From Fimbriimonadaceae bacterium (lineage in GTDB: Bacteria > Armatimonadota > Fimbriimonadia > Fimbriimonadales > Fimbriimonadaceae): 48,214 bases of DNA. The stretch covers positions 1-48,214 of the forward strand of contig JALHNM010000013.1 in assembly GCA_022843485.1 (NCBI GenBank), read 5' to 3'. The translations under genes were made by a program, and so were the position numbers. Below, piece by piece: positions 1 through 48,214 of the stretch; the first letter of the stretch is position 1; the number at the start of each line of letters is the position of its first letter. The notes below the pieces were generated by a model. That model worked only from the letters and a program-made list of their open reading frames with translations, was not told where the DNA came from and made no database searches.

Positions 1-159
1 CCCCTGCCCGTGGCCAGGGCCGGGGCCGGAGAGGAACGAGGCGACGGAACGACGGTTGTGGCGCGGCACCACCTAACGACGAGGACCGACCGCCCCAAGC
101 ATCCCCGTGCGACACCCTCTGATGTCGTGTGCACCTCGGTTCTGGAGGAGCGTCCCGAC

Positions 160-165
160 CATAAT
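160..165 (+). promoter_or_regulatory. -10 box of the first GNAT gene (leaderless type)
   Basis: CATAAT lies 6 nt before GTG 172. It decides the start over the in-frame upstream codons at 10 and 127. Confidence 0.55.
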
Positions 166-171
166 CCGGAC

Positions 172-726
172 GTGAGGGTGGTTCCGCTCGCCCCGTGCCA
201 GCTTGCCGACTACGATGCGATCCCGATCGCGTTTCTGGTGACGGGGCGGTATGAGGTCGAGGGTGGGTCGCTGGGGTCGGTCGTCGCCGTCGATCCGCCC
301 TGGACGAAAAACTACGACCAAGTGAGCACGGTGCCGAGCGGATATGCGTCGCAGTTCGATATCCAGCACTGGGGTTACCTTGGGGCGACCGTTGACGGCC
401 GCCTGGTCGGCGGCGCGACGCTCGCGTTCCGCAGCCCCGAGTTCGACCTACTCGAAGGGCGCGAGGATCTGGTGCACCTCGTTGACCTCCGCATCGTGCC
501 TGAATGGCGGGGTCGCGGGATCGGACGTCGGCTTTGGCAGGGGGCCGAGACTTGGTGCCGCCTCCGCGGGGCGGTCGAGCTGAGGGTCGAGACGCAGGAC
601 ATCAACGTCGGGGCGTGCGAATTCTATCGACGGATGGGGTGCGCCCTCCACTCCATCGACCCGACCGCCTACTGCCCCGCGCTCGACGAAGTGCAGATCG
701 TCTGGGCGAAGACGCTTGCACCGTGA
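172..726 (+). CDS. GNAT N-acetyltransferase, streptothricin acetyltransferase-like
   Basis: Predicted acetyl-CoA-dependent N-acetyltransferase of 184 residues. The acetyl-CoA loop RGRGIGRRL lies near residue 113, and VETQDINVGACEFYRRMG near 139 matches the LETQ-N-AC-LY signature of streptothricin acetyltransferases (Sat family). The PPWTKNYD stretch near residue 43 also resembles that family. GTG 172 is chosen because a -10 box sits 6 nt upstream; the open frame extends back to position 10, but that part has no GNAT similarity. A perfect hairpin follows the stop. Substrate specificity cannot be read from sequence: it could be a resistance enzyme or a general small-molecule acetylase. Confidence 0.8.
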   Translation: MRVVPLAPCQLADYDAIPIAFLVTGRYEVEGGSLGSVVAVDPPWTKNYDQVSTVPSGYASQFDIQHWGYLGATVDGRLVGGATLAFRSPEFDLLEGREDLVHLVDLRIVPEWRGRGIGRRLWQGAETWCRLRGAVELRVETQDINVGACEFYRRMGCALHSIDPTAYCPALDEVQIVWAKTLAP

Positions 727-778
727 TCAAACTAGACGCCCTCGACGTCCGCACGGCGAGTCGTAGGCAGATTTCGTG

Positions 779-801
779 CCTCAACCCTCGGAGGGTTGAG
801 G
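779..801. terminator. Hairpin after the GNAT gene
   Basis: Perfect 10-bp stem CCTCAACCCT / AGGGTTGAGG with a 3-nt CGG loop, 53 nt past the stop at 726. No T-run follows, so termination is plausible but not certain. Confidence 0.4.
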
Positions 802-1045
802 CTGAGGATCCGCTCCTGCCGCGAGTCGGTCACGCCCTCACCCCCCATCGTCGCCGTCTTGACTCCCTCCGTCTTGACCACGATGGATCGTACTTTGGCG
901 GGGCAGGAGCGTCACGTCCTGCCATGCACGGAGCGCACCGCCTTGGAAGCCTCCGTCTGGGTCGCTCCAGCCCCGATCAGAGGGGCCACGTTCGGGCGGC
1001 AATGCGGTTCGGGGTTTCGCAGGGATGGATCGCGACCTCCGGCGG
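802..1045. other. Intergenic stretch without a supported gene
   Basis: Between two GNAT genes that point toward each other. Small open frames exist on both strands, but none has a recognisable domain, a start signal or codon use like its neighbours. Confidence 0.5.
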
Positions 1046-1555
1046 CTACGGGGCGTGAGTCAGGGGAAGCTCCATGACCACGAGGTCCAGCTCGCCACCC
1101 CAGTAAGCCGGGCGGCGCTCTTTGGTCACGAACCCGAAGCGGGCGTAGAACCCCTCTGTCGCGGGGGCGGTCCAGCTGAGGGCCGTCCGTGCGTCCGGCC
1201 AAAGCCGCGGGGCCTCGTCGAGGCGGTGCCGCAGGAGCGCCGACCCGTACCCGCGGCCCTGGGCGTCGCGGTGGACGGTGCCCCAGCAGAGCCACACCGT
1301 TTCCCCCTCCCTCTCCAGCCCGCCCATCGCGACCACCCGCCCCTCAACCTCGCCGACCCACCACACGGAGTCCTCGTCGCGGTCAGGGGCCCCGGCCGCG
1401 AACTCCGTCAGCCGGCGCAGCACGTCCTCGATCTCCTCCCTCTCGCCCTCGGCGAAGAACGGGCCGACGTTGCTCAGCAACACCGAGCGGCACGCCTCAA
1501 GGTCGCCCGCCTCGTACAAGCGGAACCTCAGCTCGGTCGGGGTCCCCTGATCCAT
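1046..1555 (-). CDS. GNAT family N-acetyltransferase
   Basis: 169-residue acetyltransferase. The fold is seen in order: an N-terminal helix region (EAGDLEACRSVL), strands VWWVGEVEGRVVAMGGL, then the acetyl-CoA motif VHRDAQGRGYGSALLRH (about residues 94-110) and the C-terminal FYARFGF motif. The substrate is unknown. ATG 1555 has a CATACT box 7 nt upstream. It diverges from clpB across about 120 bp, so the two promoters share this gap but no functional link is evident. Confidence 0.85.
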   Translation of the reverse strand: MDQGTPTELRFRLYEAGDLEACRSVLLSNVGPFFAEGEREEIEDVLRRLTEFAAGAPDRDEDSVWWVGEVEGRVVAMGGLEREGETVWLCWGTVHRDAQGRGYGSALLRHRLDEAPRLWPDARTALSWTAPATEGFYARFGFVTKERRPAYWGGELDLVVMELPLTHAP

Positions 1556-1562
1556 CGCCGCC

Positions 1563-1568
1563 AGTATG
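1563..1568 (-). promoter_or_regulatory. -10 box of the minus-strand GNAT gene
   Basis: CATACT (read on the minus strand), 7 nt before ATG 1555. Confidence 0.5.
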
Positions 1569-1648
1569 CCCCTCCCGCCGACCGGTACTCTCGACCTATG
1601 GACGGAACGGATCCCCCTCTCGACGACCTAGAGTAGTGTAAGAAGCTC

Positions 1649-1662
1649 AGGTCACTTGACCT
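1649..1662. promoter_or_regulatory. Palindrome in the clpB leader
   Basis: AGGTCA-CT-TGACCT, a perfect 6-bp inverted repeat 13 nt before the clpB ATG. A TAGAGT box at 1629-1634 would place it inside the 5' leader, where a repressor could act. It does not match the CIRCE or HAIR consensus. Confidence 0.4.
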
Positions 1663-1675
1663 TAGGACACTCAAT

Positions 1676-4294
1676 ATGCGGTTCGATAAGCTCACAGTCA
1701 AGGCGCAAGACGCCTTCCAGGACGCCCAGAAGATCGCGGCCGACGCCCAAGTCCAGGCGATCGAGCCGGAGCACATGGCCCTCGCCCTGCTGTCCGACCC
1801 CGAGGGCGTGGCGCTCGCGTTGTTGGAGAAGCTCGGGGCACAACCGGCCCGTCTTCGCGAGGCGCTGCTCGAAGAGGTGGCCAGACAGCCGAAGGTGAGC
1901 GGCCAGGCGGCGAGCTACGGCGCCAACATCGGTTCCCGGCTCCAGACGGTCATGAACGGGGCGTTCCGCGAGGCGGACCGCTTGGGCGACGACTATGTCT
2001 CGACCGAGCACGTGCTGCTCGCACTCACGGACGACCCGGGGGCAGCGGGGCGGAGCCTGAAGTCGGCGGGCGTGACCCGGCCCGGGCTCGAGGCCGCCGT
2101 CCGCGAGATCCGTGGTGGTCGCCAGGTCTCGGACCCGAACGCCGAATCGACGTACCAGGCCCTCGAGAAGTACGCGATCGACCTGACCGCCCGGGCCCGC
2201 CAGGGCAAGCTCGACCCGGTCATCGGCCGCGACGAAGAGGTCCGCCGGTGCATCCAGGTCCTCAGCCGCCGGACCAAGAACAACCCGGTCCTGATCGGCG
2301 AGCCGGGGGTAGGGAAGACGGCGGTCGTGGAAGGGCTCGCCCAACGGATCGTCGCCGGCGACGTGCCCGAGGGGCTGCGCGGAAAGAGTGTGCTGAGCCT
2401 CGACCTCGGCGCGATGGTCGCCGGTGCCAAGTACCGCGGAGAGTTCGAGGAGCGGCTCAAGGCCGTCCTCGAGGAGATCAAGCGGAGCGAGGGCACCATC
2501 GTCCTGTTCATCGACGAGCTCCACACCTTGGTCGGCGCAGGGAAGGCGGAGGGCTCGCTCGACGCGGCGAACATGCTCAAGCCGATGCTCGCCCGAGGAG
2601 AACTGCGCTGCATCGGCGCGACCACGCTCAACGAGTACCGCCAGCACGTCGAGAAGGACAAGGCGCTCGAGCGACGGTTCCAGACCGTGCTCGTCGGCGA
2701 ACCCAGCGTTCCCGAGACGATCTCGATCCTGCGCGGGCTCAAGGAGCGCTACGAGATCCACCACGGCGTGAGGATCACCGACGGCGCGATCGTGGCCGCC
2801 GCCACGCTCAGCGACCGCTACATCAGCGACCGGTTCCTGCCCGATAAGGCGATCGACCTCGTCGACGAGGCGGCGAGCCGGCTCAAGATGGAGATCGATA
2901 GCTTGCCGAGCGAGCTCGACACGGTGGAACGCCAACTCCGGCAGCTCGAGATCGACCGGGCGGCCCTCCAGAAGGAGGACGACGAGGCGAGCCGGGAGCG
3001 CTTGGCCCAGACCGAGAAGCGGATCGCCGAAGTCTCGGAGGACGCGAGCGCGCTTCGCACGCGGTGGCAGAACGAGAAGGGGCAGATCGAACGCCTCCGG
3101 GGCCTCAAGGAACAGATCGAGGCCGCCCGGACGGAGCTCCAACAGGCCGAGCGCGACTTCGACTACGGACGCGCCGCCGAGATCCAGCACGGCCGGATCC
3201 CGGCCCTCGAGAAGCAGCTCGCCGCCGAGACCGCCGCCCTCGAGGCCAGCCAGTCCGGCAGCAAGCTCCTTCGCGAGGAGGTCGAGGCCGAGGACGTGGC
3301 CGAGGTCGTGAGCAAGTGGACCGGAGTGCCCGTGACCAAGCTCGTCAGCGGCGAGATGCAGAGGCTCATCCACTTGGAAGACCGGCTCGAAGAGCGCGTG
3401 GTCGGCCAGGACGAGGCTCTGCGGCTGCTCGCGGACGCGATCCGCCGCTCGCGCTCGGGCCTCAGCGACCCGAACCGCCCGATCGGGTCGTTCCTCTTCC
3501 TCGGCCCGACCGGGGTGGGCAAGACCGAGACGGCCAAGGCCCTCGCCGAGTTCCTCTTCGACGACGAGCGCGCGATGGTGCGGATCGACATGAGCGAGTA
3601 CGGAGAGCGACACTCCGTGGCGCGCCTGATCGGGGCCCCTCCGGGCTACGTCGGCTACGACGAGGGCGGCCAGCTCACCGAGGCCGTGCGGCGGCGGCCG
3701 TATTCGGTCGTCCTTCTCGACGAGGTCGAGAAGGCGCACCCCGAGGTGTTCAACGTCCTCCTCCAGGTGCTCGACGACGGTCGTCTCACCGACGGTCAGG
3801 GCCGCACGGTCGACTTCAAGAACGCGGTCGTCATCATGACGAGCAACCTGGGGTCGCACCACTACGGCGAGGGGCTGCTGGAGGGGGTCGAGTTCGAATC
3901 TGTGAAGGCCAAGGTGCTCGGCGAGCTCCGAGCGCACTTCCGGCCCGAGTTCATCAACCGGCTCGACGATATCGTGGTGTTCCGTTCGCTCGGGGCCGGG
4001 GAGATCCGGCGGATCGTCAGGATCCAACTCGCCCGCCTCGCCGAGCGCCTGGCCGAACGCCGGATCGAACTCGACGTCTCGGACGCCGCCCTCACCGAGC
4101 TTGCTACGGCCGGCTTCGACCCCGTCTACGGCGCACGGCCGCTGAAGCGGGCGATCCAGAAGGAGCTCATGAACCCGCTTGCGGCCAAGCTCCTCTCTGG
4201 GGAGGTCCGCGAAGGCCAACGCGTCCTCGTCGACCACCGCGAGGGCCGCTTTACCTTCGACCCGGTCACCCAGGCAGTCGTCGAGACCCCTTGA
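1676..4294 (+). CDS. clpB: ATP-dependent chaperone ClpB
   Basis: Hexameric AAA+ disaggregase that pulls polypeptides out of aggregates, working with DnaK. All ClpB parts are present over 872 residues: the N-terminal double repeat (1-145), NBD1 with Walker [10 protein letters not shown] (about 208) and Walker [14 protein letters not shown], a middle coiled-coil domain rich in E, R and Q (about 400-525), and NBD2 with Walker [10 protein letters not shown] (about 610) and Walker [11 protein letters not shown]. The middle domain separates it from ClpA/ClpC. ATG 1676 follows a weak AGGA. The length is normal for the family (850-870). A palindrome in the leader suggests stress control. It stands alone, not in an operon with dnaK. 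Confidence 0.98.
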
Positions 4295-4312
4295 CCGATC
4301 AGACCCTGTAGG

Positions 4313-4339
4313 CGCAGGTTGTCGCGAAGCGACCCTGCG
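4313..4339 (+). terminator. Hairpin downstream of clpB
   Basis: CGCAGG and GTCGC pair with GCGAC and CCTGCG around a GAA loop, with two unpaired T on the 5' side. It lies 19 nt past the clpB stop and has no strong T-run. Confidence 0.5.
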
Positions 4340-4414
4340 TTGGCCGTCAGCCCTGATCCTGGGGCAGGAGCCGGGCAAGCCTCCGAACCTCCCCGGCGGC
4401 GAGCGCGATGTGTC

Positions 4415-4420
4415 TATACT
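4415..4420 (+). promoter_or_regulatory. -10 box of the YciI-like gene
   Basis: TATACT ending 5 nt before GTG 4426. It favours that codon over the upstream ATG at 4408. Confidence 0.6.
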
Positions 4421-4425
4421 GGCCT

Positions 4426-4755
4426 GTGCCCAGGTTCATGCTGTTCACGGTCGACGCGCCTCTGTGGGAGGCGATGGGTGAGGCGGAGCGGGGCGTCCAG
4501 ATCAAGGCTCACGCCGATTGGGCGGCCAGGCTCAAGGCGGAGGGCCGGCTGATCCAAGCCGACGGGCTCGACTCGGACGCCCGGCTCATCGGGCCGTTCG
4601 GGGCCCGCACGGTGGACTACTCCATCGACTCCCGGGCGGCGACCGGGTTCTTCCTCTTTGAAGCGGCGGACTGGGACGAGGCCGTCTCGGTCGGAGAGGG
4701 CTGCCCCGTGCTCGCTTACGGCGGCCTGGTCGAGGTGCGCCGGGTGGGGCACTAG
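4426..4755 (+). CDS. YciI-related (YCII) domain protein
   Basis: 109-residue single-domain protein of the YCII / dimeric alpha-beta barrel superfamily. It starts PRFMLF, has the helix with the conserved histidine (IKAHADWAARLKAEGRL), then ADGL and IGPFGARTVDYS, and ends with CPVLAYGGLVEVRRV, the usual C-terminal strand. Many members are of unknown function; some are involved in small-molecule or halogenated-compound chemistry. GTG 4426 is supported by the -10 box at 5 nt. It sits downstream of clpB with its own promoter and converges on the GlmL-like gene, with a double-hairpin repeat between them. Confidence 0.8.
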   Translation: MPRFMLFTVDAPLWEAMGEAERGVQIKAHADWAARLKAEGRLIQADGLDSDARLIGPFGARTVDYSIDSRAATGFFLFEAADWDEAVSVGEGCPVLAYGGLVEVRRVGH

Positions 4756-4770
4756 GGGCACGGGGCGGGA

Positions 4771-4816
4771 GAGTCCCAGGCTGGAAGCCTGGGACTCCAT
4801 CGGCTGGAAGCCGATG
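4771..4816. repeat. Double-hairpin dispersed repeat, copy 1
   Basis: Two adjacent perfect hairpins with the same TGGAA loop: GAGTCCCAGGC/GCCTGGGACTC (4771-4797) and CATCGGC/GCCGATG (4798-4816). A second copy, in the opposite orientation, is at 27537-27579. It lies between convergent genes and could also serve as a terminator. Confidence 0.7.
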
Positions 4817-4829
4817 CTACGGGGCTATG

Positions 4830-6689
4830 TTAAGCGGGGAGGGGGAGGCCCATGGCCGTGAGCCACTCGCGCAGCTTGGCGATCCGGGCCTTGTCGTCGG
4901 TCGGCAGCGCGAACGGTCGGCCTCGGGCGTCGATCATGATCCCGACCGTCCCCCCCTCAAGTTTTGCCTGGACCGGCTTACCCTTGCCCGCGCCAACGTC
5001 GAACGACTTCCCGGGTTCGATCGTGACGTCCATGAACTCGCCTCGCCCGAGCGGGATGACCTTGATCGTCCCGAACGGCACCGCCTCGGTGACACCCGGG
5101 CCCCGAACCGTCACCACGACCTCGTTCGGGTTCTTCGGCGCCGGCCCGACCGGTGCGACGCAGTGCCCGCACTTCACGATGCAGTCGTACTCGAACACCT
5201 CTCGGGCGGCCTGGTAGAAGTGCTCGCTGAGGACGCCCAGGTGCGGCATCATGAAGATCGAGTCGACGGTCAGCATCGTCACCCCCTCCGGCTGGTAGGC
5301 GTCCAGCATCATGAGCGCTGACTGCGCCCGCAGGGGGGCGTGCGAGAGCACCCCGCCCGAGCCGATGACCATGTCGAGGCTCATCATCTTGATGAGCGTC
5401 TCGCCGGTCGTGGTCTGCTCGAAGATCTGGCCGACGTCGCGCTGCTGCTGCGTCCCCTTGAGCGTGCGGGCGAGCGACTTGTGGTGCTCGAAGGCCAACC
5501 GGAGCGCCTCTCGCGACACCGCTTGCTCGATGAGCAAGTCTTCGTAAGTCTGGGGGATCGTCGTCGGGCGGATCATCTTGTTCCGCAGCCGGTTGCGAAC
5601 TTCGAACGGGTCGATCGCGAACGGTAGCCAGCGGGCGATGTTCTCCGTCCCCGCCTCCTTGAGCACGTTACAGATCGAGTAGCTCATCCCAAGGTTCGCC
5701 GAGACGGTGCGGTTATAAGTCTCTTGGAAGACCGAGAACACGTCGGTCGTGGCGCCGCCGATGTCGACGCCCAGGATGTTGATGCCCTCTTCCTTGGCGT
5801 AGCTCTCCATGAGCTTGCCGACCGCGTTCGGGGTCGCCATGACCTCTTCGCTCGCCCAGTCGAGGAGCTTGGAGTACCCCGGAGCCTGCTGCATGACGTG
5901 CTCGAGGAACAGCTCGTGGATCTCGTCCCGCGCCGGGCCAAGGTTCTCCTGCTCGAGCGTGGGCCGGATGTTATCGACGACCTTGACCTCGATCGAGGCG
6001 CCAAGGACCTCCTTGACCTCTGACCGGACCTCACGGTTGCCGGCGTAGATGACCGGGAGCTTCATGTCGCCGAACCGCGGCTTCGGGTCGGCGCGGTGGA
6101 TGACTTCCGCCATCTCGATGAGGTGCGTCCTCGTCCCCCCGTCGGTGCCGCCCGACATCAGGATGATGTCCGGACGCAGCTTGCGGAGCCGCTCGACCTT
6201 CTGATAGTCCTTGCGCCCGTCGTCGACCGCGAGCGTGTCCATCAGGATCGCGCCCGCACCCAGCGCCGCGCGCTCGGCGGACTCGGCGCTCATCGCCTTC
6301 ACGACCCCGGCCACCATCATCTGGAGCCCGCCGCCCGCGCTCGAGGTGGAGACGTACATGTCCGACCCCTCTAACTCCCCCGTGCGCGGCTTCGTCTCCT
6401 CACCCGACTTGCGGAGTCGCCAGACCGTGTCGTCGTGGATGAGGTGGCGCCGCCCGGGCTTGAACCCCTCCGCCTCCGGCACGGTCGTCTCGGTGATCTC
6501 CTCGAGTTCGGTCATGGCGTTGAGCACGCCGACGGTCACGTCCTCGAACGGTTTCTCGACCGTGGTCGGGGCCTCGCCGCGAGCGACGAGACGGTAGTGG
6601 CCCTGAGGGTTGCGCTCGATGAGGATCGCCTTCGTGGTGGTTGACCCACAGTCCGTGGCGACGATGCGGAGGATGTCCGACTGGGACAT
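4830..6689 (-). CDS. GlmL/MutL-family ASKHA ATPase (glutamate mutase accessory-like)
   Basis: 619-residue protein of the MutL family known from methylaspartate (glutamate) mutase operons. In that family it is an ATPase-like accessory factor for B12-dependent mutases or aminomutases. Visible motifs are the first phosphate loop ATDCGSTTTKAIL (about 9-21) and the second GVDIGGATTDVFSVF (about 309-323), both actin/Hsp70-type, together with GSGGVLSHAP near residue 446. No mutase subunit gene lies near, so the partner is encoded elsewhere or the protein has another role. A TATACT box is 6 nt upstream of ATG 6689. It diverges from the Uma2 gene with only 55 bp between the start codons. Confidence 0.85.
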   Translation of the reverse strand: MSQSDILRIVATDCGSTTTKAILIERNPQGHYRLVARGEAPTTVEKPFEDVTVGVLNAMTELEEITETTVPEAEGFKPGRRHLIHDDTVWRLRKSGEETKPRTGELEGSDMYVSTSSAGGGLQMMVAGVVKAMSAESAERAALGAGAILMDTLAVDDGRKDYQKVERLRKLRPDIILMSGGTDGGTRTHLIEMAEVIHRADPKPRFGDMKLPVIYAGNREVRSEVKEVLGASIEVKVVDNIRPTLEQENLGPARDEIHELFLEHVMQQAPGYSKLLDWASEEVMATPNAVGKLMESYAKEEGINILGVDIGGATTDVFSVFQETYNRTVSANLGMSYSICNVLKEAGTENIARWLPFAIDPFEVRNRLRNKMIRPTTIPQTYEDLLIEQAVSREALRLAFEHHKSLARTLKGTQQQRDVGQIFEQTTTGETLIKMMSLDMVIGSGGVLSHAPLRAQSALMMLDAYQPEGVTMLTVDSIFMMPHLGVLSEHFYQAAREVFEYDCIVKCGHCVAPVGPAPKNPNEVVVTVRGPGVTEAVPFGTIKVIPLGRGEFMDVTIEPGKSFDVGAGKGKPVQAKLEGGTVGIMIDARGRPFALPTDDKARIAKLREWLTAMGLPLPA

Positions 6690-6695
6690 GGCGCC

Positions 6696-6701
6696 AGTAT
6701 A
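6696..6701 (-). promoter_or_regulatory. -10 box of the GlmL-like gene
   Basis: TATACT on the minus strand, 6 nt before ATG 6689. Confidence 0.6.
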
Positions 6702-6732
6702 GCCGCGAGTGGCGACCCCGGGCTGGCATTGC

Positions 6733-6738
6733 TATAAT
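6733..6738 (+). promoter_or_regulatory. -10 box of the Uma2 gene
   Basis: Perfect TATAAT with an extended TG-C just upstream, 6 nt before GTG 6745. It faces away from the GlmL-like promoter 31 bp distant. Confidence 0.65.
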
Positions 6739-6744
6739 TGAGCC

Positions 6745-7365
6745 GTGGCTCTCCCCGCCGCCCAGCCGCCCGGCTCCCCGGAGGCCTACCTCACCGCCGA
6801 ACGCGAGGCGACCCACCGTCACGAGTACGTCGACGGCGAGGTCTACGCGATGTCGGGCGCGAGCCTGCCGCACATCACGATCTCGACGAACATCGCCGTG
6901 TGCTTAGGGAGTCAACTCCGGGGCGGGCCGTGTCGCCTGGCGTTCCACGACCTGAAGGTGCGGTCAGCGGACATGCGGTCGTGGTTCTATCCCGACTTCG
7001 CGGTCGTCTGTGGCCAGCCGGTCTTCCACGACGAGCTGCAGGACGTGCTCCTGAACCCCGTGGCCGTGATCGAGGTGCTCTCGCCGTCGACCGAGCGGTA
7101 CGACCGGGGGGCAAAGTTCGAGCGCTACCGCGAGATCGAATCGCTCCAGGCGTACGTGCTCGTCGCGCAGGACCGTCCGGTCGTCGAGACCTTCCACCGG
7201 GACGGCACCGGGGTGTGGACGTTCGTGGCCGCCTCGGGGTTGGACGCGGTCGCCGAGCTCACCCCGGTCTCGGCGAAGCTGCGGTTAGCCGAAGTCTACG
7301 AGGGTGTCGAGTTCCCGGAGCGGCCGGTGATCCCGCACCCTGGCCACGAGCAGTCCGATCAGTAA
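6745..7365 (+). CDS. Uma2 family endonuclease (PD-(D/E)XK, DUF820)
   Basis: 206-residue Uma2/DUF820 protein, a restriction-endonuclease-like fold common in cyanobacteria, planctomycetes and Armatimonadota, usually in many copies and of unclear role. The family core is clear: EATHRHEYVDGEVYAMSGAS near the N-terminus, YPDFAVVCG with the catalytic Asp, then AVIEVLSPSTERYDRGAKF followed by YREIESLQAYVLV. GTG 6745 is set by the TATAAT box 6 nt upstream. It is followed after 73 bp by an unrelated ABC ATPase gene. Confidence 0.9.
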   Translation: MALPAAQPPGSPEAYLTAEREATHRHEYVDGEVYAMSGASLPHITISTNIAVCLGSQLRGGPCRLAFHDLKVRSADMRSWFYPDFAVVCGQPVFHDELQDVLLNPVAVIEVLSPSTERYDRGAKFERYREIESLQAYVLVAQDRPVVETFHRDGTGVWTFVAASGLDAVAELTPVSAKLRLAEVYEGVEFPERPVIPHPGHEQSDQ

Positions 7366-7420
7366 TGGCATGGCTCTCCACGCCACGAACGCGCAGCCTG
7401 CTCCCTGGGCCCGAGCAAGG

Positions 7421-7426
7421 TAGACT
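7421..7426 (+). promoter_or_regulatory. -10 box of the ABC ATPase gene
   Basis: TAGACT, 12 nt before ATG 7439. The leader would be only about 5 nt and has no Shine-Dalgarno. Confidence 0.45.
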
Positions 7427-7438
7427 CTTGTCGCACAG

Positions 7439-8575
<1,137 letters not shown>

Positions 8576-8704
8576 AGGGCTTCGCCGGTCGATCTTTGGA
8601 GGTTCTTGAACTTAGGGGCCCAATCAAACAGGGGGTTCCCACTTGCCCGGCTCAGGAGAAAACGATCCGCGGCAAGACAGGCGGTACCGAGAAACGTGCC
8701 TGAT

Positions 8705-8748
8705 GTCTAGCCCAAGACTAGACCCTTCTTGTGAAACGCTTGTATAAT
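8705..8748 (+). promoter_or_regulatory. Promoter region of the first PEP-CTERM gene
   Basis: Perfect TATAAT at 8743-8748 and an inverted repeat GTCTAG-N6-CTAGAC at 8705-8722, placed around the expected -35. The repeat may be an operator. Confidence 0.5.
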
Positions 8749-8787
8749 GAGCACTAGGCAGGCTTATCAGCCGCCTGGAGAGGAACA

Positions 8788-9423
8788 ATGAAACGCACCC
8801 TAGCGATCTCGCTCGTCATCGGCCTTTCGGCCATGGGCTTCGCCCAAAGCCAACTGTTCAACCGCAGCACGCTCACTGACTCGATTGACTGGGGTCAGTT
8901 CGGCGGCCCGTTCACCTCCGTCGCCAGCGGCACCGCCGGACTCACGGTCCAGGGTGGCGGCTTCCGAATCACCACGGACAACCAGTCCAGCATGGAGCGC
9001 CGAGACCAGGGCGATGGCTGGGGTGGGAACTTCCTTCCGGGCGATCGACTCATCTGGAACGCGGGTGGGAACGGGATCATGCGGGTCACTTTCGACAACC
9101 TCGTCCTCGGCGTGGGCGCGAACGTTCAGAACGACTTCTTCGGGCCCTTCTCGGCCACCATCACCCTTTTCGACTCGTCGAACAACGTCATCGTCTCGTA
9201 CACGCGAAACGACGGGGATTCGACTGGCAACGGCGACGGCTCGGCCATCTTCATGGGTGCGCAGAGCAGCAGCCTCAACGTCCGGGCCGTTGAAATTGCC
9301 GTCCTCGGCACGAACAGCTACGCCATCAACAGCCTCGGCGTGAACCCGGTTCCGGAGCCTGCCACGATGCTCGCCCTCGGTTCGGGCCTCGTTGCCCTCG
9401 CCGCCCGCCGCCGCCGCAAGTAA
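8788..9423 (+). CDS. PEP-CTERM sorting domain protein
   Basis: 211-residue exported protein with a signal peptide (MKRTLAISLVIGLSAMGFAQ), a beta-rich body, and the C-terminal tripartite signal PVPEPATMLALG, a hydrophobic stretch and RRRRK. PEP-CTERM tails are known substrates of exosortase, which processes them for surface or matrix delivery. The body shares many residues with the convergent gene at 9504-10142 (SMERRDQ, DNGWGGNF-like, GDSTGNGD, NSYAIN). Unlike most genes here it has a clear Shine-Dalgarno (GGAGAGG) and a leader of about 35 nt. The function of the body is unknown. Confidence 0.9.
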   Translation: MKRTLAISLVIGLSAMGFAQSQLFNRSTLTDSIDWGQFGGPFTSVASGTAGLTVQGGGFRITTDNQSSMERRDQGDGWGGNFLPGDRLIWNAGGNGIMRVTFDNLVLGVGANVQNDFFGPFSATITLFDSSNNVIVSYTRNDGDSTGNGDGSAIFMGAQSSSLNVRAVEIAVLGTNSYAINSLGVNPVPEPATMLALGSGLVALAARRRRK

Positions 9424-9452
9424 CCACTCTCCGGCCACCGAGGCCCACGAGA

Positions 9453-9478
9453 AGAGCCCCCGCCTGAGCGGGGGCTCT
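9453..9478. terminator. Bidirectional terminator between the PEP-CTERM genes
   Basis: 11-bp perfect stem AGAGCCCCCGC / GCGGGGGCTCT with CTGA loop. TCTGTTTCT follows on the plus strand. It sits between the two convergent stops. Confidence 0.8.
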
Positions 9479-9503
9479 CTGTTTCTGGGAAGCCGCTGAG
9501 GGC

Positions 9504-10142
9504 TTAGGAGCGAACTCGCCGACGGCGGATCGCAGCCGCCACTCCGACTCCGAGGGCCAGCATCGTCGCCGGTTCGGGCACGGCCTCGAGGTCGACCCCG
9601 TTGATCGCGTAGCTGTTCGACCCGTCGACGGAGAACACCAGCTTGCTGATGTTCGCCGTGTCGCTCCGCACACCGAGGAACACGGCGCTGTCGTCGCCGT
9701 TTCCGGTCGAGTCGCCAGACCGGGTGAAGTCGGCGATCAGGTTGAAACCCGCGTCGTACGCCTGGACCCGGCCGGTGAACGGCCCGAAGTAGTCGTTCTG
9801 GATCTGGGCGCCGAAGGCCGTGACCGCCTCGTCGAGTTCGATGACCATGACTCCGCCGCTGGCGGCGTTCCAGAGCAGCGGGGCGCCGGTGGCGAAGTTC
9901 CCACCCCACCCGTTGTCCTGGTCGCGGCGCTCCATGTTCGCCGAGTTGTCGGTCACGACGGTGAATGCGGCCCCGTTCATCGTGAACCCGGTGGCGCCGC
10001 TTGCCACCTGGTCGAACGCAGCGCCGAACTGGGTCCAGTCGATCGCGTCGGTCGCTCCGACCTCGCTGCGGTCGAAGAGCTGGGTCTGGGCGAGGGCGGT
10101 ACCGGCGACGAGGGTGAAGGCGAGGAGAGCGAGGGTCTTCAT
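9504..10142 (-). CDS. PEP-CTERM sorting domain protein (paralog)
   Basis: 212 residues with signal peptide MKTLALLAFTLVAGTALAQ, body and tail VPEPATMLALG plus a hydrophobic segment and RRRRVRS. It aligns over its full length with the 8788-9423 protein, so the pair arose by inverted duplication and has diverged substantially. Shared blocks are TQLFDRS, NMERRDQDNGWGGNF, QNDYFGPFTG, GDSTGNGDDSAVFLG and GSNSYAIN. No convincing Shine-Dalgarno is visible before ATG 10142. The body may be a small jelly-roll-like surface domain, but that is only a guess from its strand-rich pattern. Confidence 0.9.
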   Translation of the reverse strand: MKTLALLAFTLVAGTALAQTQLFDRSEVGATDAIDWTQFGAAFDQVASGATGFTMNGAAFTVVTDNSANMERRDQDNGWGGNFATGAPLLWNAASGGVMVIELDEAVTAFGAQIQNDYFGPFTGRVQAYDAGFNLIADFTRSGDSTGNGDDSAVFLGVRSDTANISKLVFSVDGSNSYAINGVDLEAVPEPATMLALGVGVAAAIRRRRVRS

Positions 10143-10225
10143 GAGGTTCTATCCGTGGCCCACAGGCCTGCCCCATCTCTCGCACCCAGCGGGCCAACTC
10201 CGGACGCTCTGGGCCAGAGGGCCCC

Positions 10226-11671
10226 TCACACCCCAGGAGACCACCGGGTCACGAGCACCCGGGGTTCGGTGTAGGCGAGCATCGCCTCGGCGAGGCCCTC
10301 TCGGCCTCGGCCGCTGCGCTTGGTCCCGCCGTAGGGCATCGTGTCGAACCGCAGGCTCGGGGCGTCGTTCGCGACGACCGACCCGACCTCGAGCCGGCGG
10401 TAGCACTCCTCCACCGTCCCCAGGTCACGCGTGAAGACAGACGACTGGAGCCCGAACCGGGACGAGTTCACCCGCTCGATCGCCTCGTCGAGGCTCTGGT
10501 AGGGCGCCACGGTCAAGACCGGCCCGAACACCTCGTCCTCGGCGAGCCGACAGCCCCGAGGCACCCCCGCCACCAACGTCGGAGCGACCCGGTTGCGCTC
10601 CCGTGTGCCACCCGCGAGCACCTGGGCCCCGCCGGCCACGGCCTCTTCCACCACCTCGACGATCCGCTCCGCCGCCTCGTCGTTCACGACCGGGCCGCAG
10701 ACAGTCGCTTCGTCCATCGGATCCCCGACCGGGCACGCCAGGGCGGCTGAAGTCATGCGGGAGACGAACCGTTCGTAGACCGATTCATGGACGAGGGCGT
10801 GCTGGGCCGAGATGCATACCTGACCCGCGTACCCGTAGGCGCTGAGGGCAAGGGCCTCGACCGCTCGGTCGGGGTCAGCGTCCGGGCAGACGATGGCAGA
10901 GGCGTCTCCTCCGAGCTCGAGCACCACCCGCTTTTCCGGGGCCGCGGCCAGGATCGAGAACCCGACCGCCTCCGACCCGGTAAAGCTCACGAGGTCCACC
11001 CGGGGGTCGACCACCGCCCGCTTCGTCTCCGCCACGTCCGCGTTCACCGCGTTAAGCACCCCGTCCGGACACCCGCACTCGTGGATCAGGCGGGCGAGCG
11101 ACAGGGTCGAGAGCGGTGAGAGCGGCGAGGACTTCAAGACGACGGTGCACCCCGCCGCCAAGGCCGGGGCGACCTTGTGGGCCGCGAGGTTGTAGGGCCA
11201 GTTGTAGGGCGTGATCGCCAGCACGACCCCGACCGGGAACCGCTCGACCCGGATCGTTGCCCTGTCGCCTCGAGGGTCGTAATCGGCGGGTAAGACCTGG
11301 CCCGAGGGACCAGCTAGGAGGTCGGCGGCGAGGTCGAAGGTGAGGGCGCACCGAGCAACCTCTGCCCGTGACCACTTCACCGGCTTCCCGACCTCAAGGG
11401 TCAGGGTCTCGACCAGCTCCTCGGCCCGGTCGCGCACGGCGGCCGCCACTCGCCGCAGAAGGGCGGCCCGTTCTCGCCGGGGGCTGTGCCGCCAGGTGTC
11501 GAATGCCCGCCTCGCCGCGTCGAGGGCGGCGTCCATCTCCGGCCACCCCGCCTCGGCCACCGTCCCGACCACGTGCCCCGAGTAGGGGGCCCGGATCGGG
11601 GCCTTCGCGATCCCCTGGTCGCACGGCCCGCCGAAAAACTGACCCCCGATCAACAACTCGCGGTGGAGCAC
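10226..11671 (-). CDS. NAD(P)+-dependent aldehyde dehydrogenase
   Basis: 481-residue ALDH-superfamily enzyme oxidising an aldehyde to the carboxylate in the cytosol. Visible are the TPYNWPYNLAAHKVAPALAAG segment split by the cofactor site, FTGSEAVG, the catalytic general base in VLELGGD, the catalytic cysteine in GYAGQVCISAQ, and the C-terminal PYGGTKRSGRGREG. It resembles the glyceraldehyde-3-phosphate, lactaldehyde and succinate-semialdehyde branch, but the substrate is not decidable. The open frame runs back to 12040 through pyrF; GTG 11671, with a TGTAAT box 6 nt upstream, gives the family's usual length. It diverges from pyrF, with only 45 bp between the start codons. Confidence 0.93.
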   Translation of the reverse strand: MLHRELLIGGQFFGGPCDQGIAKAPIRAPYSGHVVGTVAEAGWPEMDAALDAARRAFDTWRHSPRRERAALLRRVAAAVRDRAEELVETLTLEVGKPVKWSRAEVARCALTFDLAADLLAGPSGQVLPADYDPRGDRATIRVERFPVGVVLAITPYNWPYNLAAHKVAPALAAGCTVVLKSSPLSPLSTLSLARLIHECGCPDGVLNAVNADVAETKRAVVDPRVDLVSFTGSEAVGFSILAAAPEKRVVLELGGDASAIVCPDADPDRAVEALALSAYGYAGQVCISAQHALVHESVYERFVSRMTSAALACPVGDPMDEATVCGPVVNDEAAERIVEVVEEAVAGGAQVLAGGTRERNRVAPTLVAGVPRGCRLAEDEVFGPVLTVAPYQSLDEAIERVNSSRFGLQSSVFTRDLGTVEECYRRLEVGSVVANDAPSLRFDTMPYGGTKRSGRGREGLAEAMLAYTEPRVLVTRWSPGV

Positions 11672-11677
11672 AGGGAG

Positions 11678-11683
11678 ATTACA
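11678..11683 (-). promoter_or_regulatory. -10 box of the aldehyde dehydrogenase gene
   Basis: TGTAAT on the minus strand, 6 nt before GTG 11671. Confidence 0.5.
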
Positions 11684-11697
11684 CCTCCGAATGTGGA

Positions 11698-11703
11698 TAG
11701 AAT
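11698..11703 (+). promoter_or_regulatory. -10 box of pyrF-mutY
   Basis: TAGAAT, 13 nt before ATG 11717. The leader would be about 6 nt and carries AAGG. Confidence 0.45.
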
Positions 11704-11716
11704 GGTCGCAAGGCCG

Positions 11717-12433
11717 ATGAACATCCGACGAAAGATCGTGTGCGCCTTGGACACCGCCGACCTCGACCGGGCCGTCCAGACCGTCCGCCGGGTCGCCCCG
11801 CACGTGGGGGCATTCAAGATCGGCCACGCCCTCACGCTCCCCTATGGCCTTGGGGTCATCGACCGCCTCCGGGAGGCGGGGGCCGACCGGATCTTCCTCG
11901 ACCTCAAGTTCCACGACATCCCGAACTCGGTGGCCCTCGGCGTCCGAGAGGCGGCCCGGCGGGGGGTCTGGATGCTCACGCTCCACCTGAGCGGGGGGCC
12001 CGCCATGATCACCGCCGCCGTCGAGGAGGCCCACGAGCACTCGGACGACGTCGCGCCGCTATTGGTCGGGGTCTCCGTGCTGACCTCGCTGGACGAGGCC
12101 ACGCTCCACTCCCATCTCGGGGTCGAGCGCTCGCTGCCGGAACACATGGTCGGCCTCTCGAAGATGGGATGTGAGTGCGGGCTCGACGGGGTCGTCTGCT
12201 CGGTCCAGGAGGTCGCGAACATCCGACGGGCGATCGGCCACGGCGTCATCGTCACGCCCGGGATCCGGCCTTCGAGCTCGCCCAAGCACGACCAGAAGCG
12301 GACGGGGGACGCCCATACCGCGCTCGACTCGGGGGCTGACTACCTCGTGATCGGCCGGGTCCTCACCGATTCGCCCGATCCCAAGCACGCGCTCGCCGAG
12401 CTCGGGCTCCTCGAAGAAGGCGTCGCGAGCTGA
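11717..12433 (+). CDS. pyrF: Orotidine 5'-phosphate decarboxylase
   Basis: Converts OMP to UMP, the last step of de novo pyrimidine synthesis. The 238-residue product has the type I signature: substrate strand VCALDTAD, catalytic DLKFHDIPNSV (about residues 60-70, with the Asp-Lys-Asp set), VHLSG-like LHLSGGPAM, and the phosphate-binding VTPGIRP and GADYLVIGRVLT. ATG 11717 is chosen because the longer open frame runs back into the divergent gene. The stop is 3 bp before mutY, so the two form one transcript. No other pyr gene is near. Confidence 0.96.
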   Translation: MNIRRKIVCALDTADLDRAVQTVRRVAPHVGAFKIGHALTLPYGLGVIDRLREAGADRIFLDLKFHDIPNSVALGVREAARRGVWMLTLHLSGGPAMITAAVEEAHEHSDDVAPLLVGVSVLTSLDEATLHSHLGVERSLPEHMVGLSKMGCECGLDGVVCSVQEVANIRRAIGHGVIVTPGIRPSSSPKHDQKRTGDAHTALDSGADYLVIGRVLTDSPDPKHALAELGLLEEGVAS

Positions 12434-12436
12434 CGG

Positions 12437-13441
12437 GTGACCGAGGCCTGGCAGGAACGGCTCCTAGACTGGTACCGGGCTGAGGCGAGGCAACTCCCTT
12501 GGCGGGGGCTGACCGACCCGTACCGGGTCTGGGTCAGCGAGGCGATGCTCCAGCAGACCACCGTCGCGGCGGTCCTGCCCTACTATGAGCGGTGGCTCGA
12601 GCGGTTCCCGACGGTCGAGGCCCTCGCCGAGGCGGCCGAGGAGGACGTGATGGCGGCCTGGGCGGGGCTGGGGTACTACCGCCGGGCCCGGAACCTCCAG
12701 GCTGGGGCCCGGCACGTGGTTCGAGAGGGGTGGCCGGCCGGGGCGCAGGAGTGGCGGGGGCTGCCGGGGGTGGGGCGGTACACGGCGGGGGCCGTCGCCT
12801 CGATCGCGCTCGGCGAGGACGCTCCGGTCGTCGACGGGAACATCGAGCGGGTCTACGCCCGCTTCACCGTGGACGACACCGCCCCGCCGAGGCTGAACGG
12901 CCGGGCTTGGGTGTGGGCGGAGTCTGCCCTCGTCCGAGGTCGAGCCGCCGAGTGGAACCAGGCGCTCATGGAGCTTGGAGCAAGGGTCTGTCGGCCCCGG
13001 TCGCCCTTGTGCGGGGAGTGTCCGCTCGCGCCCGAATGCCGGGCGAGGGAAGTCGGCACCGCGGACCGACTTCCGACCCGAAAGGCGCGACCGACCCCCC
13101 GGTCGTTGAACCTAGCCGTATGGCTTGTGAACGATCAGGACACCCTATGGCTACGGCAGGCCGGGGAGGGAGAGTGGTGGACGGGGCTTTGGGTGCCGCC
13201 GATGGGCGAAGGATCGATCCCCCTCGGATTCGCAGGCACGGGTCTCGAGTCAGTGGGCGATCTGAAGACGGTCGTCACGAAGCATCGTCTCACGCTCCGT
13301 GTGCACCGGGGCCAGAGCAGAACGGCTCCGGCGAGTTTTCATAGAGTACCGTACGATCAAATTGCCGAACGAGCGACCCCAGCTTTCGTGTCGCGTGCCT
13401 TGAAGCTCGCCGAGGCTGGACAAAGAAGGATCGACCTCTAA
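12437..13441 (+). CDS. mutY: A/G-specific adenine glycosylase MutY
   Basis: Base-excision repair enzyme removing adenine mispaired with 8-oxoguanine. The 334-residue protein has the helix with catalytic Glu in SEAMLQQTTV (about 34), the helix-hairpin-helix LPGVGRYTAGAVASIA, the catalytic Asp in VVDGNIERVYAR, and the iron-sulfur cluster ligands C-X6-C-X2-C-X5-C (about 184-200). A Nudix-like C-terminal domain (from about 230) reads 8-oxoG and is somewhat short. It begins at GTG 12437, 3 bp after pyrF. Its last codons overlap by 4 bp the stop of the convergent membrane protein gene. Confidence 0.96.
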   Translation: MTEAWQERLLDWYRAEARQLPWRGLTDPYRVWVSEAMLQQTTVAAVLPYYERWLERFPTVEALAEAAEEDVMAAWAGLGYYRRARNLQAGARHVVREGWPAGAQEWRGLPGVGRYTAGAVASIALGEDAPVVDGNIERVYARFTVDDTAPPRLNGRAWVWAESALVRGRAAEWNQALMELGARVCRPRSPLCGECPLAPECRAREVGTADRLPTRKARPTPRSLNLAVWLVNDQDTLWLRQAGEGEWWTGLWVPPMGEGSIPLGFAGTGLESVGDLKTVVTKHRLTLRVHRGQSRTAPASFHRVPYDQIAERATPAFVSRALKLAEAGQRRIDL

Positions 13442-13758
13442 CCTCCCCCACTTTCGGGGGCCCCGGGCCGCGGAACGTTGAGGCACCCTGCCTCCCTGGC
13501 CGCGAGCAAGAGGTTCATGATCGTCAGGAGAGCGAGGGCGTAGAGGCAGAGGGTGAAGACGAAGGTAAGAACGGGCAAGCCGATCCTTCGGGCAAGCCTT
13601 TCCTGCCGGAGCAGGGACGCGCGGGCCCGTTCCTGCCGAGCCGGGTCCCGCCAGACCTCGACCGACCACCGCTGGAGCCGCCGGACTGCCGACCGGCGGA
13701 TGAACCAGAGCATCGCCCACCAGACCCGTCGGGCGAGCCACTCGGCGAGGCCGCTCAC
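13438..13758 (-). CDS. Small membrane protein, unknown function
   Basis: 106 residues. It has an amphipathic, Arg- and Trp-rich N-terminal half (about 1-58), one strong membrane segment GLPVLTFVFTLCLYALALLTIMN-like (about 60-83) and a proline/glycine tail. No family is recognised. The GTG start overlaps the TGA of the upstream ADP-ribosylglycohydrolase-like gene (GTGA), which indicates translational coupling and a shared role. The stop overlaps mutY by 4 bp. Confidence 0.7.
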   Translation of the reverse strand: MSGLAEWLARRVWWAMLWFIRRSAVRRLQRWSVEVWRDPARQERARASLLRQERLARRIGLPVLTFVFTLCLYALALLTIMNLLLAAREAGCLNVPRPGAPESGGG

Positions 13759-15665
13759 GGGGCTTGGAACGGGATGACCGCTCCGCTCGAGTCGAAGAGG
13801 GTCACGACGACCGGCGCGACCGGCTCCCGATCACGGAGCAGCTTCAAGACCAACAGCCCGGCCCCGTCGGACTCGAAGTCCCCGACGTAAGGCGGGCGAG
13901 ACCGGGGCACGGGCACGTGAGTGTCCCGGTACCCAAGGATCCTACGCCCGTCCACGGTCGCCACGACCCCCGGCGAGCACGCCACGAGGAGTCGGTACGA
14001 GCCGGGCCCCGGCAGCCTCATACTGCACGCGAGCAGCACCACCCCCGGGCCGCTCTGGAAGTACGGCTCGACGTCGAGGACTCGGGGTGGCAGCCACGCC
14101 CGCTCCCACTTCGCTGCGAGCCCGCTCCTCCCGTTGAAGACCGCCCCGAGTTCGACCTTGGACTCGGCCGCGTAGGTCCGGTCGAACGAGGAGCCGTCGT
14201 CGTCCGGCAGCGGTCCGATCACGAGCCACTCTTCCGCCATGGCGAGCGGCAAGGTCCGAGCCTCTTCCCCGACCGTGATCCGTACGGCCCCCGACCGTGA
14301 TCCCTCCTGCGCCGCCGGGTTCAAGACGATTGCCGCCGTCCCCCTCTCGCCTGGTCCGAGGGTGACCGCCCCGGGGCGGATCCCCGACTCCCAGCCGTCC
14401 GGCACCGAGAGCCCGAGGTTCTGAGCGACCTGCGTCTCCCCCGCTTCGAAGTGGAGCCCGAGCCTCGCTAGCCGACCTGGCACGAGCGTCCAACCGTCGA
14501 GGGCTTCCGTCCGAACCTTCAGCCCGGCCGCCTCCCAGGCGACGCCCGGGGGACGAGCGAGGCAGGCCGCGACCTCCCCGTCCGATACCCGGGGCACGGT
14601 CACCTCGGGCGGCGACGGCGCCTCGGGGGCCAGCGTCGGTGCCGTCCCGACCTCCCTGTGCGACCCATCAGCGAGCGGCACCTCCGCGGGCGGGAGCGCC
14701 TCGGTGTCCGATGGCTGCTGATCCCCAACCTCCGACGGAATCTCGACGGGCGTCGGGGTCGATGGGGGCGCGGCCACGACGGCCCCGAGGGCCTCGGCGA
14801 AGTCGTCGAGGGTGTGGGGCGGGTCGATCTCGCGGAGGGCGTGGCTCGCCACGTAGTCCTGCCCGAGGGGCGCCGCCCACTCCTCCGGAACGGCTCCCGC
14901 GAGAAGTCCGGCCAGCACGCCGACGACGAGGCCGGTCTGATGGCACGGGCCCCCGTGGCCGACGACCGTCCGCAGGCAGGCCCCAAAGTCGCCTCCCCCC
15001 GCGACCAGGGCCGAGACGACGTAACCGAAGCCTAGGACGGCGGACTCCGGGTCCGCGGTCACGGCCGCCGCCTCCAAGCCCTGCCGGTGTCGCGCCGGGT
15101 CGGATCCGACCTGGGCCGCCTCGAACACGGCCGCCAACCTCCCAGACCCGGCCATGACCGGCGCAGCTGCCTCGAGCAGGAGGCTGACCCCCCGGCCCTG
15201 AGCGGCCGCCGATGCCATGACGGCGACCGCCGCCGACGCCCTCACCGCCTCGTCTCCGTGGTCGTACCGGGAGTCCGCCGCCGCATACCCGAGCGCCCGA
15301 GCGGGATCGTCCGGGAAGACGAGCCCCCAGAGGATGGCCCGGCCCAACGATTCGGATCCCTCGGCCAGGGGGTTGGCCCAGCCTCCGTCTAGCCCGAGCG
15401 CCGAATTGGCGGCCCCATAGGCCGACTCCGAGTCGAGTGACCGCCACCGTCTCGCTAGGCCCGCCGCGACGGTCTCGGGGCCGTGGCCCAGGTTCAGGTG
15501 CCGCAGGCTCACGAGCCAGGAGTCAAGGGCGGCCGAGCTTGCCATGCGGCGGGGAAGCGGGTCGTAACCCGTGACCCGGACGAACCCCGTCGCCCCCCGC
15601 CGGGTCGCCCCGAGCGTCGCGCCGACCACGCCGCCGACCAAGCCCACTCGGGCACGTTCCCGCAT
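13755..15665 (-). CDS. ADP-ribosylglycohydrolase-fold protein with degenerate active site
   Basis: 636 residues. The N-terminal part (1-280) follows the all-helical ADP-ribosylglycohydrolase/dinitrogenase reductase hydrolase pattern: GLVGGVVGATLGAT at the start, repeated Ala/Gly helices, and GHGGPCHQTGLVVGVLAGLLAGAVP where the family has GGDTDT followed by a similar helix. The metal-binding aspartates of that motif, and the early DDT motif, are not seen. A proline-rich linker (about 285-365) leads to a beta-rich C-terminal region with WLVIGPL and FDRTYAAE, a motif seen in planctomycete-type glycan-associated proteins. ATG 15665 is inferred; the frame is open further upstream. Role unknown. 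Confidence 0.7.
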   Translation of the reverse strand: MRERARVGLVGGVVGATLGATRRGATGFVRVTGYDPLPRRMASSAALDSWLVSLRHLNLGHGPETVAAGLARRWRSLDSESAYGAANSALGLDGGWANPLAEGSESLGRAILWGLVFPDDPARALGYAAADSRYDHGDEAVRASAAVAVMASAAAQGRGVSLLLEAAAPVMAGSGRLAAVFEAAQVGSDPARHRQGLEAAAVTADPESAVLGFGYVVSALVAGGGDFGACLRTVVGHGGPCHQTGLVVGVLAGLLAGAVPEEWAAPLGQDYVASHALREIDPPHTLDDFAEALGAVVAAPPSTPTPVEIPSEVGDQQPSDTEALPPAEVPLADGSHREVGTAPTLAPEAPSPPEVTVPRVSDGEVAACLARPPGVAWEAAGLKVRTEALDGWTLVPGRLARLGLHFEAGETQVAQNLGLSVPDGWESGIRPGAVTLGPGERGTAAIVLNPAAQEGSRSGAVRITVGEEARTLPLAMAEEWLVIGPLPDDDGSSFDRTYAAESKVELGAVFNGRSGLAAKWERAWLPPRVLDVEPYFQSGPGVVLLACSMRLPGPGSYRLLVACSPGVVATVDGRRILGYRDTHVPVPRSRPPYVGDFESDGAGLLVLKLLRDREPVAPVVVTLFDSSGAVIPFQAP

Positions 15666-15689
15666 CCCCCGCCTTTTACCCGGGCCGGG

Positions 15690-15695
15690 TAGCCT
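15690..15695 (+). promoter_or_regulatory. -10 box of the PAP2 gene
   Basis: TAGCCT, 7 nt before GTG 15703. This is a weak match. Confidence 0.35.
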
Positions 15696-15702
15696 CGCCG
15701 CC

Positions 15703-16323
15703 GTGGGCCCGATCGACCTGGTGCTGTTCCGGTGGGTGAACCGGTGGCCGGACGCCCTTGAGCCGCTGATGCTCCTACTGAGCGAGGGGAACAAGTGGTT
15801 AGGGGTGCGGGTGTTCCTGCTGGTCGTCTTCGTGGCTCTGGTCTGGCAGCGGACGACCCGGCCGGCGGCGATCCTGGCTATGCTCGCCTGGCCGCTCTCG
15901 AACGCCCTCACCGACGCACTGAAGGTCGCTTGGCAGTGGCCCCGGCCCTCGGCTCCGATCGCGGCGCTCGTCGATCAAGGGGCCACCCTCGTCGCCGCTC
16001 AGGCCGCCCATCCCGACGTGGTCGTCCGGGTCGCGCCGCTCGGCAGCTTCGGGACGGCGAGCGCCCATTCGGCGAACATGATGGCCGTCGCCGCCGTGTT
16101 CCTCCTCCTCACGAAAGGCTGGCTGCGGTGGGCATGGCTCGCCGTGGCCGTCCTGACCGGCCTGTCGCGGGTCTACGTCGGGGTGCACTACCCGTCGCAG
16201 GTGCTCTTCGGGTGGGCGTGCGGAGCGGTGACGGCGCTCGTCCTCGTCAAGACGTGGGAGGCGTGGGTCCGGCTCCGTTCGCCTCGTCCGGCTCCGGACG
16301 TTCCACCGGGAGCGGCTGGCTGA
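15703..16323 (+). CDS. PAP2-family phosphatase (membrane)
   Basis: 206-residue integral membrane phosphatase, probably acting on a lipid phosphate such as undecaprenyl pyrophosphate or phosphatidylglycerophosphate. The three PAP2 motifs are present in altered form: KVAWQWPRP (K-X6-RP), SAHS in place of PSGH, and SRVYVGVHYPSQ, in which the usual aspartate after the histidine is Gln. The Gln variant is known from the glucose-6-phosphatase branch. About five hydrophobic helices are visible. GTG 15703 is preferred. The 3' end overlaps the convergent GerMN gene by 77 bp. Confidence 0.85.
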   Translation: MGPIDLVLFRWVNRWPDALEPLMLLLSEGNKWLGVRVFLLVVFVALVWQRTTRPAAILAMLAWPLSNALTDALKVAWQWPRPSAPIAALVDQGATLVAAQAAHPDVVVRVAPLGSFGTASAHSANMMAVAAVFLLLTKGWLRWAWLAVAVLTGLSRVYVGVHYPSQVLFGWACGAVTALVLVKTWEAWVRLRSPRPAPDVPPGAAG

Positions 16324-16837
16324 TCTCGACGCTCCCGAGCGTCTCGATCGGGCGGCCGTCGACGGTCACCTGGACACGGTCGACCTCGGGGAACTGGGCC
16401 ATCACGGTGAGGATCCCCTTGAGCACGGTCTGCTCGTCCTCGGTGCCGTAGGTCCGGTCGAACTCGCCGGTGAAGTCGACGGTGGCCAGCCCATCCTTCA
16501 CGACGCACGACCGGGCCCTTGCCCCACGCGGCACCATGGGGAGTTGCTCGAGGTAGCGGTTGACAGCGAAGACCCGGGCGTCGGTGCCCTCGGGCGACCG
16601 GGCCGGGCTCGCCTTGAGCTTGAGGTCTTCGCCTTCGTAACGGGGCGTGTAGGAGCGGACCTCTTGGCTCTTGGTCCGGTCGGGTTGAGGCCGGGCCTCT
16701 GGCCGGAGCTGGGCGGCGGGGACGTCCCGGGCGGCGGGCTGCTGGACGTAGAGCGTCAGCCCTCCGACCAAGGCGAGCCCACACACGACGAGGAACAACG
16801 GACCGGTCGAGCGACCCTTCTTGACGGACTTAGTCAC
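16247..16837 (-). CDS. GerMN domain protein, membrane anchored
   Basis: 196 residues with a single N-terminal membrane anchor (GPLFLVVCGLALVGGLTLYV, about 11-30), a linker, and a GerMN domain (about 85-175). That domain shows the family pattern of a hydrophobic strand, VKDGLATVDFTGEF, a helix with ILTVMAQFPEVDRVQVTVDG, and a final LG. GerMN domains occur in spore germination and cell-wall proteins. Here the gene begins at a GTG inside the end of the amidase gene (8-bp overlap), so it is likely a partner in peptidoglycan remodelling. No sporulation genes are in view. Confidence 0.85.
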   Translation of the reverse strand: MTKSVKKGRSTGPLFLVVCGLALVGGLTLYVQQPAARDVPAAQLRPEARPQPDRTKSQEVRSYTPRYEGEDLKLKASPARSPEGTDARVFAVNRYLEQLPMVPRGARARSCVVKDGLATVDFTGEFDRTYGTEDEQTVLKGILTVMAQFPEVDRVQVTVDGRPIETLGSVEISQPLPVERPEPDEANGAGPTPPTS

Positions 16838-18365
16838 GGCCAAAGAACACCTCCACTCCCTTTGCGACGGCCTCGCCGACCGCTTCCCGGAACTGCTTCT
16901 CCTGCATCCGGGCCCGGTCGGAGGCGTGGTTGACGAACCCAAGTTCGAGCAGCACCGACGGCATTGGCGTGGCCCGCAGCACGGCGAAGCCAGACCGGTA
17001 GATCCGGCTGTCGCTCCACGTCCCCAGGTCGGGCATCCGGCTCACCTTCGCGACCTCCTGGCGGACACACTCGGCGAGCAGCATGTCCATGCTGTCCTGT
17101 TGATGGTAGAAGATCTTCGTCCCGGACCGGCTGTTGGCGATCTGGTTCGAGTTGAAGTGGACGCTGATGAAGGCGTCCGCGTCGCTCCGGTTCGCGATCG
17201 CCGACCGCTCGCTCAGAGCGAGGGCCGTGTCGTCGTCCCGGGTCATGACGACGCTCGCCCCCCTCTCGGCGAGCGACTTCGCGATGGCGCGGGCGGTGGC
17301 GAGGGCCTGGACCTTCTCCAAGACCCCGGCGGTCACCGCACCCGGGTCTCGGCCGCCGTGGCCGGGGTCGATCACGATGACCTTGCCGGCCAGCCCCGCG
17401 GCGAACGACGGGCGTCGCAAGGTGAGCGTAAAGCCCCCCGCCACCGGCGAGAGCTGGAACCCCAGCGGCCGCGTGAGCGACCACACGACGGTGGTCACGT
17501 TCCGGGCATCTCCATCGACCACCGTCTTCTCGACGAGCGGCGACTCGCCTAGAGTCTCGCCCTCGGTCTGCGGCTGGGCCCCGGCGAGGCTCACCTGGAT
17601 CGTCGTCGGGTTCAGGAAGACGGCGGACGGGCGCTGGCCGGGGGTGCCAGTGACGGGGACGAAGTAGGTGACGCCGCCGTCCTCCGAGTCCCGGCGCTGG
17701 GGGGTCCCGACCGTGACGATCGGCCGGGAGGGAGGCACAGGCCCTGCCACGGGCACCTCGAACGAGCGCCCCGGCTGGAGCTCTGGCAGGTCCATCGTTG
17801 CGACGGCCGGGCTCTCCCAGACGACGCGGACCACATTGGGGGCGAACTGGCCGGCCCGCACGTTCGGCGGGAGTCCGCTCCCTGCGTCTGGGCTCAGTTT
17901 GGCCCCGGTCAGGTCGATGACGAGCCGGTCGGGCCCGGCCATGCGGAACGCCCGCGCCCCTACCGTGAGCGACGAGCCGATTTGGAGCTTGCCGTCGGCT
18001 ACCCGCACCGTCCCTACGACGCCGAGGATCGAGAGCCGTTCACCGGCGTCGTCCCAGGAGAACGTCGCCCCGACGGCCTCCACTGCCTCCTCCAGCCGCA
18101 CATAGGGCCGGCCCTGAGACCCGGTGACTTCGAGCGTGAACGTCCGCCCCTCGGCGGTGACGTACGCCGTCTCGGAGCGGAGTTCGACCCCCCACCCGAC
18201 CCGCTGCAGCAGGAAAGGCGTGACGAAAGTCCCCTCGGGCGCCCGGCGAACCGCGTCCGAGAACGACCCGAGATGGGCGTACTCGACCGTCACGTTTGCG
18301 GGGCTTTGCGCAAGGGCGACTGCGGCGACCATCCATGTCACCACTGCGGCCAGCCATAGCCTCAT
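16830..18365 (-). CDS. N-acetylmuramoyl-L-alanine amidase with AMIN domain
   Basis: Exported peptidoglycan amidase of 511 residues that cuts the bond between MurNAc and L-Ala. It has a signal peptide (MRLWLAAVVTWMVAAVALAQ), a copper-amine-oxidase-like and AMIN region (about 25-320), and an Amidase_3 catalytic domain (about 330-510). All zinc ligands and the catalytic Glu are present: DPGHGGRDPGA, the Glu in GVLEKVQ, the His in ISVHFNSN, and VLLELGFVNH. ATG 18365 is preferred; ATG 18371 lies only 3 nt after the -10 box. It is co-transcribed with the GerMN gene and diverges from cheW. Confidence 0.93.
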   Translation of the reverse strand: MRLWLAAVVTWMVAAVALAQSPANVTVEYAHLGSFSDAVRRAPEGTFVTPFLLQRVGWGVELRSETAYVTAEGRTFTLEVTGSQGRPYVRLEEAVEAVGATFSWDDAGERLSILGVVGTVRVADGKLQIGSSLTVGARAFRMAGPDRLVIDLTGAKLSPDAGSGLPPNVRAGQFAPNVVRVVWESPAVATMDLPELQPGRSFEVPVAGPVPPSRPIVTVGTPQRRDSEDGGVTYFVPVTGTPGQRPSAVFLNPTTIQVSLAGAQPQTEGETLGESPLVEKTVVDGDARNVTTVVWSLTRPLGFQLSPVAGGFTLTLRRPSFAAGLAGKVIVIDPGHGGRDPGAVTAGVLEKVQALATARAIAKSLAERGASVVMTRDDDTALALSERSAIANRSDADAFISVHFNSNQIANSRSGTKIFYHQQDSMDMLLAECVRQEVAKVSRMPDLGTWSDSRIYRSGFAVLRATPMPSVLLELGFVNHASDRARMQEKQFREAVGEAVAKGVEVFFGRD

Positions 18366-18374
18366 GTCCATCAG

Positions 18375-18380
18375 ACTATA
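18375..18380 (-). promoter_or_regulatory. -10 box of the amidase gene
   Basis: TATAGT on the minus strand, 3 nt before ATG 18371 and 9 nt before ATG 18365. It favours the latter. Confidence 0.45.
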
Positions 18381-18462
18381 CTCGGTTTTCCACCGGGATT
18401 GTTTCCAATTGCCCTGGTTTTTCAGCACCGGTCGCACCCGGCCCAAAGCCCCCGGCCGGTCG

Positions 18463-18490
18463 TAAAGATGGCCCCTTGCGCCGCCGATCA
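18463..18490 (+). promoter_or_regulatory. Sigma-28 (FliA)-like promoter of the che-fli operon
   Basis: TAAA at 18463 and GCCGATCA at 18483-18490, separated by 16 nt. The FliA consensus is TAAA-N15-GCCGATAA. It fits the chemotaxis and flagellar content downstream. Confidence 0.5.
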
Positions 18491-18508
18491 TTGTTCCAGG
18501 TGAGCGCA

Positions 18509-18964
18509 ATGGAAGAGCTGACTTTGACTGAATCGGCCGGCCTGGAAGGCCAGCAGACCGTCGTCTTTCGCCTTGGGCCGGAGTCGTACGGGATCGATAT
18601 CTTCCGTGTGAACGAGATCATCCGGCTGCGAGAGATCACCCCGATCCCCCGCACGGGGAGCCACATCCGTGGGCTCGTCAACCTTCGCGGCAAGACGATC
18701 CCGGTCATCGACCTTCGTGACCGGCTCGGCCTGCCCTATCAAGAAGAGACCGACACGAGCCGTATCATCGTGGTCGAGACCGAGCACGGCAACATCGGGG
18801 CGATCGTGGACGCCGTGAGCGAGGTCGTGACCCTCACCGACGAACAGGTCGAGCCGACCCCGCAACTCGTGGGTGACGGCGAACAAGAGGTCGTCCGCGG
18901 CATCGCGAAGGCCGAGGGCCGGCTCATCACCCTCCTCGACCTCGACCGGGCCTTGGCGGCCTAA
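18509..18964 (+). CDS. cheW: Chemotaxis coupling protein CheW
   Basis: 151-residue SH3-like adaptor that couples chemoreceptors to CheA. The CheW domain fills residues 14-145: VVFRLGPESYGIDIFRVNEI, ITPIPRTGSHIRGLVNLRGKTIPVIDLR and IGAIVDAVSEVVTL are the classic blocks. ATG 18509 has AGGTGA 5 nt upstream; GTG 18500 in frame is less likely. First gene of a four-gene run (cheW, cheA, HDOD, fliD) with short gaps. No receptor, CheY, CheB or CheR gene is in the window. Confidence 0.95.
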   Translation: MEELTLTESAGLEGQQTVVFRLGPESYGIDIFRVNEIIRLREITPIPRTGSHIRGLVNLRGKTIPVIDLRDRLGLPYQEETDTSRIIVVETEHGNIGAIVDAVSEVVTLTDEQVEPTPQLVGDGEQEVVRGIAKAEGRLITLLDLDRALAA

Positions 18965-18972
18965 GGCAAACG

Positions 18973-21036
18973 ATGAGCGCCGAACTGGACATGCAGCAAT
19001 ACCTCGACCTCTTCCTCCAAGAGGCGGAGGAGCAACTCGAGACACTGGAGCAGGAGACGCTCAAGCTTGAAGATGACCCGTCGGACGAGCGGTTGGCCGT
19101 CATCTTCCGGGCGGCCCATACGCTCAAGGGGAGTAGCCGCGCCATGGGGTTCGCCCGGTTCGCCGAGCTCACTCATGAGATGGAGAACGTGCTCGACAAG
19201 CTCCGGCTGCACCAGTTGACGCTCTCAACTCCCATCGCCGACGCGCTGTTCGGGTGCCAGGATGTCCTGCGGCAGATGGCGGCGTCGATCGCGGACGGAA
19301 AGGGCGACTCGGTCGAGTGCTCTGCCCTCGTCAAGGCCCTGCAAGGGTTCGCCGAAGGGAGTCCGGGGCTCATGGTGGTCTCGTCGCCGGCACCGTCGCC
19401 TGCTGGGCCCGTCGACACGGCGATCCCTGAGGCGCTCTGGCCCACGCTTCGCGAGGCGGCGACCCAATCCCCGATCCTCCACGCTCGGTTCACGCTGCAA
19501 CCGGATTGCGTCATGAAGTTCGTCCGGGCGTTGATGGCGATCAACATCGTCCAGACCTCCGGTGAGGTCCTCGCCACAGCTCCGGACTCCGAGAAGCTCG
19601 AGGAAGAGGCCTTCGACCGCACGTTCGAGATCGTGTTCCAATCGACCGAGTCCGCGGAGTCGTTGCGGGCGCTGTTCGGTCAGGTGAGCGAGGTCGAGGC
19701 GTTCGAGGTCAAGTCCTGGGAGGAACCCAAGGCAGCCGCCCTTGAGACGCCTGCTCTGACCGTCGAAGTCCCCGACGAAGCTGCGGGCCCAGGTGAGGGC
19801 TCGCTGCCCGCAAGCGCCGAGGGGGCGAAGGCAGGGGGGCCGACCCGGAAGGCGGACTCAGGTCAGACCGTACGAGTCGACGTCAGCCGTCTCGACAACC
19901 TGATGAACCTCGTTGGGGAGCTCGTCATCGACCGCACCAGGATCGCCCAGCTCGGAGCGGAACTCGCCGCCAAGTACGGCGAGATGGAGGTCGACGCCCT
20001 CACCGAGACGGTCGGCCACATCGCCCGCATCACCTCGGACCTTCAGGACCAGATCATGAAGGCACGGATGATGCCGATCGAGACGGTATTCAACCGGTTC
20101 CCGCGAGTCGTGCGCGACCTCGCCCAGAAGCTGGGCAAGGACGTGAAGCTCGAAGTCTCAGGCGGCGAGACCGAGCTCGATCGCAGCGTCATCGAGGTCA
20201 TCGGCGACCCGCTGCTCCACATCTTGCGCAACAGCGTGGACCACGGCCTCGAGCTCCCCGACGACCGGGAGAAGGCGGGCAAGCCCCGAACCGGTCGCGT
20301 GGTGCTCTCGGCGAGGCACCAAGAGAACCACATCGTCATCGAGATCGTCGACGACGGAAAGGGGATCGACGCCGACCGGATCCGTCGCAAGGCGGTGGAG
20401 AGTGGCCTCGTCACCTCTGAACAGGCGGCCCGCCTCACCGACAAGGAGGCCCTCCAGTTCATCTTCGCGAGCGGCCTGAGCACCGCCGCCGAGGTCACCG
20501 AGGTTTCGGGGCGGGGGGTCGGGATGGACATCGTCCGCTCGAACATCCAGAAGCTCGGCGGGATCATCGACCTGGACACGACCCTCGGAGTCGGGACGAG
20601 GTTCAGCCTCCGGTTGCCGCTCACCCTTGCGATCATTCGTGGCCTTCTTGTTAAGATGGGCCGGCAGATCTACGTGTTGCCGCTCGGGTCCGTCGTGGAA
20701 ACTCTCCTCGTGCGCCGGGCTCAGATTCAGACGGTCAACCAGCGCGAGGTCATCGTGATCCGCGACGTGACCACACCGCTCGTCCGGCTCGGGTCGGCGT
20801 TCGGGTCCCGTGGTCAAGAAGGGCACGAAGACGAGTACGTCGTCGTCGTCGGTATCGCGGAACAGCGGGTCGGGCTCGTCGTAGACGGCCTCATCGGCGA
20901 GCAAGAGGTCGTGATCAAGTCGTTGAGCCGCTTCTGCGGCGAGGCCCCGGGGGTCAGCGGGGCGACGATCTTGGGCGATGGCAACGTCGCCTTGATCGTC
21001 GACGTGAACGGGGTCGTCCCGGCGGGGCGAAGGTAA
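18973..21036 (+). CDS. cheA: Chemotaxis histidine kinase CheA
   Basis: 687-residue kinase that autophosphorylates and passes phosphate to CheY. Domains in order: HPt (1-110) with phosphorylated His 49 in AAHTLKGSS; a P2-like response-regulator-binding domain (about 160-250); a dimerisation helix pair (about 295-360); an ATPase domain with N-box LLHILRNSVDHGLE, G1 DDGKGID and G2 GRGVGMDIV; and a C-terminal CheW-like domain (about 555-685). All catalytic motifs are intact. The gene follows cheW after 8 bp. It is of normal length for the family. Confidence 0.97.
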   Translation: MSAELDMQQYLDLFLQEAEEQLETLEQETLKLEDDPSDERLAVIFRAAHTLKGSSRAMGFARFAELTHEMENVLDKLRLHQLTLSTPIADALFGCQDVLRQMAASIADGKGDSVECSALVKALQGFAEGSPGLMVVSSPAPSPAGPVDTAIPEALWPTLREAATQSPILHARFTLQPDCVMKFVRALMAINIVQTSGEVLATAPDSEKLEEEAFDRTFEIVFQSTESAESLRALFGQVSEVEAFEVKSWEEPKAAALETPALTVEVPDEAAGPGEGSLPASAEGAKAGGPTRKADSGQTVRVDVSRLDNLMNLVGELVIDRTRIAQLGAELAAKYGEMEVDALTETVGHIARITSDLQDQIMKARMMPIETVFNRFPRVVRDLAQKLGKDVKLEVSGGETELDRSVIEVIGDPLLHILRNSVDHGLELPDDREKAGKPRTGRVVLSARHQENHIVIEIVDDGKGIDADRIRRKAVESGLVTSEQAARLTDKEALQFIFASGLSTAAEVTEVSGRGVGMDIVRSNIQKLGGIIDLDTTLGVGTRFSLRLPLTLAIIRGLLVKMGRQIYVLPLGSVVETLLVRRAQIQTVNQREVIVIRDVTTPLVRLGSAFGSRGQEGHEDEYVVVVGIAEQRVGLVVDGLIGEQEVVIKSLSRFCGEAPGVSGATILGDGNVALIVDVNGVVPAGRR

Positions 21037-21041
21037 GTGGG

Positions 21042-21920
21042 ATGGCACTAAGACAACAGAACTTTCTTCTACAGCGCTACCTGGAAAAGGCGATGGTCGA
21101 TCTGCCGGCTCTGCCGACGGTCATCATCCAAGTCCTCCAAGCCACCGAGAACGAACAGGTCACGATCAACGAAATCGAAGAGATGATCACGACCGACGTC
21201 GCGATCACCACCAAGATCCTTAAGGTGGTCAACTCGGCGTACTTCGGGCTGCCTCGGCAGGTGATGAACATTGGCCAGGCCGTGGGCATCCTGGGGATCC
21301 ATCAGACCCGCAACCTCGTGCTAAGCCTGGGCGTGTTGAACGCGCTGGCCTCGCCGAACGCCCGGGTCATGGAGATGCAGCGTCAGTTCTGGCAGCACTC
21401 GTTCGGTGCCGCCCACTGTGCCCGGTCGATCGCCGCCGTCAAGCGGCTCGCTGCCAAGGATCAAGAGTCGGCGTTCGTCGGGGGCCTTCTCCATGACATT
21501 GGCCGGCTCTTCCTGCTTACGCTCTTCAACCAGCCCTACAGTCAAGTCCTCACAGAAGCGGTGAGCAAGGGGATCGCGCTCGCCGAGGTCGAGGACCGAG
21601 TCCTGAACACGACCCACGCGGAACTCGGCGGAACCCTCGCGGAGCGCTGGAACTTCCCGGGGCCGCTGATCGAGATGATTCGGTTCCACGACGACGTCTC
21701 GAGTCGCGCGGGTGACCCCAGTGCGGAACGTCTCTACTGCATCCATGCGGCCGATCGCCTCGCTTCGGAGCTCTGGCAAGGGACCGAGGCGGCCGTGCTC
21801 TTCCCGTTCGACCCCACCGCGGAGCAATGGCTCGGCTTCGGCCCCGCCCAGTGGGAAGAACTCAAAGAAGGGATGGCGGCAAGCGTCGAGAAGGCGGAGG
21901 ACCTCCTCCGTATCCTCTAG
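21042..21920 (+). CDS. HDOD domain signalling protein
   Basis: 292 residues. The HDOD domain (about 15-215) begins LPALPTVIIQVLQA, includes the helix ITTKILKVVNSAYFGLP and IGILG-like VGILGIHQTRNLVLSLG, and has the degraded HD site GGLLHDIGRLFL. HDOD proteins are non-enzymatic or weakly enzymatic partners often found beside chemotaxis or c-di-GMP genes. The start is 5 bp after the cheA stop, so it belongs to the che operon and probably modulates motility signalling. Its HD pair is in fact present here (LLHDIGR), so residual phosphohydrolase activity is not excluded. Confidence 0.92.
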   Translation: MALRQQNFLLQRYLEKAMVDLPALPTVIIQVLQATENEQVTINEIEEMITTDVAITTKILKVVNSAYFGLPRQVMNIGQAVGILGIHQTRNLVLSLGVLNALASPNARVMEMQRQFWQHSFGAAHCARSIAAVKRLAAKDQESAFVGGLLHDIGRLFLLTLFNQPYSQVLTEAVSKGIALAEVEDRVLNTTHAELGGTLAERWNFPGPLIEMIRFHDDVSSRAGDPSAERLYCIHAADRLASELWQGTEAAVLFPFDPTAEQWLGFGPAQWEELKEGMAASVEKAEDLLRIL

Positions 21921-21983
21921 GGAACCCAGCGGCTTGCCGGTACCGACCCCGCGCCGGCCCGCCGACACTCAAAGGGAAGGACT

Positions 21984-24242
21984 ATGGGCCTCAACAGCAA
22001 CCTCTCCGGCGTCGCGTTCTCCGGCATCGGGTCGGGCATCGACTCGGCGACGATCGTCGCCCAGCTGATGCAGATCGAGCGGCGGCCGTTGCAGCGCCTC
22101 GAGGCCCGAAAGATCGGGTTTGAAGCCCAGCGGGACGTCTACTCCCAGTTTCGCAGCCGGTTCCAGACCCTGAACGGGGCGGCCACCGCCCTGAACGCCT
22201 CCACCGCGTTCTCCCCGGTCAAGGCGGCGAGCTCCGACTCGACCGTCGCGACCGTCAGCGCTTCGAGCGGGGCCAACCCCGGCATCTACACCCTCCGGGT
22301 CAGCCGTCTCGCCCAGGCGCAGAAGCTTGGCTCGACTGCCCAGACCTCCGCCACCCAGGCCCTCGGCACGTCAGGCTCCTTCATCGTGAACGGCAAGGCC
22401 GTTACGGTCGAGGCCACCGACACCCTGACTTCGATCGCTTCCAAGCTCAACGGTCTCGGGAACGGGGTCACGGCGAGCGTCATCGACGCCGGGCCAGGGA
22501 ACGCCTTCCTGACTCTGACCGCCCAGGCGTCGGGGGCGGACGGTCGCATCCAGATCGCCAACGTCTCCGGCGGGGCGCTCGGGTCGCTCGGCTTCACGAC
22601 CGGGGCCGCCGTCATTCGCGACCCGATCGGCGGCACCGGTGCCCGGACCTACGGGTTCCGAAGTGCCACCGAGTCGCTCCAGTCGATGACGGGGGCCGCG
22701 ATGACCGGGACGTTCCAGGTCAACGGCGAGGACGTCAGCGTCGACTTTGCGACCGACACCCTTCAGTCCCTGGCCACCAAGATCACGGCGACCGGCACCG
22801 GGGCAACCGCGAGCGTCGTCACCTCCACCGAGAACGGCAAGACCGTCCAGAAGATCGAGATCACGGGGACGGGCATGCCGGCCGGGTTGACCGATACGAG
22901 CGGGACGCTCGAAGCCCTCGGCGTCTACCAGCGCGGCTACCAGTCGGTCTTGGTGGCGGCCCAGAACGCGGAGTTCACCCTCGACGGCGTGGCCGTCACG
23001 AGGTCGAGTAACACAGTGACCGACGTCATCCCCGGGGTGACCCTGACCTTACTGAAGGCCGACGTGGGGACGCCGCCTACGACGACGCTGAGCTTCACCC
23101 GCGACACGGACGCCATCAAGGCAAGTGTCAAGTCGTTCATGACGGCCGTGAACGGCGTCCTCGACTTCGTGCGCACCAACAGCGCCTTCGACAAGGAGTC
23201 CTTCGCGGCGGGGCCGCTCTTTAGTGACCCGCTGGCGAGTCAAGCTGTGTCCGCGCTGGTCTCCCAGATGCTCGCTGACGTCCCCGGGGGTGCGCTCACG
23301 AACCTGACCCAGGTCGGCTTCGGGCTGGACGAGACGGGGAACGTGAAGCTCGACGAAGCTGCCCTCGACCGGGCCCTGGCCGAGAACCCGGAGGCCGTCC
23401 GGCGTCTGTTCGCCGCCGTCGGGTCCGGTTCGACCAACGACTTACGGTTCGTCTCGAGCACGGGAAAGACGAAGTCACCGCCGACCGGTTCGTTCACGGT
23501 CGAGGTCACCCAGCTCGCGACCCGAGCGAGCATGACCGGTGGCGTCGCCCAGACCGACCCGAGTACGGCCGGCGAGACCCTCACGTTCGGCGGGTCAGCC
23601 TTCGGGAACGTCAACACGGTCCTCTTCGTCCCTTCCGGCAGCACGGCCAGTTCGCTCGTGAGCCTGATCAACAACGACACCCGGCTGAAGGACGTCGTCG
23701 AAGCCTCGATCGACGGCTCTGGTCAACTCGTCGTCCAAGCCCGGCGGTTTGGCACTCAGGGCGACTTCACGCTCGTGAGCGACCAGGCGGCGGCGTCCAA
23801 CAACTCCGGGATCGGCACCTCGGGCGGGACGTTCGTGGGCGCAGTCAACGTCGCGGGGCGGATCAACGGCGAGGACGCGACCGGTAACGGTCAGTTCTTG
23901 ACCGGGAACACTGGAAACGCGAACACGGAAGGGCTCCAGATCCAGTACACGGGATCCGCCCTCGGGCTCGTGGGATCGGTCAACTTCAGTCGCGGCATCG
24001 CCAGCTTGATGTCCTCCCGCGCCGAGCAGTTCACAGAGACGGGCAACGGCCTTCTCACCGCCGCGGACGCGTCGCTTCAGAGCCAGGTCGAGGCCCTCGA
24101 TGTGCGGATCACCGAGTTCGAGGCCCTGCTCTCGGTCCGCGAAGAGCGGCTCAAGGCCCGGTTCCTCGCGATGGAACGGGCCATCAGCCGGCTCCAGCAG
24201 CAGCAGGCCCAGTTCGCCCAGGTCAGCGCCGGCCAGCGCTAG
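21984..24242 (+). CDS. fliD: Flagellar hook-associated protein 2 (filament cap)
   Basis: 752-residue FliD, which caps the flagellar filament and helps flagellin polymerise. The N-terminal FliD_N domain (1-110) shows SGIDSATIVAQLMQIERRPL. The middle domains contain FlgI-like repeats (SFIVNGKAVTVEATDTL, TFQVNGEDVSVDFATDTL). The C-terminal part ends in a coiled coil (QSQVEALDVRITEFEALLSVREERL...). It is longer than many FliD proteins (about 450-680), through extra surface-domain sequence. A strong Shine-Dalgarno (AGGGAAGGA) precedes ATG 21984. It is last in the che operon and overlaps the convergent ABC permease by 4 bp. Flagellin itself is not in the window. Confidence 0.95.
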   Translation: MGLNSNLSGVAFSGIGSGIDSATIVAQLMQIERRPLQRLEARKIGFEAQRDVYSQFRSRFQTLNGAATALNASTAFSPVKAASSDSTVATVSASSGANPGIYTLRVSRLAQAQKLGSTAQTSATQALGTSGSFIVNGKAVTVEATDTLTSIASKLNGLGNGVTASVIDAGPGNAFLTLTAQASGADGRIQIANVSGGALGSLGFTTGAAVIRDPIGGTGARTYGFRSATESLQSMTGAAMTGTFQVNGEDVSVDFATDTLQSLATKITATGTGATASVVTSTENGKTVQKIEITGTGMPAGLTDTSGTLEALGVYQRGYQSVLVAAQNAEFTLDGVAVTRSSNTVTDVIPGVTLTLLKADVGTPPTTTLSFTRDTDAIKASVKSFMTAVNGVLDFVRTNSAFDKESFAAGPLFSDPLASQAVSALVSQMLADVPGGALTNLTQVGFGLDETGNVKLDEAALDRALAENPEAVRRLFAAVGSGSTNDLRFVSSTGKTKSPPTGSFTVEVTQLATRASMTGGVAQTDPSTAGETLTFGGSAFGNVNTVLFVPSGSTASSLVSLINNDTRLKDVVEASIDGSGQLVVQARRFGTQGDFTLVSDQAAASNNSGIGTSGGTFVGAVNVAGRINGEDATGNGQFLTGNTGNANTEGLQIQYTGSALGLVGSVNFSRGIASLMSSRAEQFTETGNGLLTAADASLQSQVEALDVRITEFEALLSVREERLKARFLAMERAISRLQQQQAQFAQVSAGQR

Positions 24243-25426
24243 GTCCGGGCTAGAATCGACTCCTTCTCGAACTGCCGGAAGGCGGCCCACAGGAACACGC
24301 CTCCAAGGACGAGGCCAGTCAGCACGGTCGTTCCGACGCCCCACCAGACCACCCGGTCAAGGAGGCCCTCGCGCATGGCGACGGCGGCATTAAGGACCGG
24401 TGTCCAACGCACCCAGAGCGCCTGCTCCATCCCAGTGAAGCCGATGAACTGGCTGAAGATGGCGGGCATGAGCACCACGAAGCTCACGAGCGTCAACTGC
24501 GTCTGGGCCTCGCGCATCGACTTGGCCCGGGCACTCACGGCCATCAGGAGCCCGGCGAACATCGCCACGAGCGAGAGGAGCACGACCAGGATCGAGACGC
24601 CCCCCGCGAGCGAGACCGAGAGCCCCCCGGGGAACAGGTCCCGCGTCACCCCCACCCGAAGGCTTCCGAGAACGACCAGGGCGACCAGGCTGCTCGCCGC
24701 TGAGAGGAGACAGGTGAGCGCGAGCGCGAGCGTCTTCCCGAGGGCCAGGTGCCAGCGCAGGGCCGGAGAGACGAGGAGGGTCTCCATCGTGCCCCGTTCC
24801 TTCTCGCCGGCCACGAGGTCGGCCACCTGGCTGAAGCCCCCGTAGAAGGCCCAAAGGACGATCAGATAGGGCAGCATCCCTGCGAAGGAGGACCCGCCGA
24901 GCCCCTCCGGCTTCTCGCCCTGGAGCGTGACGAGACGGATCGGCTCGGCGGCGCTCGCGGGTAGGCCGGTCTGCTCGAGGACGCCCCGCACGGTGGCCGA
25001 GTTCACGGTCTCGACGGCCGTTCGGAACGTGCCGAGCGCGATCTGGGACGGCGTGCTCGCTGGGTCGAAGACGAGGGTGAGCACGGCCCCGCCCCGACCA
25101 ACGCTCGCCGTGAAGTCGTCGCTGAAGTCGACGACGAGCCGCACCTTGCCTTCCTTTAGGAGCCGTTGGCCCTCCTCGCGGTTGGCGACTCGAGTGACCT
25201 TGCCTGCTACCCCGCCCAGGAGCCGCGACTCCACCTCTCCCTTCGCTTGGCCCACGAGGGCGACGCTCGGCTTGGGGGGCTGGGTCACGCTGCGTTGCAC
25301 GGTGCCGAACACGAGGACGAACATCAGGATGATGAAGACCGGGGCGACGAACGCCCCGTTGACGACACGCTTGTCGCGGAACGTCTCCCGAACCTCCTTC
25401 CGGAACACGAGCCACACGACGTTCAT
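24239..25426 (-). CDS. ABC-2 type transporter permease (NatB-like)
   Basis: 395-residue permease. One helix near the N-terminus (VNGAFVAPVFIILMFVLVFG), a large extracytoplasmic domain (about 50-180), then five to six helices in the C-terminal half with the ABC-2 pattern LVAGEKERGTMETLLVSP, which is the coupling helix. The topology matches NatB, which in Bacillus exports Na+; other members export drugs or lipids. ATG 25426 overlaps the stop of the ATPase gene (ATGA), so the two are translationally coupled. The open frame extends upstream, but only through natA. Confidence 0.9.
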   Translation of the reverse strand: MNVVWLVFRKEVRETFRDKRVVNGAFVAPVFIILMFVLVFGTVQRSVTQPPKPSVALVGQAKGEVESRLLGGVAGKVTRVANREEGQRLLKEGKVRLVVDFSDDFTASVGRGGAVLTLVFDPASTPSQIALGTFRTAVETVNSATVRGVLEQTGLPASAAEPIRLVTLQGEKPEGLGGSSFAGMLPYLIVLWAFYGGFSQVADLVAGEKERGTMETLLVSPALRWHLALGKTLALALTCLLSAASSLVALVVLGSLRVGVTRDLFPGGLSVSLAGGVSILVVLLSLVAMFAGLLMAVSARAKSMREAQTQLTLVSFVVLMPAIFSQFIGFTGMEQALWVRWTPVLNAAVAMREGLLDRVVWWGVGTTVLTGLVLGGVFLWAAFRQFEKESILART

Positions 25427-26175
25427 CGGGGGCTGACCTCGCTCCGGTAGCCGATGAGGCTCAAGAAGGCCTTCTCGAGCGTCGCATGGCCGGTGCGGGC
25501 GACGACCTGGACCCGGACCCCGGACTCGACGATCCTCCCCTCGTGGATCACGGCCACCTCGTCGCACAGGCGCTCGGCCTCGCTCATCACGTGTGTGCTG
25601 AAGACGACGGTCTTGCCCGACTCCCGGACCTCCTCGATGAACTCCATGACCCCCTGCTTCGCGACGACGTCGAGACCGGACGTTGGCTCGTCGAAGAACA
25701 GGACGGGGGGGTCGTGGAGGATGGCTCGGGCGATCCCGACCCTTTGCTTCTGGCCGGTCGAGAGCCGGTCGCAGAGCTGGTCCTGGAAGGGGCGTAGGTT
25801 GAGCCGGTCGACGACGAACTCGACCCGGCGGTCAAGGTCGATCCCGCTCAGCCCGTAGAGCCCCCCGAAGTATCGCAGGCTCTCGAGTGGGGTGAGCCGG
25901 CCGTAGACGGCCGTGGAGCTGGACAGGAACCCGATCGAGGCCCGCACGAGCGCCGGCTGGGTCGCGACGTCGTAGCCCGCTACAGTGGCTGTCCCTTTGT
26001 CGGCGCGGATCACGGTCGAAAGGATTCGCAACAGTGTCGTCTTCCCGGCCCCGTTGACACCCAAAAGGCCCAGGATTCGGCCCGGGACGGCCTCCAGGTC
26101 GGCCCCCTGTAAGGCCATGACCTCCTCGCCCTTTTCGCCTCGAAACCGCTTCTCGACCCCCTTCGTGCTTACCAT
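25423..26175 (-). CDS. ABC transporter ATP-binding protein (NatA-like)
   Basis: 250-residue ATPase of an exporter, partner of the permease that follows it. Walker A GVNGAGKTTLL (about 37-47), a Q-loop region, signature LSTGQKQRVGIARAI (about 138-152), Walker B VLFFDEPTSGLD and the switch His in VFSTHVMSEAE are complete. It is closest to NatA and CcmA-type exporter ATPases. A TAAAGT box 16 nt upstream of ATG 26175 would give a leader of about 9 nt. It diverges from the structured RNA candidate. Confidence 0.92.
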   Translation of the reverse strand: MVSTKGVEKRFRGEKGEEVMALQGADLEAVPGRILGLLGVNGAGKTTLLRILSTVIRADKGTATVAGYDVATQPALVRASIGFLSSSTAVYGRLTPLESLRYFGGLYGLSGIDLDRRVEFVVDRLNLRPFQDQLCDRLSTGQKQRVGIARAILHDPPVLFFDEPTSGLDVVAKQGVMEFIEEVRESGKTVVFSTHVMSEAERLCDEVAVIHEGRIVESGVRVQVVARTGHATLEKAFLSLIGYRSEVSPR

Positions 26176-26247
26176 CGTCGTTCGCCCGGCAACTTTACGT
26201 GATCTTCCGACCCTTCACGTTATGTTAACGCGCCTTTGGTTATCATG

Positions 26248-26370
26248 GCCCCAAGCGGTCTCTGAGGACTCAGCGCGCAATGGGGCGTTTCGCCCGCGCG
26301 TGGGAGAGGATCGAGGAATCGGTAGATCGCCGCTTTATCACCCCCGGTCGGAATCGGCCGGGGGCTTTTC
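26248..26370 (+). ncRNA. Candidate structured RNA with Rho-independent terminator
   Basis: Region between divergent natA and the tandem GNAT gene. Pairing segments: AAGCGG (26253-26258) with CCGCTT (26330-26335) closing a multi-branch core; CTGA/TCAG; CGCGC plus GGGCG paired with CGCCC plus GCGCG (26274-26300); CGA-GGAA-TCG. A terminator follows. A possible -10 is TATCAT (26241-26246). No known RNA family is recognised. Alternatives are an attenuated leader of the downstream gene, or a 55-codon open frame starting at ATG 26280. The rest of the 400-bp gap (26371-26575) holds one further imperfect hairpin at 26484-26507. Confidence 0.4.
26341..26365 (+). terminator. Rho-independent terminator
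   Basis: CCCCCGGTC / GGCCGGGGG stem (9 bp, one G-T) with a GGAATC loop, followed by CTTTTCTTCC. The only plus-strand unit before it is the RNA candidate. Confidence 0.75.
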
Positions 26371-26575
26371 TTCCTTCCCTGGTCCCAACCGGGGCCGTGG
26401 GCAAGGGTAACTTGTCGCTTCGAGCCGTCCCGCTCGGAACGAGGTGAACGACCAGTGATCACCAGCGCCCTCCGCCGCCCCCGCTGACGCCCTTTTCGGG
26501 CCGTCAGTGCCCCCCTTGCGTCGCAGCCTCCTGACCCCAGAGTCGCCCTTCTTGGGCGTTCCCCTCAGCGGACCT

Positions 26576-27535
26576 ATGCCTACTATCAGCATGCAGCCGG
26601 TCTCGACTCGTTCCGATTGGGAGCGGGTCGTGGCCCTTCGTAACTCCTTCCGGCCCCACGGCCCGTCGACCGTCGATCGGACCATGGCCTATGCCGAGGC
26701 GCACCCAAGCCGAGTCCCGATCGACCGCCGGATCGCCGTGGCCGACGGGGAAGACCTTGCCTACCTCGTGGTCTGCCAAGCGTATTGGACCCCCGAGCCG
26801 GGCCGTTTCGACGGCGACGTGTTCACGGGTCCTCACGTCTCGGATAAGGCCGCGATCTCGAGCCTTTACGAGACCGCCGAGCGGATGGCGTCCGAGCTCG
26901 GCGCAACGGTCGTGGAGACCTGGGCGCCGAGCTACCGCCCCGAGTACGCCCTCGCCCTCGAGTCCCGAGGGTATCGGCCCGGGCAGCGGAACCCCGAGTC
27001 GATGATCGACCTGACCGCGTTCGACCCCGAGCCTTGGCGCCAGAAGTACGCCCCCGTCTTCGAGGGCGGACTCGAGATGCTCACGTTCGACGAGTTCGAG
27101 CAGCGGTTCGGCGAGGAGGCTGACCGGATGTTCTGGCGGCTGGAGATGGATCTCTTCGCCGACGTCCCGCTCCCGTCGCCGTGGGTTGAGATCCCGTTCG
27201 AGGACTGGCTCCGCGACCGTCAGGCAGCCCCGTTGGCGACCGAGTGGATGTTCGTGGCCCTCGACGGCGATCGGCCGGTCGGCACGACCCAACTCATCAA
27301 GAACTGGGTCGACTCGACCTTGATGCACAACGCGTTGACAGCCGTCCGCCGGGAGTACCGGCGGCGTGGGATCGCGGCCGCCCTCAAGAGCCGGTCTCTG
27401 GAGTTGGCGAAGGCGGCGGGCGTGTTGAGGGTCTACACCGACAACGAAGAGAACAACCCGATGTTCGGGCTCAACGTGGCCCTCGGCTACCGCGAGGTCC
27501 ATCACTGGGTCCAGTACGAGCGCCCTCTGGCGTAG
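26576..27535 (+). CDS. Tandem GNAT acetyltransferase
   Basis: 319 residues with two GNAT units. The N-terminal half (1-150) shows the fold but a weak acetyl-CoA motif. The C-terminal half (about 150-319) carries WMFVALDGDRPVGTTQLI, VRREYRRRGIAAALKSRSLE, the acetyl-CoA loop, and NNPMFGLNVALGYR. This arrangement is known from mycothiol-synthase-like and other tandem GNATs. The start is ambiguous: ATG 26576 is annotated; ATG 26591 lies 4 nt after TACTAT and is possible. The substrate is unknown. A double-hairpin repeat follows immediately after the stop. Confidence 0.85.
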   Translation: MPTISMQPVSTRSDWERVVALRNSFRPHGPSTVDRTMAYAEAHPSRVPIDRRIAVADGEDLAYLVVCQAYWTPEPGRFDGDVFTGPHVSDKAAISSLYETAERMASELGATVVETWAPSYRPEYALALESRGYRPGQRNPESMIDLTAFDPEPWRQKYAPVFEGGLEMLTFDEFEQRFGEEADRMFWRLEMDLFADVPLPSPWVEIPFEDWLRDRQAAPLATEWMFVALDGDRPVGTTQLIKNWVDSTLMHNALTAVRREYRRRGIAAALKSRSLELAKAAGVLRVYTDNEENNPMFGLNVALGYREVHHWVQYERPLA

Positions 27536-27536
27536 T

Positions 27537-27579
27537 TCGGCTTCCAGCCGATGGTGCCCCAGGCTTCCAGCCTGGGGCA
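27537..27579. repeat. Double-hairpin dispersed repeat, copy 2
   Basis: TCGGC/GCCGA (27537-27551) and TGCCCCAGGC/GCCTGGGGCA (27555-27579), both with TTCCA loops. This is the reverse orientation of the repeat at 4771-4816, again directly between convergent genes. Confidence 0.7.
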
Positions 27580-27598
27580 TTCCGGTTCGGCCGATGAG

Positions 27599-28345
27599 TC
27601 AGGCCTTGGGCGGCCCCGAGCCCTTCAACTTGACGGCCTCGCCCACCCGCTTGGCCCGTAGGTTGAGCATCTCGACCGCGACCGAGAACGCCATCGCGAA
27701 GTAGGTGAACCCCTTCGGGATGTGGTGCCCGAGCCCTTCGGCCACCAGGTTCGCCCCGATGAGGACGAGGAACGCCAGGGCCAGCATCTTGACGGTCGGG
27801 TGCCTCTCGACGAAGTCGGCGATGTGTCCGGCGAAGGCGAGCATGACACCGATCGAGACCACCACCGCCGCGACCATGACCGGCAGTTGGTTCGTCATCC
27901 CGATCGCCGTGATGACCGAGTCGAGCGAGAACACGACGTCGACGACCACGATCTGGGCGACGACCGCCCCGAACGCCGCTTGCTTCGCGACGGCCAGCGG
28001 GTCCTGTTCGGCGCCTTCGAGCTTGTGGTGGATCTCGTGGACCGCCTTCCACAGAAGGAACACGCCGCCGCCTATGAGGATCAGGTCGCGGCCGCTCACG
28101 TCGTGGCCCGCCACGTTGAAGAGCGGGGCGGTCAGCCCCATCACCCAGGTGATCGAGAGGAGCAAGAGCAGCCTCGTGCCCAAGGCGAGCAGGAGGCCGA
28201 CCTGCCGGGCACGGTGTCGCTGGCTCTCCGGCAACCGCCCCGCGAGGATGCTGATGAAGACGATGTTGTCGATGCCGAGGACGATCTCGAGGACGGCCAA
28301 CGCGAAGAACGCCGCCCAAAGCTGGGGGTCGGTGAGCCACTCCAT
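27599..28345 (-). CDS. TerC family integral membrane protein
   Basis: 248 residues with about seven hydrophobic helices. The family signature VLEIVLGIDNIVFISIL (about 18-34) holds the conserved acidic residues, and the repeat VVVDVVFSLDSVITAIGM (about 132-149) is its internal duplicate. TerC proteins are linked to tellurite resistance, and in well-studied members (Alx, MeeF, MeeY) to manganese export. The 3' tail is lysine-rich. The gene follows the carboxylase gene after 9 bp on the same strand, so it is co-transcribed, though a functional link is not obvious. Confidence 0.93.
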   Translation of the reverse strand: MEWLTDPQLWAAFFALAVLEIVLGIDNIVFISILAGRLPESQRHRARQVGLLLALGTRLLLLLSITWVMGLTAPLFNVAGHDVSGRDLILIGGGVFLLWKAVHEIHHKLEGAEQDPLAVAKQAAFGAVVAQIVVVDVVFSLDSVITAIGMTNQLPVMVAAVVVSIGVMLAFAGHIADFVERHPTVKMLALAFLVLIGANLVAEGLGHHIPKGFTYFAMAFSVAVEMLNLRAKRVGEAVKLKGSGPPKA

Positions 28346-28354
28346 GGTCGGTCC

Positions 28355-29989
28355 CTACATTCGGAACAGCGTGAAGGAGGCCGGCGGGATCGGGGCGTTG
28401 CGGGCCGCCTCGATGCCAAGCGCCACGACCCGCCGGGTATCGACGGGGTCGATGATCCCATCGTCCCACACCCGGGCGCTCGAGTAGTAGGCGCTCGACT
28501 CTTCGCCGTACTTGGCGAGGGTCGGGGCTTTGAAGGTCGTCTGCTCCTCGGCCGTCAGCTGCCGCCCCTCCGCCTGGAGCTGGTCCATCTTCACCGTGAG
28601 GAGCACGTTCGCCGCCTGCTCGCCGCCCATCACGCTGATCCGGGCGTTCGGCCACATCCAGAGTTGTCGCGGCTGGAAGGCCCGGCCGCACATGCCGTAG
28701 TTTCCGGCCCCGTAGCTCCCCCCGACGACGACGGTGAACTTCGGGACGTTCGCGGTCGAGACCGCGCTCACGAGCTTGGCCCCGTTCTTGGCGATGCCTT
28801 CGTTCTCATAACGCTTGCCGACCATGAACCCGGTGATGTTCTGGAGGAACAACAGGGGGATCCGGCGCTGGCAGCAGAGCTCGATGAAGTGGGCGCCCTT
28901 GAGCGCCGACTCGCTGAAGAGGATGCCGTCGTTGGCGAGCACGCCGACGAGGTGCCCGTAGACTCGGGCGAACCCGCAGATGAGGGTCGTGCCGTAGTTC
29001 GCTTTGAACTCTTGGAGCCGGGACCCGTCGAGGATCCGGGCGAGGACGTCGCGCATCGGCATCGGGCGCTTGGAGTCGGCAGGGACGAGGGAGTAGAGAT
29101 CCTCGGCCGGGTAGTGGGGGTCTTCGGGCTCGGTCGGTTCGGTCCAGCCGTCGGCTTCGTGGCCACCTTTGGCGATGGTCGCCGGGGCGCCTAGGGACTC
29201 GACGATGTTGCGGACGATGTGGAGCGCGTGGCGGTCGTCCTCGGCGAGGTGGTCGCAGACGCCACTGAGTCGGGTGTGGACGTCGGCTCCGCCGAGGTCT
29301 TCGGCGCTGACCTCCTCGCCCGTCGCCGCTTTGACGAGCGGGGGGCCACCCAGAAAGATCGTGCCTTGGCCCTTCACGATCACGGACTCGTCGCTCATGG
29401 CGGGGACGTAGGCGCCGCCGGCCGTGCAGGAGCCCATGACCGCGGCGATCTGGGGGACTTGGGCCGCGCTCATGCGGGCCTGGTTGTAGAAGATCCGGCC
29501 GAAGTGGTCGCGGTCGGGGAAGACCTCGCTCTGCAGTGGGAGGAAGGCGCCGCCCGAGTCGACGAGGTACACGCAGGGCAGGTGGTTCTCGAGAGCGACC
29601 TCTTGGGCGCGGAGGTGCTTCTTGACCGTCATCGGGAAGTACGTGCCGCCCTTGACGGTGGCGTCGTTGGCGACGATGACGCACTCTCGGCCGGAGACGC
29701 GGCCGATCCCGGTCACGACCCCCGCGGCAGGGGCCTCGCCGCCGTACATGTCCCACGCGGCGAAGGAGGAGAACTCGAGGAAGGCCGCTCCCGGGTCGAG
29801 GAGGCTGTCGATCCGCTCGCGGGCGAGGAGCTTGCCGCGCCCTTTATGCTTGGCCACCGGGCCCTCGCCTCCGCCTTGGCGGACTTGGACGAGCCGTTCG
29901 CGGTACTCGTCCATGATCGCCTCCATCGCCGCTCGGTCGGCCCGGCGCTCGGGGTCGGTAAGGTCGACGACTGACTCGATCGTGTCCAT
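28355..29989 (-). CDS. Acyl-CoA carboxylase beta (carboxyltransferase) subunit, methylcrotonyl-CoA type
   Basis: 544-residue carboxyltransferase that moves CO2 from carboxybiotin to an acyl-CoA. It matches the MccB branch by length and by blocks such as [78 protein letters not shown] and [17 protein letters not shown] role in leucine or isoprenoid breakdown follows from the family. The biotin-carrying alpha subunit and other leucine pathway genes are not in the window. A TAAGAT box lies 9 nt before ATG 29989. It is upstream of TerC in one unit. Confidence 0.93.
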
Positions 29990-30020
29990 GCGAGGACGAT
30001 CTTACCGAGTCGCCCTGGAC

Positions 30021-30138
30021 TGCGCTCGCTGCGCTCGCGGGGCGAGCAAGCTCGCTACTCCAGAGCGAGAGCGAGCTCTCGCACTCCGCGACGAGAGCGA
30101 GCTCTCGCACTCCGCGACGAGAGCGAGCTCTCGCAGTG
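30021..30138. repeat. 26-bp tandem repeats with internal hairpin
   Basis: Almost three direct copies of a 26-bp unit (starting at 30067, 30093 and 30119), each with GAGAGC-GA-GCTCTC. GCGCTCGC-rich sequence of the same flavour precedes them (30021-30060). They lie between the start of the carboxylase gene and the end of the FG-GAP gene. Confidence 0.85.
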
Positions 30139-30154
30139 CGGGGTGAGCGGGGGG

Positions 30155-31096
30155 TTAGGGGCGTTTGCCGAGGAAGAGGTAGACGTAGCCCTCGTACCGG
30201 CGTTCGGGGTCGGGCCCGGTGTAGGGGACACAGGAGCCGACCAAGAGGTCGCGCACCCCGTCCCGGTTCCAGTCGCAGACGTGGACCTTGATCCTCGCGT
30301 CGATCTGGAGGGGGGCGTCGCCGACCATGACCGGAGTCCCCGCCGCGAGCTTGCCTCCTCCGAGACCCTTGAAGAACGTCAGGCGGCCCGTGTCGTCACC
30401 GACGAGCAGGTCGAGCACTTTGTCCCCGTCCCAATCGACCGCGACGGGTTGGCTCTTGTTGGCCACCGCAAGCTCTTTGCCCCCGGCTTGGAGGGGTTTT
30501 CGGGGGCCGTACCGGGGCTCCTTCCTGGTCCCCAGGTTCTCGTTCAGGTAGACGAGGCCGCCGATGTTGCCGACCAGGGCGTCGAGTTTGCCCGTGCCTC
30601 GCCAATCGACGAAGAACACGGTGCTGGCCGCCCAGTCCTGGTTCTCGTCCGCGGTCTCCTCGAACGTCCTCATCGGGCCGAACTGAGCCTTGCCGAGCCC
30701 TTTGAACCACACGACGCCCCCCGGTGCCCACTCGCCCGTCGCGATGTCTAGCGTCCCATCCCCGTCTACGTCCACGACCTGTGGAGTAAAGCCGACGCAT
30801 CACCCATAGCTGACGGACGCTTTCGTGCCGCCTGCGGAGAGGTAGGTGTAGCCCTCGAACTTTGGCGCCCGGTCCGTGCCGACGTTCCGGTAGACCCGCA
30901 TTGCCCCGTCGCCGAACTGCCCGACGAGGAGGTCCCGCTTGCCGTCGCCGTCCATGTCGTGCAGCCAGGGCGCGGCGTGGCCGTGGTCGGGCACGATGTC
31001 TTTGCCGCCCGCTTGGACGCGCACCGGCGCCGAGAGCACGGGCGGCCCGGCCGGGCTCGTCGCGAGCAGTGCGATCCAGAGGGGCAGCACGAGCAC
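30155..31096 (-). CDS. Exported FG-GAP/VCBS repeat protein with an internal UGA
   Basis: 313 codons. Signal peptide VLVLPLWIALLATSPAG, then FG-GAP-type repeats with calcium-loop sequences DMDGDGKRDLLVG (about 50), DVDGDGTLDIATG (about 110), DWRGTGKLDALVG, DWDGDKVLDLLVG and DWNRDGVRDLLVG, as in beta-propellers. TGA at 30800-30802 falls in frame between SYG and CVGFTPQ, inside a repeat, and both sides continue the same protein. Options are a selenocysteine codon (a SECIS-like stem follows), a nonsense mutation, or an error. The GTG 31096 start has TACACT 6 nt upstream. It diverges from groES. Surface protein of unknown function. Confidence 0.75.
30765..30802 (-). promoter_or_regulatory. In-frame UGA with SECIS-like stem-loop
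   Basis: UGA (30800-30802), then 9 nt, then a stem UUUACUCCAC / GUGGA-c-GUAGA (10 pairs, one G-U, one bulged C) with loop AGGUC (30776-30780). Spacing and loop agree with bacterial SECIS rules, and the loop resembles that of Escherichia coli fdhF. Confidence 0.5.
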
Positions 31097-31102
31097 GTGA
31101 GG

Positions 31103-31108
31103 AGTGTA
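31103..31108 (-). promoter_or_regulatory. -10 box of the FG-GAP gene
   Basis: TACACT on the minus strand, 6 nt before GTG 31096. Confidence 0.55.
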
Positions 31109-31182
31109 CACCGGCCGCGGCTGCCTTGGTGCCTCGACTCGGGGGGATTCTGGCCCAGCCCGCCCCACCCGGCCCCGGGACG

Positions 31183-31211
31183 GTTGGCAGTCTCGGCGAT
31201 ATACTGCCAAC
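31183..31211 (+). promoter_or_regulatory. Operator-like inverted repeat at the groES-groEL promoter
   Basis: GTTGGCAGT-N11-ACTGCCAAC, a perfect 9-bp inverted repeat. It overlaps a TATACT -10 box (31200-31205). It has CIRCE-like geometry (9-N9-9 in CIRCE) but a different sequence. The leader to ATG 31253 would be about 40 nt. Confidence 0.6.
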
Positions 31212-31252
31212 TAACTCCCGCCGGATTCCTCCGCGCGGGGCAGAGAACGACC

Positions 31253-31588
31253 ATGAAGCTTCAGCCATTGCACGACCGCATCGTCGTCGAGCCGGCCGCC
31301 AAGGAGGAGACCACGGCGGGCGGCATCATCCTGCCGGACTCGGCGAAGGAAAAGCCGCTCCGCGGCACTGTCCTCGCGATCGGCCCCGGGAAGACCTTGG
31401 ACTCGGGCCAGGTGGCCCCGATCGGCGTCTCCGTGGGCGACGTGGTGCTCTACGGCAAGTATTCGGGCACCGAGGTCACCGTCAGCGGCACGGACTACTT
31501 CATCCTCCGGGCCGAGGACGTGCTCGGTGTGATCGTCGCGAGTGGGGCCAAGGGTAAGGACAAGGCCGGCTCGGGGAGCAAGAAGTAA
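31253..31588 (+). CDS. groES: Co-chaperonin GroES
   Basis: 111-residue Cpn10 that caps the GroEL ring. The family strands KLQPLHDRIVVEPA, the mobile loop KEETTAGGIILPDSAKEKP and VGDVVLYGKYSGTEV are all present. It carries a lysine- and glycine-rich tail of about 15 residues (SGAKGKDKAGSGSKK) beyond the usual end at 95-97. groEL follows after 3 bp. Confidence 0.97.
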   Translation: MKLQPLHDRIVVEPAAKEETTAGGIILPDSAKEKPLRGTVLAIGPGKTLDSGQVAPIGVSVGDVVLYGKYSGTEVTVSGTDYFILRAEDVLGVIVASGAKGKDKAGSGSKK

Positions 31589-33190
<1,602 letters not shown>

Positions 33191-33198
33191 GGTTCCCA

Positions 33199-33229
33199 CC
33201 CCCCTCTCCTTCGGCAAAGGAGAGGGGGG
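33199..33229. repeat. CTCTCCTT hairpin repeat, copy a
   Basis: CCCCCCTCTCCTT / AAGGAGAGGGGGG, 13-bp perfect stem with CGGCA loop, followed by a G-rich arm and GAGGTTC. It is right after groEL and may terminate it. Three related copies follow within 2 kb. Confidence 0.8.
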
Positions 33230-33255
33230 CAGGGGGGTGAGGTTCGGTGTCGCCC

Positions 33256-33297
33256 ATAAGGGCGGCTCGAAGTCGTATAAGGGCGGCTCGAAGTCGT
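33256..33297. repeat. 21-bp tandem duplication
   Basis: ATAAGGGCGGCTCGAAGTCGT twice in direct, perfect tandem order (33256-33276 and 33277-33297). It lies just before the stop of the minus-strand gene. Confidence 0.8.
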
Positions 33298-33310
33298 ACC
33301 CCCGGACGGC

Positions 33311-33832
33311 TCAGCGGAACTTGACTACGGCGCTGGGCGAAGGCTTGTAGAGGGTCTCGCGGGCCTTCTGCCACGTGTCCCCTCGCTTGTAGTCGGCGAC
33401 GACCGTCATCGTCCCGTCCTCGTGCAGGGTAGCGGTTCCCCGGACCTCGGTCACGCCCCCGGCGTTGCCTTTCACCGTCTCGAGCGACGAGAACTTGCGT
33501 TCGGTGGCGATGATCGTGCCCTCCGTCCGGAACCCGGCCGTCGTGAGGTAGAAGAACGCGAGGGTCTTGCGCTCGGAGTCCCAGTAGATGAGGGTCTCGC
33601 CGCCGTACTCGCCGTCGTTGATCGAGTGGAGCGAGCGGACGGCCTTCCCGTTCATGGCCCGCTCGTAGCGCACGACGTCCACGACCGGCTTCTCCGGGGT
33701 CGAGTCGGCGAACTCCCCGCGGAAGGTCTTGCCGAGGAAGGGACGTAAGGGTTCGAGGTTAGGGTCGAGCGTCTCCTCCAGCGCCGCGGCCGGCGAGACG
33801 AGTACCGATAAGGCGAGGCACCACGCGGCCAT
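33311..33832 (-). CDS. Exported protein, lipocalin-like barrel, unknown function
   Basis: 173 residues with signal peptide MAAWCLALSVLVSPAAA. The body is a run of amphipathic beta strands with LRPFLGKTFRGEF, MNGKAVRSLHSI, GGETLIYWDSERKTLAFFYLTTAGF and RGTATLHEDGTMTVVADYKRG. The pattern resembles DUF1579 or heme-binding-like lipocalin barrels, but the assignment is uncertain. A TACACT box is 6 nt before ATG 33832. It is flanked on both sides by direct copies of the CTCTCCTT hairpin repeat. Confidence 0.75.
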   Translation of the reverse strand: MAAWCLALSVLVSPAAALEETLDPNLEPLRPFLGKTFRGEFADSTPEKPVVDVVRYERAMNGKAVRSLHSINDGEYGGETLIYWDSERKTLAFFYLTTAGFRTEGTIIATERKFSSLETVKGNAGGVTEVRGTATLHEDGTMTVVADYKRGDTWQKARETLYKPSPSAVVKFR

Positions 33833-33838
33833 CTTCGT

Positions 33839-33844
33839 AGTGTA
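33839..33844 (-). promoter_or_regulatory. -10 box of the lipocalin-like gene
   Basis: TACACT on the minus strand, 6 nt before ATG 33832. Confidence 0.6.
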
Positions 33845-33858
33845 CCTTTAGGTACACA

Positions 33859-33907
33859 CCCCCATCTCCTTCGGTGAAGGAGAGGGGGGCAGGGGGGTGA
33901 GGTTCAG
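33859..33907. repeat. CTCTCCTT hairpin repeat, copy b
   Basis: Same orientation as copy a. CTCCTT / AAGGAG around CGGTG, then the G-rich arm and GAGGTTCAGTG. It reaches the stop of the DUF559 gene. Confidence 0.8.
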
Positions 33908-34320
33908 TGCCGCCCGTGCCGAGGTGGGGGAGGATCGGAGGCCTTCCGGCCAGCTCGCCCCTCGCAGACCCGCCGGATCTCCGTCTCCCAATCCGCCCGG
34001 CCCGGGCCGGACTCGTCGAACAGGTCGGCACTGGGGACCCGCAGCGTGAGCACTCCCAGCGTGTGGATGAAGCGGTCCCGTTGCTCATCTCGGTCGGGGT
34101 CGTGCATGGGGCCGTCGACCTCCACGCAGAGCCGGGCCTCGGCGCAGTAAAAATCGAGCGTGTACGGCCCGACTGCGTGCTGGCGACGGAACTTGAAGCC
34201 GCCCTTCCGAAGCAACTCCCACATAACCCGCTCGGACACGTTGGCGTTCTTGCGGAAGGTGCGTGCCCTGCGCTTGCTCGCCTCGTCGTAACCGCGGCTG
34301 TTCGGAGGCAGCTGGGGCAT
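33904..34320 (-). CDS. DUF559 endonuclease-domain protein
   Basis: 138 residues of the Vsr-like PD-(D/E)XK superfamily. The sequence shows SERVMWELLRKGGFKFRRQHAVGPYTLDFYC, the catalytic EVDGPMHD (about 90) and RD..L-like segment DRDEQRDRFIHTLGVLTLRV, all typical of DUF559. This family is known beside methyltransferases and as solitary genes; the target is unknown. A TATCCT box lies 7 nt before ATG 34320. It is bracketed by inverted copies of the CTCTCCTT repeat (33859-33907 and 34370-34416), suggesting acquisition together with the repeats. Confidence 0.88.
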   Translation of the reverse strand: MPQLPPNSRGYDEASKRRARTFRKNANVSERVMWELLRKGGFKFRRQHAVGPYTLDFYCAEARLCVEVDGPMHDPDRDEQRDRFIHTLGVLTLRVPSADLFDESGPGRADWETEIRRVCEGRAGRKASDPPPPRHGRH

Positions 34321-34327
34321 GGGGGCG

Positions 34328-34333
34328 AGGATA
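34328..34333 (-). promoter_or_regulatory. -10 box of the DUF559 gene
   Basis: TATCCT on the minus strand, 7 nt before ATG 34320. Confidence 0.5.
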
Positions 34334-34369
34334 CTCGAGCCTCTCGGGCGTTACGCCACGGCGGGCGGA

Positions 34370-34416
34370 ACCTCACCCCCCCGGCCCCCCTCTCCTTCGC
34401 AGAAGGAGAGGGGGGT
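34370..34416. repeat. CTCTCCTT hairpin repeat, copy c
   Basis: Inverted relative to copies a and b. It begins ACCTCACC and has CCCCCCTCTCCTTC / GAAGGAGAGGGGGG around a 3-nt loop. Confidence 0.8.
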
Positions 34417-34456
34417 GCCTTGGGCGGGCGCAACGGATTCGGGGTCTAGGACGTCG

Positions 34457-34462
34457 TAAACT
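34457..34462 (+). promoter_or_regulatory. -10 box of the Tudor-like membrane protein gene
   Basis: TAAACT, 8 nt before ATG 34471. GGAGG directly abuts the ATG, too close for a normal Shine-Dalgarno. Confidence 0.5.
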
Positions 34463-34470
34463 CGCGGAGG

Positions 34471-35061
34471 ATGGCCGAGTTACGTGCGGAGGAGATCCGG
34501 GGCATCCTGCTCCGGGCTGAGGAGATCGAGCGAGAGGCGGCGCTCGGGGGTCAGACTCAGGACGCCCTCGTCGCCGCGGCCGAGGAAGCCGGCCTCAGTC
34601 GCGAGTCCGTCGTGCGGGCGCTCCAGGAGCGCATGTCGGCCCGAACGACCTTCGGGGTCGGCGACTGGGTGTACGCCCGGTCGGCGGACCGGCGCTACTA
34701 CCCGGCGACGGTGAGCCAGGTGCACGAGCGGGGGTACGACGTCCACTTTGCCAGCGGCGGCGAAGCGACCGTGCCTGCGGACGCCGTCCGGATCGTCGAA
34801 CTCCTCCCCGGCGCCAAAGTTGAGGTGCCGTGGCCGCATTGGGGTTGGTACAACTGTTCGATCGTCGCCTACGACGCCCGGACGAAGATGGTCAAGGTCT
34901 CCGACGGGATGTCTGAGCAGCAGTTCTCCCTTGTGCAAACCCGCCAGCGCCCGGACCTCGACGACCGCGAGCGGCAGATACGCCTCTGGGCAACTTACGC
35001 CCTGTTCGCCCTCGGCGGGACGGCGTTCGGGATGGTTCTGATGCGCATCCTGGCCGGGTAG
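34471..35061 (+). CDS. Membrane protein with N-terminal helical module and Tudor/Agenet-like repeats
   Basis: 196 residues in three parts. The helical module (1-55) reads EEIRGILLRAEEIER...AAEEAGLSRESVVRALQERM and resembles the N-terminus of the proteins at 44690 and 46665. Two SH3-like units (about 60-160) show VGDWVYARSADRRYYPATVSQVHERGYDVHF and KVEVPWPHWGWYNCSIVAYD, with the pattern of Tudor or Agenet barrels. A C-terminal membrane helix (LWATYALFALGGTAFGMVLM) anchors it. Function unknown; a tail-anchored adaptor is a guess. Confidence 0.8.
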   Translation: MAELRAEEIRGILLRAEEIEREAALGGQTQDALVAAAEEAGLSRESVVRALQERMSARTTFGVGDWVYARSADRRYYPATVSQVHERGYDVHFASGGEATVPADAVRIVELLPGAKVEVPWPHWGWYNCSIVAYDARTKMVKVSDGMSEQQFSLVQTRQRPDLDDRERQIRLWATYALFALGGTAFGMVLMRILAG

Positions 35062-35073
35062 TGCCCCGGGCCG

Positions 35074-35121
35074 AACCTCACCCCCCCAGCCCCCCTCTCC
35101 TTCGCCGAAGGAGAGGGGGGT
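35074..35121. repeat. CTCTCCTT hairpin repeat, copy d
   Basis: Same orientation as copy c: AACCTCACC, then CCCCCCTCTCCTTCG / CGAAGGAGAGGGGGG. Together with the 35208-35254 element, this is all that is recognised in the 373-bp gap 35062-35434. Confidence 0.8.
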
Positions 35122-35207
35122 GCCTTTGGCGGGGCCGCTCGGTCAGGGCTTGCGACGGCTCAAAGACCCCTTCCTTGCGCCCCGTCCGTGAGCCTGGATC
35201 CCCGAGT

Positions 35208-35254
35208 CACCGCCTGTTCACCGCCTGTTCACCGCCTGTACGTACAGGCGGTGA
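35208..35254. repeat. 11-bp tandem repeat merging into a 26-bp perfect palindrome
   Basis: CACCGCCTGTT twice, CACCGCCTGTA once, the last forming the left half of the palindrome TCACCGCCTGTAC / GTACAGGCGGTGA (35229-35254). It could be a protein-binding site, a cruciform or a recombination site. Confidence 0.85.
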
Positions 35255-35434
35255 CACGGCGCAAACGCGATGGTGACAGCACGGTGAACGGGCGGAGCAG
35301 CCCCCGCCAGGCTTGCCCGCAACCGCAGACCCTCCGTCCCCCCCGTCCCGTCGTCAGGGCCGCCGTACCCAGGAACCGGGCCTCACGGTGCCAGCCCGGA
35401 GCGAACCGCACGGAGCAGGTGTTGCAGGGGCAAG

Positions 35435-36229
35435 ATGGATCGGGGGAAGGTGACGCGGCGGGCAGTGTTGGGGGCGATCGGGCTGGGGGCGGCCGGGGTC
35501 GCGGTGGCCCAAGTCGGGTGCCGGGACGACCTGAGGGTCGAGCGGCACACCTTGCGCCTGCCCCGGTGGACGGCAGACGGGTTCAGGGTGGCGCTCCTGA
35601 CCGACCTCCACATGGACTCTCCGACCAAGGCCCGTCGGGCGGTCGAGGCGGCGCGGCTGGCGGCGGCGGAACGGCCGGACGTCCTCCTGATCGGCGGGGA
35701 CCTGGTCAGCTTCTCGCAGCCCCGGGTGGCGCAGGGCGCGGTGAAGGCCCTGGACGAGATCCTCGACCTTGGGCTGCCGACGTACGCGGTCCTCGGCAAC
35801 CACGAGTACTGGTCTGACGACCCGGCGTCGCTGGTGCGTCAGTTGACCGAGGTCTTCCGGCGCCCGCGGTGCGGGCTGCTGCGCAACGAGACGGCGGAGG
35901 TCGGCGGGGTCGTGGTCTACGGCGTGGACGACGGGCTCGTGGGCCGCGACCGGCACGGGCACCGCCAGGACCGCAACGTCCTGACCCTGTTCCACGAGCC
36001 GGACTTCGTCGACCGCATCGACCCCAAGGCGAGCCTCATGCTGGCCGGGCACAGCCACGGCGGCCAGGTCTGCCTCCCGTTCGGGGTCCCGTTGCAGCGG
36101 GTTCCGGGGGCCAAGAGGTACGTGTCCGGGTTCTATGGGCTGGCCCGGGTGCCCGTCTACGTCTCGCGAGGGATCGGCACGGTCGGCCCGACCTCCGGGT
36201 GTTCTGCCCACCCGAGGTGGCGATCTTGA
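35435..36229 (+). CDS. Metallophosphoesterase (YkuE/YaeI-like), frameshifted C-terminus
   Basis: 264 residues as read. Tat-type signal TRRAVLGAIGLGAAG, then the calcineurin-like motifs LLTDLHMD, LIGGDLVS, LGNHEYW and AGHSHGGQVCLPFG in order, so the two-metal site is complete. This family hydrolyses phosphodiesters outside the membrane, including lipid substrates. After GIGTVG the frame breaks: shifting by one base gives DLRVFCPPEVAILTLVS to 36243, which matches the family's usual RPEI-type ending, while the read frame gives a meaningless tail. This is a one-base deletion near 36188-36190 or an assembly error. Confidence 0.9.
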   Translation: MDRGKVTRRAVLGAIGLGAAGVAVAQVGCRDDLRVERHTLRLPRWTADGFRVALLTDLHMDSPTKARRAVEAARLAAAERPDVLLIGGDLVSFSQPRVAQGAVKALDEILDLGLPTYAVLGNHEYWSDDPASLVRQLTEVFRRPRCGLLRNETAEVGGVVVYGVDDGLVGRDRHGHRQDRNVLTLFHEPDFVDRIDPKASLMLAGHSHGGQVCLPFGVPLQRVPGAKRYVSGFYGLARVPVYVSRGIGTVGPTSGCSAHPRWRS

Positions 36230-36334
36230 CGTTGGTGTCGTGACGGCCGTTACCGGCGGGTGAGGGCGGCGACAACCCCAGAGGCGGGTCTCGAAGGACT
36301 TCGAGGTGGGCGAGACACCTTGCCGACCGCTCCC

Positions 36335-36419
36335 CGAGCCCACGAACACAACACTTGGGTCGGTGCCTTCGGTCAGTGACGGAAAGCGGCGGGCCTTAAT
36401 CGTGACGCCCATTGTGTCG
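36335..36419 (-). pseudogene. Gene fragment A
   Basis: On the minus strand it encodes PSLTEGTDPSVVFVGS and flanking residues, which align in frame with fragment B at 37571-37640 ([16 protein letters not shown]). No intact gene for this protein is in the window. It flanks the AT-richer gene on one side. Confidence 0.55.
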
Positions 36420-36455
36420 CCCTCCGGGCGACTTCCGATTTCGATGCACAGGAGT

Positions 36456-37178
36456 TCATCGGCCTCGCAACCAGTCGTATACAAAGTTGCCTAGGAGCTC
36501 AAGACTGAGTCCAACCACAACGGCAACTAGGATCGACACGAGGGGCTGCTTCTTTACGAACGCCTCAATGCGTTGATACAAAGACGGCCGTATTCTGCGG
36601 ATCTCGCGCTCAAACTGTTCCAGAAAGCCATGCGGGAGACTTGCCCTTTGTAGTTTCGCCTTGCAATCGGCACAGAGCGACAATCTTTCCATGGAGAAGA
36701 CCGCGTCCGCCCTGTTCGGGTTCATGTCGAAGATGCATCCCCTTGATTCGTCATGAACGACCTGGAGCGCTTGCTCGAGTCCGATTGAGTTCTTCAGGGC
36801 GTGAACTCCAACCGCAAGGTAGAGATTCTTAAGTATAAAGTCTTCGATACGGCGGTTCTGTGCTTGGAGGAGCAAGCCCAGCTCGCTTAGAGATAGAATA
36901 CAGGAGTGTTCCGAAAGAGGCCGGAGGTAGAAACTGTCCGCAAGCGGAACTGAACAAATCCCGAACTGGATGCTATCTTCGGTGGACGTGACCGGAAAGA
37001 CGTTTGCGATCGATTCATCAGAATAGGTGTAGTCATCACCGTCGGAGTTTGGTAAAAGTTGTACGTCTCGAAACTCGGTCACTTCGAAAAGTTCAGACTT
37101 CCACTTGCGTAGAATCCTTGTGCTAAACGGGAACTTTTGATGGCCAACCGAACAGATCTCAATTTTGGTGCGACTCAT
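36456..37178 (-). CDS. Unknown protein with C-terminal membrane helix, AT-richer accessory gene
   Basis: 240 residues of no recognised family. Features: a soluble N-terminal region (1-105) with LSELGLLLQAQNRRIEDFILKN-type helices, a block HDESRGCIFDMNPNRADAVFS followed by CADC (about 130-175), and a final membrane segment (PLVSILVAVVVGLSLELLG, about 214-232). The nearby cysteines and FDMN resemble a metal site, but this is inference. Its base composition and codon choices (many A/T third positions) stand out from all neighbours, so it was probably acquired. It lies between fragment A and the ahcY fragment. Confidence 0.7.
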   Translation of the reverse strand: MSRTKIEICSVGHQKFPFSTRILRKWKSELFEVTEFRDVQLLPNSDGDDYTYSDESIANVFPVTSTEDSIQFGICSVPLADSFYLRPLSEHSCILSLSELGLLLQAQNRRIEDFILKNLYLAVGVHALKNSIGLEQALQVVHDESRGCIFDMNPNRADAVFSMERLSLCADCKAKLQRASLPHGFLEQFEREIRRIRPSLYQRIEAFVKKQPLVSILVAVVVGLSLELLGNFVYDWLRGR

Positions 37179-37410
37179 CGCTCTTGCCCCCGACCAGGAT
37201 TCTCGCGCAGATTACCTAAGTCGACCGCAAGGAGTCCCTATAGCTGAATTGGCCCGCGACTCTGTTCGTTGATGCTGGTGGACTCCCTGCCCGTGCCGGA
37301 CGAGCGACTGAGGCCGTGGTCGCCATGCTGTCAAGTCCTTTCCAGCTTGCGACACCTCGTTCGGCACCCCATGTGATCCCTCCCCCGCCACGGCAGAGGG
37401 GGCTTCGGGC

Positions 37411-37542
37411 TTAGTACCGGTACGACTCGCCCTTATACGGCCCCTCGACGGGGACGCCGATGGAGGCGGCCTGTTCGGGGGTGAGGGCGGTGAGCTCGAC
37501 GCCGAGCTTACTCAGCTGGAGGCGGACGACCTTCTCGTCGAG
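37411..37542 (-). pseudogene. Broken copy of the ahcY 3' end
   Basis: Minus-strand reading gives [17 protein letters not shown], then [20 protein letters not shown] and GESYRY-stop, matching the last 43 residues of the intact AhcY at 38232 with four changes. The upstream part is missing; it joins fragment B instead. The G-rich hairpin area past the stop is partly shared too. The rest of the 37179-37644 gap shows nothing else. Confidence 0.85.
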
Positions 37543-37570
37543 AGGCACGAGCGCTCTTCTGAGGGATCCT

Positions 37571-37640
37571 CGAGCCCACGAGTATGACCCTAGGGTCGTT
37601 GGTTTCGGTCAGTCTCGGAACGCAGCGGGTCATCATCGTG
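37571..37640 (-). pseudogene. Gene fragment B
   Basis: Encodes [16 protein letters not shown], the in-frame counterpart of fragment A. It runs out of frame into the ahcY fragment, so this is a recombination junction. Confidence 0.55.
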
Positions 37641-37644
37641 CCAC

Positions 37645-37917
37645 CTACCTGCGGCCCCCCGCCCGAGACTGGAGGGCGGCGTTAGGCGGCGAGGCTGAGT
37701 CGCGCCACTCCTGCTCGGGGATTTCTGCGCCCTTCAGTATGGCGACGAGCGTCCCAAGAGGGAGCGGCCGCCCTTTGTGCACGGGCACGACGACCTGCTT
37801 GTTCGCCGCGCTGTTTCGCCACTTGCGATGACTGCCCGACTGTGAGACGAGGGCGAATCCGTGAGTCTGGAGGAGTGACTCGACCTCCCCGCTCGTCATC
37901 CGCTTGACCTTGCCCAT
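37645..37917 (-). CDS. hicA: HicA family mRNA interferase toxin
   Basis: 90-residue double-stranded-RNA-binding-fold toxin that cuts mRNA. GEVESLLQTHGFALVSQSGSHRKWRN contains the GSH active-site histidine, and KQVVVPVHKGRPLPLGTLVAILKGAEI completes the fold. About 20 extra residues (WRDSASPPNAALQSRAGGRR) make it longer than typical HicA (about 60-80). The ATG shares one base with the hicB stop (TGATG), so the toxin is translated after the antitoxin. Confidence 0.9.
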   Translation of the reverse strand: MGKVKRMTSGEVESLLQTHGFALVSQSGSHRKWRNSAANKQVVVPVHKGRPLPLGTLVAILKGAEIPEQEWRDSASPPNAALQSRAGGRR

Positions 37918-38117
37918 CAGGCAGCGACTTCGACGATCTCAGCACCTTCGGAAACATCCAAGGGAGTAGGCTCGAGGTATAGGCGGATCGCTTCCTTGAT
38001 CCCATCCAGGGCCTCTTCGCGGGTCTTACCTGCCGAGGCACAACCGGGCAGCTCGGGGCACCAGGTGGCCCAATCGCCTGTTTCGTGGTCTTGTTCGACG
38101 ACGACTCGGAACTTCAT
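37917..38117 (-). CDS. hicB: HicB family antitoxin
   Basis: 66-residue antitoxin of the HicB N-terminal type. MKFRVVVEQDHETGDWATWCPELPGCASAGKTREEALDGIKEAIRL follows the degraded RNase H fold. A separate DNA-binding domain is absent, so autoregulation may need another factor. ATG 38117 has CATAAT 6 nt upstream; the longer open frame to 38165 is not needed. The order hicB-hicA is opposite to the Escherichia coli order. Confidence 0.9.
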   Translation of the reverse strand: MKFRVVVEQDHETGDWATWCPELPGCASAGKTREEALDGIKEAIRLYLEPTPLDVSEGAEIVEVAA

Positions 38118-38123
38118 GCGTCT

Positions 38124-38129
38124 ATTATG
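38124..38129 (-). promoter_or_regulatory. -10 box of hicBA
   Basis: CATAAT on the minus strand, 6 nt before ATG 38117. It fixes the hicB start. Confidence 0.6.
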
Positions 38130-38189
38130 CGTCCTGATCGTATCCTGAGGCAACATCCTCGTCACCCAGGTCAGGGGCGGCGGGACTGG

Positions 38190-38223
38190 GCCCCCTCTCC
38201 CAACAGGGGTTGGGAGAGGGGGC
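38190..38223. terminator. Long hairpin after ahcY
   Basis: 15-bp perfect stem GCCCCCTCTCCCAAC / GTTGGGAGAGGGGGC with a 4-nt loop, just past the ahcY stop (38232). No T-run. A degenerate relative lies past the ahcY fragment at 37381-37402. Confidence 0.65.
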
Positions 38224-38231
38224 TTCCGGGC

Positions 38232-39647
<1,416 letters not shown>

Positions 39648-39787
39648 GGTCTCTCTGTTCGATTGTCGGTCGTCTTCGAACGGATCGCTCGGCGGGCGTG
39701 TCTCCATCCCCACCCCCCTCCTTCGTTTCCAGGGCACGAGCCATCCCTGAAAGGCGGGGAGGGGACTACGGACGACGCACAAAGATA

Positions 39788-39818
39788 GGCGCCCGTGAGC
39801 GATCCACTCACGAGCGCC
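39788..39818 (-). terminator. Terminator-like hairpin overlapping the riboswitch
   Basis: GGCGCTCGTGAG / CTCACGGGCGCC (12 bp, one G-T) with TGGATCG loop, then TATCTTT. Its first 7 bases are also the 3' strand of the riboswitch P1 helix, so the two structures exclude each other. Confidence 0.6.
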
Positions 39819-39883
39819 GTTGCCTTCGCCCTGAAGGGCCGACACCGAGCCTGGTCCCCACGGGATCGCAACGCTCCTCGGTG
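39812..39883 (-). ncRNA. S-adenosylhomocysteine (SAH) riboswitch
   Basis: Minus-strand RNA with the conserved SAH riboswitch blocks: CCGAGGAGCG-U-UGC, CCAGGCUCGG, and GGCAACGGCGCUC. Helices: CACCGAG/CUCGGUG, GAGCG-UUGC with GCAA-CGG-CGCUC, and a small GCCC-UUCA-GGGC hairpin. It lies between a TATAAT promoter and ahcY, the known genomic place of this class. SAH binding should stabilise P1, block the overlapping hairpin and turn ahcY on. Confidence 0.92.
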
Positions 39884-39892
39884 CCTCACTCG

Positions 39893-39898
39893 ATTATA
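39893..39898 (-). promoter_or_regulatory. -10 box of the ahcY riboswitch transcript
   Basis: Perfect TATAAT on the minus strand, 9 nt before the riboswitch. The TAA stop of the Nudix gene is part of this box. Confidence 0.7.
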
Positions 39899-40343
39899 CG
39901 GTCGCGAGCCCTGTGGAGTCGCTCTGGGCTTGGGCCGCGGCCCGTGCCCGTAGGACGAGCGGGACGACTGGGGTCTCCTCGAGCTCGTCGACGGGCAAGA
40001 ACTCGCAATGGTCGGTCGAGCCTTCGGCCTCGGCCCGCAACGACCCGCCGAGCACGGTCGCGAGGTACACGATGCGCACGGCATGGAGCGGCCCACGAGA
40101 GCTGGCCACGAGTTCGGCGTGGGCCTCGACGATGGGGCCGAGCCGGACCTCAAGACCCGTCTCCTCGCGTACCTCGCGGAGGCATGCTTCGGCGAGGTCC
40201 TCTCCGAACTCGACCCCGCCTCCAGGCAGGGTCCACCGCCCGCCGTCGGGCTCACCCCCCGCGAGCCGGCACAGCAAGACTCGGCCCTCTCCGTCCGTCA
40301 CCCACGCATAGCAGGCCACCCTGACCCAAGGCTGTTCGGTCAT
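39894..40343 (-). CDS. Nudix hydrolase
   Basis: 149 residues. It cleaves a nucleoside diphosphate linked to some other group X. The full Nudix box is visible, GGGVEFGEDLAEACLREVREE followed by TGLEV (about 42-67), with the metal-binding REVREE. It belongs to the general ADP-ribose/MutT-like branch; the substrate is unknown. ATG 40343 is favoured by TAACGT 7 nt upstream over GTG 40349. The stop codon lies inside the -10 box of ahcY, so the two genes are adjacent on one strand but have separate starts. Confidence 0.9.
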   Translation of the reverse strand: MTEQPWVRVACYAWVTDGEGRVLLCRLAGGEPDGGRWTLPGGGVEFGEDLAEACLREVREETGLEVRLGPIVEAHAELVASSRGPLHAVRIVYLATVLGGSLRAEAEGSTDHCEFLPVDELEETPVVPLVLRARAAAQAQSDSTGLATV

Positions 40344-40350
40344 GCCCACA

Positions 40351-40356
40351 ACGTTA
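40351..40356 (-). promoter_or_regulatory. -10 box of the Nudix gene
   Basis: TAACGT on the minus strand, 7 nt before ATG 40343. Confidence 0.4.
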
Positions 40357-40423
40357 CCGCCCGCTGGCGGCGGTCCCCCCGAGCCTTGGCTTGCGAGATC
40401 CTTGCCCGCGACCGCCGACGTGA

Positions 40424-40429
40424 TAGGAT
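40424..40429 (+). promoter_or_regulatory. -10 box of the 40436 gene
   Basis: TAGGAT, 6 nt before ATG 40436. Confidence 0.45.
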
Positions 40430-40435
40430 GAAGCG

Positions 40436-41059
40436 ATGATCACCGCCAGCCTTGCCCTCCTCGTCCTTGGGGCTCCTCAGCAGCGGCTTCAGCCACCCAG
40501 TGGCAAGATCGCGATCTTGGAGCCGATCGTGGTCTCGGCCGTCGTCAACAGCGAGGGTCCGCGGACGGACCCCTATCGGTCCGGCAAGGACGTGCTCACA
40601 AGGTTTCAGCGTGAGTCGCGCGGATGGCCGGGTTGGAAGAGGGTCGAAGTCGTCCCCCACGACCAGACCGTGAAGGCGATGCGGGACGTCATCGGGCCTC
40701 GTGGCACGCCGATCTCGAGCATCCAAAACCTCGGGATGGTCGCAGCGAAGCTTCAGGCCCGGTACGTGGCGTACTACGTGCTCGCTGAACTCACTGGGGC
40801 CCGCACGCGGGGGCTTGGCTCGCGGGTGACCGGCCGTACGACCGTCGACCTCCGGGTCTACGACGACAGCCTGCGCTCACTCGTCTGGTCGAGCAAGGTC
40901 GTCGAGACGAGCACCGTCAAGGGGGCGAGCAAGGCGATCGAGCCGCGCATCGACCAGTCCCACCTCAACGCGGTCCGGCAAGCGCTCGAGCCGTTCGTGA
41001 AGGACGGCCTGATGCGGGCGGTCCGTGACGAGGACTCACTGATCGGCGTCTACCGCTGA
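40436..41059 (+). CDS. Exported protein of unknown function
   Basis: 207 residues. A short signal-like hydrophobic start (MITASLALLVLGAPQQ) precedes a domain with alternating strands and helices: GKIAILEPIVVSAVV, NLGMVAAKLQARYVAYYVLAEL, GRTTVDLRVYDDSLRSLVWSSKVVE. The sequence pattern (strand, helix, YVAYYVL, then TTVDLRVYD) is like the small outer-membrane lipoprotein domains of the CsgG/LpoB type and parallels the gene at 45104, but no family was recognised. It ends at a strong bidirectional terminator. Confidence 0.75.
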   Translation: MITASLALLVLGAPQQRLQPPSGKIAILEPIVVSAVVNSEGPRTDPYRSGKDVLTRFQRESRGWPGWKRVEVVPHDQTVKAMRDVIGPRGTPISSIQNLGMVAAKLQARYVAYYVLAELTGARTRGLGSRVTGRTTVDLRVYDDSLRSLVWSSKVVETSTVKGASKAIEPRIDQSHLNAVRQALEPFVKDGLMRAVRDEDSLIGVYR

Positions 41060-41079
41060 ACTAGCGGGAGATGGCGAAA

Positions 41080-41107
41080 GGGCCCGAGTCCAAGGGGACT
41101 CGGGCCC
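41080..41107. terminator. Bidirectional terminator
   Basis: 12-bp perfect stem GGGCCCGAGTCC / GGACTCGGGCCC with AAGG loop. TTTC follows on the minus strand. It lies between two convergent genes. Confidence 0.85.
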
Positions 41108-41113
41108 CTGCGG

Positions 41114-42388
41114 TCAGGGTTGGGTCCAGCGGAAGGCGCGCTGTTGGCCGCCCGTCGAGCGCCACCCCGAAAGGAAGGTTCCGTTCGCCGAGGCCCCCGT
41201 CGCGGACGAGACCGACCCGGCCCCGATGTCCTGGATGCCGCCGGAGACCGTGAACCGGAACGCGCCGAGCCCCGTGCCGTTCACGGCGCCCTTACCGGAG
41301 CCGACGACGACGGTGCCATCGCCCGAGACCCCGAGCGAGACGAAGGTGGACGCCCCGAGGTCGACGAAGCCGCCGCTCACCGTCCAATAGAACCCGTTGG
41401 TCTGGCCGAACCCGACCACCACGCTCCCGTCGCCGGAGACCCCGGTCGCAGTCGTCACGCTCGGGCTGATGAAGCTCAGGCTGCCGCTGACCCGCCGGAA
41501 CGCCCGGTTGTTCGAGTCGCCGACGATGACGGTGCCGTCGGAGGAGACGCTGAACGCCCGGGAGCCGTCCCCGAGCCCGAGGTCGACGATGCCGCCCCCG
41601 GCCGTCCAGACGAACGCCCGGTTCGCGGTGTTCGGCTGGACCGACCACCCGACGACGGTGGCGCCGTCGGAGGACACCCCTTGGGCGCGCGACTCCGTGC
41701 CGCCGAGCGTCCCGAGGTCCTGCATGCCGCCCCCGGCCGTCCACACGAAGGCTCGCCATTGACCGAGTGCGTTCTGGGCCTCGCCCACGACGACCGCGCC
41801 GTCGCTGGAGGTCGAGTAGGCCCGGGCGGCCGCGCCGCCGAGCGTGCCGAGGTCGACCATCCCGCCCGATTGGGTCCAGCGGAACGCCCTTTCGTCGCCG
41901 GAGACAAGCCGGGACGAGCCGACGACGACCTGGCCGTCGGAGGAGATGCCGAACGCCTGCGTGCTGCCGCCGAGCGTGCCGAGCTCTTCGAACCCGCCCG
42001 TTGTGCCGCCCGTGCCCCCGGTCGTGGAGCCGGTGGTGCCGCCCGTCGTCGAGCCCGTGGTGCCGCCGGTCGTGCTGCCCGTCGTGCCACCCGTGGTCGA
42101 GCCGGTCGTCCCGCCCGTCGTGGAACCGGTCGTCGAGCCCGTGGTGCCGCCGGTCGTACCGCCGGTGGTCGAGCCCGTCGTCGTACCGCCCGTCGTGCCA
42201 CCGGTCGTCGTTCCCCCGCCGGTAGACGTGCCCGTCGAACCGCCGGTCGTGATGCCAGTCGTGCCGGTGCTACCGCCCGTGCCACCGCCGGAGCCGCCGC
42301 ACCCAGCGAAGAGCACTAAAGCCATGATGAAAGCGGCGATCGGGAGGGCCGAACCGGCCAAGTGTCGCGCGGAGGAGGTTCGCGGCAT
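41114..42388 (-). CDS. HAF-repeat surface lipoprotein with Thr-Gly linker
   Basis: 424 residues. Lipoprotein signal with lipobox LVLFAGC (Cys 30), a long low-complexity linker of GSTTGGTT units (about 33-132), then seven to eight HAF-type repeats of the pattern (F/L)xDLGxLGG..xxAxxxSxDGxxVVGxS..xxxRAFxW (133-424), as in DLGTLGGAAARAYS and DLGTLGGTESRAQGVSSDG. HAF repeats form surface or secreted beta-propeller-like domains of unknown function. The repeat-coding region is prone to slippage. The start is as read from the only in-frame ATG before the signal; no -10 box with TANNNT lies at 6 nt. Confidence 0.88.
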   Translation of the reverse strand: MPRTSSARHLAGSALPIAAFIMALVLFAGCGGSGGGTGGSTGTTGITTGGSTGTSTGGGTTTGGTTGGTTTGSTTGGTTGGTTGSTTGSTTGGTTGSTTGGTTGSTTGGTTGSTTGGTTGSTTGGTGGTTGGFEELGTLGGSTQAFGISSDGQVVVGSSRLVSGDERAFRWTQSGGMVDLGTLGGAAARAYSTSSDGAVVVGEAQNALGQWRAFVWTAGGGMQDLGTLGGTESRAQGVSSDGATVVGWSVQPNTANRAFVWTAGGGIVDLGLGDGSRAFSVSSDGTVIVGDSNNRAFRRVSGSLSFISPSVTTATGVSGDGSVVVGFGQTNGFYWTVSGGFVDLGASTFVSLGVSGDGTVVVGSGKGAVNGTGLGAFRFTVSGGIQDIGAGSVSSATGASANGTFLSGWRSTGGQQRAFRWTQP

Positions 42389-42725
42389 AAGCGCGAGTCT
42401 CCCATGCTTGTGCCCCGAACCACATGCGTTCTGGGTCGTTCAGCCTAGTCTTATCGGCTGTGCGCCACGTTACAACCACCCGCCCGGGGAGAGATGCGTC
42501 GGGGTGGAAGTGGGGACTGGCGAGTCTGCCGTCAATCTCCAACCCGGGGGACCTCACGATATCCGGCTAAACACCAGTCCACGTCTTCGCCGACCCGGGA
42601 CCGGCCGTCTCCCGGGCTCGTTGACCGGTGGCGCGGCCGCCTAGGCAGCGTCTGAGCCCGGGTGCGGTCCTAGCCGCGACCCCCGGTGGCCGATCTCCTT
42701 CTGGGCCTTCGCTCCGGAGAGCGCG
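42389..42725. other. Divergent intergenic region
   Basis: Holds a possible minus-strand promoter for the HAF gene (TTGTAA then TAAGAC about 16 nt apart, near 42450-42475) and GC-rich hairpin-forming sequence. No supported gene. Confidence 0.4.
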
Positions 42726-42731
42726 TAGAGT
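42726..42731 (+). promoter_or_regulatory. -10 box of the 42738 gene
   Basis: TAGAGT, 6 nt before GTG 42738. It fixes that start. Confidence 0.5.
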
Positions 42732-42737
42732 AGAGGC

Positions 42738-43145
42738 GTGCAGGACGTCCAGCGTGAGATGCGTTCCCACCTCAGCCGGCTCGCGCTGTGGTCGGCGGTT
42801 TGGGTGGTGCTCGGGGTTGTCGGAGTGGCCCTGAGCCAGCCGCCGGGGGGTGAGCGCTTGGCGCAGTTCTGGGTCTGGAACGCTGCGTGGTGCCTGGTCA
42901 ACCTTGCGATCTGTGCCGCGTCAGTGCGAGGGAAGCCTCCCGCCGACCTCCGAAAGCTCCGCGAGTTCCTTGCCCTCAACTTGGGGCTCAATTGTGCCTA
43001 TCTCGGGGTCGGCCTGTCGCTCGCGTTGGCCAGCCCCCTTCCGGGCGTGCAGGGGGCGGGTTGGGCCGTCTCCCTCCAGGGACTGGCCCTCCTCGTGCTA
43101 GACGCGGTTCTCCTGTCCCGCTTACCGACGACCTTGCCGGACTGA
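42738..43145 (+). CDS. Four-helix membrane protein (DUF6992-like), unknown function
   Basis: 135 residues with four predicted helices at about 14-30, 43-60, 78-100 and 108-125 and short loops, both ends on the same side. Typical pieces are FWVWNAAWCLVNLAI and LREFLALNLGLNCAYLGVGL. The pattern resembles the DUF6992 family, which is of unknown function. It is preceded by a -10 box at 6 nt. The next 206 bp (43146-43351) hold only short GC-rich hairpins. Confidence 0.8.
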   Translation: MQDVQREMRSHLSRLALWSAVWVVLGVVGVALSQPPGGERLAQFWVWNAAWCLVNLAICAASVRGKPPADLRKLREFLALNLGLNCAYLGVGLSLALASPLPGVQGAGWAVSLQGLALLVLDAVLLSRLPTTLPD

Positions 43146-43351
43146 GCCCGTCGTCTCGGGTTCCGGTGAACCGGATGGGTCGCTCAAGGATTGTTCCGAG
43201 ATACGCTGCCCGGCGGGCCCAAGGCTTGGGCAAGCCGGCCAGAGCGAGGCGGCTGCGCCACCCCCGTCCGCTCCGTCTGCGTGCCCTCGTGTTGGCGAGA
43301 CCAGGCGCCTCTGTCGGAGGACGCCCGGCTCGCCGCGAGCGGCGGGGTGGG

Positions 43352-44347
43352 TTAGTCGATGACCCCGAGGATCAGGTCGAACATCTCGTCGGTGATCCGC
43401 GTGGCCCGGTTCTTCTCGACGGAGCTATGAACGTTCGAGCCCGAGTGGACGCCGACGATGTACCGTGCGCCGTCGATGAGCCGGTAGACGCCGGAGCCGG
43501 ACTGCCCGTTGAAGGCGTCGATGAAGTAGTAGAGGCGGCGAGTGGTCTGGGCGTCGATCGGGTCGCTGTCGAACCACATGGTGTTCGTGGCCTTGTCGCC
43601 GGGGTAGCCCGCGAGGTTGCCCGTCTTGCCTTCGTTGTCAGTATAGGCGGCGAAGCCGAGCCAGCCGGTCGCGCCCGGGTCGCTCGGGAGCTCCAGTAGC
43701 CCGAGGTCGTAGTCGAAGTTCGCGTCTTGCACCCAGTGGTTGACCGAGGTCATGCCCGAGCGGAAGACGGTCTGGGTCGTGAAGGGGAGGTAGCCGGCGT
43801 CGCGGCCCGGGTAGACCTCGATTTTCGTCGCCCAGCCGCCCTTGGCCGACTTGTACATGCAGTGGCCCGCGGTGAGCACCCATTGGTTGTCGATCAACGT
43901 TCCCGACCCGCCGCCGATGCTGCCGTCGGGCCACGTGATCCTCAGCTTGCACTGTGTGCTCCAGGGAAAGTCCTCCGTGTTGAAGATCTGGACGCGGTTA
44001 TCCGGGCCGTACACGTTCTGGGTCGAGACCGAACCGCTGCCCGGACTGGCGATCGGGGTGCCGGACCGGTCGTTGTGAAGGAGCTCCGGAAGACCGAAGG
44101 CGGAGACCTTGCCCTCGCCGAGGCGCAGGCGGCCCGCCTTGTTCAGCCGCACGCTGCCGTAGCTTGTCCCGTCGCGGTCGACGAAGGGGCGCGTCTTGCC
44201 CGTGGACTCGTCGAGCTGGACGAACATCGCCGGGGACTTGGGGGTCGGATTGTCGAGGCCGGTGTCCTTGCGGACCTCCGCCTGGGCGCCGGCGACGGCG
44301 GCGAGAGCGGCGAAGACGAGCGTGAACGTCATGGAAGTTGCTTTCAT
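43352..44347 (-). CDS. Secreted trypsin/V8-like serine protease
   Basis: 331-residue exported protease. It has a signal peptide (MKATSMTFTLVFAALAAVAGAQA), a propeptide-like segment (about 25-120) and a chymotrypsin-fold domain (about 120-331). The catalytic triad is visible: His in LTAGHC, Asp in NFDYDLGLLEL, Ser in FNGQSGSGVY. The fold resembles glutamyl endopeptidase (V8) and bacterial S1B proteases. ATG 44347 has AGGA 8 nt upstream; ATG 44353 is the alternative. It probably works in the periplasm or medium; the target is not known. Confidence 0.9.
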   Translation of the reverse strand: MKATSMTFTLVFAALAAVAGAQAEVRKDTGLDNPTPKSPAMFVQLDESTGKTRPFVDRDGTSYGSVRLNKAGRLRLGEGKVSAFGLPELLHNDRSGTPIASPGSGSVSTQNVYGPDNRVQIFNTEDFPWSTQCKLRITWPDGSIGGGSGTLIDNQWVLTAGHCMYKSAKGGWATKIEVYPGRDAGYLPFTTQTVFRSGMTSVNHWVQDANFDYDLGLLELPSDPGATGWLGFAAYTDNEGKTGNLAGYPGDKATNTMWFDSDPIDAQTTRRLYYFIDAFNGQSGSGVYRLIDGARYIVGVHSGSNVHSSVEKNRATRITDEMFDLILGVID

Positions 44348-44689
44348 GGTCATGGTCCTGTGCGGTCGGCCCTTGGGCACTCCCGCTGGCTTTAGAGTGC
44401 GACTCCAGCCGTCACGCGCCCGTGACAGAGGTTGTTAACGGTCAGTTGGGGGAGGCGAGACTTCAGCTACTGTGCTCTGGGTCGGGCGGGCAAAGTCCCC
44501 ACTCGGTGACGGGCCCGGCCCCGGGGTTGCAGGAGTGGGGAAGGGTTGCGGGCCCCGTTCGGCAGAGGTGCGGCCTTGGCGGTCTCCCGGGATCCACACG
44601 GACGATCTAGAGAGGGTAAGCGGCTGGGGCCACCAGCGGCTCGCCCCTATCAGGCAGCGGAACGCCGCGTCTGGGCGTTGAGAAAGGCA
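44348..44689. other. Divergent intergenic region
   Basis: Contains a GTCACG-CGCC-CGTGAC hairpin near 44410 and the leader of the 44690 gene. A TACTGT near 44470 and a TATCAG at 44649 are weak -10 candidates. No supported gene. Confidence 0.4.
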
Positions 44690-45061
44690 GTGCACGAGAA
44701 CCACCTGTTCAAGACGGACGAGCGGCTGAGTGTCGGACAGCAGCAGGCCGTGCTTGTGCTGGCGGCGCGGCTCCGGCAGGACATCGAGGAGGGGGCGACG
44801 CTGGCCGACCTGATCCAGATCGCCCAAGAGGCGGGCATCAGTCGTGAGGCGGTGGAGGACGCGTACCGGACGGTCGTTTCGCAGACCAGCGAGCCCTCGC
44901 TCCGCCGCCAGCTCGGCCGCTCGCTGGGGAACGAGCTCGCCGCCGTGCACCTGACCATCGTCTGGGTCGTCGCCACGTGGCTCGGCGTCACCTTCTTGCC
45001 GATGTTCGAGATCTTCGGCCAGATCGGGGTCGGGGCTCCTTCCTCGTCGACCCCCTCTTGA
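44690..45061 (+). CDS. Small membrane protein with N-terminal helical module
   Basis: 123 residues. The helical module (about 9-62) reads ERLSVGQQQAVLVLAARLRQD and IAQEAGISREAVEDAYR, similar to the N-termini at 34471 and 46665. The end has a membrane segment (VHLTIVWVVATWLGVTFLPMF). GTG 44690 is preceded by GAAAGG at a short distance; the start is uncertain, as the frame is open back to 44546. Unknown function. Confidence 0.65.
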   Translation: MHENHLFKTDERLSVGQQQAVLVLAARLRQDIEEGATLADLIQIAQEAGISREAVEDAYRTVVSQTSEPSLRRQLGRSLGNELAAVHLTIVWVVATWLGVTFLPMFEIFGQIGVGAPSSSTPS

Positions 45062-45103
45062 GCAGAGGCCGGGCCAGGCGCTAGGGCCTGGCCCGGCAGG
45101 CCG

Positions 45104-45730
45104 TCACTCGACGACGACGAACTTCTCCAGGGCTACTGAGGCGGCGATTTGGGCGGCGCGGGTCTCTTGGGGCGTCTTCGGGCCGCCGCTCACGGCGGTC
45201 ACGAGGGGGGTCACGAGGAGCGCGGCCGCGACCTTGAGCTTGTCCGACTTCTCGTCGCTCCGACCGTCGCCCTCGGCCTCGTAGGTCACGGCGCCGGTCC
45301 GCGTGTCGACGATCGTCACGTTCATGTGGCAGCTCGAGATGGTCTTCGGTCCGAGGTTGACCCAGATCGAGCGTGTGTGGAAGGTCACGCTGGCCGTGCA
45401 GACGTAGCGGACGCCGACCGCCCGGCCGAAGCTGACGAGCTGCTCGACCGTCGCCGGCCTCGCCATGGTCGGCACCCGGAATCCCATACCGCGCCAGGAC
45501 TTGAGCGGGTCGGCCGGCTTGACCAGCTTGAACCCACCTTTGGTGAAGATCTCGGCGAGGGCGTCGGCCGCCTTGGCCCGGGAGGTGTCCGTGCCGGACT
45601 GGTCGTAGATCATCGGGAACACGGCGATGGAGCCGCGGGACGGAGCCTGGGCCGTCACGACGCCGGAACCGAGGGTTGCGACGGCAAGGAGGGAGAAGGC
45701 CTTCAAGATGTTGGATCGATTTGGCATCAT
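45104..45730 (-). CDS. Exported protein, CsgG/LpoB-like domain pattern
   Basis: 208 residues. Signal sequence (MPNRSNILKAFSLLAVATLGSGVVTAQA), then GSIAVFPMIYDQSGTDTSRAKAADALAEIFTKGGFKLV, a helix with QLVSFGRAVGVRYVCTASVTF, and NVTIVDTRTGAVTYEAEGDG, the order of the CsgG and LpoB small-protein fold. A role at the outer surface follows only by analogy. GAGAGAG precedes ATG 45730. The next gene upstream on the strand, 158 bp away, encodes a membrane protein. Confidence 0.75.
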   Translation of the reverse strand: MMPNRSNILKAFSLLAVATLGSGVVTAQAPSRGSIAVFPMIYDQSGTDTSRAKAADALAEIFTKGGFKLVKPADPLKSWRGMGFRVPTMARPATVEQLVSFGRAVGVRYVCTASVTFHTRSIWVNLGPKTISSCHMNVTIVDTRTGAVTYEAEGDGRSDEKSDKLKVAAALLVTPLVTAVSGGPKTPQETRAAQIAASVALEKFVVVE

Positions 45731-45888
45731 GCTCTCTCGTCGGCCAAAGGGACGACTTTCTCCTTGATAGCACAAGACGTGACCGAAGCAGTGCCATGGC
45801 CGCCATTTGCGACACAACTTGGCACACCGGTCGTGGCCGTCGTGGCCTGTGCGACGCCGAGCAGTGCGGGCCGCGCCCTTGGCTCTGG

Positions 45889-46665
45889 CTACCCGGAAGC
45901 GTCTGGAGTGATCCGAAGATGGAGCTCGGCGTCGGTCTCCGTGCTCGCGAGGACTGGCGCGGCCAACGGGGCCACGGACGCCGACTCGACCAGGCGGTCC
46001 ATCAGTCGGGCCGTGCGACGGCGGTCCTTGCGCCACCAACTCGCCGCGCTCGCCCGGAAGGCCGTCGCGAGACCGACTAGCGCGGCCGCCGAGAGCACCA
46101 TCGACAGCCAGGGCCGTAGCGAGTCGGCCGAAAAGAGCAGGGAAGCGAGGGCGAACCAGGCGATCACGGTCGGCACCAGCCCCGCGATGAGGCCGTTGTC
46201 GATGTGGAGGTCGAGCCGGAGCCGCACCCCCTCTGGCGCCTGGACCGCGCTGAAGTGAACCGAACCGAGGTCGTGCTTCCAGTGCCAGGTGCGGAACCGG
46301 CCCGAGACCACGCCTGGGATCGACTGCTTGAACTCGGAGTTGAGCGCCCCGACGAGCGTCTCCCAGCCTTCCAAAGTCAGCGTGCCGGGGACGATGCGTT
46401 CGACGGAGTACTCCGGCGGCGCCCCCAGCCATCGCGATTGGCCGCGGTGGTCCTCCGCGACGCCCTCGATCGCTAGTTCGGCGAGGGCGGCCGCCACGTG
46501 GCGTGGGTCGATGCCGACCTCCTCGGCGATTCGCTCCAACTCGGCCCGCGACGAACCGGCCGCCTGGGTGCGCTCGGTGCCCTCCCGCGCCTGCCGGTCG
46601 GCCGCCCGGCGCAAGACCGACAGGACCTCCCGCTCTGTGTAGACCCGGTCTTCGTGCTCGCTCAT
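45889..46665 (-). CDS. Membrane protein with N-terminal helical module, unknown function
   Basis: 258 residues. The helical module (1-68) reads YTEREVLSVLRRAADRQ and IAEEVGIDPRHVAAALAEL, as in the proteins at 34471 and 44690. A mixed alpha-beta region (about 75-160) contains VERIVPGTLTLEGWETLVGALNSEF. Two membrane helices (about 160-205; VPTVIAWFALASLLF and MVLSAAALVGLATAF) end with a basic cytoplasmic part (WWRKDRRRTARLMDRL). No family assigned. A TATCAT box lies 13 nt before the ATG. The following 239 bp up to 46904 show only a small hairpin. Confidence 0.8.
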   Translation of the reverse strand: MSEHEDRVYTEREVLSVLRRAADRQAREGTERTQAAGSSRAELERIAEEVGIDPRHVAAALAELAIEGVAEDHRGQSRWLGAPPEYSVERIVPGTLTLEGWETLVGALNSEFKQSIPGVVSGRFRTWHWKHDLGSVHFSAVQAPEGVRLRLDLHIDNGLIAGLVPTVIAWFALASLLFSADSLRPWLSMVLSAAALVGLATAFRASAASWWRKDRRRTARLMDRLVESASVAPLAAPVLASTETDAELHLRITPDASG

Positions 46666-46904
46666 GGTGCCTGCCTAGATGATATCGCGGTCGCCATTCT
46701 CGGGTTGCAGGCGAGCCTTCGCTCGCCGGACTCGTGGACGGCGGGTGGCCGGGTTGAGCGGGAGGGGTCGTGTCTGCTCAACCCGGTTCTCCGGGAACCC
46801 TCGAACCCTCGTCGCCACAAGTACTCGGGCGCCGGAAACAGCCGAGTCACCCAGCCACGGGCCGGGCCATGAAAGGGCCACCCGTCGTGCTTGGCCGCGA
46901 GGGG

Positions 46905-47159
46905 TCAGGAGCCTGCTTGGGTCTCCATCTCCAAGAGGCGGGTGTAGTAGTCCGGGATCTCGTTCAGGTGCGCCCAAGCGATCTTGCCAGTCAGCTCGTC
47001 ATCGTCGTTGGTGACGTTCGTCCTCGGGTCTTGGGTGCCGTGCTCCAGTTCGACCGACAAGCCCAACCGAAACTCTTCCAACGAGGTCACGGCCCAATCG
47101 ACGCCGATCTTGTCACCAATGCCCTTCGCCTCTTCTGGGGTGAATAGTCGACCAGCCAC
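46905..47159 (-). CDS. DUF5661 family protein
   Basis: 84 residues that match the DUF5661 pattern: LFTPEEAKGIGDKIGVDW, FRLGLSVELEHGTQDP, and TGKIAWAHLNEIPDYYTRLLEME. Function unknown; members often sit in accessory regions. A GTG at 47159 with TATCTT 6 nt upstream gives the family length, whereas the longer open frame to 47270 adds unrelated sequence. Confidence 0.85.
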   Translation of the reverse strand: MAGRLFTPEEAKGIGDKIGVDWAVTSLEEFRLGLSVELEHGTQDPRTNVTNDDDELTGKIAWAHLNEIPDYYTRLLEMETQAGS

Positions 47160-47165
47160 CCGTCC

Positions 47166-47171
47166 AAGATA
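47166..47171 (-). promoter_or_regulatory. -10 box of the DUF5661 gene
   Basis: TATCTT on the minus strand, 6 nt before GTG 47159. Confidence 0.55.
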
Positions 47172-47468
47172 CCGCCAGCGTGCACTCGGTGCCTTCCCGC
47201 GCCTGCCGCCGGGTGGCCCGGGCTGGGGCCCGAAGGGCAGGGCCGGAGCCATGAGTCTCGCCTTGAACAACCCCCGTTTGCAACCTGACGCTCGTCCGAA
47301 CCAGGGTGGCCGGGCACGACCCTCCTGACTCCCTCGCCGCCCGATCCTCGTCCTCTTCGGGCGGCAAGACCGCGATCTCTGGTTCGTTCGGGTCGGGGCG
47401 TGCGAGAATGGCGACCGCCCGCAGCTCGGAGAACTCTCTGAATCCTTAGCCCGCCCCAGCGATCGAAC
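47172..47468. other. Intergenic region with a copied fragment
   Basis: A 24-bp stretch at 47185-47208 repeats 46573-46596, from inside the 46665 gene, with one mismatch. Otherwise no supported gene or hairpin with a T-run is seen. Confidence 0.5.
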
Positions 47469-48110
47469 CTACGCCGAGCCTGGGGCCGCTTGAACGACTC
47501 CCAACTCCGCGATTGCCGTAGCCTGGCCAGTCTGCGCAAAGAGGAACCGCGCCCCGACCGCCCACCACCCCGGCCGGGCAGGCAGTTCAACCGTCCCTGG
47601 CCCGGGCAGGGCCAGCACCCGCGCCGAGCGGTAGCGCGAGAGGTACGTGCGCCGGTTCGCCGACTCCAGCCGCTGGAGCAGGAGCTCGGTGACGACCCCC
47701 TGGCCGTTCGCCGCCGAGCCCGCCACCTCCACCCGCCCCGGCCCCCCGGCCGCCTCCAGCCGCACGGAGTCGCCGAGGAACGGCGCACCGGGCGGGTCGA
47801 GCGGCACCGCCGGCGCCCCCGCGAGCAGCGCCCGCACCCCCAGCGAGCTGAACACCGCGTGGGCCTGCACCCCTGGCCCGAGCCCGAGTGCATAGTCCCG
47901 CCAGGCCGCCACCCGCCCCGGGTCGAGGTCGCGCCAGGCCCGCCCCACCCGCCGCACCCGGTCGCGCTGGGCCTGCTGGGCGGGCGAGCGCGGGTCGCGC
48001 CCCACCACCCGCTCGCGCAGCACCGACCCGCAGTCCGCCCGCACGAACACCACCCCGCCGAGCTTGCCCCGCAACCCCGGGGCCAAGAATGAGACGTCCG
48101 TCCTCGCCAT
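47469..48110 (-). CDS. Hypothetical protein, GKLGG-motif type
   Basis: 213 residues from ATG 48110. The N-terminus MARTDVSFLAPGLRGKLGG, then VVFVRADCGSVLRERV, PRSPAQQAQRDRVRRVGRAWRDL and a WRDYA block resemble a group of uncharacterised proteins (DUF6266-like) with this GKLGG...NPRT-type start; some are linked to phage structures. The rest is Ala/Gly/Pro-rich and strand-like, with no catalytic motif. AAGGCTAGG just before the ATG may be a Shine-Dalgarno. The longer open frame continues to 48212 near the window edge. Confidence 0.65.
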   Translation of the reverse strand: MARTDVSFLAPGLRGKLGGVVFVRADCGSVLRERVVGRDPRSPAQQAQRDRVRRVGRAWRDLDPGRVAAWRDYALGLGPGVQAHAVFSSLGVRALLAGAPAVPLDPPGAPFLGDSVRLEAAGGPGRVEVAGSAANGQGVVTELLLQRLESANRRTYLSRYRSARVLALPGPGTVELPARPGWWAVGARFLFAQTGQATAIAELGVVQAAPGSA

Positions 48111-48214
48111 CCTAGCCTTGATTCTCGGCTCCTCTTCCGCTTTTTCCCAGCCGTCCCCCACTGGGAGCCTCCAGCATCCGAGCACTCGACTGATCGGACA
48201 CTGAACGGACACTG

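Follow-up and report, generated by a model that had tools for sequence, protein, structure and literature searches.

A conserved in-frame UGA predicted to encode selenocysteine next to an invariant cysteine in a family of FG-GAP propeller proteins

Comparative analysis of a 48,214-nucleotide stretch of DNA from a Fimbriimonadaceae bacterium of the phylum Armatimonadota (the whole stretch is referred to here as the window) indicates that an in-frame UGA at positions 30802-30800 of the reverse strand is most likely decoded as selenocysteine (Sec), with a probability that we put at roughly 95%. The UGA belongs to a gene for an FG-GAP repeat protein and is followed directly by a codon for an invariant cysteine. 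Under the proposed mechanism, the ribosome would reach the UGA, a SECIS stem-loop located 14 nt further on would recruit SelB together with Sec-tRNA-Sec, Sec would be inserted beside the invariant cysteine, and translation would run on across the rest of the FG-GAP blades as far as the TAA stop. The gene and the two codons at the core of this prediction are as follows.

Positions 30155 to 31096, minus strand: predicted selenoprotein gene, 313 amino acids, with a GTG start (31096-31094), a TAA stop (30157-30155) and one in-frame UGA.
Positions 30800 to 30802, minus strand: UGA predicted to be read as Sec; UGA is present in 20 of the 22 aligned relatives and UGU or UGC in the other 2, and the Sec machinery is encoded in the genome.
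Positions 30797 to 30799, minus strand: Cys codon immediately after the Sec codon, giving a predicted vicinal Sec-Cys pair; Cys is found here in 22 of 22 relatives.

The reading frame is open from the GTG at 31096 to the TAA at 30155 when the TGA is translated as U, and the UGA is situated between VSYG and CVGFTPQ. Counted from this start, the residue is Sec 99 (Sec 100 in P0003); a GTG two codons further in is a possible alternative start. The product matches PF13517 in three stretches that lie on both flanks of the UGA (E 6.8e-21; 75 bits vs a cut-off of 26.9), and FG-GAP repeats of the same type were found in all 22 family members at E <= 0.001. The original prediction, made from the letters of the window, that a UGA interrupts an otherwise continuous FG-GAP frame between SYG and CVGFTPQ is borne out by this frame, and the PF13517 matches on both sides confirm that the two flanks share one frame and keep FG-GAP motifs; the further claim that Sec directly precedes Cys agrees with the Cys found at the next position throughout the family. 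Inspection by eye revealed a short hydrophobic signal peptide at the N-terminus of the product and lipobox-like sequences in the members L023 and L035, suggesting that the protein is a putative exported one. The description of the product as an extracellular propeller-type selenoprotein is accordingly retained in its selenoprotein part, with 'extracellular' corrected to 'exported'.

The neighbors of the gene in the window are a carboxyltransferase gene on one side and groES/groEL on the other, and they suggest nothing about the role of the selenoprotein. Between the stop codon of the gene and the carboxyltransferase gene, at positions 30057-30147, a unit with a palindromic GAGAGCGAGCTCTC-like core is repeated in tandem, in three copies at 26-nt intervals; no other occurrence of the 27-nt tandem unit was detected in the genome with up to two mismatches allowed.

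The family set, which was obtained by a search of 101 relatives plus named genomes, includes 22 members, and the relatives that share the UGA and the adjacent RNA signal belong to many genera. At the Sec column, the alignment of homologs that had been proposed as a check shows Sec or Cys and nothing else, the Cys genes being L028 and L037, and neither UAA nor UAG nor any other residue occurs at this position among the 22 members. Only two Cys columns are conserved throughout the family, namely the Sec position and the residue next to it. The own genome of the window encodes a second UGA copy (L043, G000:C5:93812-95047), which is longer and carries a helical insert of about 100 amino acids before the last strand; this insert, found in the longer members, is missing in the clade of the window gene (L021, L022 and L023). 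Two of the 20 UGA members (L051 and L052) come from Planctomycetota records, so that the family covers at least two phyla, Armatimonadota and Planctomycetota, if the host affiliation is right. In the genome of the window, the 16S gene is identical to probe EUB338-III at the probe site and deviates from PLA46 in five positions, which, along with the modest number of genomes in the phylum set (291), points to a Fimbriimonadia-like member of Armatimonadota rather than to Planctomycetota. A further UGA member came from a profile search that covered these 291 genomes; it lies in G103, a representative of a distant family of the same phylum, with GUCIG at the Sec site and a CCAC/GUGG stem (L099, G103:C203). 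Around the Sec site this gene resembles the Planctomycetota members L051 and L052, a likeness for which inter-phylum transfer and a binning error are both possible explanations.

In each of the five pairs for which dS could be measured, dN downstream of the UGA is less than half of dS (dS is saturated in another two pairs), and this region is thus coding and under purifying selection. On the unrooted tree the two Cys genes occupy two separate places among the Sec genes and therefore, in the simplest reading, Sec was probably lost twice together with the SECIS and would be the older state; both genomes with the Cys genes retain selA. No gene neighborhood is conserved across the family, and no conserved neighbor points to a substrate; a few closely related loci share neighbors, including the gene for prolyl-tRNA synthetase. 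Searches of viral contigs yielded no relative of the selenoprotein, and searches of plasmids yielded only one weak match, from Nostoc.

The second line of evidence is the conserved RNA element downstream of the UGA.

Positions 30771 to 30785, minus strand: predicted conserved SECIS core, with the stem UCCAC/GUGGA (30785-30781 paired with 30775-30771) and the loop AGGUC (30780-30776).

The stem begins 14 nt and the loop 19 nt downstream of the UGA, the original prediction having placed the loop at about 20 nt. Folding of the single sequence does give the originally proposed stem of 10 pairs with one bulge and an AGGUC loop; taken alone, this structure is not remarkable, with a z-score of -0.17 (+0.35 with flanks) and 79 of 200 shuffled sequences folding equally well, and only the upper 5 bp are conserved. 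Single-sequence folding was therefore rejected as proof of a SECIS, and because it is no better than chance, the proof has to be comparative. In the 20 UGA genes the distance between the UGA and the stem is fixed and free of gaps, and RNAalifold applied to their alignment pairs columns 18-22 with columns 28-32 and nothing else, with 98% of the stem cells paired. One stem pair (columns 21/29) is variable, being A-U in 10, G-C in 9 and C-G in 1 of the Sec genes, and is matched in all 20 of them. Since column 21 falls on the silent third position of a Pro codon that never changes, selection on the protein fails to explain this match. On the tree, six changes are found on each side of the variable pair and six for the pair, that is, they coincide, and the observed covariation score of the stem is reached by none of 500 shuffles. 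The covariation is confined to this one pair, three of the other four pairs being invariant and one varying only by loss, and the independent contrasts on well-supported branches number only 4 (4:0, p 0.125). In both Cys genes (L028 and L037) the stem is broken. Among the four-fold silent positions examined, the two that vary least belong to codons -1 and +3 relative to the UGA, and variation is also low at codon +6. The published bSECIS model specifies an upper stem of 4-16 bp, a loop of 3-9 nt with G in loop positions 1-2, a distance of 16-37 nt from the UGA to the loop and a minimum free energy of -7.5 kcal/mol or lower (PMC13188914). The element in the window, with 5 conserved bp, the 5-nt loop AGGUC at 19 nt and -11.1 kcal/mol for 36 nt, lies within these ranges, and the loop opens with AG or GG in the family.

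The genome of origin (G000; 2.96 Mb, 98.8% complete) encodes all four components of the Sec machinery that the original prediction had singled out for a search, namely tRNA-Sec (72 bits, with a UCA anticodon), SelB (339 bits), SelA (468 bits) and SelD (335 bits). The selD gene itself contains an in-frame UGA near the N-terminus and, after it, a strong hairpin with an AGGUC motif; the SelD of this bacterium is thus a selenoprotein as well (CAGUASKLGP; G000:C1:550246-551208; L018, L019). Among the related genomes, every one of the 15 nearby UGA-form genomes has selA, vs 46 of the 86 others (Fisher p 3e-4, uncorrected for genome relatedness), and the UGA form is absent from all 40 genomes without selA among the 101 relatives. 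Of the 15 UGA-form genomes, 13 yielded a tRNA-Sec, the two misses being genomes that are 77% and 88% complete. As a separate observation, the absence of selA from 40 of the 101 related genomes shows that Sec use is patchy even inside one bacterial family; it has probably been lost repeatedly among these bacteria.

These observations bear on two other explanations of the in-frame UGA. If the gene were a pseudogene or the result of a sequencing error, the TGA would have arisen recently by nonsense mutation or would be a miscalled base in a single assembly, and the window taken alone, with its single-sequence folding at the level of chance, is compatible with this. However, 20 of 22 relatives carry the same UGA; they come from separate assemblies, among them a single-contig genome of the same genus, and the sequence after the UGA is under purifying selection. 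A read-level error at the TGA, which had been raised at the outset, is ruled out by the recurrence of the codon in 20 genes, and we reject both the pseudogene and the error on the conserved UGA, leaving them a negligible probability. Alternatively, a different amino acid could be inserted at the UGA (Trp, following code 4, or Gly, following code 25), or the codon could be leaky without any signal, and a frame that is open through the UGA would suit any such recoding. The relatives that lack the UGA, however, have Cys rather than Trp or Gly, and UGA serves as the normal stop codon in 8 of the 22 family genes, including the second copy in the own genome, so the genetic code itself is standard; Trp and Gly are rejected on these two grounds. 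Moreover, the genome has a tRNA-Sec with the UCA anticodon along with a tRNA-Trp with CCA, and a bacterial SECIS-type stem is conserved alongside the UGA and broken in the genes without it, which makes any recoding other than Sec insertion very unlikely.

The structure of the protein was predicted with AlphaFold2 on the alignment A1 (pLDDT 91.4, pTM 0.89). Five-bladed folds rank first among the structural matches of the model, with GH62/GH43-type enzymes at Z up to 19.9 and mostly 8-12% identity; this likeness in fold is no evidence of a glycosidase function. By sequence profile, the matches are FG-GAP proteins, with CRTAC1 and the PVL lectin being the best among solved structures. The sequence contains five blade starts of the DxDG type, each blade beginning with a strand that leads into D-x-D-G-D-G, and the product is accordingly predicted to be a beta-propeller that is most similar to five-bladed ones. 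Insecticidal Tc complexes, with their FG-GAP region, are among the Foldseek top matches; the likeness lies in the common repeat fold and gives no indication of a toxin. Modeled from its single sequence, the longer copy L043 gives a poor result (pLDDT 44) except for the helical insert. Apart from the Sec-Cys pair, two conserved motifs stand out at the blade entries.

Positions 30977 to 30982, minus strand: Gly 39 - His 40 at the blade 1 entry, invariant (22 of 22 members) and a candidate active-site residue.
Positions 30287 to 30295, minus strand: Arg 268 (21 of 21 members) and Lys 270 (20 of 21), one residue apart (Arg-x-Lys) at the blade 5 entry; both are candidate active-site residues.

Immediately ahead of the blade strands stand residues that are invariant or nearly so: Gly-His (blade 1), Sec-Cys (blade 2) and Arg-x-Lys (blade 5). 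Residues at such positions in propellers point toward the opening of the central channel, which is the usual location of the active site. By sequence register, the Sec-Cys pair may thus be placed directly ahead of the innermost blade 2 strand, at the opening of the channel, with the His of blade 1 and the Arg-x-Lys of blade 5 in equivalent positions.

With SelB/SECIS-dependent bacterial selenoproteins of the E. coli fdhF type, the gene shares the in-frame UGA with a stem-loop directly downstream, G in the first two positions of the apical loop, a loop 19 nt after the UGA, and selA, selB, selC and selD; unlike in these, the protein family and the fold are different and the conserved core of the stem has only 5 bp. 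FG-GAP repeats and DxDGDG loops, present in 22 of 22 members, are features in common with FG-GAP/VCBS propellers such as integrin alpha, the PVL lectin and CRTAC1, which, in contrast, lack Sec. Integrin alpha and PVL are seven-bladed, whereas the model of the present protein fits five-bladed folds best. A vicinal Cys/Sec pair that is able to form a selenenylsulfide is found at the C-terminus of mammalian thioredoxin reductase (GCUG); this pair, however, is part of a flavoenzyme tail, has the order Cys-Sec and is unrelated in sequence to the propeller described here.

Several catalogued selenoproteins (the GxUC CopZ-type and CU-motif families such as SaoL, SaoC, MbdU and KCU-star) also have Sec adjoining Cys, but none of them is an FG-GAP propeller and most have Cys followed by Sec, in contrast to the Sec-first arrangement seen here (GUC[IV]G) (PMC13188914). 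A review of May 2026 lists 119 prokaryotic selenoprotein families or subfamilies, and its table has no FG-GAP, VCBS or propeller entry (PMC13188914). In NCBIfam 20.0 no model scores above its cut-off for the selenoprotein, and the openly available papers yielded no report linking selenoproteins with FG-GAP or VCBS repeats. Decoding follows the standard mechanism; among the catalogued selenoproteins, neither this family nor its fold nor the order of Sec before Cys within it has a precedent.

The vicinal Sec-Cys pair probably forms a candidate redox or metal-handling site outside the cytoplasm. The likeliest function, to which we assign about an even chance, is that of an extracytoplasmic redox site cycling between the selenol/thiol state and the vicinal selenenylsulfide. 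More tentatively, the family could represent a new class of exported selenoenzymes with a vicinal Sec-Cys active site at the mouth of a five-bladed FG-GAP propeller, in which Sec would be older and Cys derived by loss. It is less likely that the pair is a ligand for heavy metals or selenium in a binding or carrier protein rather than a redox catalyst: several of the catalogued selenoproteins with CU motifs bear metal- or mercury-related names (PMC13188914) and no catalytic partner is encoded nearby, but with conserved His, Arg and Lys at the corresponding blade entries the site looks more like a shaped polar pocket than a bare metal trap, and no metal-resistance neighbors were recognized. Still more doubtful is a purely structural role, with a vicinal selenenylsulfide stiffening a platform for a ligand such as a sugar in a lectin-like propeller. 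By sequence, PVL-type FG-GAP lectins do count among the nearest relatives of solved structure, and the folds nearest to the model are those of five-bladed glycosidases; however, retention of the costly Sec for a structural bond would be unusual where Cys-Cys would do, and the tree shows just two replacements by Cys-Cys.

Adhesion or binding is the role usually ascribed to FG-GAP propellers, and the long-kept Sec-Cys pair points to chemistry in them outside the cytoplasm; if the protein is indeed an enzyme, FG-GAP propellers would carry redox catalysis. Without recoding, annotation splits or truncates these genes, and the family is therefore likely to be mis-annotated in many genomes. Finally, the family provides an additional test case for the export of Sec-containing proteins by bacteria.

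Follow-up and report, generated by a model that had tools for sequence, protein, structure and literature searches.

Known SAH-sensing systems and the present locus

In beta- and gammaproteobacteria, SAH riboswitches of the RF01057 family are known to precede ahcY (Leyn et al. 2014, PMC4239095). The SAM/SAH riboswitch RF01727 can also bind SAH (PMC7367207) and sits before metK in Rhodobacterales (PMC4239095). It belongs to a different class from the switch described here, and cmscan gives no RF01727 match in the window, the whole stretch of 48,214 nucleotides from a Fimbriimonadaceae bacterium that was analysed. A likeness of another kind is found in the ZMP (pfl) riboswitch, an ON-type transcriptional strand-exchange system whose aptamer is pseudoknotted and whose ligand keeps the terminator from invading the aptamer's 3' helix (PMC10907184); its ligand and aptamer differ from those of the present switch, where the shared strand is part of the pseudoknot helix P4.

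The ahcY leader element of the window shares with the proteobacterial members of RF01057 the aptamer sequence blocks, the P1/P2/P4 architecture, the place before ahcY and the expected SAH-on logic. It differs from them in its host, which belongs to Armatimonadota, and in its expression platform, a putative terminator that overlaps P4, whereas nearly all sampled proteobacterial copies lack such a terminator and several pair the P4 strand near the Shine-Dalgarno (SD) sequence or the AUG. A literature search whose reach stopped short of the class-founding papers returned no earlier report of an SAH riboswitch in Armatimonadota or Fimbriimonadales. The locus brings into Armatimonadota a class whose descriptions come mainly from Proteobacteria.

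The aptamer and the gene it precedes

The window was initially annotated as carrying an SAH riboswitch before ahcY, with a covariance-model search named as the check. That search, performed with cmscan, bears the assignment out: the minus strand matches RF01057 over the full model (positions 1-78) with 47.6 bits against a gathering threshold of 37 (E 8.2e-06), and the alignment shows every conserved block intact. The match is the sole Rfam match in the whole window and the only RF01057 match in the whole genome. Helices P1 and P2 and the pseudoknot P4 can all be formed, with every pair standard at the coordinates of Table 1, and the element stands upstream of a SAM-cycle gene, as does the rest of the family. 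When the aptamer stretch is folded alone with pseudoknots excluded, the best fold lacks P1 and P2. Judged by its sequence, the leader element is an SAH riboswitch and a clean member of the known class. Many proteobacterial copies score higher (60-66 bits), which would fit an aptamer that has lost its response to SAH by decay or by a change of specificity, but the intact blocks and the family-typical position before ahcY make this very improbable.

Table 1. Features of the ahcY leader and its surroundings, in window coordinates
Feature	Position	Strand	Remarks
-10 promoter box TATAAT, perfect	39893..39898	-	sequence
SAH riboswitch aptamer (RF01057)	39805..39885	-	cmscan 47.6 bits
P1 5' strand GGCACCGAG	39877..39885	-	pairs with 39849-39841
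P4 pseudoknot 5' strand GAGCGT	39871..39876	-	6 pairs with 39817-39812
P2 hairpin	39855..39865	-	arms TCCC 39865-39862 and GGGA 39858-39855; loop GTG
P1 3' strand CTCGGTGTC	39841..39849	-	pairs with 39885-39877
Optional linker hairpin GCCC-TTCA-GGGC	39828..39839	-	39839-39836 with 39831-39828
P4 3' strand GCGCTC, proposed switching strand	39812..39817	-	common to the terminator 5' arm
Predicted 14-bp terminator hairpin	39788..39818	-	arms 39818-39805 and 39801-39788; loop 39804-39802
U-rich tail TATCTTT, weak U-tract	39781..39787	-	sequence; directly 3' of the stem
Dispersed palindromic repeat	39700..39777	-	stem holds AAGGAGG (39723-39717); further copies in this genome and the sister genome
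ahcY, S-adenosylhomocysteine hydrolase	38232..39647	-	Pfam PF05221 AdoHcyase, 4.4e-145

The start of ahcY is taken as the ATG at 39647-39645, and the relatives begin at the matching position; an in-frame ATG at 39707-39705 is a less likely alternative start. The 3' end of the gene is duplicated as a 145-bp direct repeat (92%) at 37398-37542 and 38219-38363, 821 bp apart, and the two copies flank a HicA/HicB-like pair (37645-38165). Downstream of ahcY in three relatives that were checked, no convincing match to this pair was found.

Promoter and upstream gene

The perfect -10 box lies at such a distance from the aptamer that transcription likely starts at the first base of P1, or 1-2 bases from it, as judged from the usual spacing. 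The box is conserved: of 44 Armatimonadota loci, 36 have a -10-like box with at least 5/6 matches in the 20 nt ahead of the aptamer, compared with 0.2% of control stretches. The gene upstream of the switch is a Nudix gene (39894-40349), whose stop codon TAA (39896-39894) falls inside the -10 box. Since this gene shares the strand of the switch and ends within the box, the hairpin downstream could be its terminator, overlapping the aptamer by chance; but the upstream stretches of 43 other Armatimonadota loci were tested and the Nudix gene was found in none, while most of these loci have the hairpin, and this explanation, which we give hardly any credence, was rejected because the Nudix gene is not conserved there.

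Predicted terminator hairpin and proposed mechanism

Between 38100 and 40500, the hairpin at 39818-39788 is the only terminator-like site found. It is G+C-rich and stable, with a folding energy of -25.8 kcal/mol and a z-score of -6.0 against shuffled sequences. A hairpin of 12 pairs followed by TATCTTT had been described here from the sequence; hairpin and tail are both present, and the stem has 14 pairs. The same description had one hairpin strand in common with P1, which does not hold, as the P1 3' strand has no overlap with the hairpin and it is the P4 3' strand that is shared. Nucleotides 39817-39812 can thus be used by P4 or by the hairpin, in mutually exclusive pairings. Folding energies come to about -8.2 kcal/mol for the P4 duplex and about -27.2 kcal/mol for the hairpin when its flanking bases are included, so the ligand-free state is predicted to favour the hairpin. 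Because the two structures exclude each other, SAH should permit readthrough and turn on the hydrolase that acts on it.

It is very probable that the SAH riboswitch controls ahcY by antitermination. RNA polymerase would start at or beside the first base of P1, and the aptamer would be transcribed first. Bound SAH would stabilise P1, P2 and the pseudoknot P4, which would keep 39817-39812 in P4, block the base of the hairpin and let transcription proceed into ahcY. When SAH is missing, the stronger hairpin would take this strand and transcription would end in the U-rich tail. P4 would be favoured both by the bound ligand and by the fact that the aptamer is made first, and SAH would in this manner induce the enzyme that removes it. 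The computed basis of this model comprises the aptamer match, the exclusive pairings, the promoter box, the identity of the gene, and the conservation and covariation in relatives. We infer SAH binding, the kinetics and the effect on readthrough, binding and readthrough by analogy with the RF01057 family, and ligand-raised expression from the mutually exclusive pairing. The compact unit of promoter, aptamer and terminator gives a clear prediction, namely that SAH raises readthrough.

Of the 8 bases scored for the tail of the hairpin, 5 are T, many relatives have better tracts, and in a same-genus relative the tail is CTTTTTCG. Since TATCTTT is short and interrupted, termination in the window species may be leaky.

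The leader repeat and possible translational control

The remaining leader between terminator and ahcY had initially been said to form further stems. A stem does fold at 39700-39777, but it is not part of the switch: it is a dispersed palindromic repeat with other copies in the genome. The leader stems were rejected as a switch component on this ground, and they therefore do not speak for a second switch. The repeat (39700-39777, and loci L184-L200) is roughly 80 nt long, and several copies are found in reading frames that stay open. Its pattern has 6 matches in the genome of the window and 18 in the sister genome, against 3 and 7 for a reversed control pattern, so some of the matches may be due to chance. 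One copy is inserted in frame in the sister AhcY (L112). The repeat resembles the Rickettsia palindromic elements.

The weak U-tract of the window would also be compatible with an SAH riboswitch in which the main role of the hairpin in this species is to curb translation or RNA stability, or in which the repeat stem that hides AAGGAGG is the real control point. This SD-like motif is strong and lies ahead of the in-frame ATG 39707, and the P4 strand is paired near the SD or AUG in some proteobacterial relatives (L050, L070, L071, L061, L087). As read from the sequences, however, the P4-overlapping terminator is present and the repeat absent in relatives outside the genus, and the sister's repeat copy is out of frame with ahcY; moreover, the same repeat occurs at other genome sites, also in open frames. 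Control by translation, RNA stability or the repeat stem is for these reasons improbable, and antitermination is the preferred reading.

Conservation within Armatimonadota

RF01057 is present in 26 of 61 genomes, which are the window's own and 60 relatives, and in 69 of 291 Armatimonadota genomes at E <=0.001, 64 of these being above gathering. For the expression platform, 44 Armatimonadota loci were read, and a hairpin of -10 kcal/mol or better that overlaps P4 and has 4 or more T among the 8 bases that follow it was counted as a terminator. One locus (L151) was set aside because its P4 strand was not found, which left 43 scored loci, and 39 of them have the P4-overlapping terminator, while the U-rich terminator is absent in four (L012, L024, L026, L145). 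A separate run with a slightly different P4 search found it in 23 of 26 loci, and in most of these 0/100 shuffles did equally well.

At stem positions 1-6 the 5' side keeps the aptamer strand and variation is seen on the 3' side only, and at positions 7-12 both sides vary. The distal pairs 8-12 are paired natively in 94% of cases, against 59% after the arms are swapped between species. The Armatimonadota terminator stem covaries.

Two loci deserve separate mention. L024, one of the loci without terminator, has a GGAGG close behind the P4 strand and looks translational. In L011, a degenerate second copy of the 3' part of the aptamer (AACGGCGCTCG) lies at about 1745-1830, between terminator and ahcY.

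Association of the switch with AhcY types

A strong AhcY match, defined as E 1e-120 or better, is found in 92 genomes. All 65 genomes whose AhcY has at least 78% identity (families f1 and f10) have an RF01057 match, which is above gathering in 61 and below it in G167, G168, G170 and G171. None of the 27 genomes with an AhcY of about 61-68% identity has such a match, and relatives with the AhcY type of about 45% identity also have none. This split of 65/65 against 0/27 by AhcY type suggests that the gene and the riboswitch travel together. Four further genomes bear the switch and have no long AhcY match: in G054 and G146 the contig ends soon after the switch, in G162 ahcY is broken up, and in G134 the switch scores below gathering.

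In the AhcY tree, f1 forms one clade, and the neighbours of f10 are Corallococcus and Hylemonella (99/95). A single clade of f1 and f10 nevertheless passes the AU test without rejection (p 0.117), so two separate entries of AhcY into Armatimonadota are only suggested. Tentatively, and with more doubt than confidence, we propose that Armatimonadota acquired the switch together with ahcY in a single cassette, at least once and perhaps twice (f1, f10), and that a resident AhcY was displaced; the platform would then have changed, possibly independently each time, from the translational form apparently common in proteobacteria to a terminator. The 69 matching genomes among 291 offer a natural series for studying how a single aptamer, after apparent gene transfer, comes to work with different expression platforms.

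Copies outside Armatimonadota

The sample from outside Armatimonadota consists of the loci nearest to the AhcY of the window and does not stand for all proteobacteria; it has 64 RF01057 matches, 57 of which are scorable. Four of these 57 have a hairpin and T-rich tract that pass the same thresholds (L035, L037, L061, L087). On reading, the hairpins of L035, L061 and L087 look like structures that cover the SD or the AUG and were rejected as terminators, which leaves L037 as the one terminator. L220 and the first aptamer of the tandem loci described below likewise show a terminator-like hairpin on the P4 strand, and therefore this platform is not unique to Armatimonadota.

A 2022 review (PMC9481103) counts SAH among the riboswitch classes not found in tandem. 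In L037, a Burkholderiales MAG, a tandem of RF01057 matches precedes ahcY, at 1796-1865 and 1898-1984, and the same close pair is found in four more (G334, G335, G336, G347) among 98 genomes of its family. Five species of one Burkholderiales family (L037, L216, L217, L218, L219) thus have tandem SAH riboswitches ahead of ahcY. As read in all five sequences, a hairpin with a T-rich tail starts with the P4 strand of the first aptamer, and the second aptamer has a P4 of GGGCGC/GCGCCC type just before the SD and ATG of ahcY.

According to Leyn et al., metK is not controlled by SAH riboswitches (PMC4239095). In a Sulfuriferula MAG (L060), an RF01057 match at 579-650 lies just upstream of a gene with a metK-like start.
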